A stretch of 58,242 nt of DNA from an uncultured Opitutia bacterium. GTDB lineage: Bacteria; Verrucomicrobiota; Verrucomicrobiia; Opitutales; Opitutaceae. The stretch is taken from contig CAITWF010000028.1 of the NCBI GenBank assembly GCA_903896015.1, positions 1-58,242 on the forward strand. The letters are read 5' to 3'. Shown one piece after another: positions 1 through 58,242 of this stretch. The notes beneath the pieces were generated by a model. It was given only the letters and a program-made list of their open reading frames with translations. It had not been told where the DNA came from and made no database searches. The first letter of the stretch is position 1. Each line of letters opens with the position of its first letter. The translations under genes were made by a program, and so were the position numbers.

Positions 1-1
1 C

Positions 2-130
2 GCCAACTGGCGCACCGTCCAAGCCACGCTGCGACAAATGCAACGCCTCAGCCGCCAAGTGCTCTTTACGACCATCCCGGGTACCCAGCGTCGCAAGCGG
101 CTCAGCAAGAAAACTTTGGGGCTTACTTAA
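2..130 (+). CDS. C-terminal fragment of an unidentified protein, possibly a transposase (partial at window edge)
   Basis: An open frame runs from the left edge to a TAA at 128-130 and gives 42 residues ending in KKTLGLT. It is very basic (RQMQRLSRQ, RRKRLSKK), which would suit the tail of a DNA-binding or transposase protein, but I do not recognise a family. It is too short and edge-truncated to prove coding. It is followed by about 60 bp with nothing visible before the convergent kinase gene. Confidence 0.35.
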   Translation, partial: ANWRTVQATLRQMQRLSRQVLFTTIPGTQRRKRLSKKTLGLT

Positions 131-192
131 GCGCCATTCAGGACTGACCTCACGCTGCAAACCGAATTTCGCCCGGCAAGTAGGATTTTACC

Positions 193-1416
193 CTAGCCGC
201 GCCGAATCTCCGAGCCCTGGAACCGGATCTGGATCCGGTAAACTTTCTTCACGCGGCAGGTGATTTGACCGGTCGCGGCATCGAACTTTTCCGGGATCTC
301 GATCTTGTGGAGGTCGACGACGGCGTGGAAGCCGCGCTCGGAAAACACGTCGATCAGCATCGCGAGAGCGGTCGCGTCCTCCAGCAGCGGCTCCTCGGTG
401 TTGACGTGCGCGGCCCCCGAGATCGCGTGGCGCTGCACGATGGGCATGACTTTCTTACGGATAAAATCAACGACGCGGCCGAACAGTTCCGGTTGGCCGA
501 ATTCGTAGCTGTCGAGCCGCTTCACCAGCTCTTGTCGGGCGTGAACGATAATTTCGTTGGCCACCGGCACGTGTCGCAGCCGATCGACCGTGCGCGGATC
601 GAGCTCGAGAGTGCTTTGATACTCGAGTTCCTGAAGGATGTTTTGCTCCACCTCCACCAGTGAGCCCTGCGCGTTGATGAAGTGGTAATGGAAGATTTCC
701 TTGAGCGATTGGAGCGCCTCCCACGTCTGCTCCTTGAAAACGCGGTAACGGCGTTGGGCGAGTGTCTGGTCGTGATCGGTCGGGCGATCCTCAAGGAGTT
801 CGCCGACGCCGGTGCGGCGGACTTCGTCGTTGTGCACTTTCGTCTCGCGGCCGCGTTTCAACTGACGCGCGATCGACTCCTTTTCGTCGACGAACAGCAC
901 CATGATGTGGATGGTCGGCTGGCGGAAGTGGATGCTGAGGGGCGTGCCGTAGAATTCGCGGCGCAGCGAGTGCATCTTGTCGACGAGCATCTTCAAACAC
1001 TCGACTTGGACGTGCGTGCGCGGGAAGCCGTCGAGGATGACGCCATCGTGGTATTCGGGACGGATCAGCTGGCGCAGCAGCAACCCGATTACCTCGCGAT
1101 CGCCGACCATGTTGCCGGCGTTCTTGAGGGCGCGGGCCTCGGGCGAATCGAGCAAAGCGCTGATGACGATGGGGCCGCAGGTTAGGCCGCGGCTTTTCGC
1201 GATGAAAGCGGTGTTGGTGCCCTTGCCGGCGCCGGGCGCACCGCCGAGGAGGATGATTTCCTTGGGGAACCGCAGGTTTTCGCGGCCAAAGTCCGCCTCA
1301 AGGTCTTGCCAGACGGAGCTGAAGATGAGTTGGGCGTCCTTGATTTCGAGATCGGTGACCTTGGGCGTCAACGGCGGCGGCGTGCTGGCAGCATGGGGGA
1401 GGCTGGCTTGGGACAT
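193..1416 (-). CDS. Adenylate kinase-like nucleoside monophosphate kinase with extra C-terminal domain
   Basis: Predicted to transfer phosphate from ATP to a nucleoside monophosphate, most likely AMP, in the cytoplasm. The 407-residue product has a P-loop GGAPGAGKGT at about residues 58-67, the NMP-kinase motif DGFPRT at about 129-134, and an Arg-rich segment ending in EDRPTDHD in the LID/arginine region. Normal bacterial adenylate kinases are about 190-220 residues. The remaining roughly 150 C-terminal residues are an additional domain of unknown role. ATG at 1416 is preferred; an in-frame GTG at 1455 would add 13 Ser/Pro-rich residues, and neither has a good Shine-Dalgarno site. Substrate specificity is inferred from motifs only. 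Confidence 0.85.
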   Translation of the reverse strand: MSQASLPHAASTPPPLTPKVTDLEIKDAQLIFSSVWQDLEADFGRENLRFPKEIILLGGAPGAGKGTNTAFIAKSRGLTCGPIVISALLDSPEARALKNAGNMVGDREVIGLLLRQLIRPEYHDGVILDGFPRTHVQVECLKMLVDKMHSLRREFYGTPLSIHFRQPTIHIMVLFVDEKESIARQLKRGRETKVHNDEVRRTGVGELLEDRPTDHDQTLAQRRYRVFKEQTWEALQSLKEIFHYHFINAQGSLVEVEQNILQELEYQSTLELDPRTVDRLRHVPVANEIIVHARQELVKRLDSYEFGQPELFGRVVDFIRKKVMPIVQRHAISGAAHVNTEEPLLEDATALAMLIDVFSERGFHAVVDLHKIEIPEKFDAATGQITCRVKKVYRIQIRFQGSEIRRG

Positions 1417-1599
1417 AGTGTCGGATGTAGACGGCGGCGCAGAAAAGCTCCACACAAGAAAAATCCGCCCGTCAGGCGGCGGTCCACGGAGGTGGAAAAT
1501 TTTTTCACGTGCGCGGAACTGTGTGCCAACAGCGGCGTCTATCTGCGCAACAGTTCATGCGGGCTTAGCCCGTTGAGCTGTTAAGTTGAAGCTGGACCT

Positions 1600-1633
1600 G
1601 GCGGGGTCGCGCAAGCGGCCCCGCCTTGTTTTT
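1600..1633 (+). terminator. Rho-independent terminator-like hairpin
   Basis: A perfect 7-bp GC stem (GGCGGGG 1600-1606, CCCCGCC 1619-1625) is followed by TTGTTTTT on the plus strand. No plus-strand gene ends just upstream, so it may act on transcription arriving from outside, or protect the regulator gene at 1698 from read-through. Confidence 0.55.
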
Positions 1634-1634
1634 C

Positions 1635-1668
1635 TGTCATTGCGGGGAGCGCAGTGACGAAGCAATCC
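1635..1668. repeat. Dispersed palindromic repeat of the GTCATTGCGAGGAGCGAAGCG type
   Basis: The segment begins TGTCATTGCGGGGAGCGCAG and ends ACGAAGCAATCC, with ATTGC/GCAAT as outer arms. Translated, it gives the peptide CHCGERSDEAI, a familiar signature of spurious ORFs made by this repeat in many unrelated bacterial genomes (established knowledge from memory). It sits directly after the terminator and 29 bp before the regulator start codon. Confidence 0.7.
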
Positions 1669-1697
1669 ATCATCAGGCCAAATCCTACCCTCCGCCC

Positions 1698-3037
1698 ATG
1701 CCGTTGCGCCTCCTCATCGTCGACGACGAAGCCAGCATCCGCAAAACTACGCGCATCGCCGTCGAATCAGCCGGGCATACCGCCGCCGAGGCTCCCAACG
1801 CCCTTCGCGCGCTTAAGGCGATCGAGGAGGAGGGGTTCGACGCCTGTTTTCTCGACTTGAAACTCGGCGCCGACGACGGACTTGACACGCTCGCGAAGCT
1901 CCTCGCTGCGCAGCCGACGCTCGCGGTCGTGATTTTCACCGCCTACGCCAACATCGCCACCGCGGTCGAGGCGATGCGACGGGGAGCTTTCGACTTCATC
2001 CCGAAGCCCTTCACGCCCGATCAGATTCGTGGCGTGCTCGCCAAAATCGAAAAGACCCGCACGCTTGAATCGCGTGTGCGCTCGCTCGAGGGCGAACTCG
2101 CCCGCGAGTCTCCGCCCGTCGCTCTCGCGTCGGCCGACCTGGCGACGGAGCGCGCGTTCGAGATCGCGTTCAAGGCCGCCGACTCCTCCGCCAGCATCCT
2201 CATCCTCGGGCCGAGCGGCACGGGCAAGAGCGTGCTCGCCCGCGAAATCCACCACCGCAGCGCACGGCGCGACGCCGCGTTCGTCACGATCAGCTGCCCG
2301 TCGCTCTCGCGCGAGCTGCTCGAAAGCGAGCTCTTCGGCCACGTGAAAGGATCGTTTACCGGCGCTGTAGCCGACACGCTTGGCAAAGTCGCCGCCGCCG
2401 ACGGCGGCACGCTCTTCCTCGACGAAATCGGCGAGCTGCCGCCGGAACTGCAGCCGAAACTTTTGCGGCTGCTCCAGGAACGCGAATACGAACGCGTCGG
2501 CGAGGCGAGACCGCGCCGCGCCAACGTCCGCGTAATCGCCGCGACGAACCGCCCGCTCGCCGACGAGGTGAAGGCCGGCCGCTTCCGAGAGGATCTGTTT
2601 TATCGGCTGAACGTCATCACCGTCGCTCTGCCCGGCCTGCGTGATCGTCCCGCCGATCTCGCGGGCTTCGCGGAAAGCTACAGGAAGTTTTTCGCGGCCC
2701 GGCTCGGAAAAAAATCACGGCGTTCGCGCCGGCCGTCTCCGTGGCCTTCGCGGGCTACCCGTGGCCGGGCAACCTCCGCGAGTTGCGCAATGTGATCGAG
2801 CGCGCGACGATTCTCTCGGCCGGCCCGGCGATCGAGCTGTGCGATCTGCCGGAAGAGTTTGGGCTGAAACCCGATCCCGCGATCGCGGTCGGTGCACGTG
2901 TGACGCTCGACGCGCTCGAAACCGAACACCTCAAACGCATCCTCGCACTCTCGCACAACCTCGACGATGCCGCCAAAACTCTCGGCATCGATCCTGCGAC
3001 GCTCTACCGCAAGCGCCAGAAACTCGGTCTCCTGTAA
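1698..3037 (+). pseudogene. NtrC/AlgB-type sigma54-dependent response regulator, interrupted by a one-base frameshift in an A7 run
   Basis: The parts, read across the frame break, are a receiver domain (D9, D10, phospho-acceptor D53, K103), an AAA+ domain (Walker A GPSGTGKS 171-178; GSFTGA 218-223, a variant of the sigma54 contact loop GAFTGA; Walker B around LFLDE 239-243) and a C-terminal Fis-type helix-turn-helix. The first frame is lost at the A7 run 2708-2714, and the C-terminal part continues in the -1 frame from about 2714 to 3037 (AGYPWPGNLREL onward). One extra A, or a -1 slip, restores a full protein of about 446 residues. The zero-frame codons place A AAA AAA exactly in slippery phase. 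The next gene is a histidine kinase, so this is a two-component pair. A sequencing deletion, a real mutation or programmed slippage would all explain it. Confidence 0.8.
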
Positions 3038-3064
3038 GGCGGGGTCGCCGCAATCCGCGCTTTC

Positions 3065-4864
3065 ATGCTCCGCACGCGTCTTATGCTCGGCCTCGTCCCG
3101 CTCCTGTTGCTCGTCGTCGGCACCGGCCTCTACTCGATCAACGTGAGCCGCGAACTCGCTGGGTCGCTCTCGCGCGACCTCGTCAACAACTACCGCGCAA
3201 TCGCCGCCTGCCAGCAGATGCGCGCTGCCGCGAATCTCATGAGCGCACTCGCCGATGCGCTCGGCGGCGAGGTGGGCGACGCGAAGCGAAGCTTGGAGAC
3301 CGAGCGCGCGAAATTCCGGCAAGACCTGATGGGCCAGGCCGCCTCGTCCGCCGGATCGCCGCGCGCGGTGCTGGTGGCAACGCTCGACGATGCCTTTCAA
3401 CGCTTCAGTGCCGCCGCCGAGCGACGCCTCGCGTTTGGCGGCATGACAGGATCGCGCGACGAACTGCAGCAAAAATCCGCCGCTGCTGGCGGCGTGCTCC
3501 GCGCGATCGAAGAACTCCAGCAGTGGGACGCCGCCGCTGCGCAACGCACGGCCGCGCGTGTCGCCGATCTCGCTCAGACCACCGAGCGCGTGCTGGTCAT
3601 CGCGATCGTCGTGGCGTTTGTGCTGGCGGCCTTGATCGCATGGCGGCTTGCACGCTCGCTGCTTGGGCCGATCCAGGCGCTTACGGCGTCGGCCGTCGCC
3701 GTCGGCGACGGCGACCTCGATCGCGTCGTGCCGGAGGTTTCAGGAGACGAACTCGGCCAGCTCGCGCGCGCCTTCAATACGATGGCCGCGAAATTGGCGG
3801 CCTACCGCGAAGCCACACTCGCGAAGGTCCTTCGTACGCAGCGCACGATGGAGGCCACGCTGACTTCGGCGCCTGATCCGGTGTTCGTCGTCGCCCGCGA
3901 TGGCACGGTGGAGATTCGCAACCCCGCCGCCGAGCAACTCCGGATCGCGGCGGTTCCCGCCGCACTCGCGGAGCCGCTCGCGCAGGTGCTGGCGACTGGC
4001 GAGCACTACTTGCCGACCGACTACAGCCGCGCGGTCGCGCTGCGTGTGGCGCGCGAGGACCGCCACTACCTCCCGCGCATCCTTGCGATCGGCGACAAGC
4101 TCACGGAGTTCAAGGGCGCGGCGGTGATTTTGCAGGATGTGACAAAATTCCGGCTGCTCGATGACGCCAAGACGAACCTCGTCGGCACCGTGAGCCACGA
4201 GCTGAAAACGCCGCTCACGAGCCTGCGATTGGCTGTCTATCTTTTGCTTGAACAGAAACTCGACGGCTTCACCGCGACGCAACGCGACCTGCTCGAAACC
4301 GCACGCGACGAAGCCGATCGGCTGCTCCGCATTCTCGACAACCTGCTCGATCTCGCGCGGCTCGAAGCCGGTGCCGCCACGCTCGATCGCGCCGCGACGA
4401 GCGTGGCCGCGTTGCTCGCTCCGATCGCGGACGAGGCGCGGGGCTTTTGCAGCGCTGCCGGGCAAAAATTGATCCTCGCGATCGCGCCCGGATCCGAGAC
4501 GCCGCGGCTCGCAGTCGACCCGGCGCGGTTGCGCCACGTGTTCATGAACCTTCTGACCAACGCTTCGAAATACTCGCCACCCGGTGGCACGATCACCCTG
4601 GCGGCGACGATCGCCGAGGGGAATTTTGTGCGTTTCGCGGTGCGCGACGAGGGGCCGGGGATTCCGGCCGAATCCGTTGCGCGCATCTTCGATCGATTCT
4701 ATCGCGTGCCGAACCAGGAGAAAACCGGTGCGGGTCTCGGCCTCGCGATCGCGCGCGAGATCGTCATCGCGCACGGCGGCAGCATCGGTTGCGCGAGCGA
4801 GCCCGGCTGTGGCGCGGAGTTTTATTTCCTGCTGCCGTTGCCCGCTACGTCTTCCGGTGGATGA
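3065..4864 (+). CDS. Membrane sensor histidine kinase (HAMP-PAS-HisKA-HATPase)
   Basis: A 599-residue inner-membrane kinase, presumed to phosphorylate the response regulator encoded 27 bp upstream. TM1 is at about residues 7-25, followed by a periplasmic helical region and TM2 at about 176-197. HAMP (GDGDLDRVVPEVSGDELGQL) comes next, then a small PAS-like segment (residues about 265-360), HisKA with H378 in SHELKTPL, and HATPase boxes N (NLLTNASKYSPP), G1 (DEGPGIP), F (FDRFYR) and G2 (GAGLGLAI). The order resembles KinB of the KinB/AlgB pair. The ligand is unknown. Its stop overlaps the convergent U32 gene by 20 bp. Confidence 0.93.
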   Translation: MLRTRLMLGLVPLLLLVVGTGLYSINVSRELAGSLSRDLVNNYRAIAACQQMRAAANLMSALADALGGEVGDAKRSLETERAKFRQDLMGQAASSAGSPRAVLVATLDDAFQRFSAAAERRLAFGGMTGSRDELQQKSAAAGGVLRAIEELQQWDAAAAQRTAARVADLAQTTERVLVIAIVVAFVLAALIAWRLARSLLGPIQALTASAVAVGDGDLDRVVPEVSGDELGQLARAFNTMAAKLAAYREATLAKVLRTQRTMEATLTSAPDPVFVVARDGTVEIRNPAAEQLRIAAVPAALAEPLAQVLATGEHYLPTDYSRAVALRVAREDRHYLPRILAIGDKLTEFKGAAVILQDVTKFRLLDDAKTNLVGTVSHELKTPLTSLRLAVYLLLEQKLDGFTATQRDLLETARDEADRLLRILDNLLDLARLEAGAATLDRAATSVAALLAPIADEARGFCSAAGQKLILAIAPGSETPRLAVDPARLRHVFMNLLTNASKYSPPGGTITLAATIAEGNFVRFAVRDEGPGIPAESVARIFDRFYRVPNQEKTGAGLGLAIAREIVIAHGGSIGCASEPGCGAEFYFLLPLPATSSGG

Positions 4865-7379
4865 TTTGCGGCGCGGTTTCCATCTGGCCGCGCGTGACGC
4901 CGAGCTGGTTGAGCAATTTTAGTTCGCGCCAGAGATCGGCGCCGGTGATTTCGCCCCGGATGAGCTGCGCATAGCGTGCGAGCGTGCGCGTGACTTCGTC
5001 GGCGCTCTCGTTGACGAACTCCACACGAAAGCTGCGCGCGCCGAGCTCGATCAGGCGGGCGACATACTCGGCGCCCGTTTGCGCGCGGTTGTTGAAGACG
5101 GTGTTGCGGCAGCCGGCGTCGGCCTTGAGCGGCAGTTCCGCTCCCACGCGATCGCGAAGTGCGACGCGATGGGTGTCACACGGGCGGCCGCAGTCGCGGT
5201 AGTCTTTGCCGGTCGAGAGAAACGCGCAGAAGACGCAGTGCTCCATGTGAAACATCGGCATGTGCTGATGCACGGTGATGTCGAACCACGAACCGGGCGC
5301 AGCGGCGAGCAACGCCTCGAGCTGCGTGATGTTGAGATCGTAGCTGGCGGTGACCCGCTCAAGTCCGTAGCGACGGAGGAAATAGTCTGCCGTCCAAGGG
5401 TTCGCGACGTTGAGTGAAAAATCCCCGCGCTTCCGATCACCGGCAAAGAACGCGAGGTGGTCGTAGTTGCGGACGAGGTAGCCGTCGGCATCGCACGAGC
5501 GGACTTGCTTGAGGATCCATTCCTCGCCGGGTTTGAAGATGCGCGGAGCCGCGACCCAGATGCTACTGGATTTTTGGTTTTTCGATTCTCGATTTTGGAT
5601 CTCCGAGGATTGCAGCGCGCGGAAGCGCGCAACGGCGTCGCGATAGTGCTTCGGGTTTTCGAATTCGCAGTAGAGGGTTCGGGCGCCGGCGGCCCAGGCG
5701 GCGTCGAGCTGTTCGAGCAGGCGGATGACGGCGATCAACTCCGGGGCGCACGGCGCAGCGTTTTTTCGGTCTTCGAAGACAGGCGACTGAAACGTGAGTG
5801 TGTTCCAGCGCTGCGGCGTGGCGCGGAGTTTTTCCAATTCGGCGGCGGCGTCGCGGCGGAGGCGGTTGAGTTCGCTGACGGGCAGAATCACGTCGCCTTC
5901 GAGAAAAGATTTGAGTTCGCCGAGCTGGAACGGCGTGCCGCCGAGCCGGCCGAGTTGATTGCGGAGTTTTTCAGTGGTGAGCGGCTGCTTCTCCGCGACG
6001 GCGAGCGGGAAGGACGATTCGATTTTTGCGACGTGGCCGTGGCCGTCGTTGAGCACGAGGGTGAGCGGAGTGCCGGCACGGCCGTGGACTTCAAGGGTGA
6101 TCGGGCGCTGAAAATGAATTTTCCCCTCGGCAAACGTCGTGCGCACTTCGCGGTCGAGGGCGGGATCGTTCGTTTTCCAGAGGCGCTGTCCGGGGCGGAC
6201 GCGACGCCAGTCAATGTCGCCGTGACCGAAGCGGAGCGTTGCCGCTGAGCCGTGGGCTTCAACTTGGTAGACCCGGCCGCCTTCCTCGCGTTCGTCGGGC
6301 CGGCCGGCGTCGAACACGATGCCGTCGCCGGGTTTGAGCGGTGCGGCGAGTTGCAGCGTGACGGATTCGCTCTGTACGTGGGCTACTTCGCCGAGGAAGA
6401 CGCCGCGCTTCGTGCTGAAGCGGCCGTGAGCGAGCTCCTGGTTGTTGATGCCGCGGAACCAGCCGGTGTAGAGACCGCGCGAGAAACTCATCTCGAGTTC
6501 GTAGCGCGCGGACCGCGCCTCAAATTGTGGCACCGCCCCGCCCGTGAGATCGGCCATCACTTTATCGAGCGCTTGGCGGTAAACCCGCGTGATGCTCGCG
6601 ACGTATTCGGCAGATTTCAATCGGCCCTCGATCTTCAGCGACGCGACACCGGCGCGCACGAGATCGGGTAGCACATCAAGACCTGTGAGGTCCTGCGGGC
6701 TGAGCAGATAGCGGCGATCGCCGAGCGGAACTTGCACGCCGTCAGAGATGAGTTCGTAGGGGAGGCGGCAGGCCTGGGCGCATTCACCGCGGTTGGCGGA
6801 GCGCCCGCCGAGCGATTCGCTTGTGAGACACTGGCCAGAATAGGCGACGCAGAGCGCGCCGTGGACGAAGACTTCGAGCGGGAGTGAAACGGTCGCCGAT
6901 TTTTGCGAGTCGCGGATCGCGGCGATTTCCTTGAGGGAGTTTTCGCGAGCGAGGACGACGAGTTGGGTGCCGAGCTCCCGCGCAAAGTCCACGCCGGCTG
7001 CGCTCGTGATCGTCATCTGCGTCGAGCAATGGATCGGGAAATCCGGCGAGAGGAAGCGGATGATCCGGCAGAGGCCGATGTCCTGTACGATCGCGGCGTC
7101 GGCGCCCGAGGCGATGATGCTGCGTGCGAAGTCGGTGGCGTTAGCAAGCTCGTTGGTGAAGACGAGGGTGTTGAAAGTGACGTAGCCTTTCACGCCGCGG
7201 CGGTGGAGAAACTCCATGAGCGCCGGCAAGTCGGCCTGAGTGAAATTTTTCGCACGCATCCGCGCGTTGAAACGCTCAAGCCCAAAATAAATCGCGTCGG
7301 CACCGTTTTCGACGGCGGCGCGGGCGCACTCCCAATCGCCGGCGGGGGCGAGGAGCTCGGGGCGGACGGGCGCATTCAT
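4845..7379 (-). CDS. Peptidase U32 family protein, RlhA-like (23S rRNA hydroxylation class)
   Basis: An 844-residue U32 protein. The N-terminal domain starts RPELLAPAGDWECARAAVENG and carries the U32 signature around EVFVHGALCVAYSGQC with the downstream cysteines GECAQACRLPYE. A middle DUF3656-like region follows, and the C-terminus repeats Cys-rich motifs (HMEHCVFCAF, DCGRPCDTHR, ADAGCRNTV). Family members are tRNA or rRNA hydroxylation factors (TrhP, RlhA), probably Fe-S proteins, rather than proven proteases. It is longer than E. coli RlhA (about 650 residues). Residues near 600 (IQNRESKNQKSSS) are encoded by an A-rich insertion unlike the flanks. It starts 1 nt after the MFS stop codon, so it is probably translationally coupled. 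Confidence 0.9.
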   Translation of the reverse strand: MNAPVRPELLAPAGDWECARAAVENGADAIYFGLERFNARMRAKNFTQADLPALMEFLHRRGVKGYVTFNTLVFTNELANATDFARSIIASGADAAIVQDIGLCRIIRFLSPDFPIHCSTQMTITSAAGVDFARELGTQLVVLARENSLKEIAAIRDSQKSATVSLPLEVFVHGALCVAYSGQCLTSESLGGRSANRGECAQACRLPYELISDGVQVPLGDRRYLLSPQDLTGLDVLPDLVRAGVASLKIEGRLKSAEYVASITRVYRQALDKVMADLTGGAVPQFEARSARYELEMSFSRGLYTGWFRGINNQELAHGRFSTKRGVFLGEVAHVQSESVTLQLAAPLKPGDGIVFDAGRPDEREEGGRVYQVEAHGSAATLRFGHGDIDWRRVRPGQRLWKTNDPALDREVRTTFAEGKIHFQRPITLEVHGRAGTPLTLVLNDGHGHVAKIESSFPLAVAEKQPLTTEKLRNQLGRLGGTPFQLGELKSFLEGDVILPVSELNRLRRDAAAELEKLRATPQRWNTLTFQSPVFEDRKNAAPCAPELIAVIRLLEQLDAAWAAGARTLYCEFENPKHYRDAVARFRALQSSEIQNRESKNQKSSSIWVAAPRIFKPGEEWILKQVRSCDADGYLVRNYDHLAFFAGDRKRGDFSLNVANPWTADYFLRRYGLERVTASYDLNITQLEALLAAAPGSWFDITVHQHMPMFHMEHCVFCAFLSTGKDYRDCGRPCDTHRVALRDRVGAELPLKADAGCRNTVFNNRAQTGAEYVARLIELGARSFRVEFVNESADEVTRTLARYAQLIRGEITGADLWRELKLLNQLGVTRGQMETAPQIIHRKT

Positions 7380-7380
7380 G

Positions 7381-8655
7381 TCAGATGGCGGCTTCGACTG
7401 TCACCAAGTCCTCCGCGGTTTTCTTCGCGGCGGGAGAGGAGACGTGTGGCGCCGCGGCGCGGAGCTCGACGGCGAGGAGCACCGTCAAAATGAAAAACGC
7501 GATCGCGACCCAGCCGAGCGTCGGGTAGCCGACGAGATGGCCGGTGGAATCTTGGGTGACGAAAATTCCAGCGAGGACATTGGCGAGGCCGCTCGCGGCT
7601 TGTTGGACGGCGGCGTTGACGCTCATGAAGCCGCCGCGGTAGCGCGCGGCGACGGCGTTGGTGACCATCGCCATCGCGGGCGTGAAGCGGCTCGACATCG
7701 TGACCATGAACGCCGCCATCACTACGCACGCCGTGGCGACCGAGGAGGGTCCGAGCCGCGTAAGAATCAGGACGACGATCACGGCGCACGCTGACATCCA
7801 GGCGAGCAGTTTCAACTTGTCCATGCGATCGCTCAGGCGGCCGATGATGGGCATCGACACGATGCTGCACAGTCCGCCTGCGCCATAGGCGTAAAGGAGC
7901 TGGAATTGAGTGAGGCCGGCGTTCGCGACCATCGAGGGAGCAACGAACGGAATCAGGGAGCCGCCCGCCATCACGAGCACAGCGCCGACGGCGAATGCGC
8001 GCAGGTGCACGCGGTGTGAGAGAATCTCGCGCATCTGACGCCATGGCTGGTGTCCTTGCACAGCGGTGCGGAGGTGTGGCAACGCGATCGCGCCGAGAAT
8101 GAGGTTCACGCCCGCCAGACCGCCCAGCATAAAGAACGGCGCGTGCCAGCCGGACTTGCTCGCGAGAAAAATTCCCGCGGGCACGCCGAGCACGGAAGCG
8201 ACCGCGAACGAAGTCATCACAAAGCTCATTGCACGCCCGCGGCGCTCGGGCGGGACGATATCGCCGACCATCGCGACGACCATTGATCCGGCAAGCCCTC
8301 CGAACGCGCCGGCCGCAAAGCGCGCCGCGAGCAGCCAGTGATGCGTGGGCGCCAGCCCGCACGCAAACGTCGCCAGCCCGAAGCCCGCATAAAGCACGAG
8401 CAGCGATCGCTTGCGATCGAAGCGATCGAGCACGAAGCCACCGGCGAAACCAAAGATCGCGGCCGAGAGTCCGTATGCCGCGACGAGGTGGGTGAACTGC
8501 GCGGGCGTGATATGGAACACGTCCATGAGTTGTGCGCCCAGCGGCATCATGATCATGAAGTCGAGCACGTGCGTGAACTGCACCGCTCCGAGGGTGAGGA
8601 GCGTGGCGCGTTCGCGGCCCGGTGTGAGGGCGTGGTGCTGGTCGGGAGCGGACAT
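7381..8655 (-). CDS. MFS transporter, DHA1 (drug/sugar efflux)-like
   Basis: A 424-residue, 12-helix inner-membrane permease with the MFS loop 2-3 motif seen as GGFVLDRFDRKRSLL (residues about 65-80) and a second half beginning near residue 215. The fold resembles DHA1 efflux pumps of the AraJ/PbuE type; the substrate cannot be read. It lies 40 bp downstream of the LysR regulator on the same strand and runs directly into the U32 gene with a 1-nt gap. The LysR protein probably controls it. Confidence 0.9.
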   Translation of the reverse strand: MSAPDQHHALTPGRERATLLTLGAVQFTHVLDFMIMMPLGAQLMDVFHITPAQFTHLVAAYGLSAAIFGFAGGFVLDRFDRKRSLLVLYAGFGLATFACGLAPTHHWLLAARFAAGAFGGLAGSMVVAMVGDIVPPERRGRAMSFVMTSFAVASVLGVPAGIFLASKSGWHAPFFMLGGLAGVNLILGAIALPHLRTAVQGHQPWRQMREILSHRVHLRAFAVGAVLVMAGGSLIPFVAPSMVANAGLTQFQLLYAYGAGGLCSIVSMPIIGRLSDRMDKLKLLAWMSACAVIVVLILTRLGPSSVATACVVMAAFMVTMSSRFTPAMAMVTNAVAARYRGGFMSVNAAVQQAASGLANVLAGIFVTQDSTGHLVGYPTLGWVAIAFFILTVLLAVELRAAAPHVSSPAAKKTAEDLVTVEAAI

Positions 8656-8695
8656 GAAGGGCGGAGCGTTGGCGTTTTTGGCGAAAGCGCAACCG

Positions 8696-9601
8696 TCAGG
8701 TGGTCGTGGCGGCAGGCTCAGTGGGTCGCGATTGTTCGCGGAGCAGTGCGAGAAACTGTTCCGCCCCGCGGCTCTGATAGCGCTGCAAATGACGGATGAT
8801 CGCGATTTCGCGGGTAGGCGCCGCGCCCGTCAGCCGGAGGTAAGTGAGGGTGTTGCGGTCGTCCGGGCGGCGTGCGACTTCGGGCAGAATTGAAATGCCG
8901 AGCCCCATCGCGACGAAGAGCTTGAGGGTGGTGACTTGCGCGCAGCGGTAGCCGATCTTTGGTGCGAAATTATGGTCACCGAAAAATCCGCTGATTTGTG
9001 CAGCGAGCGTGCTTGAGTCGCCCATCGAGACGAAGGTTTCCTCGGCGAGATCCTTGAGACTTATCTCGGGGCGACTGGCGAAAGGATGGCTTTTGCCTAC
9101 GACGAGCAGCAGTTGTTCGGTGAGCAACGGCTCGATCGAGAGACGCGGGTCCTTCACCGGCAGCGTCACCACCGCGAGATCAAGATCGCCTTCGACGACG
9201 CCGCGGACGAGGTCGGAGCGAAAGTCCTCGCGGGCGTAAATCTGGAGATTCGGATGCTGCTCGTGGCACCTCGCGATCACGGGAGCGAGCAGGTAGGGCA
9301 TAATCGTCGGCACGGCGCCCACGGTGATCCGGCGGTCGAGCGACGGGTGGTCGCTCAGTTCTTTGGCGGCGTTGTCGACCTCGAATAGAATTTTCCTGGC
9401 ACGCTCAAGAAAAGTAGCTCCCGCCTCGGTGAGCACGGCTTTCCGGCCAAGGCGATGGAAAAGCTTATGCCCGACCTCGCGCTCAAGATTCAGGATTTGT
9501 TGGCTGAGAGAAGGTTGAGTGATGTGACTACGCTCTGCGGCACGGGTGAAATTTCCCGTATCGGCAACCGCGACAACGTAGCGAAGTTGGTCTAGTTCCA
9601 T
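8696..9601 (-). CDS. LysR-family transcriptional regulator (OxyR/CynR-like)
   Basis: A 301-residue LTTR. The N-terminal winged helix starts MELDQLRYVVAVADTGNF and contains the recognition stretch AAERSHITQPSLSQQI; the substrate-binding domain spans residues about 90-295. ATG 9601 is chosen over the upstream TTG at 9622 because the HTH begins right after it. One Cys lies in the effector domain (GYRCAQV), but the paired OxyR cysteines are not evident, so peroxide sensing is not supported. It is first in a leftward run with the MFS gene, and divergent from the small ORF at 9715. Confidence 0.93.
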   Translation of the reverse strand: MELDQLRYVVAVADTGNFTRAAERSHITQPSLSQQILNLEREVGHKLFHRLGRKAVLTEAGATFLERARKILFEVDNAAKELSDHPSLDRRITVGAVPTIMPYLLAPVIARCHEQHPNLQIYAREDFRSDLVRGVVEGDLDLAVVTLPVKDPRLSIEPLLTEQLLLVVGKSHPFASRPEISLKDLAEETFVSMGDSSTLAAQISGFFGDHNFAPKIGYRCAQVTTLKLFVAMGLGISILPEVARRPDDRNTLTYLRLTGAAPTREIAIIRHLQRYQSRGAEQFLALLREQSRPTEPAATTT

Positions 9602-9648
9602 AGGTAATGGCAATGGAAACAATAGAATAACACGATTTCAACTATCGA

Positions 9649-9665
9649 AGTATGTGACGTATACT
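9649..9665. promoter_or_regulatory. Candidate LysR-type operator between divergent genes
   Basis: The inverted repeat AGTAT-N7-ATACT at 9649-9665 contains a T-N11-A core typical of LTTR sites. It lies 48 bp upstream of the LysR start and 50 bp upstream of the small ORF at 9715, as expected for autoregulation. The only evidence is symmetry and position. Confidence 0.35.
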
Positions 9666-9714
9666 AGGTCCATCGAGCCCTTCGTGGGTTCGCTTACTGA
9701 AAGACAAATACATC

Positions 9715-9897
9715 ATGAAGAATAACATCACAACTCAAGCGGCCCTCCTCGGCGTCATCGCTACCGCTACCCTCGTGCTTTCTGTTCGTTCCCATGTCGG
9801 TGTGGATTCAATCGTCGGCTTCGGCAGCATCCTCGGATTGCTGGGCGTCGCCGCGATGGAATATGGCATCACGTGGAAGCGGGCGCTGGGCCGGTAA
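9715..9897 (+). CDS. Small hypothetical membrane protein (60 aa)
   Basis: A 60-residue protein with two predicted membrane helices (residues about 8-24, AALLGVIATATLVLSV, and about 31-50, IVGFGSILGLLGVAAMEY) and a basic C-terminus. It begins with ATG preceded by an A-rich GAAAG segment and is followed 35 bp later by a strong terminator, so it looks like a monocistronic real gene. Function is not recognised. It is divergent from the LysR gene and could be its target. Confidence 0.65.
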   Translation: MKNNITTQAALLGVIATATLVLSVRSHVGVDSIVGFGSILGLLGVAAMEYGITWKRALGR

Positions 9898-9931
9898 CTA
9901 AAGACCGTTCCCAAGTCAGAAAACTCCAACA

Positions 9932-9963
9932 GGGGTCCGGTGCAAACCGGGCCCCTTTTTATT
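9932..9963 (+). terminator. Rho-independent terminator after the 60-aa membrane protein
   Basis: The stem arms GGGGTCCGGT (9932-9941) and ACCGGGCCCC (9946-9955) close a 4-nt loop with one mismatch and are followed by a T-rich tail (TTTTTATTTT). Confidence 0.85.
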
Positions 9964-9991
9964 TTCCGCCGCAGAGAGCCGTGCGATGGGT

Positions 9992-10018
9992 TGAACAGTT
10001 TTTTTTTCGCCCGGTCTT
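9992..10018 (+). promoter_or_regulatory. Possible ECF-type promoter for the sigma factor gene
   Basis: TGAAC (9992-9996) and GTCTT (10014-10018) are separated by 17 bp, resembling the GGAAC/GTC elements of many autoregulated ECF promoters. It sits about 20 bp before the ATG at 10037. The -35 match is imperfect, so this is a weak call. Confidence 0.3.
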
Positions 10019-10036
10019 AGACAAACCATTCCGGCC

Positions 10037-10591
10037 ATGACGCTCTTCAGGCAAACAACGACCCACTCCGACCACATGGAGGAACCCCCCCACGATGACA
10101 CCTGGAAAAAATGGTTTCAGCTTTACGGCCCGAAACTGCTGCTCTGCGCGCGGCAGTGGACGCGATCGCTCGCGGACGCCGAGGACGTCGTCCAAGAAGC
10201 TTTCGTCCGCTTCTGGCGTCACCAACGCAATCTGCCGGGTGAGCCGATGGCGCTCCTCGTCACGTCGGTGCGCCGCGCCGCCTTCGATCTCGCGCGCCGC
10301 GAAACGCGCCGCACCGCGCGCGAAGATCGCGCCATGGCTGACTCCGACGACCACGTGCCAGTCTTCGATGCCGCGCTCGACGGCGACGAGCGCCGCGATG
10401 CCCTCGAGGCTGCGCTCAAGCGCCTGCCGGCCGAGCAGCGCGAGGTCCTCGTGCTCAAGATTTGGGGCGAACTCACGTTCGACGAAATCGCCCGCCAACT
10501 CGACATTCCACCCAACACCGCGGCGTCGCGCTACCGCTACGCGCTGGCCGCACTTCGCCGCGAACTGAGCGCTGCCGACTGCCATGGATGA
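10037..10591 (+). CDS. ECF-subfamily RNA polymerase sigma factor
   Basis: A sigma-70 family protein of 184 residues. Region 2 holds LYGPKLLLCARQWTRSLADAEDVVQEAFVRFWRH (shown in part) and region 4 holds RLPAEQREVLVLKIWGELTFDEIA followed by the helix IPPNTAASRYRYALAALR. There is no region 1.1 or 3, as expected for ECF factors. ATG 10037 is used; ATG 10076 (MEEPPHDD) is an alternative that would fit the domain start. The stop codon overlaps the next gene by 8 nt, which encodes a membrane protein resembling an anti-sigma factor. Confidence 0.92.
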   Translation: MTLFRQTTTHSDHMEEPPHDDTWKKWFQLYGPKLLLCARQWTRSLADAEDVVQEAFVRFWRHQRNLPGEPMALLVTSVRRAAFDLARRETRRTAREDRAMADSDDHVPVFDAALDGDERRDALEAALKRLPAEQREVLVLKIWGELTFDEIARQLDIPPNTAASRYRYALAALRRELSAADCHG

Positions 10592-11102
10592 CGATCTGCA
10601 ACAACTCGAAGCCGAACTGAAACGCCTGCGCCCCGCCGCGCCGACACGCGATTTCCTCGCCCGCGTCGCCCGCGAACTCGACGAGCCCGTAGCGATCAAG
10701 CGGCCCGCCCGTCGAGCCTTGCCGCCCTGGTGGCTCTGGGCCGGTGCACTGCCCGTCGCCGCTGCGCTCGCCGTCATGATTGCGATCGCGGTGCGCCCTC
10801 GCATTTCACCCGCAGCGCAAGTCCAGCCGCTCGCGGTCACTGCACCCGCGTCGGCGAAACTGACACTGGCCGAGGAGTTGGTCGCGGAGTCAGCGGCAAC
10901 ATTCAAACCTGTCGCGGCGGAAAACGTTCTCTTGGCCGCGCAGGACGAGGGTCTCGTTACCCTCGAAGACGGCACGCCCGCCCGCCGCCAGCGCCTCAAC
11001 TACGTCGACACCATTACATGGAAAAATCCGCGCACCAACGCCTCCGTCCGCTGGACCGTGCCGCGCGAGGAAGTCCGCGTCGTCCCCGTCAAGTTCCAGT
11101 GA
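10584..11102 (+). CDS. Putative membrane-anchored anti-sigma factor
   Basis: 172 residues: a cytoplasmic N-terminus of about 47 residues, one strong TM helix (WWLWAGALPVAAALAVMIAIAV, about 48-69), then a periplasmic tail of about 100 residues. No zinc-binding HxxxCxxC motif is visible, so it is not a ZAS-type anti-sigma. The assignment rests on the overlap with the ECF sigma gene and the topology. The exported PDZ protein downstream is the third member of the set. Confidence 0.7.
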   Translation: MDDDLQQLEAELKRLRPAAPTRDFLARVARELDEPVAIKRPARRALPPWWLWAGALPVAAALAVMIAIAVRPRISPAAQVQPLAVTAPASAKLTLAEELVAESAATFKPVAAENVLLAAQDEGLVTLEDGTPARRQRLNYVDTITWKNPRTNASVRWTVPREEVRVVPVKFQ

Positions 11103-11141
11103 GTCACTCTCACTCCCTTCAAAAGTCTAAACCCGCCTCTT

Positions 11142-12185
11142 ATGAAAACGTCCTTCCGTTATCTCCTCCCGATTCTTGGCTTTGCGCTCACACTGCCTGC
11201 GCTGCGCGCTGACGATCAGACTGCTCCGCCCGCGCCAAAGGAAGATAAGAAAGGCCTGCGCGTCGTCTCCGGCCCCGATCGTCACACCATCATCAGGCGC
11301 ATCAGCGCCGGCGAAATGGAGTCAGGCACATTCCTTGGCGTCGAGACGGTGCCCGTCTCCGCTACACTGACCGCGCAACTCGGACTTCAGGAAGGCGCCG
11401 GCCTTGTCGTCAACCATGTGGTGTCCGACAGCCCCGCCGCCACTGCGCTCAAGCAGCACGACATTCTGCTTAAGCTCGATGACCAAATGCTGATCGAGCA
11501 GCGCCAACTCGCCGTGCTCGTGCGTGGTCACAAGGAAGGCGACGAAGTCACGCTCACGTTTCTCCGCGCTGGCAAGCAGTCCACCGCCAAGGTGAAGCTC
11601 GCGAAGCACGACGTGCAAAAACTCGGCCTGGAAATGGTTCCTGCGCTGCCCGGCCCCGGTGGCAATGCCAACGCATTTGGCTTCGCCGCAGGCCCGGGAA
11701 ATTTCGACGCGCTCGCCGCGCTGCCCGGCCAGATCACGAACCAGGACGACGTCAACCGCCTGCTCAGCCTGATCGATGGCGGCATGCAGCCCGGCATGCA
11801 GCGCATGAACATCGTCCGTAGCGCGGGCGGCCCCGGCGATCGCACGATTAACGTCACCGTCAACACCGGCGACAGCCACATCGCGCTGAGCGACGACAAA
11901 GGCTCACTCGATCTCACGATGCAGGGCGGCAAGAAGGCGCTCGTCGCGAAAAACGCGCAAGGAGAGCAGGTCTTCGCCGGCCCGATCGACACGCCTGAGC
12001 AACGCAAAGCGCTGCCCGAAGACGTGCGCGGCCGGCTCGAGAAGCTCGAAGACTCCACCCAGTTCAGTTTCAAGACTGACGGCGATTTCAAGGGCGCGGA
12101 AACGAAAATCGCCGCACCACGCGGCCAGGGTGTTTCGGCGCCCGCGAGCCCGGTCACGTCGACCAGCGTCACGCTCTCTTTCTAA
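11142..12185 (+). CDS. Exported PDZ-domain protein
   Basis: 347 residues with a signal peptide (MKTSFRYLLPILGFALTLPALRA) and one PDZ domain at about residues 60-150 (FLGVETVPVSATLTAQLGLQ to TLTFLRAGKQSTAKV). The rest is Gly/Asn-rich with no recognised enzyme motif; there is no HtrA protease domain or catalytic triad. It follows the ECF sigma/anti-sigma pair by 40 bp and may be part of an envelope-stress response. It ends before a strong bidirectional terminator. Confidence 0.85.
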   Translation: MKTSFRYLLPILGFALTLPALRADDQTAPPAPKEDKKGLRVVSGPDRHTIIRRISAGEMESGTFLGVETVPVSATLTAQLGLQEGAGLVVNHVVSDSPAATALKQHDILLKLDDQMLIEQRQLAVLVRGHKEGDEVTLTFLRAGKQSTAKVKLAKHDVQKLGLEMVPALPGPGGNANAFGFAAGPGNFDALAALPGQITNQDDVNRLLSLIDGGMQPGMQRMNIVRSAGGPGDRTINVTVNTGDSHIALSDDKGSLDLTMQGGKKALVAKNAQGEQVFAGPIDTPEQRKALPEDVRGRLEKLEDSTQFSFKTDGDFKGAETKIAAPRGQGVSAPASPVTSTSVTLSF

Positions 12186-12216
12186 GCGGTTGCTTAGTTC
12201 TGTTGGTGTCAGAACA

Positions 12217-12252
12217 AACCGCGGAGCCAGTTGTGTGGCTCCGCGGTTGATT
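12217..12252. terminator. Bidirectional terminator between convergent genes
   Basis: A perfect 13-bp stem AACCGCGGAGCCA / TGGCTCCGCGGTT (12217-12229 and 12236-12248) has a 6-nt loop, followed by GATTTT on the plus strand. It separates the PDZ gene from the convergent DUF4199-like gene. Confidence 0.85.
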
Positions 12253-12277
12253 TTCTCCGGGTGGCAAGCCGGACCGT

Positions 12278-12814
12278 TCAGCTGACGGCTTGAAGCTCGC
12301 CGCTCGGCGGCCGTTTGAGGAACGCCGCCGAAATCAGAGAAATAACCGTGCCGAAAAACATGCCGCCGAGAAAACCAAACGCCATTTGCGCGGGCAGCTT
12401 CATGAAGGGTGCGCTCATTTTTTGCACTTGCTCGATCTTTTCGGCGCTCAGGCCCTTGGCCTCCAGCTGATCGGCTTGCGACTGGATGATCACCTCGGTG
12501 AAGTGCGGGTTGATTAAGCCGCCGTAAACATAGGTCGTCGCGACGCTGATGAGCGCGGCGAAGAGCGTGATCATCACGCCGGCGCCAAGCGCGCTGCCGT
12601 AGCCGAACGGCTCCGCGGCGCGCACCTGCGCCCGCCGCGCCTTGATCCCAAGCACCGTGCAGATGATTCCGATTGCGAGTCCGCCACAGCCGCCGATCCA
12701 CTGCGCCGCGCTGAGCTTCGCCGGATCAGAGTGAAAGCCGAGGATGTAGAGCACGAGCACGACGACAAAGTTGGCACCTGCGATTGCCGCGCCGTAAGTG
12801 AGGTAAGTTTTCAT
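12278..12814 (-). CDS. DUF4199-like integral membrane protein
   Basis: 178 residues with four predicted TM helices (about 5-25, 36-56, 75-97 and 140-165) and a soluble loop (HFTEVIIQSQADQLEAKGLSAEKIEQVQ, shown in part) between helices 3 and 4. The architecture matches DUF4199 family proteins, whose role is unknown. ATG 12814 (MKTYLTYG) is preferred over the upstream ATG at 12850, which would prepend a charged, poorly conserved segment. Confidence 0.75.
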   Translation of the reverse strand: MKTYLTYGAAIAGANFVVVLVLYILGFHSDPAKLSAAQWIGGCGGLAIGIICTVLGIKARRAQVRAAEPFGYGSALGAGVMITLFAALISVATTYVYGGLINPHFTEVIIQSQADQLEAKGLSAEKIEQVQKMSAPFMKLPAQMAFGFLGGMFFGTVISLISAAFLKRPPSGELQAVS

Positions 12815-12891
12815 GCGCGCCGAGCGTGCAGCTTCGAGCGGTGAAAACAACCCCTCCGTGTCCGCCGGCCAATCGGCAGGATGAGCGGCGG

Positions 12892-13695
12892 TCAGCGACG
12901 GTTGTCGCCGTCGATCAGCCGGCCGAGGCCGCCGAGCACGGAGCCCTCCTCGCGATCACCGCGGCCGGTCTGCGGGGCGGCAGCGATCACGCGGCCGGCG
13001 AGCCGCGAGAAGGGCAGCGACTGCAGCCAGATTTTTCCCGGCCCGCGCAGTGTTGCGAAGAACAGGCCCTCACCGCCAAAGAGTGTATTCTTGATTCCGC
13101 CTACGAACTGGATGTCGTAGTCGACACTCGGCTGAAATGCCGTGATGCACCCCGTGTCGATTTTCAGCACCTCGCCGGGTGCGAGCGTGCGCTCGTAGAG
13201 CGCGCCGCCGGCGTAGATGAAGACGAGTCCTTCGCCCTTCAGTCGCTCGAGTATGAATCCTTCGCCGCCAAAAAAGCCCGTGCCGAGTTTTTTCTGAAAC
13301 GCGATGTCGATCGTCACGCCCTTCGCGGCGCAGAGAAACGATTCCTTCTGCGTGATCAATTCGCCGCCGAGATCGCGCAGACTCACGGGAATGATTCGGC
13401 CGGGGATCGGCGCACCGAACGCGATACGACGCTTCGTCGCGCTCTGATTCTGATAAACCGTCATGAAGAGCGACTCGTGCATCAGCAGCCGCTTGCCCGC
13501 GCCGAGCAGCGCGCCCATGAAGCCGGAGTGCTGCTGCGAGCCGTCGCCAAGGATCGTGTTCATCGCCACGCCATCGTCCATGAACATCATCGCGCCCGAT
13601 TCCGCGACGACCGCCTCCATCGGATCGAGTTCGATTTCGACGAACTGCGTTTCGTTGCCGTGGATCTGGTAGTCGACTTCGTGCATGGAGTTCAT
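12892..13695 (-). CDS. TIGR00266 / AIM24 family protein
   Basis: 267 residues with the AIM24-type repeated beta fold: MHEVDYQIHGNETQFVEIELDPMEAVVAESGAMM-like opening, central GGEGFILERLKGEGLVFIYAGG, and NTLFGGEGLFFATLRGPGKIWLQSLPFSRLAGRV near the C-terminus (all shown in part or as short pieces). Bacterial members are soluble, beta-rich and poorly characterised. The C-terminal DREEGSVLGGLGRLIDGD tail matches the usual GG-rich end. No operon partner is obvious. Confidence 0.85.
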   Translation of the reverse strand: MNSMHEVDYQIHGNETQFVEIELDPMEAVVAESGAMMFMDDGVAMNTILGDGSQQHSGFMGALLGAGKRLLMHESLFMTVYQNQSATKRRIAFGAPIPGRIIPVSLRDLGGELITQKESFLCAAKGVTIDIAFQKKLGTGFFGGEGFILERLKGEGLVFIYAGGALYERTLAPGEVLKIDTGCITAFQPSVDYDIQFVGGIKNTLFGGEGLFFATLRGPGKIWLQSLPFSRLAGRVIAAAPQTGRGDREEGSVLGGLGRLIDGDNRR

Positions 13696-13782
13696 GGGTG
13701 GGAAGCTGGCGGGCGGAAAAATAAATTCAACGCGAAGCCGGGTTGAAAAACGCGCGGCGTTTCCAATTCCTCGCGCGAAAAC

Positions 13783-14046
13783 TCAGGCTGCGAGCGGGCG
13801 CGCTTCACGGGCGACACGTGATCGCCGACTCGCAATATCGATTGCGGTCGTGGCGACGGCCACGCGATCAGCAGGGATCGGCGCGTAGTCGCCGGCGAAG
13901 ATCAGCGCAAAGAGCGCGCCGGCAGCGACGCAGAAGAGCGCAAGCGGCTGCAGGTCGAAGGCGACGGCGAGTGCGAGGGCCACGACGCTGCCAAGCGCGA
14001 CGCGGGTGAGGAGTGAAACGAGTTTCATGGTCGGAACGGTGTTCAT
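13783..14046 (-). CDS. Small hypothetical membrane protein (87 aa)
   Basis: ATG at 14046 (MNTVPTMKL) has a good Shine-Dalgarno site (TAGGAG, 8 nt upstream on the minus strand), which decides the start against longer readings. Two hydrophobic helices (about 10-27 and 32-50) are followed by a basic tail (ASRRSRVAREARPLAA). No family is recognised. Confidence 0.65.
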   Translation of the reverse strand: MNTVPTMKLVSLLTRVALGSVVALALAVAFDLQPLALFCVAAGALFALIFAGDYAPIPADRVAVATTAIDIASRRSRVAREARPLAA

Positions 14047-14160
14047 GTGTGCTCCTAAAACACGCCACTCTCCGAAAAGTTTCAGATCCTGGACCGGATT
14101 GGGACGAACGGCATTGGGAACGGGATGAGCGGCCGCCATTTACGCGCCGTTGCCGGCATC

Positions 14161-15363
14161 TTAGCGCAGGACGGCCTTGATCAGTCGATCGTCGCCGTCG
14201 TTGGGCGCCGGTTTCAGACCGAGCGAGGCGCAGAGAAAATTATAGATATTGACGTTTTCGAACGGCTCGAGCGTGCCGCCTGCCTTGAACGCCGGGCCGT
14301 GTGCGATGAAAATCCCGCGCATCGACGCCAGCGCCGGATCGTAGCCGTGCTGCCCGCGGTCGAACTTCGCGAGCAGCAGGTTGAACAGGCTGCGGCGCAT
14401 GACCTGCCAGCCTTCGATCGGCACGATCCACACAGGAGGGACGCGGGGGCTCGTGGGATCGATTTTGAAACGCGCGGGCAAGTCCTCGACCCGATACGCT
14501 TTCGCCTGCGGTGGGAGTTTCTGGAGCGTGCGCATCAGCGTGGCGACATCGTTGCCGCCGATCGGGCGCAGGCCGACGACCGTCTGCTCGAAGTCCACCT
14601 GCACCGTCCCGAAGTCGATCAGATCGTCGAGAAAGAGGACGCGCTGATCGTCGCAGGGCGTCATGCCGTGATCGGAAACGATGACGAGATTCGCGGCGAT
14701 GCCTTCGCGATCGAGCCGCGCGACGATCGAGCCAATGTAACCGTCGACGCGCTTGACGGCGGCGACGAGTTCGGCCGATTCGGGGCCGAGAAGATGGCCG
14801 ACGCCGTTAGTGTCCTCGATGTAGAATGTGACCAGCGCCGGACGTTTTTCCGGCGGCAGTTTCAGCCACGCGATCGTTTCGTCGAGGCGTTGCTGGAACG
14901 CCATGCCCTTGTCGAATGCCTTGAAGTAGCTGGGTCGGATGCCGCCGATTTCCGCTTCGGAGCCCGGCCAGTAGTACGACGCACTGCGCAGGCCTTGCTT
15001 TTCGGCTGTTACCCAAATCGGCTCGCCGCCCCACCAGCGGCCGTCGCGCGACGAGGCGGGCTGGTTGTAGTGGAAGAATTCGCCGAGCCGTGCGTCGAAC
15101 ATGGTGTTGTTCACGAGGCCGTGGTGCGAGGGGTAGAGCCCGGTGACGATCGCGTAGTGATTGGGAAACGTGTTGCTCGGGAAAACGGGAATGAGCTGGC
15201 GCGCGGCCGTACCCTCGCTGGCGAGTCGGCGGAGGTTGGGCGTCTCCGCCGGATGCAGGGCACAGTAGTCCCAGCGAAACGCGTCGAGCGAAACGAGGAT
15301 GAGCGGCATGGGCGCCGCCCGCGCGACGACCACCAACAGCAGGAGGCCGAGGATTTTCTTCAC
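14161..15363 (-). CDS. Exported type I phosphodiesterase / nucleotide pyrophosphatase (ENPP-like)
   Basis: 400 residues. The start is GTG 15363, overlapping the Smr stop as GTGA, which gives a clean signal peptide (VKKILGLLLLVVVARA). Alkaline-phosphatase-superfamily metal motifs are visible: SLDAFRWDY (first Asp), FPSNTFPNHYAIVTGLYPSHHGLVNN with the nucleophile Thr in SNTFPN, YIEDTNGVGHLLGP, VSDHGM and the C-terminal HG of QHGYDP/IAHGPAF. It should hydrolyse nucleotide or other phosphodiesters outside the cytoplasm with two Zn ions. It is last in the tatA-smr operon. Confidence 0.9.
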   Translation of the reverse strand: MKKILGLLLLVVVARAAPMPLILVSLDAFRWDYCALHPAETPNLRRLASEGTAARQLIPVFPSNTFPNHYAIVTGLYPSHHGLVNNTMFDARLGEFFHYNQPASSRDGRWWGGEPIWVTAEKQGLRSASYYWPGSEAEIGGIRPSYFKAFDKGMAFQQRLDETIAWLKLPPEKRPALVTFYIEDTNGVGHLLGPESAELVAAVKRVDGYIGSIVARLDREGIAANLVIVSDHGMTPCDDQRVLFLDDLIDFGTVQVDFEQTVVGLRPIGGNDVATLMRTLQKLPPQAKAYRVEDLPARFKIDPTSPRVPPVWIVPIEGWQVMRRSLFNLLLAKFDRGQHGYDPALASMRGIFIAHGPAFKAGGTLEPFENVNIYNFLCASLGLKPAPNDGDDRLIKAVLR

Positions 15364-15647
15364 GAGCGCAGTGTGACGATCGTGGCACCCCACGAGCCGG
15401 AGAGCGTGTCGCCGGGCCGGAACGATTCGACGAGCGGCGAGCGCTCGAGGATCGAGCGGGTGGTCTCGCGGAGCGTGCCGGTGCCTTTGCCGTGTATGAT
15501 GCGGACTTCGCGCAGGCCGTGCGCGGCGCATTCTTCGAGGTAGGTCGGAATCAGTTCGCTGAGATCGTCTGGGCGGAACGTATGCAGATCGAGTTCGCCA
15601 GTGATGGGGAGCGGCACCGGGGCCTCGTCTGGGATCTCGTCGGCCAT
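15360..15647 (-). CDS. Smr domain protein
   Basis: A 95-residue stand-alone Smr domain with the two family motifs LDLHTF (residues about 19-24) and IIHGKGTGTLRE (about 50-61). Smr domains bind or nick nucleic acids; in recent work some are RNA endonucleases acting on stalled ribosomes. It starts 5 nt after the TatA-like stop and overlaps the phosphodiesterase start by 4 nt, so it is the middle gene of a tight operon. Confidence 0.9.
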   Translation of the reverse strand: MADEIPDEAPVPLPITGELDLHTFRPDDLSELIPTYLEECAAHGLREVRIIHGKGTGTLRETTRSILERSPLVESFRPGDTLSGSWGATIVTLRS

Positions 15648-15652
15648 AAAAA

Positions 15653-16141
15653 CTACGGCAGGTGTTCGGTGAGGCCGTGCGTGGGCGGTTCGGTCTTTGC
15701 CGGCGCCTCGGGCGGCGGGGCAATCGCGGAATCGGCGGCGGATGTCACTGCGGCTGCGGGAGTGACAGGCGCGATCGATTCAGTCGGAGGATTTTCGACA
15801 ACGGCGGTCGATTCGACCGGTGTGTCGGCGAGGGGATCGATCGGGGCGACGGTCGGCGAATCGAGGGAGGCAGCGGTCGGTGGGTAGGGCGGAAACGTGG
15901 TCGGTGGCGGCGGCGGCGCGGATTTCTTGTGCTCGTCCTCCTCGAGGGCACGCTTGAATTCTTCCTCGACGCCGGCGGCGGCTTTCTTGAATTCGCGGAT
16001 CATCTTGCCAGCACCGCGGGCGAAGTCGGGCAGTTTCTCGCCGCCGAAGAAAATCAGTACTAGGAGGAAAATGACCAACATCTCGCTGCCGCCGAGGACA
16101 TCCATGAAGGCGAGCGGGGCGGAAAGGAAAAGCATGGTCAC
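15653..16141 (-). CDS. Twin-arginine translocase TatA/TatE-like protein with long proline-rich tail
   Basis: 162 residues: a short N-terminal segment, TM helix EMLVIFLLVLIFFGGEKLPDFARGAG (shown in part) with the family hinge FGGEKLP, an amphipathic helix (KMIREFKKAAAGVEEEFKRAL), then a tail of about 90 residues rich in Pro, Ala and Thr. TatA forms the pore-like part of the Tat export system for folded proteins. No tatB or tatC is in the window. Starts at 16141, 16135 and 16105 are all possible. Confidence 0.85.
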   Translation of the reverse strand: MTMLFLSAPLAFMDVLGGSEMLVIFLLVLIFFGGEKLPDFARGAGKMIREFKKAAAGVEEEFKRALEEDEHKKSAPPPPPTTFPPYPPTAASLDSPTVAPIDPLADTPVESTAVVENPPTESIAPVTPAAAVTSAADSAIAPPPEAPAKTEPPTHGLTEHLP

Positions 16142-16196
16142 AGTCTGTGAGGTTTGTGGAGAAAGGGAACGGCGAAAAACGCGCGCGTGTATCCCC

Positions 16197-17123
16197 TCAT
16201 TTCACCGCGACGCTCACCGTGAATTTTTCCGTGGCGCCGGGCGCGACGAGATGCAGGCCGACCTTGTGCTCGGCGGCGTTGGCGGGACCCATCCACGGTT
16301 CGACGCAGTAGAACGGCGAGTCATCGGCGAGGCTCCACGTGACAAAGGTCGCCTCGGGCGGCGGCACTTTGTTGGCGCCGAGCCGTACGATGACGTCGCC
16401 GGGCTTTCCCTTCTCACCGAAGACGACCTCGTTGCTGCGGAGCGCGGTGTGAAACGTGTCGATCAGATCTTTGTTCGCGAGATTCTCCTCGGGCATGAGC
16501 GTCGTCGGGCCGGGGATGAGCTGCCCGGTCTTCGGATCCTGCTTGAGGCGTTTCGTGGCGGGAATGCGGATGAGATAATCGCCGCGCTTCGTGCCCTCAC
16601 TCCAGGGCACGGTGAAATAAAAATGGTGGCCGGCGCTCCAGGGCAGCGGCTCCTTGCCGAGGTTGAGCAGCGCGAACTCACAGGTAAGCCCGAACGGTTC
16701 GAAGCGATACGTGACCGTGAACTCGTAGTCGAACGGGTAGGCGGCACGCGCCTCGTCGCCCGGCATAAACCGGGCGGTGAACCCGCGCGCATCGATCTGG
16801 GTGACTTTGAAATCGCCCTGGCGCGCGAGGCCGTGGAGCGGGATGGCGCGCTTCACGCCGTCGGCGGCGCGCCAAAAAAAGATCTCGCCGTGATCGAAAC
16901 AGCGGCCGTTGAACGGAAACAGGATCGGGTTGCCGCCGCGCACTTTCGCGAAATCGGCAAAGTCGGCGTTCTCGGGCCAGTAAAGCACGTCGCGCACGGA
17001 GCCGTCGCCGAGCGTGAGGCTCCAGTTCATGAGTCGCGCGCCTTTTTCGGGCAGCGCGAGAAAGGTCGACTGGCTGACGCGCCACCGGGTGAGCGTCTGG
17101 CCTTGGTAAGAAATTTTTTCCAT
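16197..17123 (-). CDS. Aldose 1-epimerase family protein
   Basis: 308 residues of the galactose mutarotase-like beta-sandwich: GGNPILFPFNGR (residues about 60-71), IPLHGLARQGDF with the catalytic-type His, and LPWSAGHHFYF with the second His pair. This fold interconverts sugar anomers; some members act on hexose-6-phosphates (YeaD class). ATG 17123 (MEKISYQG) is preferred; the upstream extension of 36 residues reads as untranslated DNA. It is divergent from the NfeD operon. Confidence 0.85.
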   Translation of the reverse strand: MEKISYQGQTLTRWRVSQSTFLALPEKGARLMNWSLTLGDGSVRDVLYWPENADFADFAKVRGGNPILFPFNGRCFDHGEIFFWRAADGVKRAIPLHGLARQGDFKVTQIDARGFTARFMPGDEARAAYPFDYEFTVTYRFEPFGLTCEFALLNLGKEPLPWSAGHHFYFTVPWSEGTKRGDYLIRIPATKRLKQDPKTGQLIPGPTTLMPEENLANKDLIDTFHTALRSNEVVFGEKGKPGDVIVRLGANKVPPPEATFVTWSLADDSPFYCVEPWMGPANAAEHKVGLHLVAPGATEKFTVSVAVK

Positions 17124-17173
17124 GGGCGGTCCGGAGCAAACCGCGGAAGCGGGCGGGTTGAAATAAAAAACCG

Positions 17174-17198
17174 CGTCACGTGACGGCGCCGTGACGGC
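17174..17198. promoter_or_regulatory. Nested palindromes in the divergent promoter region
   Basis: CGTCACGTGACG (17174-17185) is a perfect 12-bp palindrome. It overlaps ACGGCGCCGT (17183-17192), and another GTGACGG half-site follows. Repeated CGTCAC/GTGACG half-sites in a 155-bp divergent intergenic region suggest a transcription-factor operator. The regulator is not known. Confidence 0.4.
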
Positions 17199-17278
17199 CT
17201 GTTCGTGGAAACAAGCCGTGCTTCTTCCCACTGCGGGATGCTTGCGCCGCCCGGGCCGCCAGCTAGCGTCCGGTCATC

Positions 17279-18691
17279 ATGTGGCGCTGCTTTCTGCTCT
17301 CCGGTTTGCTCCTGGTGGGGGCCGCGCTGGCTGAGGCGGCCGACGCGCCGGCGAAAAAGGCGCGGGTTGTGGTGATTCCGGTGCGCGATGAGATCGCGGC
17401 GCCGGAACTGTTCATTTTGCGGCGCGGGCTGAAGGATGCCGAAACCGAAAAGGCCGACGTGGTGGTGCTCGACATGAAGACGCCCGGCGGCGCGCTCGAC
17501 ACGACATTCGACATCATGGAGGCGCTCGGAAAATTTTCCGGCAAGACGATCACTTACGTGAACACGGAGGCGATGTCAGCGGGGGCGTTCATCGCGGCGA
17601 CGACGGAGGAAATCTGGTTCGCGCCCGACGGCGTGATCGGTGCGGCGGCTCCGGTGCTCTCGGGCGGTCAGGACGTCGAGGCGACGATGAAACAAAAGGT
17701 GGTGAGTTATCTGAAAGCGCGGATGCGCGCGACCTCCGAGGGCAAAGGTTACCGCGGCGATGTGGTCTCCGCCATGATCGACGCCGACAAGCAATTGAAG
17801 ATCGGGAAAAAGGTGCTGAAGGAAAAGGGCGAATTGCTGTCGCTCACCGCGACCGAGGCGATGAACACCTACGGTGATCCGCCGCGACCGCTGCTTGGCG
17901 CGGGCATCGCGAAAACGCTCGACGAACTGCTGGCGAAAAAATTTGGCGAGGACGGCTACGCCGTGCACCGACTCGAGATCACGTGGTCGGAGCGGCTGGC
18001 GGTGTGGCTCACCAGCCTCGCGCCGGTGCTGCTCGGGCTCGGGATGCTGGCGCTCTTCATCGAATTCAAGACGCCGGGCTTCGGGGTGTTCGGCATCGCG
18101 GGCATCATGCTGCTCGCGATCGTTTTTCTGTCGAACTACGTGGCGGGGCTTTCGGGGCACGAGCCGCTGCTGTTTTTTGGGGTGGGAGTGCTACTCGTGA
18201 TTCTGGAGTTGATATTCTGGCACAGCGCGGGGTTCCTCGGCGCCGCAGGCATCGCGCTCATGATGCTGTCGCTGCTGTGGTCGATGGCTGATCTCTGGCC
18301 GAACGAACCGATCAGCGTCGCGTGGTCGGCAGATGCGTTTGCCCGGCCGTTGCTCAACCTCGGTTCCGGGTTCGCGATCGCGGTCGTGCTCTTCGTGGCG
18401 TTGCTGCGTTTTCTACCGAGAGGCTGGGTGTGGGATCGGCTGGTGGTGCAGTCGGCGAGCGGCGGCGTCGCGCAGATCGCGGGTCTCGCGCCCGACGTGG
18501 CGGCGGGGCTGTCATCACTGGTCGGACGACGCGGCGTGGCGGTGACGGCGTTGCGCCCGGTGGGCCAAGTTGAGATCGGTGGCCGGCTTTACGAGGCACA
18601 GGTCGGCGTGGGCACCGTGGATCGCGGCGGGACTATCGTAGTGACGGGCGGCTCGGATTTCGCGCTGACCGTGGAAAGGACTGGCGCATGA
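17279..18691 (+). CDS. NfeD-type membrane serine protease (ClpP-like domain)
   Basis: 470 residues: signal peptide (about 1-20), ClpP-class protease domain at about 30-220, then five to six TM helices and a C-terminal OB-like NfeD domain. Catalytic S100 lies in NTEAMSAGAFIAA; the lysine of the Ser-Lys dyad is probably in the IGKKVLKEKGE segment. Long NfeD proteins cleave stomatin/flotillin-type partners, and the flotillin FloA is encoded two genes downstream. The stop overlaps the next start as ATGA. Confidence 0.92.
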   Translation: MWRCFLLSGLLLVGAALAEAADAPAKKARVVVIPVRDEIAAPELFILRRGLKDAETEKADVVVLDMKTPGGALDTTFDIMEALGKFSGKTITYVNTEAMSAGAFIAATTEEIWFAPDGVIGAAAPVLSGGQDVEATMKQKVVSYLKARMRATSEGKGYRGDVVSAMIDADKQLKIGKKVLKEKGELLSLTATEAMNTYGDPPRPLLGAGIAKTLDELLAKKFGEDGYAVHRLEITWSERLAVWLTSLAPVLLGLGMLALFIEFKTPGFGVFGIAGIMLLAIVFLSNYVAGLSGHEPLLFFGVGVLLVILELIFWHSAGFLGAAGIALMMLSLLWSMADLWPNEPISVAWSADAFARPLLNLGSGFAIAVVLFVALLRFLPRGWVWDRLVVQSASGGVAQIAGLAPDVAAGLSSLVGRRGVAVTALRPVGQVEIGGRLYEAQVGVGTVDRGGTIVVTGGSDFALTVERTGA

Positions 18692-19155
18692 ACGTCATCC
18701 TCCTCCTCTTCGTGCTTGGGCTGGTGTTCATGTTTTTCGAGGTATTCACGCCCGGACCGATCTTCGGGATCCTGGGTGGCCTGACGCTGATGGGCGGCAT
18801 CGCGGTCGCCGCGGTGAACTACGGCGGCAGCGGCGGGTTGATCGCGGGAGTGGTCGCGCTCGCAGCCGTGTGCGCGACGCTCTATGCGGAACTCGTCTGG
18901 CTGCCAAAGACGCGTTTAGCGCAGAAATTTTCCGTCCACGGCACGAGCGGCGAGACGATCGTCCAGCAGCGCGTCGACGCCGGGGCGGTGATGGGCAAGC
19001 TGGCGGAGGCCGTGACCACGCTCGCGCCGAGCGGCTACGTGCTGGTGGAGGGGCGGCGCTACGAGGCGTTCTGCCAGAGCGGCCACGCGGTGCGCGGTGC
19101 TCAGTTGCGCGTGACCGGGCTCGACAATTTCCGTCTCATCGTCAGCAAAACCTGA
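18688..19155 (+). CDS. NfeD family protein (short, membrane-anchored OB-fold)
   Basis: 155 residues: two to three TM helices (about 2-20, 24-44, 48-70) and a C-terminal OB-fold ending GRRYEAFCQSGHAVRGAQLRVTG, as in NfeD1b proteins. It overlaps the protease gene by 4 nt and is followed 6 nt later by floA, the usual conserved NfeD-FloA arrangement. Confidence 0.9.
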   Translation: MNVILLLFVLGLVFMFFEVFTPGPIFGILGGLTLMGGIAVAAVNYGGSGGLIAGVVALAAVCATLYAELVWLPKTRLAQKFSVHGTSGETIVQQRVDAGAVMGKLAEAVTTLAPSGYVLVEGRRYEAFCQSGHAVRGAQLRVTGLDNFRLIVSKT

Positions 19156-19161
19156 AACTCT

Positions 19162-20172
19162 ATGAACCTGCTCACCATTGTGCTCATCATCGGCGGCGTC
19201 ATCGCGCTCGTCGTCCTCGGACTGATTTTTTCGTTCATCAGCGTCTGGGTGAAGGCCTTCCTCAACGGGGCGCGGGTCAGCATGATCAATCTCGTCGGCA
19301 TGAGATTTGGTGGCGTGCCCTACAGCTTGGTGGTCGATGCGCGCATCACGGCGGTGAAGGCGGGCATTACCCTGACGACCGACGAAATCGCCGCGCACTA
19401 CCTCGCGGGCGGCAACGTCATCCCGACCGTACAGGCGCTGATCGCGGCGAACAAGGCTGGCATCAAGCTCGACTGGCGCACCGCGTGCGCGATCGATTTG
19501 GCGACCAAGGGCTCGGAGAAATCCGTCGCCGAGGCGGTGCGCACCTCCGTCGATCCTAAGGTGATTGACTGCCCGAACGCCACCAGCGGCCGCACGACAA
19601 TCGACGGTGTGGCGAAGGACGGCATTCAAGTGAAGGTGAAGGCCCGCGTGACGGTGCGCACGCACATCGATCGCTTCGTCGGCGGCGCCAAGGAAGAGAC
19701 CATCATCGCGCGCGTGGGCGAGGGCATCGTCTCGACAATCGGCGCCGCGAATTCCTACAAGGACGTGCTCGAGGCGCCCGACAGCATTTCCAAAACCGTG
19801 CTCGCGCGCGGCCTCGACGTGGGGTCGGCATTTGAAATTCTCTCGATCGACATTGCCGACGTCGATGTCGGCGAAAATGTCGGCGCCAAACTCCAGCAGG
19901 CTCAGGCCGAGGCGAACAAGAGCATCGCGCAAGCGCAGGCGGAAATTCGCCGCGCGGCGGCGGTCGCGGTTGAACAGGAGATGAAGGCGCGCGTGCAGGA
20001 GATGCAGGCCAAGGTCGTCGAGGCCCAGGCGCAGGTGCCGCTCGCGATGGCAGAGGCGTTTCGCTCCGGCCGGCTTGGCGTGATGGATTACTACAAGATG
20101 GAAAATATCCAGTCCGACACCGCCATGCGCTCCGCGATCGCCCAGCCGGGCGGTGGCGAACCGAAGAAGTAA
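19162..20172 (+). CDS. floA: Flotillin-like protein FloA
   Basis: 336 residues with an N-terminal membrane helix ([20 protein letters not shown] onward), PHB/SPFH domain (about 60-220, including [19 protein letters not shown]) and a C-terminal coiled-coil rich in AQAEA repeats, ending near [16 protein letters not shown]. This matches the FloA/YqfA family in length and motifs. FloA scaffolds functional membrane microdomains. It is the third gene of the nfeD operon. Confidence 0.95.
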
Positions 20173-20184
20173 TCTGCCGCCGCG

Positions 20185-20793
20185 ATGAACGCGCTGCTGC
20201 GCAACCTTCCGCTGCTGGTTTTCCTGTTCGTGCTGTTCTCGGTGATCCGCGCGATCGTACGTGCTGCGCAGCTCAGTCAGGCGCACAAGTCGACGGCGAA
20301 CGAGACTGACGAACAGCGGCGCGTGCGCGAAATTCAGGAGCGCATCCGGAGAAAAATCGCGGAGCGCCGCGGCGGCGTGGCTCCGCTCGCGCCGTCCCGC
20401 CCGGAACCGGTGGAGCGCGACGTGCCGACGATACCGCAATTGCGTCCGGCCAGTGTGCCACCCCTTGAGCCGTTTGGCGGTCCCTCGCGCCGGCTCGTCA
20501 TCGAATCGATGCGGCGATCGGCAACACCACGCGAAGAGCCGCTGCCGGTCGACGTGGCGGCGCAGGAGCGGCAGCAGAAACTGGCCGATCAAATCCGCGC
20601 GCTCGACGAGGCGCGGGCGCTTGCCGAGCGGCGCGCGGCGCAGGTGGTGACGCAACGCGACAACGCGAAGGCTTCTTCGAGCGTGGCGACGGCGCGGCAC
20701 GCGGACTGGCTCGGCGACGTGCGCGACCCGCAGGCGTTGCGCCGGGCGGTCGTGCTGCGTGAGGTGCTTGGCGCGCCGGTGGCGCTGCGCTGA
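20185..20793 (+). CDS. Hypothetical membrane-anchored protein downstream of floA
   Basis: 202 residues with one N-terminal TM helix (LPLLVFLFVLFSVIRAIVRA), a charged helical stretch (EQRRVREIQERIRRKIAERR), a Pro-rich linker and a second coiled-coil at about 120-160. No known domain is recognised. It starts 12 bp after floA and is probably the last gene of that operon, so a role in the same membrane assembly is possible. Confidence 0.75.
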   Translation: MNALLRNLPLLVFLFVLFSVIRAIVRAAQLSQAHKSTANETDEQRRVREIQERIRRKIAERRGGVAPLAPSRPEPVERDVPTIPQLRPASVPPLEPFGGPSRRLVIESMRRSATPREEPLPVDVAAQERQQKLADQIRALDEARALAERRAAQVVTQRDNAKASSSVATARHADWLGDVRDPQALRRAVVLREVLGAPVALR

Positions 20794-20803
20794 GCGCGGC
20801 GCG

Positions 20804-21637
20804 TCAATTCATCGCGCAGCGGCCCGCGCCGGTGAACTGCGTAGGATAGCGGCGACCCTGAAATTCGATTTCCAGATTTTGCCCCGCCGAAGCGTGGATG
20901 AAGATCGGGCCGGTCCACGGCACGGTTTGCCGCTGACCGCGCGCGAGCGTGCCGAGAAAAATATCCTCTCCCTCGGCGTCGTCGGAGATTTTTTGCTTCA
21001 CGTTCACGCGCACCACATCGAGCGCGACGAGCGTGATGATGCGTTCGGTCGGAACGGGTGCCGGTGCGGCCGCCTGGCTCGAAGCGGGCGTGGAGCGCGA
21101 TGGCGCGGGCGCCGGAGTGGCCGATCCACCGCCGTTGAACAGCGATCGCACCACGAGCACCGCGACGATCAGGAGGACGATGCCGCCGCCCCATTTGGCG
21201 TATTTGAAAATGATCGCCGGGTCGGGGCCGGTCGGGAGGTTGGGGTTGCCGCTGCGCGGGTAGCGCGGCTGGGCGCGGGAAGGCGCAGTCTCGGCAAGCG
21301 TGTCTTCCGGCGGCGCGGCGCGATCACTGGCCTCGCCCGCGGTGGCGACGGAAATGTCCATGCGGCCGTAAATTTCTCGGCTGGGTTGGCGCGGCCGCAC
21401 CTCGCCATGGCCGAGTGCGGCAAAATCGGCGAGGATGCGATCGGCCGGGAGCTTCAGAAAATTCGCATAGCTGCGCAGAAAGCCGCGCGTGTATATCTCG
21501 GTGAGGCCGATGTCGAAATGATTGCTCTCGAACTTCTGCAGGTAATCGCCGCGGATTTTCGTAGACTCGGCCGCTTCACGAATGGAAATGCCCTTTTTCT
21601 TGCGCGCGTCTTCGAGGCGTTCGCCGATGGTCTGCAT
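20804..21637 (-). CDS. RodZ-like helix-turn-helix membrane protein
   Basis: 277 residues with an N-terminal Cro/XRE-type HTH_25 domain (MQTIGERLEDARKKKGISIREAA, shown in part; IYTRGFLRSYANFLKLP follows), as in RodZ. One TM helix lies at about 153-172 (WGGGIVLLIVAVLVVRSLF), then a Pro/Ala linker and a C-terminal beta-rich periplasmic domain (DUF4115-like) ending FTGAGRCAMN. RodZ links MreB to the cell wall. It lies downstream of ftsK on the same strand with 111 bp between. Confidence 0.85.
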   Translation of the reverse strand: MQTIGERLEDARKKKGISIREAAESTKIRGDYLQKFESNHFDIGLTEIYTRGFLRSYANFLKLPADRILADFAALGHGEVRPRQPSREIYGRMDISVATAGEASDRAAPPEDTLAETAPSRAQPRYPRSGNPNLPTGPDPAIIFKYAKWGGGIVLLIVAVLVVRSLFNGGGSATPAPAPSRSTPASSQAAAPAPVPTERIITLVALDVVRVNVKQKISDDAEGEDIFLGTLARGQRQTVPWTGPIFIHASAGQNLEIEFQGRRYPTQFTGAGRCAMN

Positions 21638-21675
21638 GGGGGTGAGTTAGGGGGTTTGTGGGCGAAGGGGAAGAA

Positions 21676-21755
21676 GGAATTCAGAAGCGAAGAAACCAAG
21701 AACCGGAAAATTGAGCGTTCGTCGTTCCTGATTTCCTGGCTTCCGAATTCACAGT
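21676..21755. repeat. A-rich degenerate inverted repeat between ftsK and rodZ-like gene
   Basis: The left arm begins GGAATTCAGAAGCGAAGAAA near 21677. The right arm, read on the minus strand, begins GAATTCGGAAGCCAGGAAAT near 21752. The arms are imperfectly complementary and far richer in A/T than the surrounding DNA. The same style of sequence occurs inside the U32 and prmA genes. Confidence 0.5.
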
Positions 21756-24292
21756 GAGTCGAGATCGACGAGGATTTCGCGCGGGCTGGAGCCGTTTTCT
21801 GGGCCGACGATGCCTTTTTCCTCCATGAGCTCCATGATGCGTGCGGCGCGGTTGTAGCCGATGCGCAGGCGGCGCTGGAGCATCGAGGTGCTGGCGCGCT
21901 TGGTGGATTTGAGGACGTCGAGAGCCTGATCGTAGAGTTCGCCATCGTCGCCCATGTCGTCGCCGTCTCCATCCGCTCCCTCGCCATCTTCGTCGTCTTC
22001 GCGAGCTGCGCGATCGATCTGTTGTTGCACGGACTGCACGTATTGGGGCGGCCCGTTTCTCTTGAGGAACTCGACGAACTCGTGGACCTCCTCGTCCGAG
22101 ACGAAGGCGCCCTGCGCGCGCACGAGGCGCGAACTTCCGGGAGGCGAGAACAGCATGTCGCCGCGGCCGATGAGCGTGTCGGCGCCCTTGGTGTCGAGAA
22201 TGGTGCGCGAGTCGACCTGTGAGGCGACTTGGAACGCGATGCGCGAGGGAAGGTTGGCTTTGATGACGCCGGTGATCACGTTCACCGACGGGCGCTGGGT
22301 CGCGATGATAAGGTGGATGCCAGCGGCACGGGCGAGTTGCGCGAGGCGGGCGATCGAGGTTTCGATCTCGGCCGGGGCGACCATCATGAGGTCGGCGAGT
22401 TCGTCGATAATGGCGACGATGTAGGGCAGACGCTCCGGAATTTCGAGGCCATCATCCGCCGCGAGCGGGTCGACTCCCTCGAGGGTGGGCTGGGATTCGG
22501 CGGGGGCACTCGGCGTCGCATCGGTCTTGGCGGGCTTTTTGCGGGAGTTGAAACCAGCGATGTTGCGCACGCCGACTTTGGCGAATTGCTGATAGCGCTG
22601 CTCCATTTCGGCGAGGAGCCACTTGAGTGCGCCGGGGACTTTCTTCGGCTCCGTCACCACCGGAATGAGCATGTGGGGGAGCGAATTGAAGACCTTCAAC
22701 TCGACGACCTTCGGGTCGACCATGATCAGGCGCACGTCCTTTGGGCTCTTGCGGAACACGATCGAGGCGACAATGGAATTGATGCAGACGGACTTGCCGG
22801 AGCCGGTGGCGCCCGCGATCAGCAAGTGTGGCATGCGGGTGAGATCGGAGATGAGCGGCTTGCCGGAAACGTCCTTGCCGAGGGCGATCGGGATGTCGGC
22901 ACGGGCGGAATTCCAATCTTCCGATTCGAGGATGTCGCGCATGCCGACAGGGGAGGGCACACGGTTGGGCATCTCGACGCCGACGGCGGCCTTCCCGGGA
23001 ATGGGCGCGAGAATGCGCACAGACTGCGCCTTCATGCCGAGGGCGATGTTTTTATCGAGGCCCGAGATTTTTTCGACGCGAACGCCGGGGGCTGGCACGA
23101 CTTCGTAGCAGGTGATGACCGGGCCGACGTGGATTTCGCCAGGGTTTACCGCGACGCCGAATTCGCCGAGGATGCGCACGAGATCCGCCATGTTGCGCGT
23201 GTATTCGTCGTCAGAATTTTCGGCGGAAGGAGGGTTGAGCTCCTTCAGCAGGCTAAGCGGTGGAAAAATGTAGTCGGGTTCGGCGGAAGGTTGAGCAAGG
23301 GCTTTGGCTTTCTTTGTCTCTTCGGCCTTGACGATGGCCACCGGGCCGACCCCGGGAGGGAGTTTTTCCAATGTGGGCTCCGTCTTGGCGCTGCCGCGAA
23401 TGACCTTCGGCGGAGTGATCGGCTCGGCGGGAGTAGCCAGCTCGACGGACTCCGCGGGCTTCGGCGCGCCTTTGACTTTGAGCTCGAGCGCGGGCTTGGG
23501 TGCAGGGGCAGCCGGCTTCGCGAGCGGATCTTCGGCGGATTTTGGAACAAACGTTTTCCGACCGCTCGGGCCGACGGGCAGCGGGGGCTGGGTGGTGGAG
23601 TTGGCGGCGGACGTGACAGCCGCGACGGCGGATTTCTGTTTCGCCTTCTCGGCCTTCTCCTTTTCACGCAGCGCAGCGAGCGCGGTCTTTTTCTTCGCAC
23701 GCTCCTCGCGCCACCCGCCGAAGTTGTGGATCATTTTTTCCAGCTCGGTCCCGATGTCGCGGAAGAAAATAAAGAGGATCGCGCCGAGATAGAGTGTGCC
23801 GAAAAGCAGACCCGAGCCGAACGGCCCAAGCGCGTCGGCCAGCAGCCGGTGGTAGAGCATGAGGCCCACGAGCCCACCGGGACCGTTGGGCACGTAGTCG
23901 CTACCCCATTTGGCTTCCTCAAACATCGCGCTGATGCCCGTGAGCATCACGATCCCCACGATCATTGCGATCGTGCGGGCGGACGTGAGGTGCTTCGAAC
24001 TGCGGATTGCGATGTAGAGCGACCAGAAGAGAAACACCGGCACGAGCCACGTTGCGTAACCGATCGCGTAGAGCAGCGCCCAGATGCCGTTGGCGCCAAT
24101 GATGCCGGCGGGATTCTTCGCGGTCGGTGCCGTCGTGTGGAAACTGCTTTGGGCCGGACTGTAGGTCACGAGCGCCACCAGCAGAAACAGTCCGACCGCG
24201 AAACACACGAGGGCCGCGATCCAGTTGGGGCGGTAGCGCGGGGCTTGAAAGGATGGGCCGTCGTTTGAGTTTGAAGTCTCGGTCGTGGGCAT
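21749..24292 (-). CDS. ftsK: DNA translocase FtsK/SpoIIIE
   Basis: 847 residues: four N-terminal TM helices (within about 20-185), a Pro/Ala/Lys-rich linker (about 215-390), the RecA-type motor with Walker A LLIAGATGSGKSV and Walker B IVAIIDELADLM, and a C-terminal winged-helix gamma domain (STSMLQRRLRIGYNRAARIMELMEEKGIVGP, shown in part) that recognises KOPS-like sites. It pumps chromosomal DNA through the septum at division. Length is typical of SpoIIIE-size members. Confidence 0.96.
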   Translation of the reverse strand: MPTTETSNSNDGPSFQAPRYRPNWIAALVCFAVGLFLLVALVTYSPAQSSFHTTAPTAKNPAGIIGANGIWALLYAIGYATWLVPVFLFWSLYIAIRSSKHLTSARTIAMIVGIVMLTGISAMFEEAKWGSDYVPNGPGGLVGLMLYHRLLADALGPFGSGLLFGTLYLGAILFIFFRDIGTELEKMIHNFGGWREERAKKKTALAALREKEKAEKAKQKSAVAAVTSAANSTTQPPLPVGPSGRKTFVPKSAEDPLAKPAAPAPKPALELKVKGAPKPAESVELATPAEPITPPKVIRGSAKTEPTLEKLPPGVGPVAIVKAEETKKAKALAQPSAEPDYIFPPLSLLKELNPPSAENSDDEYTRNMADLVRILGEFGVAVNPGEIHVGPVITCYEVVPAPGVRVEKISGLDKNIALGMKAQSVRILAPIPGKAAVGVEMPNRVPSPVGMRDILESEDWNSARADIPIALGKDVSGKPLISDLTRMPHLLIAGATGSGKSVCINSIVASIVFRKSPKDVRLIMVDPKVVELKVFNSLPHMLIPVVTEPKKVPGALKWLLAEMEQRYQQFAKVGVRNIAGFNSRKKPAKTDATPSAPAESQPTLEGVDPLAADDGLEIPERLPYIVAIIDELADLMMVAPAEIETSIARLAQLARAAGIHLIIATQRPSVNVITGVIKANLPSRIAFQVASQVDSRTILDTKGADTLIGRGDMLFSPPGSSRLVRAQGAFVSDEEVHEFVEFLKRNGPPQYVQSVQQQIDRAAREDDEDGEGADGDGDDMGDDGELYDQALDVLKSTKRASTSMLQRRLRIGYNRAARIMELMEEKGIVGPENGSSPREILVDLDSL

Positions 24293-24393
24293 TTGTGTGA
24301 GCCGCTAAGTCAGTGCGAATTCGAGGCTAACCCGCCAAGCGGTCAAATGTAAACCCCCCCGCGAGCGTTTCACAAAAAACTCGTCAAACTTCT

Positions 24394-25377
24394 ATGCGCG
24401 AATTGCTCCGGTTTCAGCCGCTTTACCAATCTCGGATCTGGGGCGGACGCGCGCTTGAATCCGCACTTGGCCGCACGCTCCCGGCGAAGTCGTCCGAGCC
24501 GATTGGCGAAAGCTGGGAGATCGTGGATCGGGCCGAGGCGCAATCGATCGTGGTCGGTGGCGTGCTCAACGGCCACTCGCTCCGTCGTGTGCTCACGGCG
24601 CACGGCGCCGACGTGATGGGCCCGAAATGGCCCGCGGAAAAGCCCTTTCCGATCCTCGTGAAGTGGCTCGATTGCCGCGAACGACTTTCGCTGCAAGTCC
24701 ACCCGCCGGCTGCCGTCGCGATCAGCCTCAAGGGCGAGCCGAAAACCGAGAACTGGTATATCGCGCACACCGCGCCCGGCGCGCACTTGATCGTCGGGTT
24801 GAAACGCGGCGTGACGCGGGCGCGTTTCGAGGCGGCCATCGCGGACGGCATGGTAGAGCAGTGCGTCCACCACTTCAAAGTTGCGGCGGGAGATTCGATC
24901 CTCGTGCACAGCGGACAAGTCCACGCGATCGATGCCGGCAATCTGATTCTCGAAATCCAGCAAAACTCCGACACGACCTACCGGGTGTTCGACTGGGGCC
25001 GCGTTGGGCTCGACGGCCAGCCGCGCCAGCTCCACGTCGCCGAATCGCTCCGCTCGATCGACTGGAGCGACTTCGAGCCGGCGCCCGTGCGCGCCGCACC
25101 GACTTCCGGCACAATCGCGGATGCGCCCGAGTTTTCGATCCGGCGCGTGGTGCTCGGGGCGGGCGAGCGGTTTCACGTCCGCGCCGGCGAGCAGGCGCGC
25201 ATCGTAAGCGTCGTGAGCGGCTCGGTGCGCGCAAGTCTCGACAATGGCTCCGGATCGCGTCCGGCATTTGGCCAGAAGCTCGATCGCGGTGACAACGTGC
25301 TCGTGCCGTTTGCGGGGGCGTTCACCTTCAGCGCTGAAACGACCGCGATTGTGCTCGTGACGGAAAATTTTGGCTGA
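24394..25377 (+). CDS. manA: Mannose-6-phosphate isomerase, class I
   Basis: 327 residues. Zn-dependent interconversion of mannose-6-P and fructose-6-P. Zn-ligand motifs are visible: LSLQVHPP (Gln and His), KTENWYI (Glu) and VHSGQVHAID (His). The start MRELLRFQPLYQSRIWGG is the usual family opening. It is slightly shorter than E. coli ManA (391), as in Firmicute-type enzymes. It supplies GDP-mannose or polysaccharide precursors; three bp later an AsmA-like gene follows. Confidence 0.92.
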   Translation: MRELLRFQPLYQSRIWGGRALESALGRTLPAKSSEPIGESWEIVDRAEAQSIVVGGVLNGHSLRRVLTAHGADVMGPKWPAEKPFPILVKWLDCRERLSLQVHPPAAVAISLKGEPKTENWYIAHTAPGAHLIVGLKRGVTRARFEAAIADGMVEQCVHHFKVAAGDSILVHSGQVHAIDAGNLILEIQQNSDTTYRVFDWGRVGLDGQPRQLHVAESLRSIDWSDFEPAPVRAAPTSGTIADAPEFSIRRVVLGAGERFHVRAGEQARIVSVVSGSVRASLDNGSGSRPAFGQKLDRGDNVLVPFAGAFTFSAETTAIVLVTENFG

Positions 25378-25380
25378 GCC

Positions 25381-26214
25381 ATGCGCATCCCGACTCGCGA
25401 GCGGACTTGCCGCGGTGGAATCATGCTGCGGCTGCTTGTCGTGCTGACGGTGCTTTTCGCCGTGTCGGCGCTCGCCTGGATGCTCTTGCTGCCGGTGTGG
25501 ATCACGAGCGGAATCCGCGACCGCACGGGCTTCGACGCCTCGGTCGCGAGTGTCTCGTGCAATCCGTTCACCGGGCGGTTGGCGATTCGCGGACTCGTGC
25601 TGACGAATCCGGCGGGATTTTTGCCAGGAGATTTTTTACAGCTCCGCGAGTTTCGCGCCGACGGTGACTTGTTGTCGCTTCTGTCTGATCGCGTTGTGCT
25701 CGACGAACTCGTGATCGACGTGCGCAAGGCCGCTGTCGTGCGCCGCGCTGACGGCCGATCGAATTTGGAATTGTTTGAGCGAAGTCTCGGTTTCGCGCCG
25801 CCGCCTCCGACGGTGACGAACTCGGCTCCGGCAAAATCCGCTCCCGCCGCAGCGGCCCCCGAGCGGAAATTTCTCATCCGCTCGCTGTCGCTGCGGTTCG
25901 ACGAATTGCTGATTGTGGACGTGTCACCGGCGTCGCCCGAATACCACGACTACCACCTTGCGGTGGAGCAGCACTTCAAGGATGTGACGGCGGCGAAACA
26001 GTTGCTGGTGCCGGAGGTGTTGCGCCGCGTCGCCGCCGAAAATCTTGGGCGGGTGCTCGAGCGCATTGTGCCGGGTGATTTTGGCCGCGCGTTGGGCGAT
26101 GGTGCGCGCGAGGCGGCGCAGTCGGGCGAGGCGATGTTGCAGGAGGCTGGCACGCAGGCGAAGGGATTCCTGCGCGGCATGCGGGAGAAACTTGATCAAA
26201 GCAAAAAGCCGTAG
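25381..26214 (+). CDS. AsmA-like envelope protein
   Basis: 277 residues with one N-terminal TM helix (MLRLLVVLTVLFAVSALAWM at about 15-34), followed by an AsmA/TamB-style beta segment (TGFDASVASVSCNPFTGRLAIRGLVLTNPAGF, shown in part) and DELVIDVRKAAVVRR. It is far shorter than full AsmA or YhdP. The start may be ATG 25423 (MLRLLVV). A role in phospholipid or envelope homeostasis is inferred from fold resemblance only. Confidence 0.7.
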   Translation: MRIPTRERTCRGGIMLRLLVVLTVLFAVSALAWMLLLPVWITSGIRDRTGFDASVASVSCNPFTGRLAIRGLVLTNPAGFLPGDFLQLREFRADGDLLSLLSDRVVLDELVIDVRKAAVVRRADGRSNLELFERSLGFAPPPPTVTNSAPAKSAPAAAAPERKFLIRSLSLRFDELLIVDVSPASPEYHDYHLAVEQHFKDVTAAKQLLVPEVLRRVAAENLGRVLERIVPGDFGRALGDGAREAAQSGEAMLQEAGTQAKGFLRGMREKLDQSKKP

Positions 26215-26237
26215 TTGATTGGCAGCTCTTTGCATCC

Positions 26238-26843
26238 ATGCCTGACCCCGAATCTCACGTCACCATGAACCAACCGACCTCATCTCAGCCTGAGGCCGCG
26301 AAGCCCATGGCTGCATCCAACGAGCCGAAACCCGCGCCCGATCCCGCCGTCCCGCCGCCCGCGAAATCGGCGGACGATCTGCTCATCGCCGCGAAGGCCG
26401 AGGCCGCCGCGAACTACGACAAGTTCATGCGGGCCGTGGCCGACTTGGAAAATTTTCGCCGCCGCACCGTGCGCGAGAAGGACGAATTAAAGCAACTCGC
26501 GACGGGTCGGGTGCTCGAAGACCTGCTTCCGGTGCTCGACAACCTCGCGCTCGGCCTCGCCGCCGCCAAGCAACCCAACGCCGATCTCAAGTCGCTCGTG
26601 GGCGGCATCGACATGGTGCTCGCACAACTCCGCGGCGCGCTTGCGAACCATGGTCTCAAGGAAATCAATCCCGCCGGCCAGCTGTTCGATCCGCACCAGC
26701 ACGAATCCATCTCGCACCAGCCGAGCCCCGACGTGAAGGAAGAGCACGTGCTCACGGTCGTGCGCACTGGCTACTCATTGAACGGGCGTTTGCTGCGACC
26801 GGCTGCCGTCGTGTTGTCGAGCGGTCCGGAGAAGAAAGCCTGA
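26238..26843 (+). CDS. grpE: GrpE, nucleotide-exchange factor of DnaK
   Basis: 201 residues: a Pro/Ala-rich disordered N-terminus, long dimerisation helix (ANYDKFMRAVADLENFRRRT, ending REKDEL), and C-terminal beta domain with the family signature FDPHQHESISHQPS. ATG 26238 or 26265 may start it. It lies 6 bp upstream of dnaJ; dnaK is not in the window. Confidence 0.95.
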   Translation: MPDPESHVTMNQPTSSQPEAAKPMAASNEPKPAPDPAVPPPAKSADDLLIAAKAEAAANYDKFMRAVADLENFRRRTVREKDELKQLATGRVLEDLLPVLDNLALGLAAAKQPNADLKSLVGGIDMVLAQLRGALANHGLKEINPAGQLFDPHQHESISHQPSPDVKEEHVLTVVRTGYSLNGRLLRPAAVVLSSGPEKKA

Positions 26844-26849
26844 TCGATC

Positions 26850-28016
26850 ATGGCAAAAGAAGATTACTACGAGTTGCTCGGCGTGGAAAAAGGCGTCGAT
26901 GCGGACGCGCTGAAAAAAGCCTACCGCAAGAAGGCCGTGCAATACCACCCGGACAAAAATCCGGGCAACAAGGAGGCGGAGGAGATGTTCAAGAAAGTCT
27001 CGCACGCCTACGAAGTGCTCAGCGATCCCGAGAAACGCGTGGCCTACGATCGTTACGGCGCGGCGGCGTTTGAGGGCGGCGGCGGTGTGCCGCGCGGTCC
27101 CGGCGGATTTGGCGGCGGCGGCGGAAGCGGTGGTTTCCACGACCCGTTTGATATTTTCCGCGAAGTCTTCGGCCAGCAGGGTGGTGGCGGTGGCGGTGGA
27201 ATTTTCGACGAAATGTTTGGCGGCGGGGGCGGGCGGGAAGGTGGCCGTGACGGCGCCGATCTCCGCTACGATCTCGAGATCACGCTGGAGGAGGCGGCGC
27301 GTGGCGTGGAGAAGGAAATTTCGTTTCGCAAGGCGATGGCCTGCGATCGGTGCGATGGCTCCGGCGCCGAGCCGGGATCGAAGCGCGTGACGTGTCCGAC
27401 ATGTCGCGGTCACGGCCAAATCCGCCGCTCGGGTGGCATAATCACCTTCACGCAAACTTGCCCGACGTGCGGTGGTGCCGGCACGAAGGTGGAAAAGCCC
27501 TGCACGCAATGCCGTGGCGAGGGCCGCGTGGCGAAGAATACGAAGCTCAATGTGCGCATCCCGCCCGGCGTCGACACCGGCTCACGGCTGCGCTCGTCCG
27601 GCAACGGCGAGGCGGGCATGGCCGGCGGCCAGAGCGGCGATCTCTACATCGTTCTGGCGGTGAAGGAGCACGAACTCTTCGAGCGCCAGGGCGACGATCT
27701 GTTCTGTGAGATTCCGATCAAATTCACGCTGGCGACGCTCGGCGGCAACATCGAGGTGCCCACGCTGTTCGGTAAAGCCTCGCTGAAAATTCCCACCGCC
27801 ACGCAGAGTGGCACGACGTTCCGGCTGCGCAGCAAGGGCATGCCGAGCCTGCGCGGCGGGCACCAAGGCGACCAACTCGTGCGCGTAAGCGTCGAGGTGC
27901 CGCAGTCGCTCACGGGTGAGCAGAAAAAAATCCTGGAGGAATTCGCGCGGGTGAGCGGCGACGCCGCCGAGCCGACCTCGAAGAGCTTCTTCGAAAAGGC
28001 GAAGAAGTTTTTCTGA
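26850..28016 (+). CDS. dnaJ: Chaperone DnaJ
   Basis: 388 residues: J-domain with HPD at 33-35, Gly/Phe-rich linker (about 75-125), and four CXXCXGXG zinc motifs ([32 protein letters not shown]). Two beta-barrel substrate domains and a C-terminal dimerisation region follow. Complete and typical. It delivers clients to DnaK and stimulates its ATPase. It forms an operon with grpE; the IS607 element lies immediately downstream. Confidence 0.97.
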
Positions 28017-28237
28017 GGGTCGCTAACAGCTCCCAATTGTATCACCAAATATACCTATTTATATTGATTTAAACATACGCGAAGACACAGTGAGGAGAGA
28101 ATCATGGGTGCTCGAAAGAAAACCACCTGCGGTGAGATTGATAATCCGACCGGTTGCCCCGCGCGAGGGACCGCCGTCGAGCGAGCGGTAATTGGCAGAG
28201 TGTTCGTCGAGGTTGGAGCGAAGCAAAGGGGGCTTTG

Positions 28238-28819
28238 TTGAAGCTGAGCGCTTGGGCGGCCCAAGAGGGCCTGCACTATCAAACCGCGTGGCGGTTGTGG
28301 AAGACGGGCAAGTTACCGGTCCCGGCCAGGCAGCTTGCGACCGGGACGGTTTTGGTGGATGCGCCCGCGCGACCGGCGGAGCGCGGCGTTGCCCTGTACG
28401 CCCGGGTGTCCTCTTCCGACCAGGAAAAGGACCTCGAAGGGCAACTTGGGCGACTGGCGGTATTCGCAGCGGCAAACCATCTCACCGTGATCGCGACGGC
28501 GGCCGAAGTCGGCAGCGGTCTTAACGGCCACCGGCGAGGATTGATGGGACTTCTGCGTAATCCCGCGGTCGGAATCATTGTGGTTGAGCACCGGGACCGG
28601 TTGATGCGATTCGGCGCAGAATACGTCGAGGCGGCGCTGGCGGCGGACGGCCGCAAACTGCTGGTCGTGGACGACACCGAACTCAAAGACGATTTGGTCC
28701 AAGACGTGATCGCGGTGCTGACCAGCATGTGCGCCCGGCTGTATGGTCGCCGCTCGGCGAAGAATCGTGCCGCCCGGGCACTGGCGAGTTTGCAGCAGGA
28801 CCAAGCACCCGCGCCATGA
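28238..28819 (+). CDS. IS607-family serine recombinase (TnpA)
   Basis: 193 residues. TTG at 28238 is chosen because AAAGGGGG lies 5 nt upstream and because the product then starts MKLSAWAAQEGLHYQTAWRL, the normal N-terminal MerR-like DNA-binding helix-turn-helix. It continues GKLPVPARQLATGTVLV. The resolvase-type catalytic domain follows: S58 in YARVSSSDQ, later EHRDRLMRFG and VLTSMCARLYGRRSAKNR at the C-terminus. This order (DNA-binding domain before catalytic domain) is diagnostic for IS607 recombinases. It excises and inserts the element through a circular intermediate. Its TGA overlaps the tnpB start as ATGA. Confidence 0.93.
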   Translation: MKLSAWAAQEGLHYQTAWRLWKTGKLPVPARQLATGTVLVDAPARPAERGVALYARVSSSDQEKDLEGQLGRLAVFAAANHLTVIATAAEVGSGLNGHRRGLMGLLRNPAVGIIVVEHRDRLMRFGAEYVEAALAADGRKLLVVDDTELKDDLVQDVIAVLTSMCARLYGRRSAKNRAARALASLQQDQAPAP

Positions 28820-30387
28820 TTACGATCAGCACCAAATTAAAAGACCGCGCGCTGGAGCCGGTGTTGGCCCGTTATGCGGAACTGTTCGCCCGGCTGGAGC
28901 GGTTGCTGTTCGTCGCGCTCTACGTCAAGGCCGAGCCCGTGGCTGCGGCCAAGCGCCGTTTCGTGGCCGAGCACCAAATAACCGCCCGCCAATTTAACGC
29001 CGTCCACAACCAGTTGCAGGCGCGGGTGGAGGCGTGGCGGGCCGCGCGCGAACGCAACGTCGCGACGACCCGGGGCCAAATCGAAAAGTGCGAGCTGGCG
29101 CTGGCCAAACTGCAACGGCCGGTCGCACGGCATCAAAAACAGCGCCGGCTGGCGCTGCTTGCGGCCCGGCTGCGGCGGCTGGAAACCGAACTCGCGGCCA
29201 AGATTCCCGCGATCTGCTTTGGCTCCCGCGCGCTGTTTCGCGAGCAGTTTAAGCTGCAAGCCAACGGGCACGCCTCGCACGCCGCATGGCGCGAGCAGTG
29301 GCGGGCAAAACGCGCGGCCGGGTTCTTCGTGCTGGGCTCGTCCGACGAAACCTGCGGCAACCAGTCGTGCCAATACCGCGACGGCCAACTCCACCTCCGG
29401 CTGTCCGGTGCGCTGGGCGGCGGCACCGTGGCGATCCCCGTCGCCTTCGCCTATCGCCAAGCCGACCTCTTGGCCGCGTTGACCCCCAAGGCGCAAGCGG
29501 TGCAGCGGGGGCCGCGCAAAGGCTCGTTCGTGGAGCGCGGCGATGCCGTCAGCTACCGGTTTCTCCGGCGGGATGACCGGTGGTATGTTTTCGCGTCGTT
29601 CGCGACCGCGACCGCGCCGGTCGTCACCGACCCGCAATCCGGCTGTGTCGGCGTGGACCTGAACCCGTGGGGGTTGGCGGTCACGCGGATTGATCGGAGC
29701 GGCAACATCGCCGATCGCTTCGATGTAGTGTGGCAGATCAAGGATCGCGACCAAGATCAAGTACAGGCGGCACTCGGGGATGCCGTGCGGGTTGTCGCCC
29801 GCTACGCTTTGACGCAGGGCGTCCCGGTTGCCATCGAACGGCTCGATTTTGCGGAGGCGAAAAAACAGGGCCGGGGTGCGGCCGGCAACCGGATGCTGTC
29901 CGCGTTCGCCTACGCGGCTTTCGCTCGTATCATGCAAGGCAGGTGCGCGCGTGACGGCATCGGATTGTTGCCGGTCAATCCAGCGTTCACCTCCGTCATC
30001 GGCCGAGGCAAGTTTGTCGATGGCTACGGCCTGTCCGTGCATCGCGCCGCCGCCGCCGTGATTGCACGACGCGCCCTCAATTTTGGAGAAAAACTGCGGA
30101 CTCGTTCTGCCGGAACCGCCCGGGGGCTACCGGAAAGGAATCGCACCCGGCACGTCTGGCACAACTGGCGGCTCTGGGCCAAAGCCCGGCAGCCACGCCG
30201 CCGTTCTTCCACCCAACCGAAAGGAAGCCGGGGCTCACAGCCCCAGAAAGGCCGAAGCTTATGCTTTGATCCGGAGTCACCCAACGGCAGTTCCTGCCGA
30301 GCTGACTCCGTGACGCCCCATCCGGGCGCCTTGACCCGCGGTGCGACTCCGCAGGCTAGCCGCGAACACTGTTCCCGCGGCGCCTAG
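28816..30387 (+). CDS. TnpB-related protein (RuvC-like, variant active site)
   Basis: 523 residues. N-terminal helical/coiled-coil region (about 60-130), then ICFGSRALFREQF (about 133-145) and the family stretch GFFVLGSSDETCGNQSCQ (169-186), a wedge-like beta domain, then a split RuvC domain. RuvC-I D281 (CVGVDLNPWG), RuvC-II E341 (VAIERLDF). At the RuvC-III position the sequence is GYGLSVHRAAAAVIARRA, with H409 where canonical TnpB has the catalytic Asp (D.NAA.NI); D402 is close by. The CxxC zinc finger is absent. NCBI-style name would be IS200/IS605 family accessory protein TnpB-related. About 65 C-terminal residues are low-complexity and coincide with the hairpin cluster. Canonical TnpB is an omegaRNA-guided DNA nuclease; activity of this clade is not established to my knowledge. 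Confidence 0.9.
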   Translation: MITISTKLKDRALEPVLARYAELFARLERLLFVALYVKAEPVAAAKRRFVAEHQITARQFNAVHNQLQARVEAWRAARERNVATTRGQIEKCELALAKLQRPVARHQKQRRLALLAARLRRLETELAAKIPAICFGSRALFREQFKLQANGHASHAAWREQWRAKRAAGFFVLGSSDETCGNQSCQYRDGQLHLRLSGALGGGTVAIPVAFAYRQADLLAALTPKAQAVQRGPRKGSFVERGDAVSYRFLRRDDRWYVFASFATATAPVVTDPQSGCVGVDLNPWGLAVTRIDRSGNIADRFDVVWQIKDRDQDQVQAALGDAVRVVARYALTQGVPVAIERLDFAEAKKQGRGAAGNRMLSAFAYAAFARIMQGRCARDGIGLLPVNPAFTSVIGRGKFVDGYGLSVHRAAAAVIARRALNFGEKLRTRSAGTARGLPERNRTRHVWHNWRLWAKARQPRRRSSTQPKGSRGSQPQKGRSLCFDPESPNGSSCRADSVTPHPGALTRGATPQASREHCSRGA

Positions 30388-30420
30388 CACGTTCGTCGCA
30401 ACCGGCCTAAAAAGCCTTGC
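30230..30420 (+). ncRNA. Candidate omegaRNA (reRNA) scaffold at the element's right end
   Basis: Three clean hairpins in about 150 bp: GGGGCT-CAC-AGCCCC (30230-30244); a two-tier stem GGAGTCA (30273-30279) with TGACTCC (30303-30309) enclosing CGGCAG-TTC-CTGCCG (30285-30299); and GCCGCGAAC-ACT-GTTC(c)CGCGGC (30359-30381). They overlap the 3' end of the TnpB-related gene, on the same strand and ending near the element boundary, exactly where TnpB guide RNAs arise. The guide would be read from flanking DNA downstream. The 5' and 3' ends are guesses. Confidence 0.6.
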
Positions 30421-30447
30421 GATAAACGCGTATAGTTTAAGGAACGG

Positions 30448-31572
30448 TTAACGCCGCCCTAGTTTTACGTCCATCCAGACCGCGAGCGTGAGCACGCCGC
30501 CGCGCGCGATGAATTTTATCTCCGGCGCCACGGCGAGGAGCGTCATGCCATTCAGCAGCGCCGTCATGATTAGTGCGCCGAAGATCACGCCCCACACGGT
30601 GCCGCGTCCACCCTTGAGCGCCGTGCCGCCGATCACGCACGCGGCGATCGCGTCGAGTTCCATGAGATCGCCGACGGTGGTCGTCGAGGCGCCGGAGTAG
30701 GCCGTCGTCATGAAGCCGGTGAGCGCGACCGTCACACCCGTCAGCACGTAAGCGCCGACGAGCACCCGGTTGACCGCGATGCCGGAGAGCACGGCGGCCT
30801 CCTCGTTGCCGCCGATCGCGTAGAGGTAGCGCCCGAAGGGCGTGTGCTGCGTGAGGAAATAGACGACGCCTGCCGTGCCCGCGAGCACGAGCAGCGAGAA
30901 CGGAACGCCGCGGAAGTGGTTGAAGAAATAAACCAGCCCGAGCGAGGCTGCCGCCATCACGAGCCACTTCGCGAGGGCGGTGCCAGCGGGTGGATTGGCG
31001 AGTTGGTGAGCGGTGCGGGCGGCGCGACCGCGCCACGCGAGAAGACCGAGCGCGAGCGCGACCAGCGCCGCAAGTGCGAAACCGATCGAGGCGGGCAGGT
31101 AATAGGTAGTGAGCCGCGAGTAGAGATTTTCCTCGTCGCCGCGCGATACCGGGATCGTGGAGTTTTGGATGACGAGCCAGAAGAGCCCCTTGAAAATCAG
31201 CAGGCCGCCGAGCGTGATAATGAAAGACGGGATGCGCTGCCGCACGATGAGTGTGCCCATCGCGGTCCAGAGCAACAACGCCGCAACAAACGCCGCGCCC
31301 ATGGCCGCCGGCGCCGACCAGTTGTGCTGAAACACAAGCACCGCCGCGATTCCACCGATGAGCCCGACGCCGCTGCCGACCGAGAGATCGATCTGGCCGG
31401 TGAGCAGGATCATGAACATCCCAAGCGCGAGCGTGCCGGTGATCGAGAACTCGACGATGAGCTGGGTGAGATTGCGCGGGCCGAGAAACGCCGGCTCCTT
31501 CACCGCGAAGAACGTGGCGATCGCGACGAGCGCGATCGGCATGGCGAGGTTTTTGAGGAGTTTGGCGTTCAT
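30448..31572 (-). CDS. xylH: Sugar ABC transporter permease, XylH-like
   Basis: 374 residues with about ten TM helices of the RbsC/XylH (BPD_transp_2) family: GMFMILLTGQIDLSVGSGVG near the N-terminus and the coupling-helix region around ATGFMTTAYSGASTTTVGDLMELDAIAACVIGG (shown in part; the genomic protein reads LTGFMTTAYS). It is the membrane channel of a high-affinity pentose importer, likely D-xylose. Last gene of xylF-xylG-xylH, 6 bp after the ATPase gene, with the IS607 element just beyond its stop. Confidence 0.88.
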   Translation of the reverse strand: MNAKLLKNLAMPIALVAIATFFAVKEPAFLGPRNLTQLIVEFSITGTLALGMFMILLTGQIDLSVGSGVGLIGGIAAVLVFQHNWSAPAAMGAAFVAALLLWTAMGTLIVRQRIPSFIITLGGLLIFKGLFWLVIQNSTIPVSRGDEENLYSRLTTYYLPASIGFALAALVALALGLLAWRGRAARTAHQLANPPAGTALAKWLVMAAASLGLVYFFNHFRGVPFSLLVLAGTAGVVYFLTQHTPFGRYLYAIGGNEEAAVLSGIAVNRVLVGAYVLTGVTVALTGFMTTAYSGASTTTVGDLMELDAIAACVIGGTALKGGRGTVWGVIFGALIMTALLNGMTLLAVAPEIKFIARGGVLTLAVWMDVKLGRR

Positions 31573-31578
31573 CGAAAG

Positions 31579-33105
31579 TCAGGCGGCGCGCGCGCGGCCC
31601 ATCGCAGCGGCGAGGAGCTTTTCCTGCGTAAAATCGGCGCGGGCAAACTCGCCGCCGATTTTTCCCTCGGCCAGCATGATGATGCGATCGCTCATGCCCA
31701 TCAACTCGGGGAGTTCGCTTGACACGAGGATGACGGCTTTGCCCTCGGCGGTGAGGCGGTTGATGAGTTCGTAAACTTCGAGCTTCGCGCCGACGTCGAT
31801 CCCGCGCGTGGGTTCGTCGAGCATCACGACGTGCGGCTCGGTCATGAGTGCCTTGCCGAGCACGATTTTCTGCTGGTTGCCGCCGGAGAGACCGCCGACA
31901 CGCGCCGACTGGCCGGGTGCCTTTACCCGGAGTGAATCAAAAAGCTGCTGGTTGCGCACGTGCTCGGCGGGCAGGTCGAGGTGGCCGCAGCGAAAAAACC
32001 GGAGGATGCTCGAGAGCGAAAGGTTGAATCCGATCGATTGATCAAGCACCAGGCCGTAGCGCTTACGATCTTCGGTGACGAGCGCGAGACCGCCGGCGAG
32101 GGCAGCGCCGGGGGAGGGATCGGGAAACGCGGCGCCGCGCAGCGAAACAGCGCCGGCGAGGCGATGGCCCCAGGCACCAAAGAGGTGGAGCAACAACTCA
32201 GAGCGGCCGGCACCCATGAGCCCTCCGAAGCCGAGCACTTCGCCGCCATGCAGATCGAAGGAGATGCCACGCAGGAATAGCGGCGCGTGCTTCACCGGTG
32301 CGACGCTGAGGCCGCGCACGGAAAGCTGCACCTCGCGGTCCACCGCGCTTGAGCGGCGCGGAAACAAATCGCCGAGATCGCGCCCGACCATGTGTTTAAT
32401 CACGAGCGGCACCGAGGCATGGCGGACGGCGAGCGTCGTGATACTCGCGCCGTCGCGCAGCACGGTGATGCGGTCAGCGACGGCGAAGACTTCGTCGAGC
32501 TTGTGCGAAATGTAGATGCATGCCGTGCCCTGCGCACGCAGACGGCGCAAGTGATCGAGCAAGACGGCGACTTCCTGCTCGGTGAGCGCGGCGGTCGGTT
32601 CGTCGAGGACGAGCACGCGGGATTTCTTGTCCATTGCGCGAACGATCTCGACGAGTTGCTTTTGGCCGATGCCGAGCTCCCGCACTGGCGTCTCCGGCGC
32701 AATGGCGAGACCGAAGTCGGCGAGGAGAGCGGCGGCACGTCTTTGCATTTCGAGCCAGTCGACGCACACGCCGCGGCGCGGAGCGCGGCCGAGAAAAATA
32801 TTTTCCGCCACGCTCAGTTCATCGACCAGCGCGAACTCCTGCGTGATCACGGCGATGCCTGCGGCTTCCGCGTCACGAATCGAGTGAAATGCCACCGCCT
32901 GGCCGTCGACCAGCAGTTCGCCCTCGTAGGTGCCGTGTGGGTGGATGCCGGAGAGCAGCTTGATTAAGGTGGACGTGCCAGCGCCGTTTTCGCCGCAGAG
33001 CGCGTGCACCTCGCCGGCGCGGAGATCGAAGGCGACGCCCTTCAGCGCGATGACGCCGGGGAATTTTTTGACGAGCGAGCGGGTCTCGAGGAGCGGCGCG
33101 CTCAC
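31579..33105 (-). CDS. xylG: Sugar ABC transporter ATPase, XylG-like, with altered Walker A
   Basis: 508 residues with two nucleotide-binding domains in tandem, as in XylG/RbsA. Domain 1: GENGAGTSTL at 38-47, where the invariant lysine is T44 (codon ACG at 32976-32974; Lys AAG would differ by one base), then IGQKQLVEI signature and LVLDEPTAAL Walker B. Domain 2: GLMGAGRSELL (Arg for Lys, normal for this family), LSGGNQQKIVLGK and VVMLDEPTRG. Since domain 2 is usually the degenerate site, loss of the domain 1 lysine may inactivate the importer. GTG start overlaps the xylF stop as GTGA. Confidence 0.9.
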   Translation of the reverse strand: MSAPLLETRSLVKKFPGVIALKGVAFDLRAGEVHALCGENGAGTSTLIKLLSGIHPHGTYEGELLVDGQAVAFHSIRDAEAAGIAVITQEFALVDELSVAENIFLGRAPRRGVCVDWLEMQRRAAALLADFGLAIAPETPVRELGIGQKQLVEIVRAMDKKSRVLVLDEPTAALTEQEVAVLLDHLRRLRAQGTACIYISHKLDEVFAVADRITVLRDGASITTLAVRHASVPLVIKHMVGRDLGDLFPRRSSAVDREVQLSVRGLSVAPVKHAPLFLRGISFDLHGGEVLGFGGLMGAGRSELLLHLFGAWGHRLAGAVSLRGAAFPDPSPGAALAGGLALVTEDRKRYGLVLDQSIGFNLSLSSILRFFRCGHLDLPAEHVRNQQLFDSLRVKAPGQSARVGGLSGGNQQKIVLGKALMTEPHVVMLDEPTRGIDVGAKLEVYELINRLTAEGKAVILVSSELPELMGMSDRIIMLAEGKIGGEFARADFTQEKLLAAAMGRARAA

Positions 33106-34097
33106 TTAAGTTCTTCGGCCTTGTGGAAGCCGTCGGCGACGACGGTGGCCATCATGTTTTCCTTATCCACCGAAATCACTTTTTCGAAAACCGAGGGCAC
33201 GTCCCTCGCGCCGTTGTTGAGCGTGCCGGTTGTCGCTGGGCGCGAGCCTTTGGCGACGTCGACGGCGACCTTCGCGGCGAGCGAAGCGAGGTTCTTCAGC
33301 GGCTTGTAGATCGTCATCGACTGCGAGCCGCGCATGATGCGCTGGCAGGCGGCGAGGTCGGCGTCCTGGCCGGTGACGAGCACCTTGCCGGCGAGTCCCT
33401 CCTCGAGCAGCGCCTGAATCGCACCGCCCGCGGTGCCGTCGTTTGAAACGACCACAGCGTCGATGGCTCGGCCGGCCTTGGTGATCGCGGCGTTCATGAT
33501 CTTTTTGCCGTTCTCGGGTTTCCAATCGAGTGCCCAGTCCTCGTGCAGCACGGTGATTTTTCCCGCTTTGATGAGCGGCTCGAGGATGTTGTCCTGACCC
33601 TGCTTGAACATCTTCGCGTTGTTATCGGTCGGCGCGCCGTAGATGCGGACGATTTTTGCGGGACGATCCTTAGGCAGGTGCGCGACGGCATAAGCGCCCT
33701 GCGCCTCGCCGACTTTCACATTGTCGAACGACAGGTAGTAATCGATTGCGCAATTCTTGATCAGCCGATCGTAAGCTATGACGGGGATGTGCGCCTCGTT
33801 GGCGGATTTCACGGCGCGCGTCATGGCATCGCCATTATGCGGGACGATGACGAGCACATCGACGCCGCGGCTGATGAGCGACTCAACGTTGCGCACCTGC
33901 GTGGTGTCGTCGCTGTTGGCGGCTTGCACGAGGACGGTTGCGCCGAGCTTTTCGGCGGCGGCGATGAAAGTGTCGCGGTCGTGCTGCCAGCGCTCTTCTT
34001 TGAGCGTGTCGAGCGAAAGACCGATGACGGGCTTTTCTTTGGAGGCAAAGGCAGTCGCGGCAAACGCTAGCACGAGGACGGCGAGACGGGTTTTCAT
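33102..34097 (-). CDS. xylF: Sugar ABC transporter periplasmic binding protein, XylF-like
   Basis: 331 residues: signal peptide (MKTRLAVLVLAFAATAFASK), then a peripheral-binding-protein-like I fold with GLSLDTLKEERWQHDRDTF, IVPHNGDAMTRAV, IPVIAYDRLIKN and VLVTGQDADLAACQRIM, the pattern of D-xylose-binding proteins. It delivers the sugar to XylGH. ATG 34097 is chosen; longer readings enter the divergent rfaE2 gene. Only 20 bp separate the two divergent starts, so at least one promoter must lie inside the neighbouring coding region or overlap. Confidence 0.9.
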   Translation of the reverse strand: MKTRLAVLVLAFAATAFASKEKPVIGLSLDTLKEERWQHDRDTFIAAAEKLGATVLVQAANSDDTTQVRNVESLISRGVDVLVIVPHNGDAMTRAVKSANEAHIPVIAYDRLIKNCAIDYYLSFDNVKVGEAQGAYAVAHLPKDRPAKIVRIYGAPTDNNAKMFKQGQDNILEPLIKAGKITVLHEDWALDWKPENGKKIMNAAITKAGRAIDAVVVSNDGTAGGAIQALLEEGLAGKVLVTGQDADLAACQRIMRGSQSMTIYKPLKNLASLAAKVAVDVAKGSRPATTGTLNNGARDVPSVFEKVISVDKENMMATVVADGFHKAEELK

Positions 34098-34117
34098 GGA
34101 GGGGCGAGGATAACCGA

Positions 34118-34654
34118 ATGGACAACAGCGAACCGAACCGTGAGGCTTGCGATGCTGTGACGCTCGACAACCCAAAATTGGGGACGCTCCAAGAAATCGT
34201 GACCCGCCGCGACGCACTGCGCCTTGCCGGCAGGCGCGTGGTGCTGACCAACGGCATCTTCGATCTGCTGCACACGGGGCATCTTTTTTATCTCCAGAAA
34301 GCCCGCGCGCTCGGCGATGCGCTCTTCATCGCGCTCAACGGCGACGCGAGCACCCGGGCGCTCAAGGGTCCGAAGCGTCCCGTGCAAAACGAGGAACAGC
34401 GCGCCTACGCGCTCGCGGCGCTGGCGTGTGTCGACGCGATCTTTGTTTTCAACACACCGCGGCTCGACGCGGAGATTCGCGCGGTCAAGCCCGACATTTA
34501 CACGAAGGCCGGCGACTACACGCTGGAGAAACTCGACGCCGGCGAGCGCGCTGCGCTGCAAGCCGTCGGCGCACGCATCGAGTTCATGCCGTTTCTGGCG
34601 GGCTTCAGCACCACGAATCTCATCGCGAAGATCAAGGCGGCCGGGGAAATCTGA
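34118..34654 (+). CDS. rfaE2: D-glycero-beta-D-manno-heptose 1-phosphate adenylyltransferase (RfaE domain II)
   Basis: 178 residues, a stand-alone nucleotidyltransferase equal to the C-terminal half of HldE. The cytidylyltransferase-like motif is NGIFDLLHTGH (the more usual residue at the third position is Cys); LNGDASTRALKGPKRPV and the C-terminal GFSTTNLIAKI are family hallmarks. It makes ADP-heptose for lipopolysaccharide core. The kinase half (RfaE1) must be encoded elsewhere. purN follows 5 bp later. Confidence 0.92.
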   Translation: MDNSEPNREACDAVTLDNPKLGTLQEIVTRRDALRLAGRRVVLTNGIFDLLHTGHLFYLQKARALGDALFIALNGDASTRALKGPKRPVQNEEQRAYALAALACVDAIFVFNTPRLDAEIRAVKPDIYTKAGDYTLEKLDAGERAALQAVGARIEFMPFLAGFSTTNLIAKIKAAGEI

Positions 34655-34659
34655 TCGTG

Positions 34660-35235
34660 ATGCGCGTCGTGATTCTCGGTTCCGGTCGCGGCTCGAATGC
34701 CGCGGCGATTCTCGAAGCCCAGCACGCGGGCCGGCTTGGTCGTGCGCGCGTCGTGCAGATTATCGCCGACAAACCCGAAGCGAAAATTCTCGAACTTGGC
34801 GCGCGCTTTGGGGTGCCCGCGGCGTTCGTCGATCCGGCGCCGTTCAAGACGAAGCTCGAAGGCGAGGGCGAGGCGCGCTTCATCGCCGCAGTGCGCGACG
34901 CGAACGCCGACCTCGTCGTGCTTGCGGGTTTCATGCGCGTGCTGAAGCCGGGTTTCCTCAACGCATTCGCCGGAAAAATCATCAACCTTCATCCGAGCCT
35001 GCTGCCGAGTTTTCCCGGACTCGACGGAATCGGACAGGCCTTCCGCCGTGGGGTGAAAATCACCGGTTGCACGGTGCACGGCGTGACGGCCGAAGTCGAC
35101 GGCGGCCCGATCCTCAACCAGATGGCGGTGCGCATCGAACCGTTCGACACGCTCGAATCGCTCGCCGAAAAAATCCACGCCGCCGAGCATGCGCTGCTGC
35201 CGGCGGTGATCGCGGGACTGAGCGAACGCGTCTAG
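34660..35235 (+). CDS. purN: Phosphoribosylglycinamide formyltransferase
   Basis: 191 residues; third step of purine synthesis, transfers formyl from 10-formyl-THF to GAR. Phosphate-binding LGSGRGSN at 6-13, catalytic N109, H111 in IINLHPSLLPSFPG and D147 in AEVDGGPILNQ. Start ATG 34660 precedes the typical MRVVILGSGRGSN opening. Complete length compared with E. coli PurN (212 aa). Confidence 0.95.
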   Translation: MRVVILGSGRGSNAAAILEAQHAGRLGRARVVQIIADKPEAKILELGARFGVPAAFVDPAPFKTKLEGEGEARFIAAVRDANADLVVLAGFMRVLKPGFLNAFAGKIINLHPSLLPSFPGLDGIGQAFRRGVKITGCTVHGVTAEVDGGPILNQMAVRIEPFDTLESLAEKIHAAEHALLPAVIAGLSERV

Positions 35236-35246
35236 CGCGACATTTT

Positions 35247-35879
35247 TTACGGCGCGCTCGCTGTTGCGGGAATTTTAGCGACTGAGGCGTCGCCACCGGG
35301 AACGAGCACGTAGACAATTCCGATCGTCCCAAGCACGCCGACGGCGAGCGCGATGAGGCCGAGCGCGCGGCGGCGGGGCAGCGCTAGCCAGAGTACAATG
35401 CCCGTGCCGCACGCGAGCACGATGAACAGTGCGCTCACGTCGATTGCCCAGCGCCACGCGGGGCCGGCGTAACGGCCACGGTGGAGGTTGTTGAGAAACG
35501 CGGCGAGGTTGTAGGTCTCGTGGTGGAGCTTCGTGCGGCCCGACGGTTTTTCGACCTCCACTTCCCAGAGTTGGCCGGGCTCTTTGAAGGCGATCGAAAC
35601 GCGATCGTCGGTGGCGTCGTAGTCGGTCATTGCGCCGGCGACTCGCCACGTGGTGCGCACATGTTCTACGATGCGGAGCGCGTCGCCTTTCGTTAGGAGT
35701 TCGCGTGGTGTGGTGCCCTCGAGATCCTCGACGCGAGGGTGTGTGGCGCCGAACCAATCTTCGTGGTTCACGGTAAACCCGGTGACCCCGAACAGCAGCA
35801 TCACGAGCAGCCCGAGCATCGTGAGGTAGACGTGCAGCGTGCGGCAGAGCGCAAGGAAGTTTTTCCGGATAATGTGCAC
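35247..35879 (-). CDS. PepSY-associated TM helix protein
   Basis: 210 residues: N-terminal helix (HVYLTMLGLLVMLLFGVTGFTVNHEDWF, shown in part), a PepSY-like periplasmic region (about 55-130), then NLAAFLNNLHRGRYAGPAWRW and two C-terminal TM helices. The N-terminal GxTGFxxNHE pattern is typical of PepSY_TM proteins, many of which are ferric reductase-like or linked to flavinylated electron-transfer systems. It starts 6 bp after the ApbE-DUF2271 stop, in the same operon. Confidence 0.85.
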   Translation of the reverse strand: MHIIRKNFLALCRTLHVYLTMLGLLVMLLFGVTGFTVNHEDWFGATHPRVEDLEGTTPRELLTKGDALRIVEHVRTTWRVAGAMTDYDATDDRVSIAFKEPGQLWEVEVEKPSGRTKLHHETYNLAAFLNNLHRGRYAGPAWRWAIDVSALFIVLACGTGIVLWLALPRRRALGLIALAVGVLGTIGIVYVLVPGGDASVAKIPATASAP

Positions 35880-35885
35880 GATCGT

Positions 35886-37382
35886 TTAGCCGCCGCGCGG
35901 TCCGTAGGTGATGGAGCTGACATCCGATTCGGGAGTGTCGCGCAGTTCGGCGGTGGCCGCGATGGCGGCGCACGAAACGGTCGCCGATTCCCAGACATGG
36001 TGGCCGTGCTCGCGGTTGATTTCGACGACGATGGTGTAGTCGCCCTGCGGCACGCGTTCGCCCTGATCGTTGCGGCCGTCCCATGCGACGGTGTAGGCGC
36101 CGGGGCTGCGAGTGGCGCGGGTGACGGCGGCAGCGCTGCGGCGGTTGCCTCCGACGGCGCGCCACCATTTCGTGAGGTCAGGCAGGTAGCGACCCTCGCT
36201 GCCCCAGACGGTGATCGTGCGAACGAGATGGTGTTCGGCATCCTCGACCCACACGGCGACGTAGGGTCGCTTCACGCGCCGCCCCTGATTCTCACCGGCT
36301 CTCAGCGAGATGCCGACGGAGAGTTGAAATTCCTCGGGCCACGTGGTGCCCGTCGCGGAGGGAATCGTGCCGACGTCGTCGGCAAATTTTGCGGTCGAGA
36401 TCGGCGTAACGGCTCCGAAGCCGCGCGATGCACCCAGTTCGTCCGTGCCGCCGACGCGCAGAAAATCGAGCGCAAACGCGCGCGCGATCGGCGTGGCCTC
36501 GCTGGCGTCGAGCACGCAGAGCGCGGTCGAGAGGGCGTTGGCGGAAACGCAGTCCGCTGCGACGACGGTCGCGGCGCGCCCCGGCGCGATCGGGCGCAGC
36601 GTGCGCGGGTCGATGAGGTGGGAGTAGCGTTGGGCGCCGATGGAGAAATTCCGGGCGTAGCCGCCGCTGGTGGCGATGGCGGCGTTGCACAGCGGGATGC
36701 GGGTGAGCGGCGCGGCGTTGTCGGCCGGATCGAAGGGGTTCGCCACGTCGATCATCCACGCACGATCACCCCAAGCGCGGAGGTCGCCGCCGATGTTGAG
36801 CAGGCCGGCGGCGGCAAACTCGCGCGCGACGGTGGCGGCGCGATCGACGATGTAGGCTTTGCCGAGTGCATCGATCGCGAGCGAACGCGGTGCGGCGAAG
36901 GCCGCGGCGAGCGCGGCGTCGTCCGGCGCGCGGCCCGTGCGCGAGGCATTTTTCCAGAGCGCGACGACTTCGTCGAGATTGGCGTGCAGCGCGCCGTGCG
37001 TGCGCAAGGACCAGCTATCGTAGGCGGCGAGCACGTCGGCGAGTTCGGCCGATTTGATCGGTGCGCCGGCGCGCACGCGGTTGAACTCGCTCGCCGGATC
37101 GCGCGGGCTGAGAATGTTTTCGAGCCGATCGATTTCGGCGAGGATGCGGTGTTGGCATTCGCGGGCGTCGCGGGCGGTGACGGCGTCGAGTTGGGCGTCG
37201 AGCGAGGTGCCGAGCACGCCGTCGTAAGCGAAGCCGAAACGTGCGGACAATTCGTCGCTCTGGACCGAATTAGCCGGACGAGGGAGCGAGACTGCGGCCT
37301 GAGTGGCGGGGCTGATGGCCAGCAGTCCGGGGGAGACGCGGGTGAGCCAGCGGGAGAGGGGCGAAGTCCAGAGAGATTTCAT
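35886..37382 (-). CDS. FAD:protein FMN transferase (ApbE) fused to DUF2271
   Basis: 498 residues. After an N-terminal export-type segment, residues about 45-330 are an ApbE flavin transferase: [31 protein letters not shown] followed by [13 protein letters not shown], and [17 protein letters not shown]. Residues about 345-490 are DUF2271 ([44 protein letters not shown]). ApbE attaches FMN to Thr of extracytosolic proteins; DUF2271 and PepSY genes are recurrent neighbours of such systems. Fusion of the two in one chain plus a PepSY gene next door makes a compact flavinylation locus. ATG 37382 is the preferred start. Confidence 0.88.
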
Positions 37383-37495
37383 GCGGGGTGGAAACGTTGG
37401 AAATGCTGACGCGGCGACGGCGCGAAAGTTTCGGGGGAAGCGGCGGCGGCGCGCTCGCGTCTTGCCTCGGAGCCGGCGCGCGCGAACGTTGTGGC

Positions 37496-38383
37496 ATGGC
37501 ACTGCAAGAGAGCAAAGTGGAAATCTCAGCTGCGGCGGCGGACGCCGCGAACGACGTGTTGCTCGAGCACGCGTTCGAAAACTGGAATGTGCTCGAGGAC
37601 GTGATCGTGCAGCGCGCGTGGGTCACTGGCATCAGCGTCGACGAGCGCGAGGCGAATGCGCAATGGGCGGCGCTCGCGCCGCTACTCGCCGCGGCGGGCG
37701 TCGTGTCGATCGGCGAGCGGGTGGAGCGCACGCTCGCGGATGCCGACTGGCGCGACAGCTACAAGGCGCATTTCCACGCGTGGCAATTCGGCCGGCTCCA
37801 CTGGGTGCCGGTGTGGGAACGCGGAACGTTTTCCCTGCCGCCGGGTGACGCCGTCCTCTGGCTCGATCCGGGCCTCGCGTTTGGCACGGGCAATCACGAG
37901 ACTACACGGCTGTGCGTCGAGCGGCTGGTCGGAATTTCGAAAACTGGAATCCGAAAGCCGGAAACCATGCGCGTCGTGGATGCGGGGTGCGGCTCAGGAA
38001 TTTTGGCGCTGTCGGCGGCGCTGCTCGGCTATCGCGACATCAGCGGCTTCGACAACGATCCGGAGGCGGTGCGCGTGAGCGAGGAAAACGCGGCGCTCAA
38101 CGGCCTCGACGGGCGAGTGCGCTTTTCTACCGGCGATCTCGTGACGGGCCTCGCGAGCGAGCAGGCCGACGTCGTGCTCGCGAACATCCAGGCCGATGTC
38201 CTCATGCGCTTCGCGCGGGAACTGGTTGGCGCTGTCGCGCCCGGCGGCACGCTGATCCTGAGCGGCATCCTCGCACCCGAAAACGCGCAGGTGCGCGCGG
38301 CGTTCGCCGCCGTCGCACTTTCGTGGCCGATCGAATCGCGCGTGATGGGTGAGTGGAGCGATGTGCAGCTGAAGCGGCCGTGA
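37496..38383 (+). CDS. prmA: Ribosomal protein L11 methyltransferase
   Basis: 295 residues. N-terminal L11-binding domain ([20 protein letters not shown], shown in part; [15 protein letters not shown]), then a Rossmann SAM domain with [33 protein letters not shown] and [12 protein letters not shown] (the NxQx motif typical of PrmA). It trimethylates ribosomal protein L11. ATG 37496 is chosen; upstream in-frame sequence is Arg/Gly-rich and unlike the family. Residues [13 protein letters not shown] just before motif I are encoded by a short A-rich insertion (37931-37966). Confidence 0.9.
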
Positions 38384-38402
38384 TGCCGGGTTTTTCTGAA
38401 CT

Positions 38403-39518
38403 ATGCTGCGGCGATTTTTTCTCTTGTTCTTATGTGGGCTGACGGCACGGGCGCATGTCGTCGGCATCAGCACCGCGCAGGGCTCGATGAGCGGCGAGTC
38501 ACTCGAACTCGTGATCGGCTTCGCGCCGAATGACGCGCAACAACTCATCAAGCCCGAGGATCGCCCGACGGGCAAGTGGTCGCCCGAGGCGTTCGACGCG
38601 ATCAAGCCGCAGCTTCTCTGGGTCGCCCCGCAGCTCTGGGAGGTGACGGCGCGCGGCGAAAAACTGAAACCGTCTGGCGTAAGGGTCGAGCTGTTGCCGG
38701 GCGACAATGTGAGTTTTCACCTGCTGTTCGTGCGTCCGATTGGCGCGGACAAGCTCATCCTGCGCGCCACCAAACTCGGCGAACTGCCGCCCGGCCACCG
38801 CGAGTTCGTGATCATTGGCGGCGCGGACGGAGTGACGGTCGCGAAAAAACTCCTGAGTGCGCAGGACGACACGATGGAAATTCCGCTGCCACCCGATCCC
38901 GCGATGGCCGCGAGCGCGCGATCGCGACCGGCTGAGAAGGCGGGCAACGGCAACGCACCCGCGTTCTGGAGTTTTCTGCGGCTCGGCGTCGAGCACATCT
39001 GGACCGGCTACGATCACTTGCTGTTTCTCTTTGCGTTGCTCGTCGTGTGCCGGAGCTTCCGCTCGATCGTGAAGATCATCACGTGCTTCACGCTCGCGCA
39101 CTCGACGACGCTCGTGCTGGCGACGCTCAAAATCGTCAGTCTGCCCTCGGGGATTGCCGAGCCGGCGATCGCGGCCTCAATCGTTTATGTCGGCGTGGAA
39201 AATCTGCTGCGGCGCGGAGCCGAGCCGCAGGGGCGTTGGGCGCTGACGTTTGGGTTTGGACTTCTGCACGGCTTCAGCTTCGCGAGCGTGCTGCGCGAAC
39301 TCGGCGTGGGCGAGAATGGCACGAGTATCGCGATGCCGCTGTTCTCGTTCAACGCGGGGGTTGAAATCGGCCAGATCGCGATCGCGGCGGTGGTGCTGCC
39401 TGTGGTGTGGCGGCTGCGGCAGAATGAAAAATTTGTCGCGCGCGGCGTGCCCGCGCTCTCGGCGCTCGTCGCGGCGGCGGGGCTCTACTGGTTTTTGGAG
39501 CGCACGATTTTTGCGTGA
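38403..39518 (+). CDS. HupE/UreJ family membrane protein
   Basis: 371 residues: signal peptide (about 1-17), an extracytoplasmic region of about 160 residues, then the HupE/UreJ_2-type membrane domain starting GVEHIWTGYDHLLFLFALLV with His and Asp in a TM helix, followed by CFTLAHSTTLVLATL and GFGLLHGFSFASVL. These histidine motifs are usually taken as Ni2+ or Co2+ ligands. It lies 20 bp after prmA and heads the cluster that continues with a TonB receptor, TPR and DUF4331 genes. Confidence 0.88.
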   Translation: MLRRFFLLFLCGLTARAHVVGISTAQGSMSGESLELVIGFAPNDAQQLIKPEDRPTGKWSPEAFDAIKPQLLWVAPQLWEVTARGEKLKPSGVRVELLPGDNVSFHLLFVRPIGADKLILRATKLGELPPGHREFVIIGGADGVTVAKKLLSAQDDTMEIPLPPDPAMAASARSRPAEKAGNGNAPAFWSFLRLGVEHIWTGYDHLLFLFALLVVCRSFRSIVKIITCFTLAHSTTLVLATLKIVSLPSGIAEPAIAASIVYVGVENLLRRGAEPQGRWALTFGFGLLHGFSFASVLRELGVGENGTSIAMPLFSFNAGVEIGQIAIAAVVLPVVWRLRQNEKFVARGVPALSALVAAAGLYWFLERTIFA

Positions 39519-39569
39519 GGAAGAAACTCTTCGCATCTGGCCGCGTTTCGCATACGAAGTAGTCGTGGG

Positions 39570-39992
39570 ATGAATCCGCTCCACCGCTCCCGTCGCCCGG
39601 CCCGCTGGCCGTTCTGGCTGCTGCTGACGGCGTGGGTCTGTGCGAACACACCGGCGATCGCAGTGTGCGCGGCGCTCACGTGGCTCGGCGAAGCGCGGCA
39701 TTTTTCGCATCAGCAGCGGCTCGTCACGGACGTCGCGTTTGTGCTCACGGGCCACCAGGCTCCCGGCCTCGGCCTGCTTGCTGCGGTGAAAAATCTGCCC
39801 GCCCCGGCGCCTGCCGCGCCCGCGTCCGCTGAAATCGAGCTCAAGAAACTCGATCTCGCGCTCGAGCGCGGCACCGAGGTGTGGCCGCCGGAACCGCCGG
39901 CTGGAATTTTTTCCGCGCGCCTGGCCGAGTGGCCTGAGGCGCGCCGCGAACCGCCGCCGCACGAGCCGCCGCGCACGAACGCCGCCGACTGA
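39570..39992 (+). CDS. Hypothetical protein between HupE and TonB receptor genes
   Basis: 140 residues with one TM helix (WPFWLLLTAWVCANTPAIAVCAALTWLG, residues about 13-40, shown in part), then a short charged region with RHFSHQQRLVTDVAF, and a Pro/Glu-rich C-terminus. No family is recognised. Its place between HupE/UreJ and the receptor on the same strand suggests it belongs to the same module. Confidence 0.6.
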   Translation: MNPLHRSRRPARWPFWLLLTAWVCANTPAIAVCAALTWLGEARHFSHQQRLVTDVAFVLTGHQAPGLGLLAAVKNLPAPAPAAPASAEIELKKLDLALERGTEVWPPEPPAGIFSARLAEWPEARREPPPHEPPRTNAAD

Positions 39993-40012
39993 GCGTTTCC
40001 CGCCGGAAACGC
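39993..40012 (+). promoter_or_regulatory. Hairpin in the leader of the TonB receptor gene
   Basis: GCGTTTCC-CGCC-GGAAACGC (39993-40012) is a perfect 8-bp stem directly after the upstream stop codon. No U-tract follows, so it is not a standard terminator; it could be a processing or stabilising element. No known riboswitch consensus was recognised in the 115-bp leader. Confidence 0.35.
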
Positions 40013-40107
40013 CGCCTGTCCGCGCGCCGCCGTGTGTTGGCCGGCGCGCGTGATTGCTGGCACCGCGCGACTGCGCGGGCCGAAACCGCATCGCTCGTTC
40101 GTTCGCC

Positions 40108-42198
40108 ATGTCCTTATCTTTTCAATTTATTCCCCGCGCGCGTTGCGGCGCCCTTCTTTTCACGCTCGCCACGATTTCGATCGCGCGAGCCCAGACGATC
40201 CCGACCGATTCCGGCGGGCCGACGGTGCTCGCCCCAGTCGTGGTGCAGGGCCGCAGCACGGACCTCGTCGGCACCGCGAGCACGGCATCGCAGGGCATTG
40301 TCGGCGCCGCGGAGTTCGATGCACGGCCGTTTCTGCGCCGCGGCGAACTGCTCGAGGTCATCCCCGGCGTCGTCATCACCCAGCACTCGGGCGACGGAAA
40401 GGCCAACCAGTATTTTCTGCGCGGCTTCAACCTCGACCACGGTACTGATCTGTCGCTCAGCGTCGATGGCATGCCGGTGAACCTGCGGTCGCACGCGCAC
40501 GGGCAGGGCTACGCGGACCTGAATTTTCTGATCCCGGAAATGGTCCGGCAGATCGACTATAACAAAGGGCCGTTTTACGCGGACATCGGGGATTTTTCGG
40601 CGGCGGGCGCGGCGCAGCTCCGGCAATTCGAAGCGCTGCCGCACGATTTTGCGACGCTCACGCTCGGCCAGAACAGTTTCGCGCGCATCGCCGCCGGCGG
40701 CACGCGGCGCGACGGCGGTGCCGCGACGACGGGCGCGTTTGAAGTCACGTATGACGACGGTCCGTGGAAGCTCGCGGAGGATTCGAATCGTTACAGCGGC
40801 GTGCTGCGCCGGGCGTGGGCCACGGCGGGCGCCGACTACCGGCTGACAGCGATGGGCTACCACGCGAACTGGCAATCGACGGATCAGATTCCGCTGCGCG
40901 CCGTGGAGTCGGGCGCGATCGGTCGCTTTGGCAACATCGATCCGAGCGATGGCGGCGCGAGCGATCGCGCGAGTCTCTCGTTCGATGCCACCCTCAAGGG
41001 CCCGGACGCGACGACACGCGTCAACGCCTACGCGATTTATTACCGGCTCAATCTCTTTTCGGACTTCACCTACTTCCTCGAAGATCCGGTGAATGGCGAT
41101 CAGTTCAACCAGCGCGACCGCCGCTGGCTCGCCGGCGGATCGATCATGCGCGCGTGGTCAGGCACGCTGGGTGGCGGCAAAAGCGAGTCGACGATCGGCG
41201 CGCAGACGCGCGCGGATTTCATCGACGTGGGCTTGTTTCACACCGCGAAACGCGTGCGGCTCGCGACGACGCGCGACGACACGGTGGACGAGGCGAGCCT
41301 CGGGCTATTGGCCAAAAACGAAACTCGCTGGAACGACTGGCTCCGCACGCAGGCCGGCGCGCGGATCGACGGCTACCGTTTCAAGGTCGACAGCAACCAG
41401 CCGCTTAACTCGGGCACGCGGCTCGCAGACATTTTATCGCCGAAGTTCGGCGTGGTGATCGGCCCGTGGGTCGGGACGGAACTTTACGCCAACGCGGGCG
41501 ACGGGTTTCACAGCAACGATGCCCGCGGCACAACCATCCGCGTCGATCCGGGGGACGGCACGACGCCGGTCGCGCGCGTGACGCCGCTCGTGCGATCGAC
41601 CGGCGCGGAACTCGGCGTGCGCACCGCCGCGGTGCCGGGTCTGGTTAGTTCGATCGCGGTCTGGGCGCTGGGTCTGGATTCGGAGCTGGTTTTTTCCGGT
41701 GACGCGGGCGACACCGAGCCGAATCCGCGCACGCGGCGCTACGGGGTGGAGCTGGCGAACTTTTACCGCGTGTTGCCGTGGCTGGCGCTGGATGGCGACG
41801 TGTCATTTACGCACGGGCGCTACCGCGAGGACGTGGAGAGTGGCGGCAAATACATCGCCAATTCGATCGGCACGGTGGTCACAGCGGGCACGACGCTGGG
41901 CCGCGAAGAAGGGGTTTCCGGCGCGCTGCGGGTGCGCTACTTCGGGTCGCAACCAATCATCGAGGACGACTCGGTGCGCGCGCCGTCGTCGCTCACGTGG
42001 AATGCCCGGCTCGGCTGGCGGACGAAGCGGTGGGACCTCGGGATCGATGTGCTGAATCTGCTCGATCGGAAAAATTACGACATCGCGTATTTCTACACGT
42101 CGCGGCTGCAGGGCGAGCCGGCGGCGGGCGTGGACGACACGCATTTTCACCCGGCCGAGCCGCGCACGGTGCGCGCGACGGTTGGGCGGAAATTCTAG
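40108..42198 (+). CDS. TonB-dependent outer-membrane receptor
   Basis: 696 residues: signal peptide (about 1-28), plug domain (FLRRGELLEVIPGVVITQHS, YFLRGFNLDHGTDLSLSVDG, shown in short pieces; YADLNFLIPEMV) and a 22-strand type barrel ending in the terminal aromatic motif RATVGRKF. A TonB box is not obvious. The substrate cannot be read; HHis-containing HupE/UreJ next door suggests a metal or metal complex. ATG 40108 gives the signal peptide directly at the N-terminus. Confidence 0.93.
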   Translation: MSLSFQFIPRARCGALLFTLATISIARAQTIPTDSGGPTVLAPVVVQGRSTDLVGTASTASQGIVGAAEFDARPFLRRGELLEVIPGVVITQHSGDGKANQYFLRGFNLDHGTDLSLSVDGMPVNLRSHAHGQGYADLNFLIPEMVRQIDYNKGPFYADIGDFSAAGAAQLRQFEALPHDFATLTLGQNSFARIAAGGTRRDGGAATTGAFEVTYDDGPWKLAEDSNRYSGVLRRAWATAGADYRLTAMGYHANWQSTDQIPLRAVESGAIGRFGNIDPSDGGASDRASLSFDATLKGPDATTRVNAYAIYYRLNLFSDFTYFLEDPVNGDQFNQRDRRWLAGGSIMRAWSGTLGGGKSESTIGAQTRADFIDVGLFHTAKRVRLATTRDDTVDEASLGLLAKNETRWNDWLRTQAGARIDGYRFKVDSNQPLNSGTRLADILSPKFGVVIGPWVGTELYANAGDGFHSNDARGTTIRVDPGDGTTPVARVTPLVRSTGAELGVRTAAVPGLVSSIAVWALGLDSELVFSGDAGDTEPNPRTRRYGVELANFYRVLPWLALDGDVSFTHGRYREDVESGGKYIANSIGTVVTAGTTLGREEGVSGALRVRYFGSQPIIEDDSVRAPSSLTWNARLGWRTKRWDLGIDVLNLLDRKNYDIAYFYTSRLQGEPAAGVDDTHFHPAEPRTVRATVGRKF

Positions 42199-42301
42199 GC
42201 GGAGGGTCGGGCGTACGAGGAGTTCGCGCGATCGGATGCGGAAAGTTTGAGAAAGTTTCAGGCGCGCGTCCGGTGGGTGCTTCCGGGCGAAGCAGTGGGC
42301 G

Positions 42302-43726
42302 ATGAAGAACGAATCGTCGCAGGCCGCAGGAGCGCTTCACCCCATGATCGGCAGCGGGGGCAGAGGATATCTTTGGCGTCTGACCCATTTTCGGTCCCGC
42401 CTCACCTCCGTCTTGCTCGGAGCGTTCGATCGATCGAAGCCGCTCTGTTTCCTCCTCGTGCTGACGCTGGGCTGTTTCGCGCGGCCGTCCTCGGCCACCG
42501 CCGCTGAAACCTTGGACAGCGAAATTGTGCTCACCCCGCAGATGGGTGCGGCGAGCGAGGATGGTGAGATTCGCCACTGGCAGGAGCGCGCTGGCGCGTC
42601 GAAGGCGATGGCGGCGGACTTCGAGCGGCTGGGCTGGGCGTTCGTCGCAAAGGCCCGGCGCACGCTCGACGGCGCCTACTATACGCTCGCGGAGAAAACG
42701 GCCGACGTGTCGGACGCGCGGTTTGGCGCGAGTGCGGCGACGCGTTTGCTGCGAGGTCACGTATTCCATAATGAGCATCGCTTTCGCGAGGCGGAGGAGA
42801 TCGCGCGCGGGCTCGTGGCTGAGCGTGGCGCGCCGGAGGATTTTGCGCTGCTCAGCGATGCGCTGATGGAGCAGGGGACACTTGCCGCCGCCGTGGAGGC
42901 GTTGCAACGGATGGTGAATCTCCGACCGGGCGTGGAAGCCTCAAGCCGCATTGCGCACCTGCGCTGGCTCAAGGGCGACCTGCCCGGCGCGATCGCGGCG
43001 ATGGAGGATGCGGCGCGCGTGGCGAGCCCGCAGGATGCCACGACGATCGCGTGGGTCTTTTCGCGGCTCGCGGGGTTTTATTTGCAGGCGAGTCGCACCG
43101 AGGCGGCGATCGACTCGGCGGAGGCCGCGCTGCGACACGCACCGGATTTCCCGCCGGCGCTGCTCGCCCGTGGCCGCGCGCTGCTGGCGCTGGGAAAGAG
43201 CAAGCCTGCAGTCGCGCCGCTGCGTCGCGCTGCCGGACTCAACCCGCTTCCGGAATACCAGTGGTGGCTGGCCGACGCGCTGCGTGCCGCCGGCCACGCG
43301 GACGAGGCGGTCGCGGTCGAGCGCGGGCTCGCCGCCCGCGGCGCCGCGAGCGATCCACGCACGCTGGCGATCTTTCTGGCGACCCGCCGGGCAAATACCG
43401 CCGACGTTGCGCTGGCTGTGCGTCTCGCGCGCGAGGAGCTGGCAAACCGGAGTGACGTCCACACGCATGATGCTCTGGCCTGGGCACTCGCGGCGGGCGG
43501 CGAACCTGACGCCGCCGAGGCGGAGTCGCAGCTCGCGATGGCCGAGCAAACGGCTGACCCCCGGCTTTATTTTCACGCGGGAGAAATCGCACTCGCGCGC
43601 GGCGAGCGCGAGGCAGCGGATAGATTTTTCGCGCAGGCACGTCCGCTCGCCGCCGCCCTGACGCCCTCGGAGCGCGCCGCGCTTGCTCGCCATCCCGCGC
43701 CCGCCGCCGTCGCGCAGGTGCGCTGA
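42302..43726 (+). CDS. Exported TPR-repeat protein
   Basis: 474 residues: hydrophobic segment at about 40-68 (LLGAFDRSKPLCFLLVLTLG, shown in part) acting as signal or anchor, then TPR repeats from about 110 to 440, for example FREAEEIARGLVAERG, LAAAVEALQRMVNLRPG, TEAAIDSAEAALRHAPDFPPAL. It starts about 100 bp after the TonB receptor and ends 31 bp before the DUF4331 gene, so they are likely co-transcribed. The role is unknown; TPR proteins scaffold protein contacts. Confidence 0.85.
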   Translation: MKNESSQAAGALHPMIGSGGRGYLWRLTHFRSRLTSVLLGAFDRSKPLCFLLVLTLGCFARPSSATAAETLDSEIVLTPQMGAASEDGEIRHWQERAGASKAMAADFERLGWAFVAKARRTLDGAYYTLAEKTADVSDARFGASAATRLLRGHVFHNEHRFREAEEIARGLVAERGAPEDFALLSDALMEQGTLAAAVEALQRMVNLRPGVEASSRIAHLRWLKGDLPGAIAAMEDAARVASPQDATTIAWVFSRLAGFYLQASRTEAAIDSAEAALRHAPDFPPALLARGRALLALGKSKPAVAPLRRAAGLNPLPEYQWWLADALRAAGHADEAVAVERGLAARGAASDPRTLAIFLATRRANTADVALAVRLAREELANRSDVHTHDALAWALAAGGEPDAAEAESQLAMAEQTADPRLYFHAGEIALARGEREAADRFFAQARPLAAALTPSERAALARHPAPAAVAQVR

Positions 43727-43757
43727 TTTTTTGCCAGTTCAATCCCACAGAAAACAT

Positions 43758-45677
43758 ATGAAACCTCGTATCGGAATTAAAACCGCCAGCGCGCTCAGCG
43801 CTCTCGCCCTCGTCTCCGCGTTCGGCGTCTCGCCGGCGCGCGCCTCCAGCCACATGGACGCCCCGCTCATCACGCGTGATCCGGCGGCCAACACCACGGA
43901 CGTCTACGCGTTCGTCAACACCCGCAACGGCGTGAAATACCTCGAGCTTGCGCTCGCCGTCTATCCGCATGAGGAGCCCGGCATCGGCCCAAACAAATAC
44001 AACTTCGACGACAACGTCCTCTACCAGCTCTTCATCTCGAAAGGCACCGATCTCGCCAACGGCGCCGACTCGATTACGTATCAGTTCCAGTTCTCGACCG
44101 CCTACAAGACACAGGCCTCGATCCTCCAGTCGTATGTGGGCGTCGTCGGCACCAACGGTGACGCGAGCCAGAATCTCACGCAGACCTACACCGTCACCAA
44201 GGTCGTCGGTGGGACCAGCACGGTGCTCGGCACCGGCACGGTGCCGCCGAACAACCAGGGTATCGCGACGCCGAAATACAATTTGAACAACGACGGCAAC
44301 CAGCGTGCGAAGGACGGCGTGGCGCTCGAAACGCAGCTCGACGATTACACGCTCGGCGCGATCGCAAACCTCAGCGGAGGTTACCGCGCATACGCCGGCC
44401 AGCGCGAAGACGGTTTCTACGGTGACGTGAACGCGATCTTCGATTTGCTCTCGCTGAAGAGCGGCGCGGGAAATTCCTTCGACAGCCAGGGCGGCTTCAA
44501 CGTCCACACACTCGTCCTCGAAGTGCCCGTCAGCGATCTGGGCGGCGATCAGCAGACCATCGGCGTCTACGCGACGACGAGCCGCCGCGCCACCACCGTG
44601 CTCACCGACGGCGCCGGCTCTTCCGGGACGACCGCCACCGGCAACTGGGTGCAGGTTGGCCGGCAGGGCAACCCTCTCTTCTGCGAAGCGTTCATCGCAC
44701 TCCAGGACAAGGATCTCTACAACCGCACGAAGCCCACGAGCGACGCCGCGCTCTTCAAAAAATATTCTGACAACCCGGAACTCGCCACGCTCGTCAACGC
44801 GCTCGTTCTCAAGGGCAACGTCGCGCCGACCACCGCGCGCGCCGATCTTTCCGCCATCTTCATCCCCGATTTGATCAAGGTTGACCTGTCGACGACCGCG
44901 GCGCTCAAGGCCGGCGGCGGCGCGACGAATCCCGTGCTCGCCGACGACGCCGGCTTCTCGCGGCTTGGAATCTTCGGTGGCGATGTGCTCGTGAGCCCCG
45001 TCGCGGGCCACCCGTTCCGTCTGCCCGGCAGTGCGATCGGCGCCAATGCGGCGCTGAGCTACGTGCCCGGCGGCTGGCCCAACGGCCGCCGCTTCGGCGA
45101 CGACGTGATCGACATCGGCGTGACCGCCGTCATCAGCGATCTGCGCTCGATTCCGCTGACCATTCGATCGGCCGACGGCATCGACAACGTCAGCAGCAAC
45201 GACGCGATCTACAACAAAGCGTTTCCCTACGCGGGCACGCCGTTCAACGGTCGCAACTCCCAGCACAATCCGAAGACGGCGGCCTCGCCGCTCTTCAACA
45301 TCTCCGCCCGCGGCGTTGCCGGCAATGGCGGCAATGCGTTAATTGGCGGCTTCGTCATCCGCGGCACGCAGCCTGTCCAGGTGCTCGTACGTGCACAAGG
45401 ACCGTCGCTCGCCATCTACGGCGTGTCCGGTCCCCTCGCCGATACCACGCTGCAAGTTTACTCGGGTCAGACCCTCGTGGCGTCGAACGACGACTGGAAA
45501 GTGCCCGCCGCCGGGGGCGCGACGCAGGCTGCGATTCTGGCGACGGGACTCGCACCGCTAATGGATGCAGAGTCCGCGGTGCTCATGACGCTGGCGCCGG
45601 GCGCCTACACGACGTTCGTGGGCGGCAAGAACGGTGCGACCGGCGTGGCGATCGTTGAGGCGTTTCTCGTGCAGTAA
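43758..45677 (+). CDS. DUF4331 exported protein with C-terminal Opitutaceae-type module
   Basis: 639 residues: signal peptide ending PARASSHMDAP, DUF4331 domain over about 30-500 (opening SSHMDAPLITRDPAANTTDV, YAFVN; middle GYRAYAGQREDGFYGD; end GRRFGDDVIDIGVTAV). Residues about 515-639 are a separate beta-rich module (FNISARGVAGNGGNALIGGF ... GVAIVEAFLVQ) that occurs twice at the end of the protein encoded at 56008. DUF4331 has no known biochemical role. It is the last gene of the receptor/TPR unit and is followed by a terminator. Confidence 0.9.
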   Translation: MKPRIGIKTASALSALALVSAFGVSPARASSHMDAPLITRDPAANTTDVYAFVNTRNGVKYLELALAVYPHEEPGIGPNKYNFDDNVLYQLFISKGTDLANGADSITYQFQFSTAYKTQASILQSYVGVVGTNGDASQNLTQTYTVTKVVGGTSTVLGTGTVPPNNQGIATPKYNLNNDGNQRAKDGVALETQLDDYTLGAIANLSGGYRAYAGQREDGFYGDVNAIFDLLSLKSGAGNSFDSQGGFNVHTLVLEVPVSDLGGDQQTIGVYATTSRRATTVLTDGAGSSGTTATGNWVQVGRQGNPLFCEAFIALQDKDLYNRTKPTSDAALFKKYSDNPELATLVNALVLKGNVAPTTARADLSAIFIPDLIKVDLSTTAALKAGGGATNPVLADDAGFSRLGIFGGDVLVSPVAGHPFRLPGSAIGANAALSYVPGGWPNGRRFGDDVIDIGVTAVISDLRSIPLTIRSADGIDNVSSNDAIYNKAFPYAGTPFNGRNSQHNPKTAASPLFNISARGVAGNGGNALIGGFVIRGTQPVQVLVRAQGPSLAIYGVSGPLADTTLQVYSGQTLVASNDDWKVPAAGGATQAAILATGLAPLMDAESAVLMTLAPGAYTTFVGGKNGATGVAIVEAFLVQ

Positions 45678-45711
45678 GCGACGCCGATCGATTTTAGATT
45701 GCCGAAAATTC

Positions 45712-45740
45712 GGGCCCGCGAAGACGCGGGCCTTTTTTTG
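45712..45740 (+). terminator. Rho-independent terminator after the DUF4331 gene
   Basis: Perfect stem GGCCCGCG (45713-45720) / CGCGGGCC (45725-45732) with AAGA loop, followed by seven T. Confidence 0.9.
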
Positions 45741-45816
45741 CGCGGGCACGGCGAATCAGATTCGTTTGCCGGTGCGGGCTTGAAACTGGCCGGGCGTTTC
45801 ACTCGTCTTCGCGTGC

Positions 45817-46218
45817 ATGATGAAGGCACTTTCAGTCTTGCTCGTCGACGATCAGGCGGATCTCCGTGCGCTGATCGTGCGCTGGTTGGAGAAGGAAGGC
45901 TACCAGGTCACGTGTGCCGGCGACGGCGCCGAGGCCGCGCAGATTTCCCAGGTCAAGACGTTCGATCTTCTGATCACCGACATGATTATGCCGGAGCGCG
46001 ACGGCGTGCAGCTTATGTCGGACGTGAAGCGCACGCGTCCCGGCACACGGGTGCTCGCGATGTCCGGCGGCAGCCGCGTGCTGGAAAGCCAAGATTGCCT
46101 GCGGATCGCGCAAGGCTTGGGCGCGCACGCCGCCGTGATGAAACCATTCAAACGCGAAGACTTTCTTGCGGCGGTGTCGCTGGCCCTCGGTCCGCGCGGG
46201 GCAGCGAAGTCTGCCTGA
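45817..46218 (+). CDS. Single-domain (CheY-like) response regulator
   Basis: 133 residues, one receiver domain only: VLLVDDQADLR (acidic pair), phospho-acceptor Asp in LLITDMIMPERDG, AMSGGS and the lysine in VMKPFKREDF. Without an output domain it may act by protein contact or as a phosphorelay shuttle. No kinase gene is adjacent. ATG 45817 or 45820 may be used. Confidence 0.9.
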   Translation: MMKALSVLLVDDQADLRALIVRWLEKEGYQVTCAGDGAEAAQISQVKTFDLLITDMIMPERDGVQLMSDVKRTRPGTRVLAMSGGSRVLESQDCLRIAQGLGAHAAVMKPFKREDFLAAVSLALGPRGAAKSA

Positions 46219-46249
46219 CCACGGCACGGTTTCCGCTGGGTTTGCCGCC

Positions 46250-46759
46250 ATGACGATGACCTCCACCCAAGTCGCGCCCGCCCTCGTGGTGTCGTTCGTC
46301 GCGTGGCGCGTCTACGTGCGCGTGCGCCGCAACATCGGCCGGCAGCCGTGGCAGCCGAAGCGGCTGGTGGGCCGCGCGATTTTTTTTGGCGTGGTCAGTG
46401 CGCTGTATGCGCTGGCCATCCTGGCGACAAATCCGTCGATGTTCACGGCGCTGCTCGCCGGTATGGCCTTGGGAGCGCCACTCGCGCTGTGGGGGCTGCA
46501 CCTGACGGAATTTTCCGCGACGCCCGAGGGGGAATATTATACCCCAAATCTCTGGATTGGCCTCACGCTCACGCTGCTCTTTGCCAGTCGGCTGGCCTAT
46601 CGGATGATCGGATTTTATGCCGGCTCGATTTCCCGCGATGCGACGGCGCCGGCGTTTTTCCAGAGTCCGCTCACGATCGCGCTGTTCGGGCTGACGGCGG
46701 GTTATTACGTCGCCTACAACATGGACATCGTGCGGCGCGGCCGGAAAATCCTCGGGTGA
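46250..46759 (+). CDS. Integral membrane protein, CcdC/DUF1453-like
   Basis: 169 residues with four to five TM helices (about 10-20, 40-58, 63-82, 100-116, 140-158) and basic loops RVRRNIGRQPWQPKRLVGR. The pattern resembles CcdC/DUF1453-type small membrane proteins, but the match is weak and function unknown. ATG 46250 (MTMTSTQ) is preferred. Confidence 0.65.
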   Translation: MTMTSTQVAPALVVSFVAWRVYVRVRRNIGRQPWQPKRLVGRAIFFGVVSALYALAILATNPSMFTALLAGMALGAPLALWGLHLTEFSATPEGEYYTPNLWIGLTLTLLFASRLAYRMIGFYAGSISRDATAPAFFQSPLTIALFGLTAGYYVAYNMDIVRRGRKILG

Positions 46760-46769
46760 CGCGATCGCA

Positions 46770-48251
46770 CTACTGCGGGACTTTTTCCGAGTAGGTGCGC
46801 GCGAGCCACGCCTTCGGGATCGGGACGACGACGATGTTGAGCGAGCGGCCGTTCTCCGAAAGCATGGCGGACTGAATTTCGATCTTGGTGCTGTTGGCGT
46901 TGAACGTCGGGTGAATGTGATCGGCGGCGGTGGTTTTGTGGCCCATGTCGGCGAGCAGATTCATTTCGCCGGAGTGGCGATCGATGAGCCAGAGGCGGTA
47001 TTGGAAGTCGTCCGCCACGGCCCAGCGGCCGTCGGGAGACCCGTTGACGTGCCAGATCGAGCGGCCGGGGTCGCCGAGCGGGACTTGGCCGACGATGCGC
47101 ATCTCGTGCGTGCGGAGGTTGACGATGCCGACGCCGGTCGGGTGGCCGTCCATGCCGGTCTGATCGAGGATGGCGGCTTGCTCGGGCGGAATGGGGGCGG
47201 GCGGAGCCTTAGGTGCGCCGCCGCCAGCTCCACGGCCACGCCCGCCGAGCGGTGGGCGGAGGTAAAGCATGGCGAAGGCGACCTCGTCCTTCGTGATGAC
47301 GGTCTCGTGCGTGATCCAATCGAAGGGAGACTCCGGATAAACGGGACGGAGACCGGTGCCGTCGGCCATGATGGTCCACATACGGGTCGGCGCCTTGCCG
47401 CCGGTCTCCCAGCAAAACACGATTTCGCCGGGATTCCACGGGTTGGTCTGCACGTGACCGATTTGAAACGGCACGGCGACGATGAACTTGGATTCGCCGG
47501 TCTTCAGATTGACGTTGATCAGGCCAGTCGGGCCGGCGCCCATACCGCGGGGGCCGAAGGCGGGCTCGGGTTTCACGTCGGCCGGCAAATGTTTCGCCGC
47601 CTCGGCGCTGCCGACGCGGACGTAGGCGAACTCCTCGGCGGGATCGAGGGCCATGTCGCCGGGCGGGCCCATCTCGGGCGGGATGGTGGCCTTGATGTGT
47701 TCGTATTCGGTGGAGGCTTTGAGCGTTCCGGCGGCGCTGTCGGCGAAGAGTTTCGCGAGATCGACCGCGATGATCTGGGTGGGGCCGCGCGGGCCGCCGC
47801 GGCCACCCCGACCGCCGCGTCCGCTCGGGACGGCGGTGGCGTCACCGGGAGCGGGCGGCGGCGGTGTTTCCGGCTCGGCGCCGGGGAGGCGTTGGGTGCG
47901 CAGGAAATAGAGCGTCATCGAAATGTCGGAGATGCAGAGCATGCCCTGAAAACCGGACTCGGTGACCTGCACGATGTCGCCTGTCTCTTCGTTGACGGCC
48001 ATCGCCTGACCCCCGGGGACGCGATTGGAGCGGAAGATGAGCCACTTGCCGTCGGAGGTCCACTGGTGGTGGGTCTGATAAATTTTCGAGTCGCCCGCCG
48101 GCGTGCTGGTAAGGAACGTGAGTGGAACGCCCGTGACAGGATCGGGGACGATTTTTTTCTCGGAGGGGAAACGCCGGCCGATTTGCGCGGAGGCGGATGC
48201 GACGAAGGCGAGGACGGCGAAGAGGACGAACGAGAAGAGGCGGGTTTTCAT
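46770..48251 (-). CDS. Exported beta-propeller protein, oligogalacturonate lyase (PL22)-like
   Basis: 493 residues: signal peptide (MKTRLFSFVLFAVLAFVASASA), then propeller-type blades. Features that recall PL22 oligogalacturonide lyase are IYQTHHQWTSDGKWLIFRSN, the HETVITKDEV segment and HIHPTFNANSTKI near the end. Two low-complexity Gly/Arg insertions (GRGGRGGRGGPRGP and GGRGRGAGGGAP) are unusual. Predicted to cleave small pectin oligomers in the periplasm, but lyase activity is only inferred. Confidence 0.65.
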   Translation of the reverse strand: MKTRLFSFVLFAVLAFVASASAQIGRRFPSEKKIVPDPVTGVPLTFLTSTPAGDSKIYQTHHQWTSDGKWLIFRSNRVPGGQAMAVNEETGDIVQVTESGFQGMLCISDISMTLYFLRTQRLPGAEPETPPPPAPGDATAVPSGRGGRGGRGGPRGPTQIIAVDLAKLFADSAAGTLKASTEYEHIKATIPPEMGPPGDMALDPAEEFAYVRVGSAEAAKHLPADVKPEPAFGPRGMGAGPTGLINVNLKTGESKFIVAVPFQIGHVQTNPWNPGEIVFCWETGGKAPTRMWTIMADGTGLRPVYPESPFDWITHETVITKDEVAFAMLYLRPPLGGRGRGAGGGAPKAPPAPIPPEQAAILDQTGMDGHPTGVGIVNLRTHEMRIVGQVPLGDPGRSIWHVNGSPDGRWAVADDFQYRLWLIDRHSGEMNLLADMGHKTTAADHIHPTFNANSTKIEIQSAMLSENGRSLNIVVVPIPKAWLARTYSEKVPQ

Positions 48252-48378
48252 CGTGGGGAAGCGAAGCCGGGGTGAGGGAGAAACGCGGACTTTCGAAACG
48301 ACGAACGGCCGAGCAAAACGGATCGGTCGATGCACGCGGACAGTCCGGCGAAGCACGACCGATCGGCGATCAAGAAAC

Positions 48379-48879
48379 CTACTTGCCGCAGCACTGCTTG
48401 AACTTTTTTCCGCTGCCGCAGGGGCAGGGATCGTTGCGGCCAACTTTGGGGAACGAGGACTTGATCGGCGCGGGGCCCATGCGGACCGTACGCGTGTAGA
48501 ACCATTCGCCGCCGAGACGGAGAAATTCGGATTTCTCGTGAAGCGCGTGCTCGCCGGCATCGTCGCGGTGGTAGGCGCTGAAGTCGACGAAGGCGGTGTC
48601 GGGTTTCGTTCCAAGCTCGTGAGAGTGGATGACGAGACGGGTCCAGTTAAGCGGCGCGCCGTCGTCGGGCTCGGGGACATAGGGCTTATGCGCCGTCGAC
48701 AAGTAGGTGCGATGGAGGTGTTCGAAATCATGCAGCGCGTGCGCAGTGAAGCGCGAACGCATCAACTGTTCGGCGGTCGCGGCGAGGCGCGTCCGCTTGA
48801 GGATCGGCTGGCAGCAGGAGGCAAAAGGCTGGCCGCTGCCGCACGGGCAGGGTTCATCGGGGGCGAGAGGCGTGGACAT
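48379..48879 (-). CDS. YchJ family SEC-C motif protein
   Basis: 166 residues with an SEC-C zinc motif at each end: [16 protein letters not shown] (about 8-23) and [19 protein letters not shown] at the C-terminus. The middle ([39 protein letters not shown]) is the YchJ/UPF0225 NTF2-like domain. Each CxCx8CC cluster should bind one Zn ion. Function is unknown. Confidence 0.9.
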
Positions 48880-48884
48880 GATGG

Positions 48885-48914
48885 AAAAGAAAAGCCCGGG
48901 CTTGCGGCCCGGGC
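48885..48914 (-). terminator. Rho-independent terminator downstream of accC
   Basis: On the minus strand, GCCCGGGC-N5-GCCCGGGC (48914-48894) is followed by TTTTCTTTT, 26 bp past the accC stop codon. Confidence 0.85.
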
Positions 48915-48939
48915 GAATGTTTAAGCGAGGCGGATCGCG

Positions 48940-50307
48940 TTACGAGAAGAGATCGGTGGCGGTGCGGCCGAGGAAGTCTTCCATGTAGGCGGTGGTGGCT
49001 TTGCCTTCGATGAAGACCGGGTCGGCCATGATTGCCTTGTGCAGCGGGATGGTGGTCTTGATGCCGCGGATGAGATACTCGCTGAGTGCGCGGTAGGCGC
49101 GCTCAAGAGCTACTTTGCGCGTGGGGCCGAAACAGATGAGTTTCCCGATCATCGAATCATAATAGGGCGGGATCGTGTAGCCGGAGTAGGCGTGGGAATC
49201 GACGCGGACGCCGAGGCCGCCGGGCGCGTAGTAAAGTCCGATCGTGCCTGGCGAAGGAGAGAAGTTGCGGGCGGGGTCTTCGGCGTTGATGCGGCATTCG
49301 ATGGCGTGGCGCTCGCCGAACTTGATGTCGCCCTGGTCGAACGCGAGCTTCTCACCGTTCGCGATCATGATCTGCTGCTTCACCAGGTCGATGCCGGTGA
49401 CCTCCTCGGTCACGGGGTGTTCGACTTGAATGCGGGTGTTCATCTCGATGAAGTAATAGTTGCCCTTGGCATCGACGAGGAACTCGATTGTACCGGCGTT
49501 TTCGTATTCGGCGGCTTCGGCGGCGCGGATGGCGGCCTTGCCCATCTTTTTCCGCAGATCGGAGTTGAGGAAAGGCGAAGGGGATTCCTCGATCAGTTTC
49601 TGGTGGCGGCGCTGGACGGAGCAGTCCCGCTCTCCGAGGTGGAGGGTCTTGCCGTGGGAGTCGGCGAGGATCTGAAACTCGATGTGGCGGGGTTTCTCGA
49701 TGTATTTTTCGATGTAAACGGCGCCGTTGCCAAAGGCTTTTTCAGCCTCGCCGCGGGCGACGTGATACTCCTTAGCGAAAGAAACGTCGTTGTGCGCGAT
49801 GCGCATGCCGCGGCCGCCGCCGCCGGCGACCGCCTTGATGATGACGGGATAGCCGATTTTGCGCGCGATCTTGACGGCTTCGGACTCGGATTCGACGGGA
49901 CCATCGGAGCCGGGGACGGTGGGGACGCCGGCCTTCTTGACGGTGTCCTTGGCGACGGACTTGTCGCCCATCATTTTGATCGATTTCGACTTTGGGCCGA
50001 TGAACTTGATGTTACAGGACTCACACTGCTCGGCGAACTTGGCGTTTTCTGAGAGAAAGCCGTAGCCCGGGTGGATCGCATCGACATCGGCGATCTCGGC
50101 GGCGGAAATGATGCGATCCGCGCGAAGGTAGGAATCGGCGCTCTTGTTGCCGCCGATGCAGATCGCTTCGTCGGCGAGTTGGACATGCAGCGACTGGACA
50201 TCGGCCTCGGAGTAAACGGCGAGGGTCTTGATGCCCATTTCGCGGCAGGCGCGAACGATGCGGAGGGCGATTTCGCCGCGATTGGCGATGAGGACTTTTT
50301 GAATCAT
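48940..50307 (-). CDS. accC: Biotin carboxylase subunit of acetyl-CoA carboxylase
   Basis: 455 residues, normal length. ATP-grasp enzyme: [14 protein letters not shown] opening, [16 protein letters not shown], Gly-rich ATP lid [14 protein letters not shown], and active-site [20 protein letters not shown]. It carboxylates biotin on AccB using ATP and bicarbonate. It is 87 bp downstream of accB in the accBC operon and ends before a terminator. Confidence 0.97.
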
Positions 50308-50394
50308 GGCGATAAACGTAAAACCACCCGACCGGTCCGTGCGCTGGGCGCGGAGCGGTGCAGCGGACGGCGGTGGGTGGTTTCGGCGCGGGTG

Positions 50395-50886
50395 TTAGCC
50401 CTGCTTGATTTTGAAGAGGCGCTGGCCGTATTCGACCGGCTGTCCGTTTTCGACGAGGACTTCGAGTACAGTGCCCTTGGCCTCGGCCTGAATCTCGTTC
50501 ATGATCTTCATGGCTTCGATGATGCAGACCACGGTGTTTTCGACAGCTTTGGTGCCGACATCGGCGAACGGTTTACTCTCGGGCGAGGCGGCGCGATAGA
50601 ACGTGCCGACCATGGGTGATTTGATGTAGCCCACGCCGGCCTCTTCCTGGGCGGGGGCCGGAGCAACCAAAGCGCCCGGTGCCACCGTTGCGGCTGGGAC
50701 GGGGATTGGCGGGTTGGTATCAACCAACGGGAACGGCGAATTGGAGCCGCGGCCGGTGCTCACGATCGGAAGGCCGTTGGACCCGCGCCGGATCTTGAGC
50801 TTAAAACCTTCTTCTTCGACCGCGAACTCGGTGAGTTCCGAGCGCTTCATGAGGTCGATGATTTGTTTAATTTGTTTTAGGTCCAA
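50395..50886 (-). CDS. accB: Biotin carboxyl carrier protein of acetyl-CoA carboxylase
   Basis: 163 residues: N-terminal helices (MDLKQIKQIIDLMKRSELTE), Pro/Ala-rich linker (about 50-85) and biotinyl domain with K127 in CIIEAMKIMNEI. The start appears to be TTG 50886 because the family N-terminus begins exactly there and no ATG/GTG lies just upstream. First gene of accBC, with a long AT-rich upstream region. Confidence 0.95.
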   Translation of the reverse strand: MDLKQIKQIIDLMKRSELTEFAVEEEGFKLKIRRGSNGLPIVSTGRGSNSPFPLVDTNPPIPVPAATVAPGALVAPAPAQEEAGVGYIKSPMVGTFYRAASPESKPFADVGTKAVENTVVCIIEAMKIMNEIQAEAKGTVLEVLVENGQPVEYGQRLFKIKQG

Positions 50887-51313
50887 AGAGAGTGCCTTGG
50901 TTGAAATATAGTGGTTCTGGAACGGTTAGTTCGACTTTCAGATTGGGCGTTCAAAAGAAAACCAGACCCGCAAGCAACCTTAGTTTTTCGATTTTGGCCA
51001 AAATTGAAGGATATGGGCAAAAATGGGGGAAAACGACCCTATTTTCATGGAAAATAGCTTCGAAATAGCCTGATTTCGCCTCATCATTAATTTCAAAGCT
51101 GCGGGCCGAGGTCGCAAAAAACGCGAGTTCTAGGCCGGATTTGTGGGCGAGACTTGTATTTTATCGGCCTCAAATTTGAAACAGGCTCAGGTGTTCGGGA
51201 AGTGACGGGGCATACGGATTATTCCGCATCCGTTCAGGCCGATCGGTGAGGGCTGACGTATGTCAGTTGAAGTTTTTTGTGGAGCGCGAGGTAGTGCTTG
51301 CCACACTCCGTGA
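50887..51313. promoter_or_regulatory. 427-bp AT-rich intergenic region between accB and a divergent response regulator
   Basis: No ORF or RNA gene is recognised. It is the most A/T-rich long stretch in the window and presumably holds the promoters of accBC and the regulator. Two symmetric elements stand out: CTATTTTC-ATG-GAAAATAG (51039-51057) and CTGAC-GTAT-GTCAG (51253-51266), the latter 47 bp before the regulator ATG at 51314. Both are candidate operators with unknown binding proteins. Confidence 0.5.
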
Positions 51314-52696
51314 ATGGCCAACCCACTGCGCGGTCTCAATGTGCTCCTGCTCGACGACGAGGTGTTGCTGCGCAAGCGGCTAGCGGGTTTCATGGAAAAG
51401 GAAGGGGCCGAAGTAACCGTAGTTGGCACGGTCGCAGCGGCGCGGCAGGCAGCAAGAGGCATGAGTTTCGACGTTGCCCTCTTGGATGTAAATCTGCCCG
51501 ACGGTCGTGGAACGGATCTTTTGCGGGAAAAGGTTTTTCCGGGCACGACGACGGTTTTCGTCATTACCTCCGAGGGTGGGGTTGCGGGTGCGGTGGAAGC
51601 GCTCCGGGCAGGTGCGGCAGATTATCTGGTTAAGCCGTTCGATCCCGAGGAACTGCCTGTGCGTCTAGCCCAGGCGCGGCGTGGAGCGCAGGCAAAACGC
51701 GCTGATGAATTCCGGCGAGGCCAGGAGGCGGAGCTGTTTTTCGGTGACAGTCTCGCGGGCGTGCGCGAGCAATTGGAAAAGATTGCCGCCGCCGACCGGC
51801 GGCTTGGCACGAATTTGCCGCCCGTGTTGATCGAAGGCGAGACGGGCACGGGCAAGACAGCGATCGCTCGCTGGATCCATCGGCATGGGCCTAGGGCCGA
51901 CGGGCCGCTCGTGGAACTGAATTGCTCCGCGATGCCCGATACGCTCGCCGAGGCCGAACTATTCGGTCATGAGCGTGGCGCGTTCACGGACGCCCATGCC
52001 GCGCGCATCGGACTGATGGAGGCGGCGGATGGCGGCAGCTTGTTTCTCGACGAACTGCCGAGCCTGGGACTCAGCCTTCAGGCGAAATTGCTCACCGCGA
52101 TCGAAGATCGGCTGGTGCGCCGAGTGGGCGCTTCGCGACCCGTCGCGGTGGATGCGCGCATTATCGCAGCGACCAACGCGGATCTCGGCGCACTGGTGTC
52201 TACGGGAAAATTCCGCGAGGATCTTTTGCATCGGCTGGATTTGTTTCGGCTGCGGCTGCCGCCGCTGCGCGAACGCGGCGGCGATATCGTCGTGCTGGCG
52301 GAGAAGTTGCTCGCGCGGGCCGCGGCGCGTTACGGCCAGAAAGTTCCGACGATTCCGTTGGAGGGTAGGGCGCGGTTGCTTGCCCATCGCTGGCCAGGCA
52401 ACGTCCGTGAACTTGCCCATGAGATGGAGCGGGCGTTGGTCTTCGGCGGGGAGCGAGGTCTCGCCTTTTCGCATCTCGGCCAGGGCGGCGATTTGCATGA
52501 TGAGTGGATGCGGGCGGGATTCGTTTTTCCTGAGTCGGGTTTCTCACTTGAGACCGCAATCGATCGGTTGGTGGAGCGGGCGGTGCGGCAGGCAGATGGC
52601 AACGTGTCTGCGGCGGCACGTCTGCTGGGTGTCTCGCGCGATGTTGTTCGTTACCGCGTCAAGGGTGTGCGTGAAGCCCAACAAAGTGGGGAATAG
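51314..52696 (+). CDS. NtrC-family sigma54-type response regulator (GAFTDA variant)
   Basis: 460 residues: receiver with D14-D15 and phospho-acceptor D58, K107; AAA+ domain with Walker A GETGTGKT 175-182, the contact loop GAFTDA 222-227 (canonical GAFTGA, last Gly changed to Asp), Walker B LFLDEL; C-terminal Fis-type HTH GNVSAAARLLGVSRDVVRYR. The Gly-to-Asp change falls in the loop that touches sigma54 and may alter activation. A sigma54-like promoter lies 115 bp after its stop, and a histidine kinase gene is three genes on. Confidence 0.93.
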   Translation: MANPLRGLNVLLLDDEVLLRKRLAGFMEKEGAEVTVVGTVAAARQAARGMSFDVALLDVNLPDGRGTDLLREKVFPGTTTVFVITSEGGVAGAVEALRAGAADYLVKPFDPEELPVRLAQARRGAQAKRADEFRRGQEAELFFGDSLAGVREQLEKIAAADRRLGTNLPPVLIEGETGTGKTAIARWIHRHGPRADGPLVELNCSAMPDTLAEAELFGHERGAFTDAHAARIGLMEAADGGSLFLDELPSLGLSLQAKLLTAIEDRLVRRVGASRPVAVDARIIAATNADLGALVSTGKFREDLLHRLDLFRLRLPPLRERGGDIVVLAEKLLARAAARYGQKVPTIPLEGRARLLAHRWPGNVRELAHEMERALVFGGERGLAFSHLGQGGDLHDEWMRAGFVFPESGFSLETAIDRLVERAVRQADGNVSAAARLLGVSRDVVRYRVKGVREAQQSGE

Positions 52697-52810
52697 GCCA
52701 CACGTGGAGATTGATTTCGGGTCGTTTTCCCCGATCTGAGTCAGTGAATATCGAAGTGTGTGTGTTACATTAGTTGCTGATTTCCATGTGGAAGCGACCG
52801 ATTTATGGGC

Positions 52811-52826
52811 TTGGCATGGCAGTTGC
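52811..52826 (+). promoter_or_regulatory. Candidate sigma54 promoter upstream of the small exported protein
   Basis: TTGGCATGGCAGTTGC matches the consensus TGGCAC-N5-TTGC with the right spacing and one mismatch (T for C in the -24 element). It sits directly downstream of the sigma54 regulator gene. The expected transcription start, near 52838, would fall only about 5 nt before the annotated ATG 52843 and past its GGAG ribosome site, so either translation is leaderless or this is a chance match. Confidence 0.5.
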
Positions 52827-52842
52827 AATGGCGGAGCCTTAG

Positions 52843-53214
52843 ATGAACGGCCGCTTACTTAATCGCTTTGTGCTTCTGGTCACCGCGTTTTCCGCGGCGA
52901 CAGCACTCGCGCAGGCGGCGGATGCTCCGGCGAAGGTGGAGAAAAGCGCAGCGGTCGCGAAGACGGATGCGTTGCCGGTCTCGGCCGACGTGAAAAAATC
53001 CATCGACCAATTTAACTCGAAGCGTGACGCAATGATTGCCGATCGCGCGGCTAAGCTCGATCAGCTCAAGAACGCGACGGCGGAGCAGAAAAATGCGATT
53101 ATCGAGCAGATGAAGGCGCAGCAAAAGGATCTGCTCGAGGCGCAGAAGGCGCTCGGACGACAGATCCGCGATGAACTTCGGAAACTGCAGCAAAGCCAGC
53201 CTATTGGCCGCTGA
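52843..53214 (+). CDS. Small exported coiled-coil protein
   Basis: 123 residues: signal peptide (MNGRLLNRFVLLVTAFSAAT, cleavage after ALAQAA), then a long charged helix from about 48 to 118 (KSIDQFNSKRDAMIADRAAK, LKNATAEQKNAIIEQMKAQQ) of heptad-like character. No family is recognised; size and composition recall Spy/OmpH-type periplasmic chaperones, but no motif proves it. It has GGAG 6 nt before the ATG, a sigma54-like promoter upstream and a terminator 27 bp after the stop, so it is a single-gene unit. Confidence 0.8.
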   Translation: MNGRLLNRFVLLVTAFSAATALAQAADAPAKVEKSAAVAKTDALPVSADVKKSIDQFNSKRDAMIADRAAKLDQLKNATAEQKNAIIEQMKAQQKDLLEAQKALGRQIRDELRKLQQSQPIGR

Positions 53215-53240
53215 AAATTTCCACGGCGTAATGTTAGTCG

Positions 53241-53274
53241 AAAGGCAACCGTCTTCGGGCGGTTGCCTTTTTCT
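53241..53274 (+). terminator. Rho-independent terminator after the small exported protein
   Basis: Perfect 11-bp stem AAAGGCAACCG (53241-53251) / CGGTTGCCTTT (53260-53270), 8-nt loop, T-rich tail. Confidence 0.9.
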
Positions 53275-53360
53275 TCGTTGCGAGTGGCGGTTTCGGCGTG
53301 ATTTGAATGTCCTGAATCGTCGATGAATCGCACTGTGCAACCCCTGCTCCGTCCCGCGTA

Positions 53361-54524
53361 ATGGCTCGCCGTTCACTCTTGCTGCGCGTATGCGGAGTCC
53401 TGCTTGCGACGTGGGCGCTGGCGCGTGCGCAACCGGCTTCAACCACGGAGTCCGTTTCGCCGCTGAACCTCGCGGCGCTCGTGGCGACGCTTCCGGCCTG
53501 GGGCGGATCGGCGAGCATCGAGACGGGATTCGGCTACAAGGATAACCTTCTCCTCAGCCATACGGGCGAGGAGAGGAGTGCATTCGTCCGCAGCGGCGTA
53601 AACGCCTCGGCGATTCATCTGCGCCTCGGTGACCGGACGGACTATTCGTTTGGGCTGGCAGCGGGCGGCACGCATTATTTTTCTGGCGGGAGTGTCGATC
53701 ACGATGCGCATGCGAGTGCGCTCGCCCGGTGGCGCTGGCACCAAGGCGAGGTCTTCCAATTTGCCTTCGATTTGCAAGGCTACTACCAGGATCAGATTTT
53801 CGACGTGTCGGATACGGAGTTGCAGCGGATTGTAGCGCAGCTCAAGGTCGCTGGCGCGATCGCAGGGCCGACGGTGCGGTGGAGGTTTCTTCCGTGGCTG
53901 TGGCTTGAAGGGCGCGCGGTGCGCAACCGCCGGAGCTATCGTGAGACGGAGTTCGATCACACAATGGACGTGGGCGCGGCGCGGCTCGGGTGGCGGCCCG
54001 GCTCGCAATTCGAATTGAGCCTCGCCGGCACAGAGCGGGCTCGGCGCTACGATTCGCATCCGCAATACTCTGTCAGCGGCCGTCCGCTCACCGGCACACT
54101 CTTGAAAATTTTGGAACGCGAAGCCGAGTTGCGCACGGACATCACGTGGGATAAAGCCGAGCACTGGAAAACGACGACGTTTGCGGGACGCTGTGATTTT
54201 CGGGACAATGGCTCTGGCTACTCGAACTATCGCGAGGGCAGACTTGAACAGGATCTCGACTGGGCGGCTGGCAACTGGCTCATTCATGCCGAGGGTGAGG
54301 CGAAACATCAACTCTACGCGGTGCAGACCGTCGGTCTCGGGCTCAACCCAGCGCCGCGCGTAAAGGACATTTTCGCGGCGCAGGTTCGAGTAGAGCGAAA
54401 GCTCGGTGAACGTTGGACGCTGTATGGAGAATTCAACTGGGAGCGCAATCGCTGCAATGATCCGATCGCGTCCTACAACATGAACGAAGGCTTGCTCGGA
54501 GTGCGGTGGAATTGGGAGAAATAG
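53361..54524 (+). CDS. Predicted outer-membrane beta-barrel protein
   Basis: 387 residues: signal peptide (SLLLRVCGVLLATWALARAQ), then alternating hydrophobic/polar strands separated by charged loops (SASIETGFGYKDNLLLS, DYSFGLAAGGTHYF, FAFDLQGYYQDQ), ending GLLGVRWNWEK. No family signature is recognised; it may be a porin-like barrel of about 16-18 strands. It lies between the small exported protein and the histidine kinase, and is probably co-transcribed with the kinase 18 bp later. Confidence 0.75.
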   Translation: MARRSLLLRVCGVLLATWALARAQPASTTESVSPLNLAALVATLPAWGGSASIETGFGYKDNLLLSHTGEERSAFVRSGVNASAIHLRLGDRTDYSFGLAAGGTHYFSGGSVDHDAHASALARWRWHQGEVFQFAFDLQGYYQDQIFDVSDTELQRIVAQLKVAGAIAGPTVRWRFLPWLWLEGRAVRNRRSYRETEFDHTMDVGAARLGWRPGSQFELSLAGTERARRYDSHPQYSVSGRPLTGTLLKILEREAELRTDITWDKAEHWKTTTFAGRCDFRDNGSGYSNYREGRLEQDLDWAAGNWLIHAEGEAKHQLYAVQTVGLGLNPAPRVKDIFAAQVRVERKLGERWTLYGEFNWERNRCNDPIASYNMNEGLLGVRWNWEK

Positions 54525-54542
54525 TCTTTCCCCATCGCCGCG

Positions 54543-55940
54543 ATGCCCCCACCCGCAACGCCCGCCACGTTTCGCCGCCCGGCGCAACTGCTCATCGTGA
54601 CACTCACGGTGACGGTGTTTGCCGTGGTAGTAGCGTTCGTGACGTTGCAACTGCGCGCCTCGCTGCAAGAGCAGGTGCTTCGACGCGAAGGCGAAGCGCT
54701 TGCCGCCGTCGCCTCGATGCAGCTGGCAAACAACGCCGCCGAACTCGCGAAAGTCGGCGTGACCGACGTGCCCGGCGAGCTCGCCGACGTTGCGTTGAAA
54801 ACGTCCCGGCTGCGTGGCGTCTTCGGCATCCGCGTATTCGACGCGAGCCGCGCCCTGATCGAGGCCGTGCCGTTTGCCTGGACAGAAGAACCGCCAGTTG
54901 CCGCCGACTGGACGCAGCTCGCCGCGGGTGCGCCGATTGCGCGGCTGCGGCGCGGACCTGGGCCCGCGCTCGCCGTCCTCGTGCGCGACAGTTCGTTGCC
55001 GCTGCTGGAGGCTTGGGTGCCTCTGGAGCGCGCCAGCACGCACGCGTTCGCCGGTGCCGCCCAATTTTGGATCGACGGTCGCACCATCGCCGCGGAGCTC
55101 GCCGCACTGGATCGGCGGCTTGCCGTGCAGGCCGGCCTGGCCTGGCTCGCCGGCGCGGCGGTGATCGCGCTCGCGCTCGCGTGGGCGTTTCGCCGGCTCG
55201 CGGCGGCCAACGACGCGCTGCGCCTCCGCAGCGACGATCTTGCGCGCGCCAATCGGGAGTTGGTGCTCGCCGCGAAAACGTCCGCGCTGGGCGCCGTCAC
55301 CGCGCACCTCATTCACGAAATTAAAAATCCCCTCGCCGGCCTTGAGGTGTTCGTCGCAAACCAGGCCGACGGCAGCCAGCGTGACGACGCCGGTGCCGAA
55401 CTCGCCGCCGCGTCCGAACTCACGCGCCGCCTCCGCACGATGATCAACGATGTGGTCGCGGTCCTGCGCGACGAGCAGCACGGCGCGTCGTTCGAACTCA
55501 CCGCGGCGGAAGTTTGCGAACTTGCGCTCGCGCGCGCGCGCCCAGCCGCCGCCGCGCGCGGCATCGTGCTCGACTGCGATCGGTCGCCGGCGGTGTCCCT
55601 GGCCGGTCGCCGCGCCAACCTCGCCTGCCTCGTCCTGCACAATCTGCTGCAGAACGCCCTCGAAGCTTCGCCCGCGGGCGGTCGCGTGCGACTCGCCGCG
55701 GTCGCCGAAAAAAAGGCCGGCGATGAGCTCGCGTTTCTCGTCGAGGATTCTGGCGCGGGACTGCCCGACGCGGTGCGTGCGCGGCTTTTCCAACCCTGCC
55801 CGAGCGGCAAACCGGGCGGCAGCGGACTGGGCCTCGCGTTGAGCGCGCAGCTTGCGGCCCAAGCGGGCGGTCGGCTGGAGCTCGTGCGCAGCGATTCCTC
55901 CGGCACTTGTTTCCGGCTTGTGCTGTCGGTTGGCGGATGA
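54543..55940 (+). CDS. Sensor histidine kinase (NtrB/AtoS-like C-terminus)
   Basis: 465 residues: TM1 at about 15-37, a periplasmic domain (about 40-195), TM2 at about 197-217 (GLAWLAGAAVIALALAWAF), then HisKA with H258 in LIHEIKNPLAGLEVF and an HATPase with N-box VLHNLLQNALEAS, G1 VEDSGAGLP and G2 GGSGLGLALS. HisKA of the HEIKNPL type pairs with NtrC regulators, which fits the regulator at 51314. The signal sensed is unknown. Confidence 0.92.
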   Translation: MPPPATPATFRRPAQLLIVTLTVTVFAVVVAFVTLQLRASLQEQVLRREGEALAAVASMQLANNAAELAKVGVTDVPGELADVALKTSRLRGVFGIRVFDASRALIEAVPFAWTEEPPVAADWTQLAAGAPIARLRRGPGPALAVLVRDSSLPLLEAWVPLERASTHAFAGAAQFWIDGRTIAAELAALDRRLAVQAGLAWLAGAAVIALALAWAFRRLAAANDALRLRSDDLARANRELVLAAKTSALGAVTAHLIHEIKNPLAGLEVFVANQADGSQRDDAGAELAAASELTRRLRTMINDVVAVLRDEQHGASFELTAAEVCELALARARPAAAARGIVLDCDRSPAVSLAGRRANLACLVLHNLLQNALEASPAGGRVRLAAVAEKKAGDELAFLVEDSGAGLPDAVRARLFQPCPSGKPGGSGLGLALSAQLAAQAGGRLELVRSDSSGTCFRLVLSVGG

Positions 55941-56007
55941 CGCTCGCTGCGGGGCCGGTCCGCCAATTTTTTTTGCCATCACGTCTTCTCACTTTAGAGG
56001 AATGGGT

Positions 56008-58020
56008 ATGAGGGGCCCTCGCATCGTTTCGCGGCTGTTGTTCGCCGCGCTGCTCGCCGCATTCTGGGCGGGCGGGCTCTTTGCGCAGAAGGACGGAGAT
56101 CTCCGTTGGAAGGCGGTGCAAGCCAGCGGCCGCTACATTGTGTCTTCGCCCGCCGTGGCGGCGGACGGGACGATTTTTGTCGGAGTTTGGATCGATAGCA
56201 CGCCGAACCGCGGCCTCCTGCTCGCCGTCAACGCCCGCGATGGCTCGCTCAAGTGGCAATTTCCAAAAGTCACGGATCCCGCGATCAACCGTGTCGAATC
56301 CTCGCCGGCGATCAGCCCGGATGGCAGCACGGTTTATTTTGGCGGTGGCGACGGCAAGCTCTACGCACTCGACACCGCCACGGGGACGAAAAAATCTGAG
56401 TTCACCTCGTCCGCGGCGGAGATTCCCAATTCGCCCACGATTGCCGCAGACGGCACGGTTTATGTCGTCTCCAGCGATCTCGTGTTGCACGCGTTGACGT
56501 CGACGTTGACCGAGCGTTGGAAGCACGTCGCCGGCTACTCCGTCTCCATTGACACGGCGGTGGCCATCGGCGGTGACGGCACAGTTTATACGGGAGCGTT
56601 CGATGAAAACCTCTACGCGCTCAACTCTGATGGGAGTGAGCAATGGCGTACGGCCGCGGGTGCGGCGATCCTGACGTCGCCAGTAATCTCCCCTGACGGT
56701 ACGATCTACGTCGGCACAAGCGACAACCGGCTCGTCGCGCTCACGCGCGCGGGGCCGAAGTGGAGTTTTTCGGTGGGTAGCCTTATTCTGTCGGCGCCGA
56801 GCCTCGCGGCCGACGGCACGATCTATTTTGGCGCAACCGACAACCAATTCTACGCGCTGAACCCCGACGGCACCGTGAAATGGCAGCGCGACCTCCGCGT
56901 AGGCATCCTCACCTCGCCCGCCGTGCGCGGCGACGGCACGATCATCTTCGGTGCGAACGATAACCTCGTGCACGCGTTTAACCCCGACGGCTCGACCAAG
57001 TGGACCGTCACGACCGGCGACTATGTTCAATCTTCCCCGGCGATCGCCGCCGACGGCACCACCTACGTCGGCTCGTTCGACGGCAGCCTCTACGCTATCT
57101 ACGGCAATCCTTCGCCGATCTCGCCACTCTCGAGCTTCTCCAGCTGGCCGATGTTCAATCACGATGCCGCGCACAGCGGCCGCACCATCACCGCCACCGG
57201 CAACGCGTATCTCGTCAATCTCTCGACGCTCGGTCCCGCTGGCGGCACCACGAACCTCATCGCGGGCTTCGTCGTGCGCGGCACCGCGGCGAAAAAATTC
57301 CTGATCCGCGCCGTCGGGCCGACGCTCGCGTCGTCACCGTTTTCTCTCACGGGCATGCTCGCTGACCCAGCCTTATCGGTCGTGGCCGGCGGAATTGAAG
57401 TCGCCGCCAACGACAACTGGAACGACAATTTTCTCGACCTCGTCAATGTCACCAACGGCCTCGCATTTCCGCTCGGGGCCGGCGAAAAGGACGCGGCGGT
57501 CGTGGTCTCGCTGGCCCCGGCCAATTACGGTGCGGTGGTGAAATCAAGTGATGGCGGCTCGGGCGCGGCGCTCGTCGAAGTTTACGATGCTGAGGCTGGC
57601 TCGCCCGCGGCGCGCCTCGTGAATCTCTCCACCCGAGCCCAGGCGGGCGGCGGCTCAGGCATCCTCACCGCCGGCCTCGTGATCGGCGGCTCAGGGAGCC
57701 TGCGCGTGCTGCTGCGCGCGATCGGTCCGGGACTCGCGCCGTTCGGCGTCAGTGGCTACCTCACCCAGCCCACGATGCGCGTGTTCGACACCGCCTCGCG
57801 CGAGATCGGGCGTAACACCGGCTGGACGAGCGGCGGCCTTACGGAGGATCTCGCCGCCGCGGCGCGGCTCACCGGCGCATTCGCGCTGGCGGCGAGCGGC
57901 GCGGGCGCCGCGGATTGTGCGGCGGTCTTCACGCTCGCGCCCGGCAACTACACGATTCAGGTGGGAGGCGTCAGTGGCGCGGCAGGCGAGGCGCTGGTCG
58001 AAGTCTACGTCGTTCCGTGA
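56008..58020 (+). CDS. Exported PQQ-like beta-propeller protein with two C-terminal modules
   Basis: 670 residues. ATG 56008 is chosen because AGAGGA lies 6 nt upstream; it gives a signal peptide (VSRLLFAALLAAFWAGGLFA). Residues about 30-370 form eight or so PQQ-type blades with repeated SSPAVAADGTIFVG, KLYALDTATG and NLYALNSDGSEQW motifs. Two tandem copies of a module follow (about 395-525 and 535-670), each beginning YLVNLSTLGPAG or RLVNLSTRAQAG and ending ALVEVYDAE / ALVEVYVVP. The same module ends the DUF4331 protein. The propeller has no obvious PQQ-binding Cys pair, so an enzyme role is not claimed. Confidence 0.88.
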   Translation: MRGPRIVSRLLFAALLAAFWAGGLFAQKDGDLRWKAVQASGRYIVSSPAVAADGTIFVGVWIDSTPNRGLLLAVNARDGSLKWQFPKVTDPAINRVESSPAISPDGSTVYFGGGDGKLYALDTATGTKKSEFTSSAAEIPNSPTIAADGTVYVVSSDLVLHALTSTLTERWKHVAGYSVSIDTAVAIGGDGTVYTGAFDENLYALNSDGSEQWRTAAGAAILTSPVISPDGTIYVGTSDNRLVALTRAGPKWSFSVGSLILSAPSLAADGTIYFGATDNQFYALNPDGTVKWQRDLRVGILTSPAVRGDGTIIFGANDNLVHAFNPDGSTKWTVTTGDYVQSSPAIAADGTTYVGSFDGSLYAIYGNPSPISPLSSFSSWPMFNHDAAHSGRTITATGNAYLVNLSTLGPAGGTTNLIAGFVVRGTAAKKFLIRAVGPTLASSPFSLTGMLADPALSVVAGGIEVAANDNWNDNFLDLVNVTNGLAFPLGAGEKDAAVVVSLAPANYGAVVKSSDGGSGAALVEVYDAEAGSPAARLVNLSTRAQAGGGSGILTAGLVIGGSGSLRVLLRAIGPGLAPFGVSGYLTQPTMRVFDTASREIGRNTGWTSGGLTEDLAAAARLTGAFALAASGAGAADCAAVFTLAPGNYTIQVGGVSGAAGEALVEVYVVP

Positions 58021-58242
58021 GTCGCGCGGGCGATCGTATCTAATAACTATAAATTATCCTTGCTCCAGTTGCCTTTCACGGTATCCGAAATATTGCTTTA
58101 GCCTAAAAACGGCGATTGAAACCGACCCCGGCGATCGCGCTCGCCGAGTTTCGTATAGTTTTTTGTGCAGGAGGCCGACCGAAGCCGGCGGAATCAGGCT
58201 GGAGCCGGCAGCGCCGGTGGGGCCGGCCCCTTGATCCCGAAA
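58021..58242. other. Right-edge region: AT-rich then GC-hairpin-rich, no gene seen
   Basis: It begins AT-rich (TCTAATAACTATAAATTATC at 58039-58058) and ends with dense GC palindromes, including GGGGCCGGCCCC (58219-58230) and GCCGGC/GCCGGT copies from 58183. No ORF is complete. It could be the 5' flank of a gene or mobile element beyond the window. Confidence 0.4.

What the first reader, a model, noticed from the sequence alone, without database searches (positions are those of the whole stretch)
28816..30387. TnpB-related protein with a non-standard RuvC active site in an IS607 element
D281 and E341 are in place, but the RuvC-III position reads LSVHRAAAAVIARR, with His for the catalytic Asp, and the zinc finger is missing. 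I recall this pattern as a clade feature of TnpB-related proteins (ICFGSK...FFVLGSxDET), not a private mutation. Its chemistry has not, to my knowledge, been shown. It could be a guided nuclease with a relocated acidic residue (D402 is near), a nickase, or a guide-directed binder. Because it is intact and translationally coupled to a full recombinase, it is probably functional.
Basis: partly seen in the sequence, partly recalled or inferred. Interest (0 to 1): 0.8.

Follow-up and report, generated by a model that had tools for sequence, protein, structure and literature searches.

The report
TnpB relative with histidine active site
A bacterial jumping gene carries a relative of the RNA-guided DNA cutter TnpB in which one of the three active-site acids is a conserved histidine, as happens in some ordinary RuvC enzymes, so it is probably a working guided nuclease with a slightly different metal site rather than a broken copy.

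Summary
ORF 28816-30387 (523 aa) is a TnpB-related protein whose start overlaps the stop of an IS607 serine recombinase; the element spans about 28017-30447. D281 and E341 are in place, RuvC-III carries His409, and the zinc finger is absent. This is a clade feature: of 61 zinc-finger-less rows (window included, several phyla) 43 read D-N-E-H at 281/283/341/409, 16 D-N-E-D, 1 D-N-E-A, 1 D-N-D-H. Asp and His exchanged at least three times on the tree. No relocated acid was found; D402 is not conserved. dN/dS is 0.12 over the RuvC part. The AlphaFold model (pLDDT 85) matches Cas12f, ISDra2 TnpB and RuvC; alignment end points put His409 at ISDra2 residue 361 and at residues 139/143 of Deinococcus/Thermus RuvC. 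The gene's 3' end overlaps a conserved RNA (synonymous changes fall about fourfold; one covarying hairpin; right end AGGAACGG), the expected guide scaffold. Best reading: an RNA-guided nuclease with a D-E-H site, possibly Mn2+-preferring. Cleavage is inferred; a non-cutting binder remains possible. TnpB clades with altered RuvC-III motifs are in print (one named RIII-r4); whether this is that clade I could not check.

The parts
28017..30447 (+). IS607-family element (GG cores at both ends)
   Evidence: The window, L003 and L004 carry it at three different sites; shared sequence starts at GGG (28017) and ends at AGGAACGG (30447)
28154..28819 (+). tnpA, IS607 serine recombinase ORF (likely start the TTG at 28238, from comparison with L005)
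   Evidence: NF033518 179.8 bits, cut-off 110; Pfam Resolvase 57.1 bits
28816..30387 (+). tnpB-related gene, D-E-H RuvC protein, 523 aa
   Evidence: open frame; guided_TnpB E 5.7e-9 but below cut-off; fold of Cas12f/TnpB
29656..29664 (+). RuvC-I: D281-L-N283
   Evidence: Asp and Asn in 61 of 61 rows
29836..29838 (+). RuvC-II: E341
   Evidence: Glu in 60 of 61 rows, Asp in L059
30040..30042 (+). RuvC-III position: His409
   Evidence: His in 44, Asp in 16, Ala in 1 of 61 rows
30172..30447 (+). predicted guide-RNA scaffold (reRNA/omegaRNA), overlapping the 3' end of tnpB; exact 5' end unknown
   Evidence: dS 0.086 against 0.32; fold z -4.79 for 30230-30447, control +0.56, last 128 nt alone -0.97
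30359..30381 (+). conserved hairpin, 6-bp stem here, loop with CTGTTC
   Evidence: 4 of 7 pairs with changes on both sides on 8 selected rows; model R1 42.6 bits
30440..30447 (+). right-end motif AGGAACGG with GG core
   Evidence: present in 20 of 61 rows within 500 nt, next base pyrimidine in 20 of 20; three different right flanks for this element
30448..30467 (+). predicted guide (first bases of the flank), length assumed
   Evidence: inference from TnpB biology; position read

Best explanation
This is an IS607-family element whose second gene is a TnpB-related, RNA-guided nuclease with an exchanged RuvC metal site, D281-(N283)-E341-H409, in place of D-E-D. Proposed working: the 3' end of the tnpB transcript, up to the transposon right end at 30447, is the guide-RNA scaffold, and the host sequence after the right end (30448 onward) is the guide. 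The complex recognises the empty donor site or an allele lacking the element, next to the GG core and its left flank, and RuvC cuts it. His409 does the job of the third metal ligand, as His139 does in Deinococcus RuvC. The cut promotes retention of the element by recombinational repair, the role generally proposed for TnpB (recalled). Shown here by computation: element ends, a conserved RNA at the 3' end, the fold, conservation and exchange of H/D, purifying selection. Inferred: RNA binding, cleavage, the role of His409, metal preference, biological role.
For: 61 zinc-finger-less rows: 43 D-N-E-H, 16 D-N-E-D, 1 D-N-E-A, 1 D-N-D-H (27/12/1/1 of 41 at 80% identity). H and D need at least 3 changes on a tree built without the trait's columns; a cyanobacterial Asp clade sits inside the His clade. 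dN/dS codons 1-452 is 0.151 and 0.164 (window against L003, L004), RuvC part 0.12; L003 against L004 RuvC: 0 nonsynonymous, 11 synonymous differences. Model pLDDT 85.2; SpCas12f1 Z 17.6, ISDra2 TnpB Z 16.4, T. thermophilus RuvC Z 13.7, D. radiodurans RuvC Z 12.9; end points put 281 at residue 7 of both RuvCs and 409 at 361, 143 and 139. PMC9228767, passages: in DrRuvC Asp7, Glu67, His139 and Asp142 are each needed; His139 is the third metal ligand. Guide RNA: tail dS 0.086 against 0.32, 0.200 against 0.928 in a second lineage; fold z -4.79 against +0.56 for an internal control; hairpin covariation.
Against: No activity was measured. Cas12m members, even with D-E-D, bind without cutting dsDNA (PMC11013384, passages), so conserved residues do not prove cleavage. 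DrRuvC has a fourth acid (Asp142); here i+3 is Ala412, Ala in 28 of 28 His representatives. The residue mapping is counted from end points of a structural alignment, not from printed columns, and I had no coordinates to measure distances. The curated TnpB model scores 35.7 bits against a cut-off of 100. L059 has Asp for E341 and L022 Ala at 409. RNA evidence is uneven: second-lineage folds z -2.96 and -0.97; alignment-wide covariation is weak (2 of 67 pairs) or unfavourable (covariation term +2.7, 5 of 58 pairs); the hairpin was scored on 8 rows chosen for loop register.
Confidence: 0.6

Rival explanations
1. RNA-guided DNA binder that does not cut, like Cas12m: the His spoils catalysis and the complex blocks transcription, or marks the donor site for the recombinase.
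For: Cas12m proteins with H-D-D, N-D-D and D-E-D sites bind and silence without dsDNA cleavage (PMC11013384, passages); a Cas12m chain (UnCas12m4a) is the only related PDB hit of profile A1, E 0.028, and Cas12m2 is among the Foldseek matches.
Against: D281 and N283 are kept in 61 of 61 rows and E341 in 60 of 61, and Asp and His exchange repeatedly, which a dead site would not need. In Cas12m the His is at the first, not the third, position.
Confidence: 0.2
2. The RuvC site is kept to trim its own guide RNA, or to nick one strand, and not to make double-strand breaks.
For: TnpB trims its own omegaRNA with RuvC (PMC10278001, passages). A conserved RNA overlaps the gene's end.
Against: None direct; no assay was possible. 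It is less economical than one site doing both jobs, as in TnpB.
Confidence: 0.13
3. A decaying or accidental copy: the His is a mutation on the way to loss and the frame is open by chance.
For: A deletion derivative exists (L005/L007/L012: tnpB codons 1-62 joined to 434 onward), so the element does decay in places.
Against: dN/dS 0.15 to 0.16, RuvC part 0.12; His in 44 of 61 rows from several phyla; tnpB intact in 9 of 9 copies of a related element, tnpA shortened or split in 5 of 9.
Confidence: 0.02

Closest known systems
ISDra2 TnpB (IS200/IS605) and canonical IS607 TnpB such as ISXfa1
   Same: Fold over the whole length (8exa Z 16.4), carried by a transposon beside its transposase, conserved RNA at the right end
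   Different: His in place of the RuvC-III Asp, no zinc finger, long insertions, weak score on the TnpB family model
Cas12f
   Same: Best structural match (SpCas12f1 Z 17.6); profile A6 of Thermus-type and His-type relatives matches Cas12f1 chains at E 2.8e-8
   Different: No CRISPR array found within 27500-31000; D-E-H site
RuvC of Thermus thermophilus and Deinococcus radiodurans
   Same: RuvC domain fold (Z 13.7 and 12.9); His where E. coli RuvC has Asp138 (PMC9228767, passages)
   Different: RuvC is a dimeric Holliday-junction resolvase with a fourth acid (Asp142 in DrRuvC), Ala412 here
TnpB clade RIII-r4 and the other rearranged clades (PMC10278001, section 13 read)
   Same: TnpBs of IS elements with a non-standard RuvC-III motif
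   Different: Could not be compared: the clade's sequences and the census paper are not held
Cas12m
   Same: Cas12-type protein with His in some RuvC triads
   Different: His at RuvC-I, CRISPR-associated, shown not to cut dsDNA (PMC11013384, passages)

Membership tests
Canonical TnpB (guided_TnpB, NF040570) | Score above the curated cut-off of 100 bits | tested here: not met
   35.7 bits, E 5.7e-9; 25 of 25 relatives also match the model at E up to 0.01
Canonical TnpB (guided_TnpB, NF040570) | RuvC D-E-D triad | tested here: not met
   D281, E341, His409; 43 of 61 rows D-N-E-H
Canonical TnpB (guided_TnpB, NF040570) | Zinc finger between RuvC-II and RuvC-III | tested here: not met
   0 of 61 rows with two CxxC; Pfam TNB model matches 9 of 25 relatives weakly
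Canonical TnpB (guided_TnpB, NF040570) | TnpB/Cas12 fold | tested here: met
   8exa Z 16.4, 9i8y Z 17.6, model range 1..425 and 1..452
Canonical TnpB (guided_TnpB, NF040570) | Guide RNA from the transposon right end | tested here: inconclusive
   Conserved RNA by dS drop, fold and hairpin, with weak results; no expression data
Canonical TnpB (guided_TnpB, NF040570) | RNA-guided DNA cleavage | not testable with these tools
   needs an assay
IS607 element | IS607 serine recombinase | tested here: met
   NF033518 179.8 bits, cut-off 110
IS607 element | Ends at matching GG dinucleotides | tested here: met
   Ends read from three insertion sites of this element and nine of a related one
IS607 element | No terminal inverted repeats | tested here: met
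   No inverted pair of 18 nt or more at the two ends in 27500-31000; shorter pairs not looked for
RIII-r4 TnpB clade | Its particular RuvC-III rearrangement | not tested
   The definition's source is not held
CRISPR-Cas12 (Cas12m, Cas12f) | CRISPR array beside the gene | tested here: not met
   No repeat array in 27500-31000
TldR (nuclease-dead TnpB repressor) | Loss of RuvC catalytic residues (recalled) | tested here: not met
   D281 and E341 kept; only the third position differs

The most novel reading that the evidence does not exclude
A large, multi-phylum branch of IS607-associated TnpB relatives are active RNA-guided nucleases with a D-E-H metal site. It repeats inside RNA-guided enzymes the Asp-to-His exchange seen between E. 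coli and Deinococcus RuvC, and may shift metal preference toward Mn2+. Asp and His are interchangeable there, with His tied to mobile IS607 copies and Asp to stand-alone copies.
Probability: 0.45. Interest if true: 0.75.

Novelty: new variant of a known kind. Interest (0 to 1): 0.6.

Why it matters
If the D-E-H site cuts, the third acid of the TnpB/Cas12 RuvC triad is replaceable by His in nature, and 'nuclease-dead' calls made from a missing RuvC-III Asp would be unsafe. It also offers compact (about 450 aa core), zinc-finger-free guided proteins with a readable right end (AGGAACGG, then a pyrimidine) and a hairpin that marks the guide-RNA scaffold, so the test can be set up directly. If it does not cut, it is a widespread transposon-borne guided binder that keeps D and E for something else, such as trimming its own guide RNA.

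Tried and rejected
Relocated acid (D402): rejected, Asp in 7 of 61 rows. Other acids as stand-ins: D293 and D344 are each Asp in 25 of 28 His rows, so neither is invariant. Decayed copy: rejected. CRISPR effector: no repeat array within 27500-31000. Rfam: nothing near a gathering score in 27900-30600. Pfam: 0 families for the protein. PADLOC: only weak Cas12f matches, best E 0.0013. PDB by sequence: 0 hits for the single protein; with profile A1 12 hits, led by ubiquitin-like chance matches (best E 0.002), with UnCas12m4a at E 0.028. Viral-contig scans with the window protein, A1 and L050 gave none; four others gave loci. Clean empty site: not obtained. In the same-genus genome G645 dnaJ is conserved to 28019 and the ABC gene from 30453, but about 1 kb of other sequence lies between them. 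In one search two rows (G265c, G420a) were trimmed at a wrong start; I ignore their numbers and repeated the set. Rows dropped before the alignment: L046, L061 (two frames), L026 (two frames), L015, L013, L105, because broken or partial; open frames under 250 aa never entered. Of the 75 rows aligned, 14 (L100-L115 group) were set aside as a different group whose ordinary RuvC-III Asp is aligned one column off. Motif CTGTTC: found in 22 of 61 rows; 14 of these were examined for a stem (12 with at least 6 bp, L019 and L042 with 5); over all loci and both strands 23 of 92 occurrences have such a stem, true ones and copies included. Paper searches: no title, abstract start or passage that I saw describes a His-type RuvC-III TnpB clade; the census that names the rearranged clades is not held, and most subscription papers are not in the library. 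The 5 folding and 4 structure-search possibilities left were not used.

Full report
OBSERVATION. ORF 28816-30387 (+) is intact, 523 aa. Its ATG lies in the ATGA that ends the recombinase ORF 28154-28819. That recombinase is an IS607 transposase (NF033518, 179.8 bits, cut-off 110; Pfam Resolvase 57.1 bits). The tnpB product scores weakly on TnpB models (guided_TnpB 35.7 bits against 100; TIGR01766 22.8 against 32). The nearest named relatives, L003 and L004 (90% identity), are Opitutae MAGs, so the host is probably of that group. In its phylum 6 of 387 genomes searched, the window's own included, have a match.

THE ELEMENT. The window, L003 and L004 carry the element at three different sites, so its ends can be read directly. 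The left end starts at GGG (28017), right behind the dnaJ stop. The right end is AGGAACGG at 30440-30447. Nine further copies in genomes G265, G420 and G426 end in the same AGGAACGG with nine different right flanks. Over the 61 zinc-finger-less rows, 20 have AGGAACGG within 500 nt after RuvC-III, 6-124 nt after the stop codon. All 20 are His rows (20 of 44; 0 of 16 Asp rows; 0 of 1 Ala row); 9 are the G265-type copies and 3 the Opitutae ones, the rest from Thermaerobacter (2), Streptomyces (2), Photobacterium, Mycolicibacterium, Curtobacterium and a viral contig. The base after it is a pyrimidine in 20 of 20. The motif alone is not rare (2 expected per window, 1 found); its value lies in position and flanks. 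IS607 elements insert by recombination between matching dinucleotides, so the right-flanking nucleotide is fixed (PMC10711439, section 25, read).

THE ACTIVE SITE. In the first alignment of 33 usable rows (window included), the 28 His rows all have D281, N283 and E341, and no other acid is invariant (D293 25/28, D344 25/28). In the enlarged set of 61 rows: 43 D-N-E-H, 16 D-N-E-D, 1 D-N-E-A (L022), 1 D-N-D-H (L059). At 80% identity: 27, 12, 1 and 1 of 41. On a tree made without columns 398-424 (67 rows with 6 outgroup rows, quick method, several long branches flagged), His and Asp need at least 3 changes. The cyanobacterial Asp rows L021 and L048, with viral L065, nest in the His clade, and L059-His sits in the Thermus-type Asp clade. 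N283 recalls N385 of Fanzor SpuFz1, which holds Mg2+ with D383, E541 and D606 (PMC10432273, passages).

FOLD. AlphaFold2 on residues 1-460 with 25 rows: pLDDT 85.2, pTM 0.69; D281 on strand 277-283, E341 at the end of strand 338-341, His409 at the start of helix 408-420. Foldseek: 26 PDB chains at E up to 0.001, mostly Cas12 types, ISDra2 TnpB (8h1j, 1.7e-4), Tex/Spt6 and RuvC. VIA-align: SpCas12f1 Z 17.6 (310 aligned, 4.0 A), ISDra2 TnpB 8exa Z 16.4 (283, 4.4 A), T. thermophilus RuvC 4ep4 Z 13.7 (135, 2.9 A), D. radiodurans RuvC 7xhj Z 12.9 (132, 3.2 A). Counting in from the end points without gaps gives 281 to residue 7 of both RuvCs, and 409 to 361 in ISDra2, 143 in Tth RuvC and 139 in Dr RuvC. 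In DrRuvC the site is Asp7, Glu67, His139, Asp142; each substitution removes activity, His139 replaces Asp138 of E. coli RuvC, and of the metals tested only Mn2+ works (PMC9228767, passages). That ISDra2 D361 and Tth H143 are catalytic is recalled, not read. The gapless count is an inference.

SELECTION. dN/dS over codons 1-452 is 0.151 (L003) and 0.164 (L004); RuvC part 0.12 in both. In the second lineage the body gives 0.21 between groups (18 pairs) and 0.29 within groups (3 and 15 pairs). There tnpA is shortened or split in 5 of 9 copies (open frames 81-166 aa against 189-198) while tnpB is full length in 9 of 9.

THE RNA. Codons 453-523 behave unlike protein: dS 0.086 against 0.32, dN/dS 0.9. 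The second lineage shows the same: dS 0.200 against 0.928, dN/dS 0.73 against 0.21. 30230-30447 folds at z -4.79, an internal coding control at +0.56, the last 128 nt alone at -0.97; second lineage -2.96 and -0.97. Covariation over the whole scaffold is weak: 2 of 67 pairs change on both sides in the second lineage; in the window's group 5 of 58, with an unfavourable covariation term of +2.7. One hairpin, 30359-30381, is well supported: it keeps a loop with CTGTTC on a 6-7 bp stem of changing sequence. On 8 rows in the same register 96.4% of cells pair, 4 of 7 pairs change on both sides, sliding by 1-3 columns gives at most 57.1%, and 0 of 500 shuffles reach the covariation score. I chose these 8 rows by loop register; of 14 rows examined 12 have a stem of at least 6 bp, while L019 and L042 reach only 5, and that search picks out stems. 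A covariance model from the 8 rows finds it in L016 (41.2 bits) and L058 (29.2 bits, E 1.2e-4), not in the model, and more weakly in L053, L005 and L057; of the 7 Asp rows and the 1 Ala row among 35 sources only L065 gave a match, at E 0.86. IS607 TnpB of ISXfa1 makes a roughly 150 nt right-end RNA reaching past the transposon boundary (PMC10711439, section 25).

MECHANISM. The most economical reading is an RNA-guided nuclease in which His replaces the third Asp. Persistence of D, N and E with either H or D, repeated exchange and strong purifying selection are hard to square with a dead domain. Against it: Cas12m members with H-D-D, N-D-D and even D-E-D sites bind without cutting (PMC11013384, passages; there the His is first in the triad). 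RuvC is also used by TnpB to trim its own RNA (PMC10278001, passages), which could alone keep the site.

KNOWN OR NEW. PMC10278001 (section 13 read) describes five TnpB clades including RuvC-III rearrangement RIII-r4, says that such clades need not be inactive, and cites a census not held here. The present clade may be RIII-r4 or outside it. Hence 'new variant of a known kind', with the possibility 'already known' open.

OTHER PATTERN. A TnpA lies upstream in 26 of 43 His rows and 0 of 11 Asp rows with at least 700 nt held (27 of 44 and 0 of 16 over all rows). The rows are related, so this is a lead only.

Noticed in passing
L054 (Thermus phage Lalka27b), 1201-3280: An Asp-type relative of the window's protein lies directly before an annotated CRISPR repeat region and a DNA methyltransferase in a phage genome; possibly a CRISPR-recruited TnpB relative.
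   Followed up: no
L005 (same stretch L007, L012), 4001-4435: Internal deletion derivative of this element in an Opitutus-like MAG: tnpA open, tnpB codons 1-62 joined to 434 onward.
   Followed up: partly
L002/L120, end of contig C71 of the window's genome: The first 40 codons of a second, 60% identical tnpB run off the contig end, so the genome probably holds a further copy.
   Followed up: no
L117, L118, L119 (contigs C20, C69, C95 of the window's genome): Other TnpB-related genes of the same genome read VVGRN at the RuvC-II strand, where Glu is expected, and ADVNG at RuvC-III; they may be a RuvC-II-rearranged type.
   Followed up: no
L052 (Ammonifex degensii plasmid), 1-2499: A His-type TnpB relative sits immediately downstream of an iscB gene.
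   Followed up: no
L025, L049, L050, L053: In these actinobacterial relatives the right-end motif lies only 6 nt after the tnpB stop, and RuvC-III carries a short insertion before the His.
   Followed up: no
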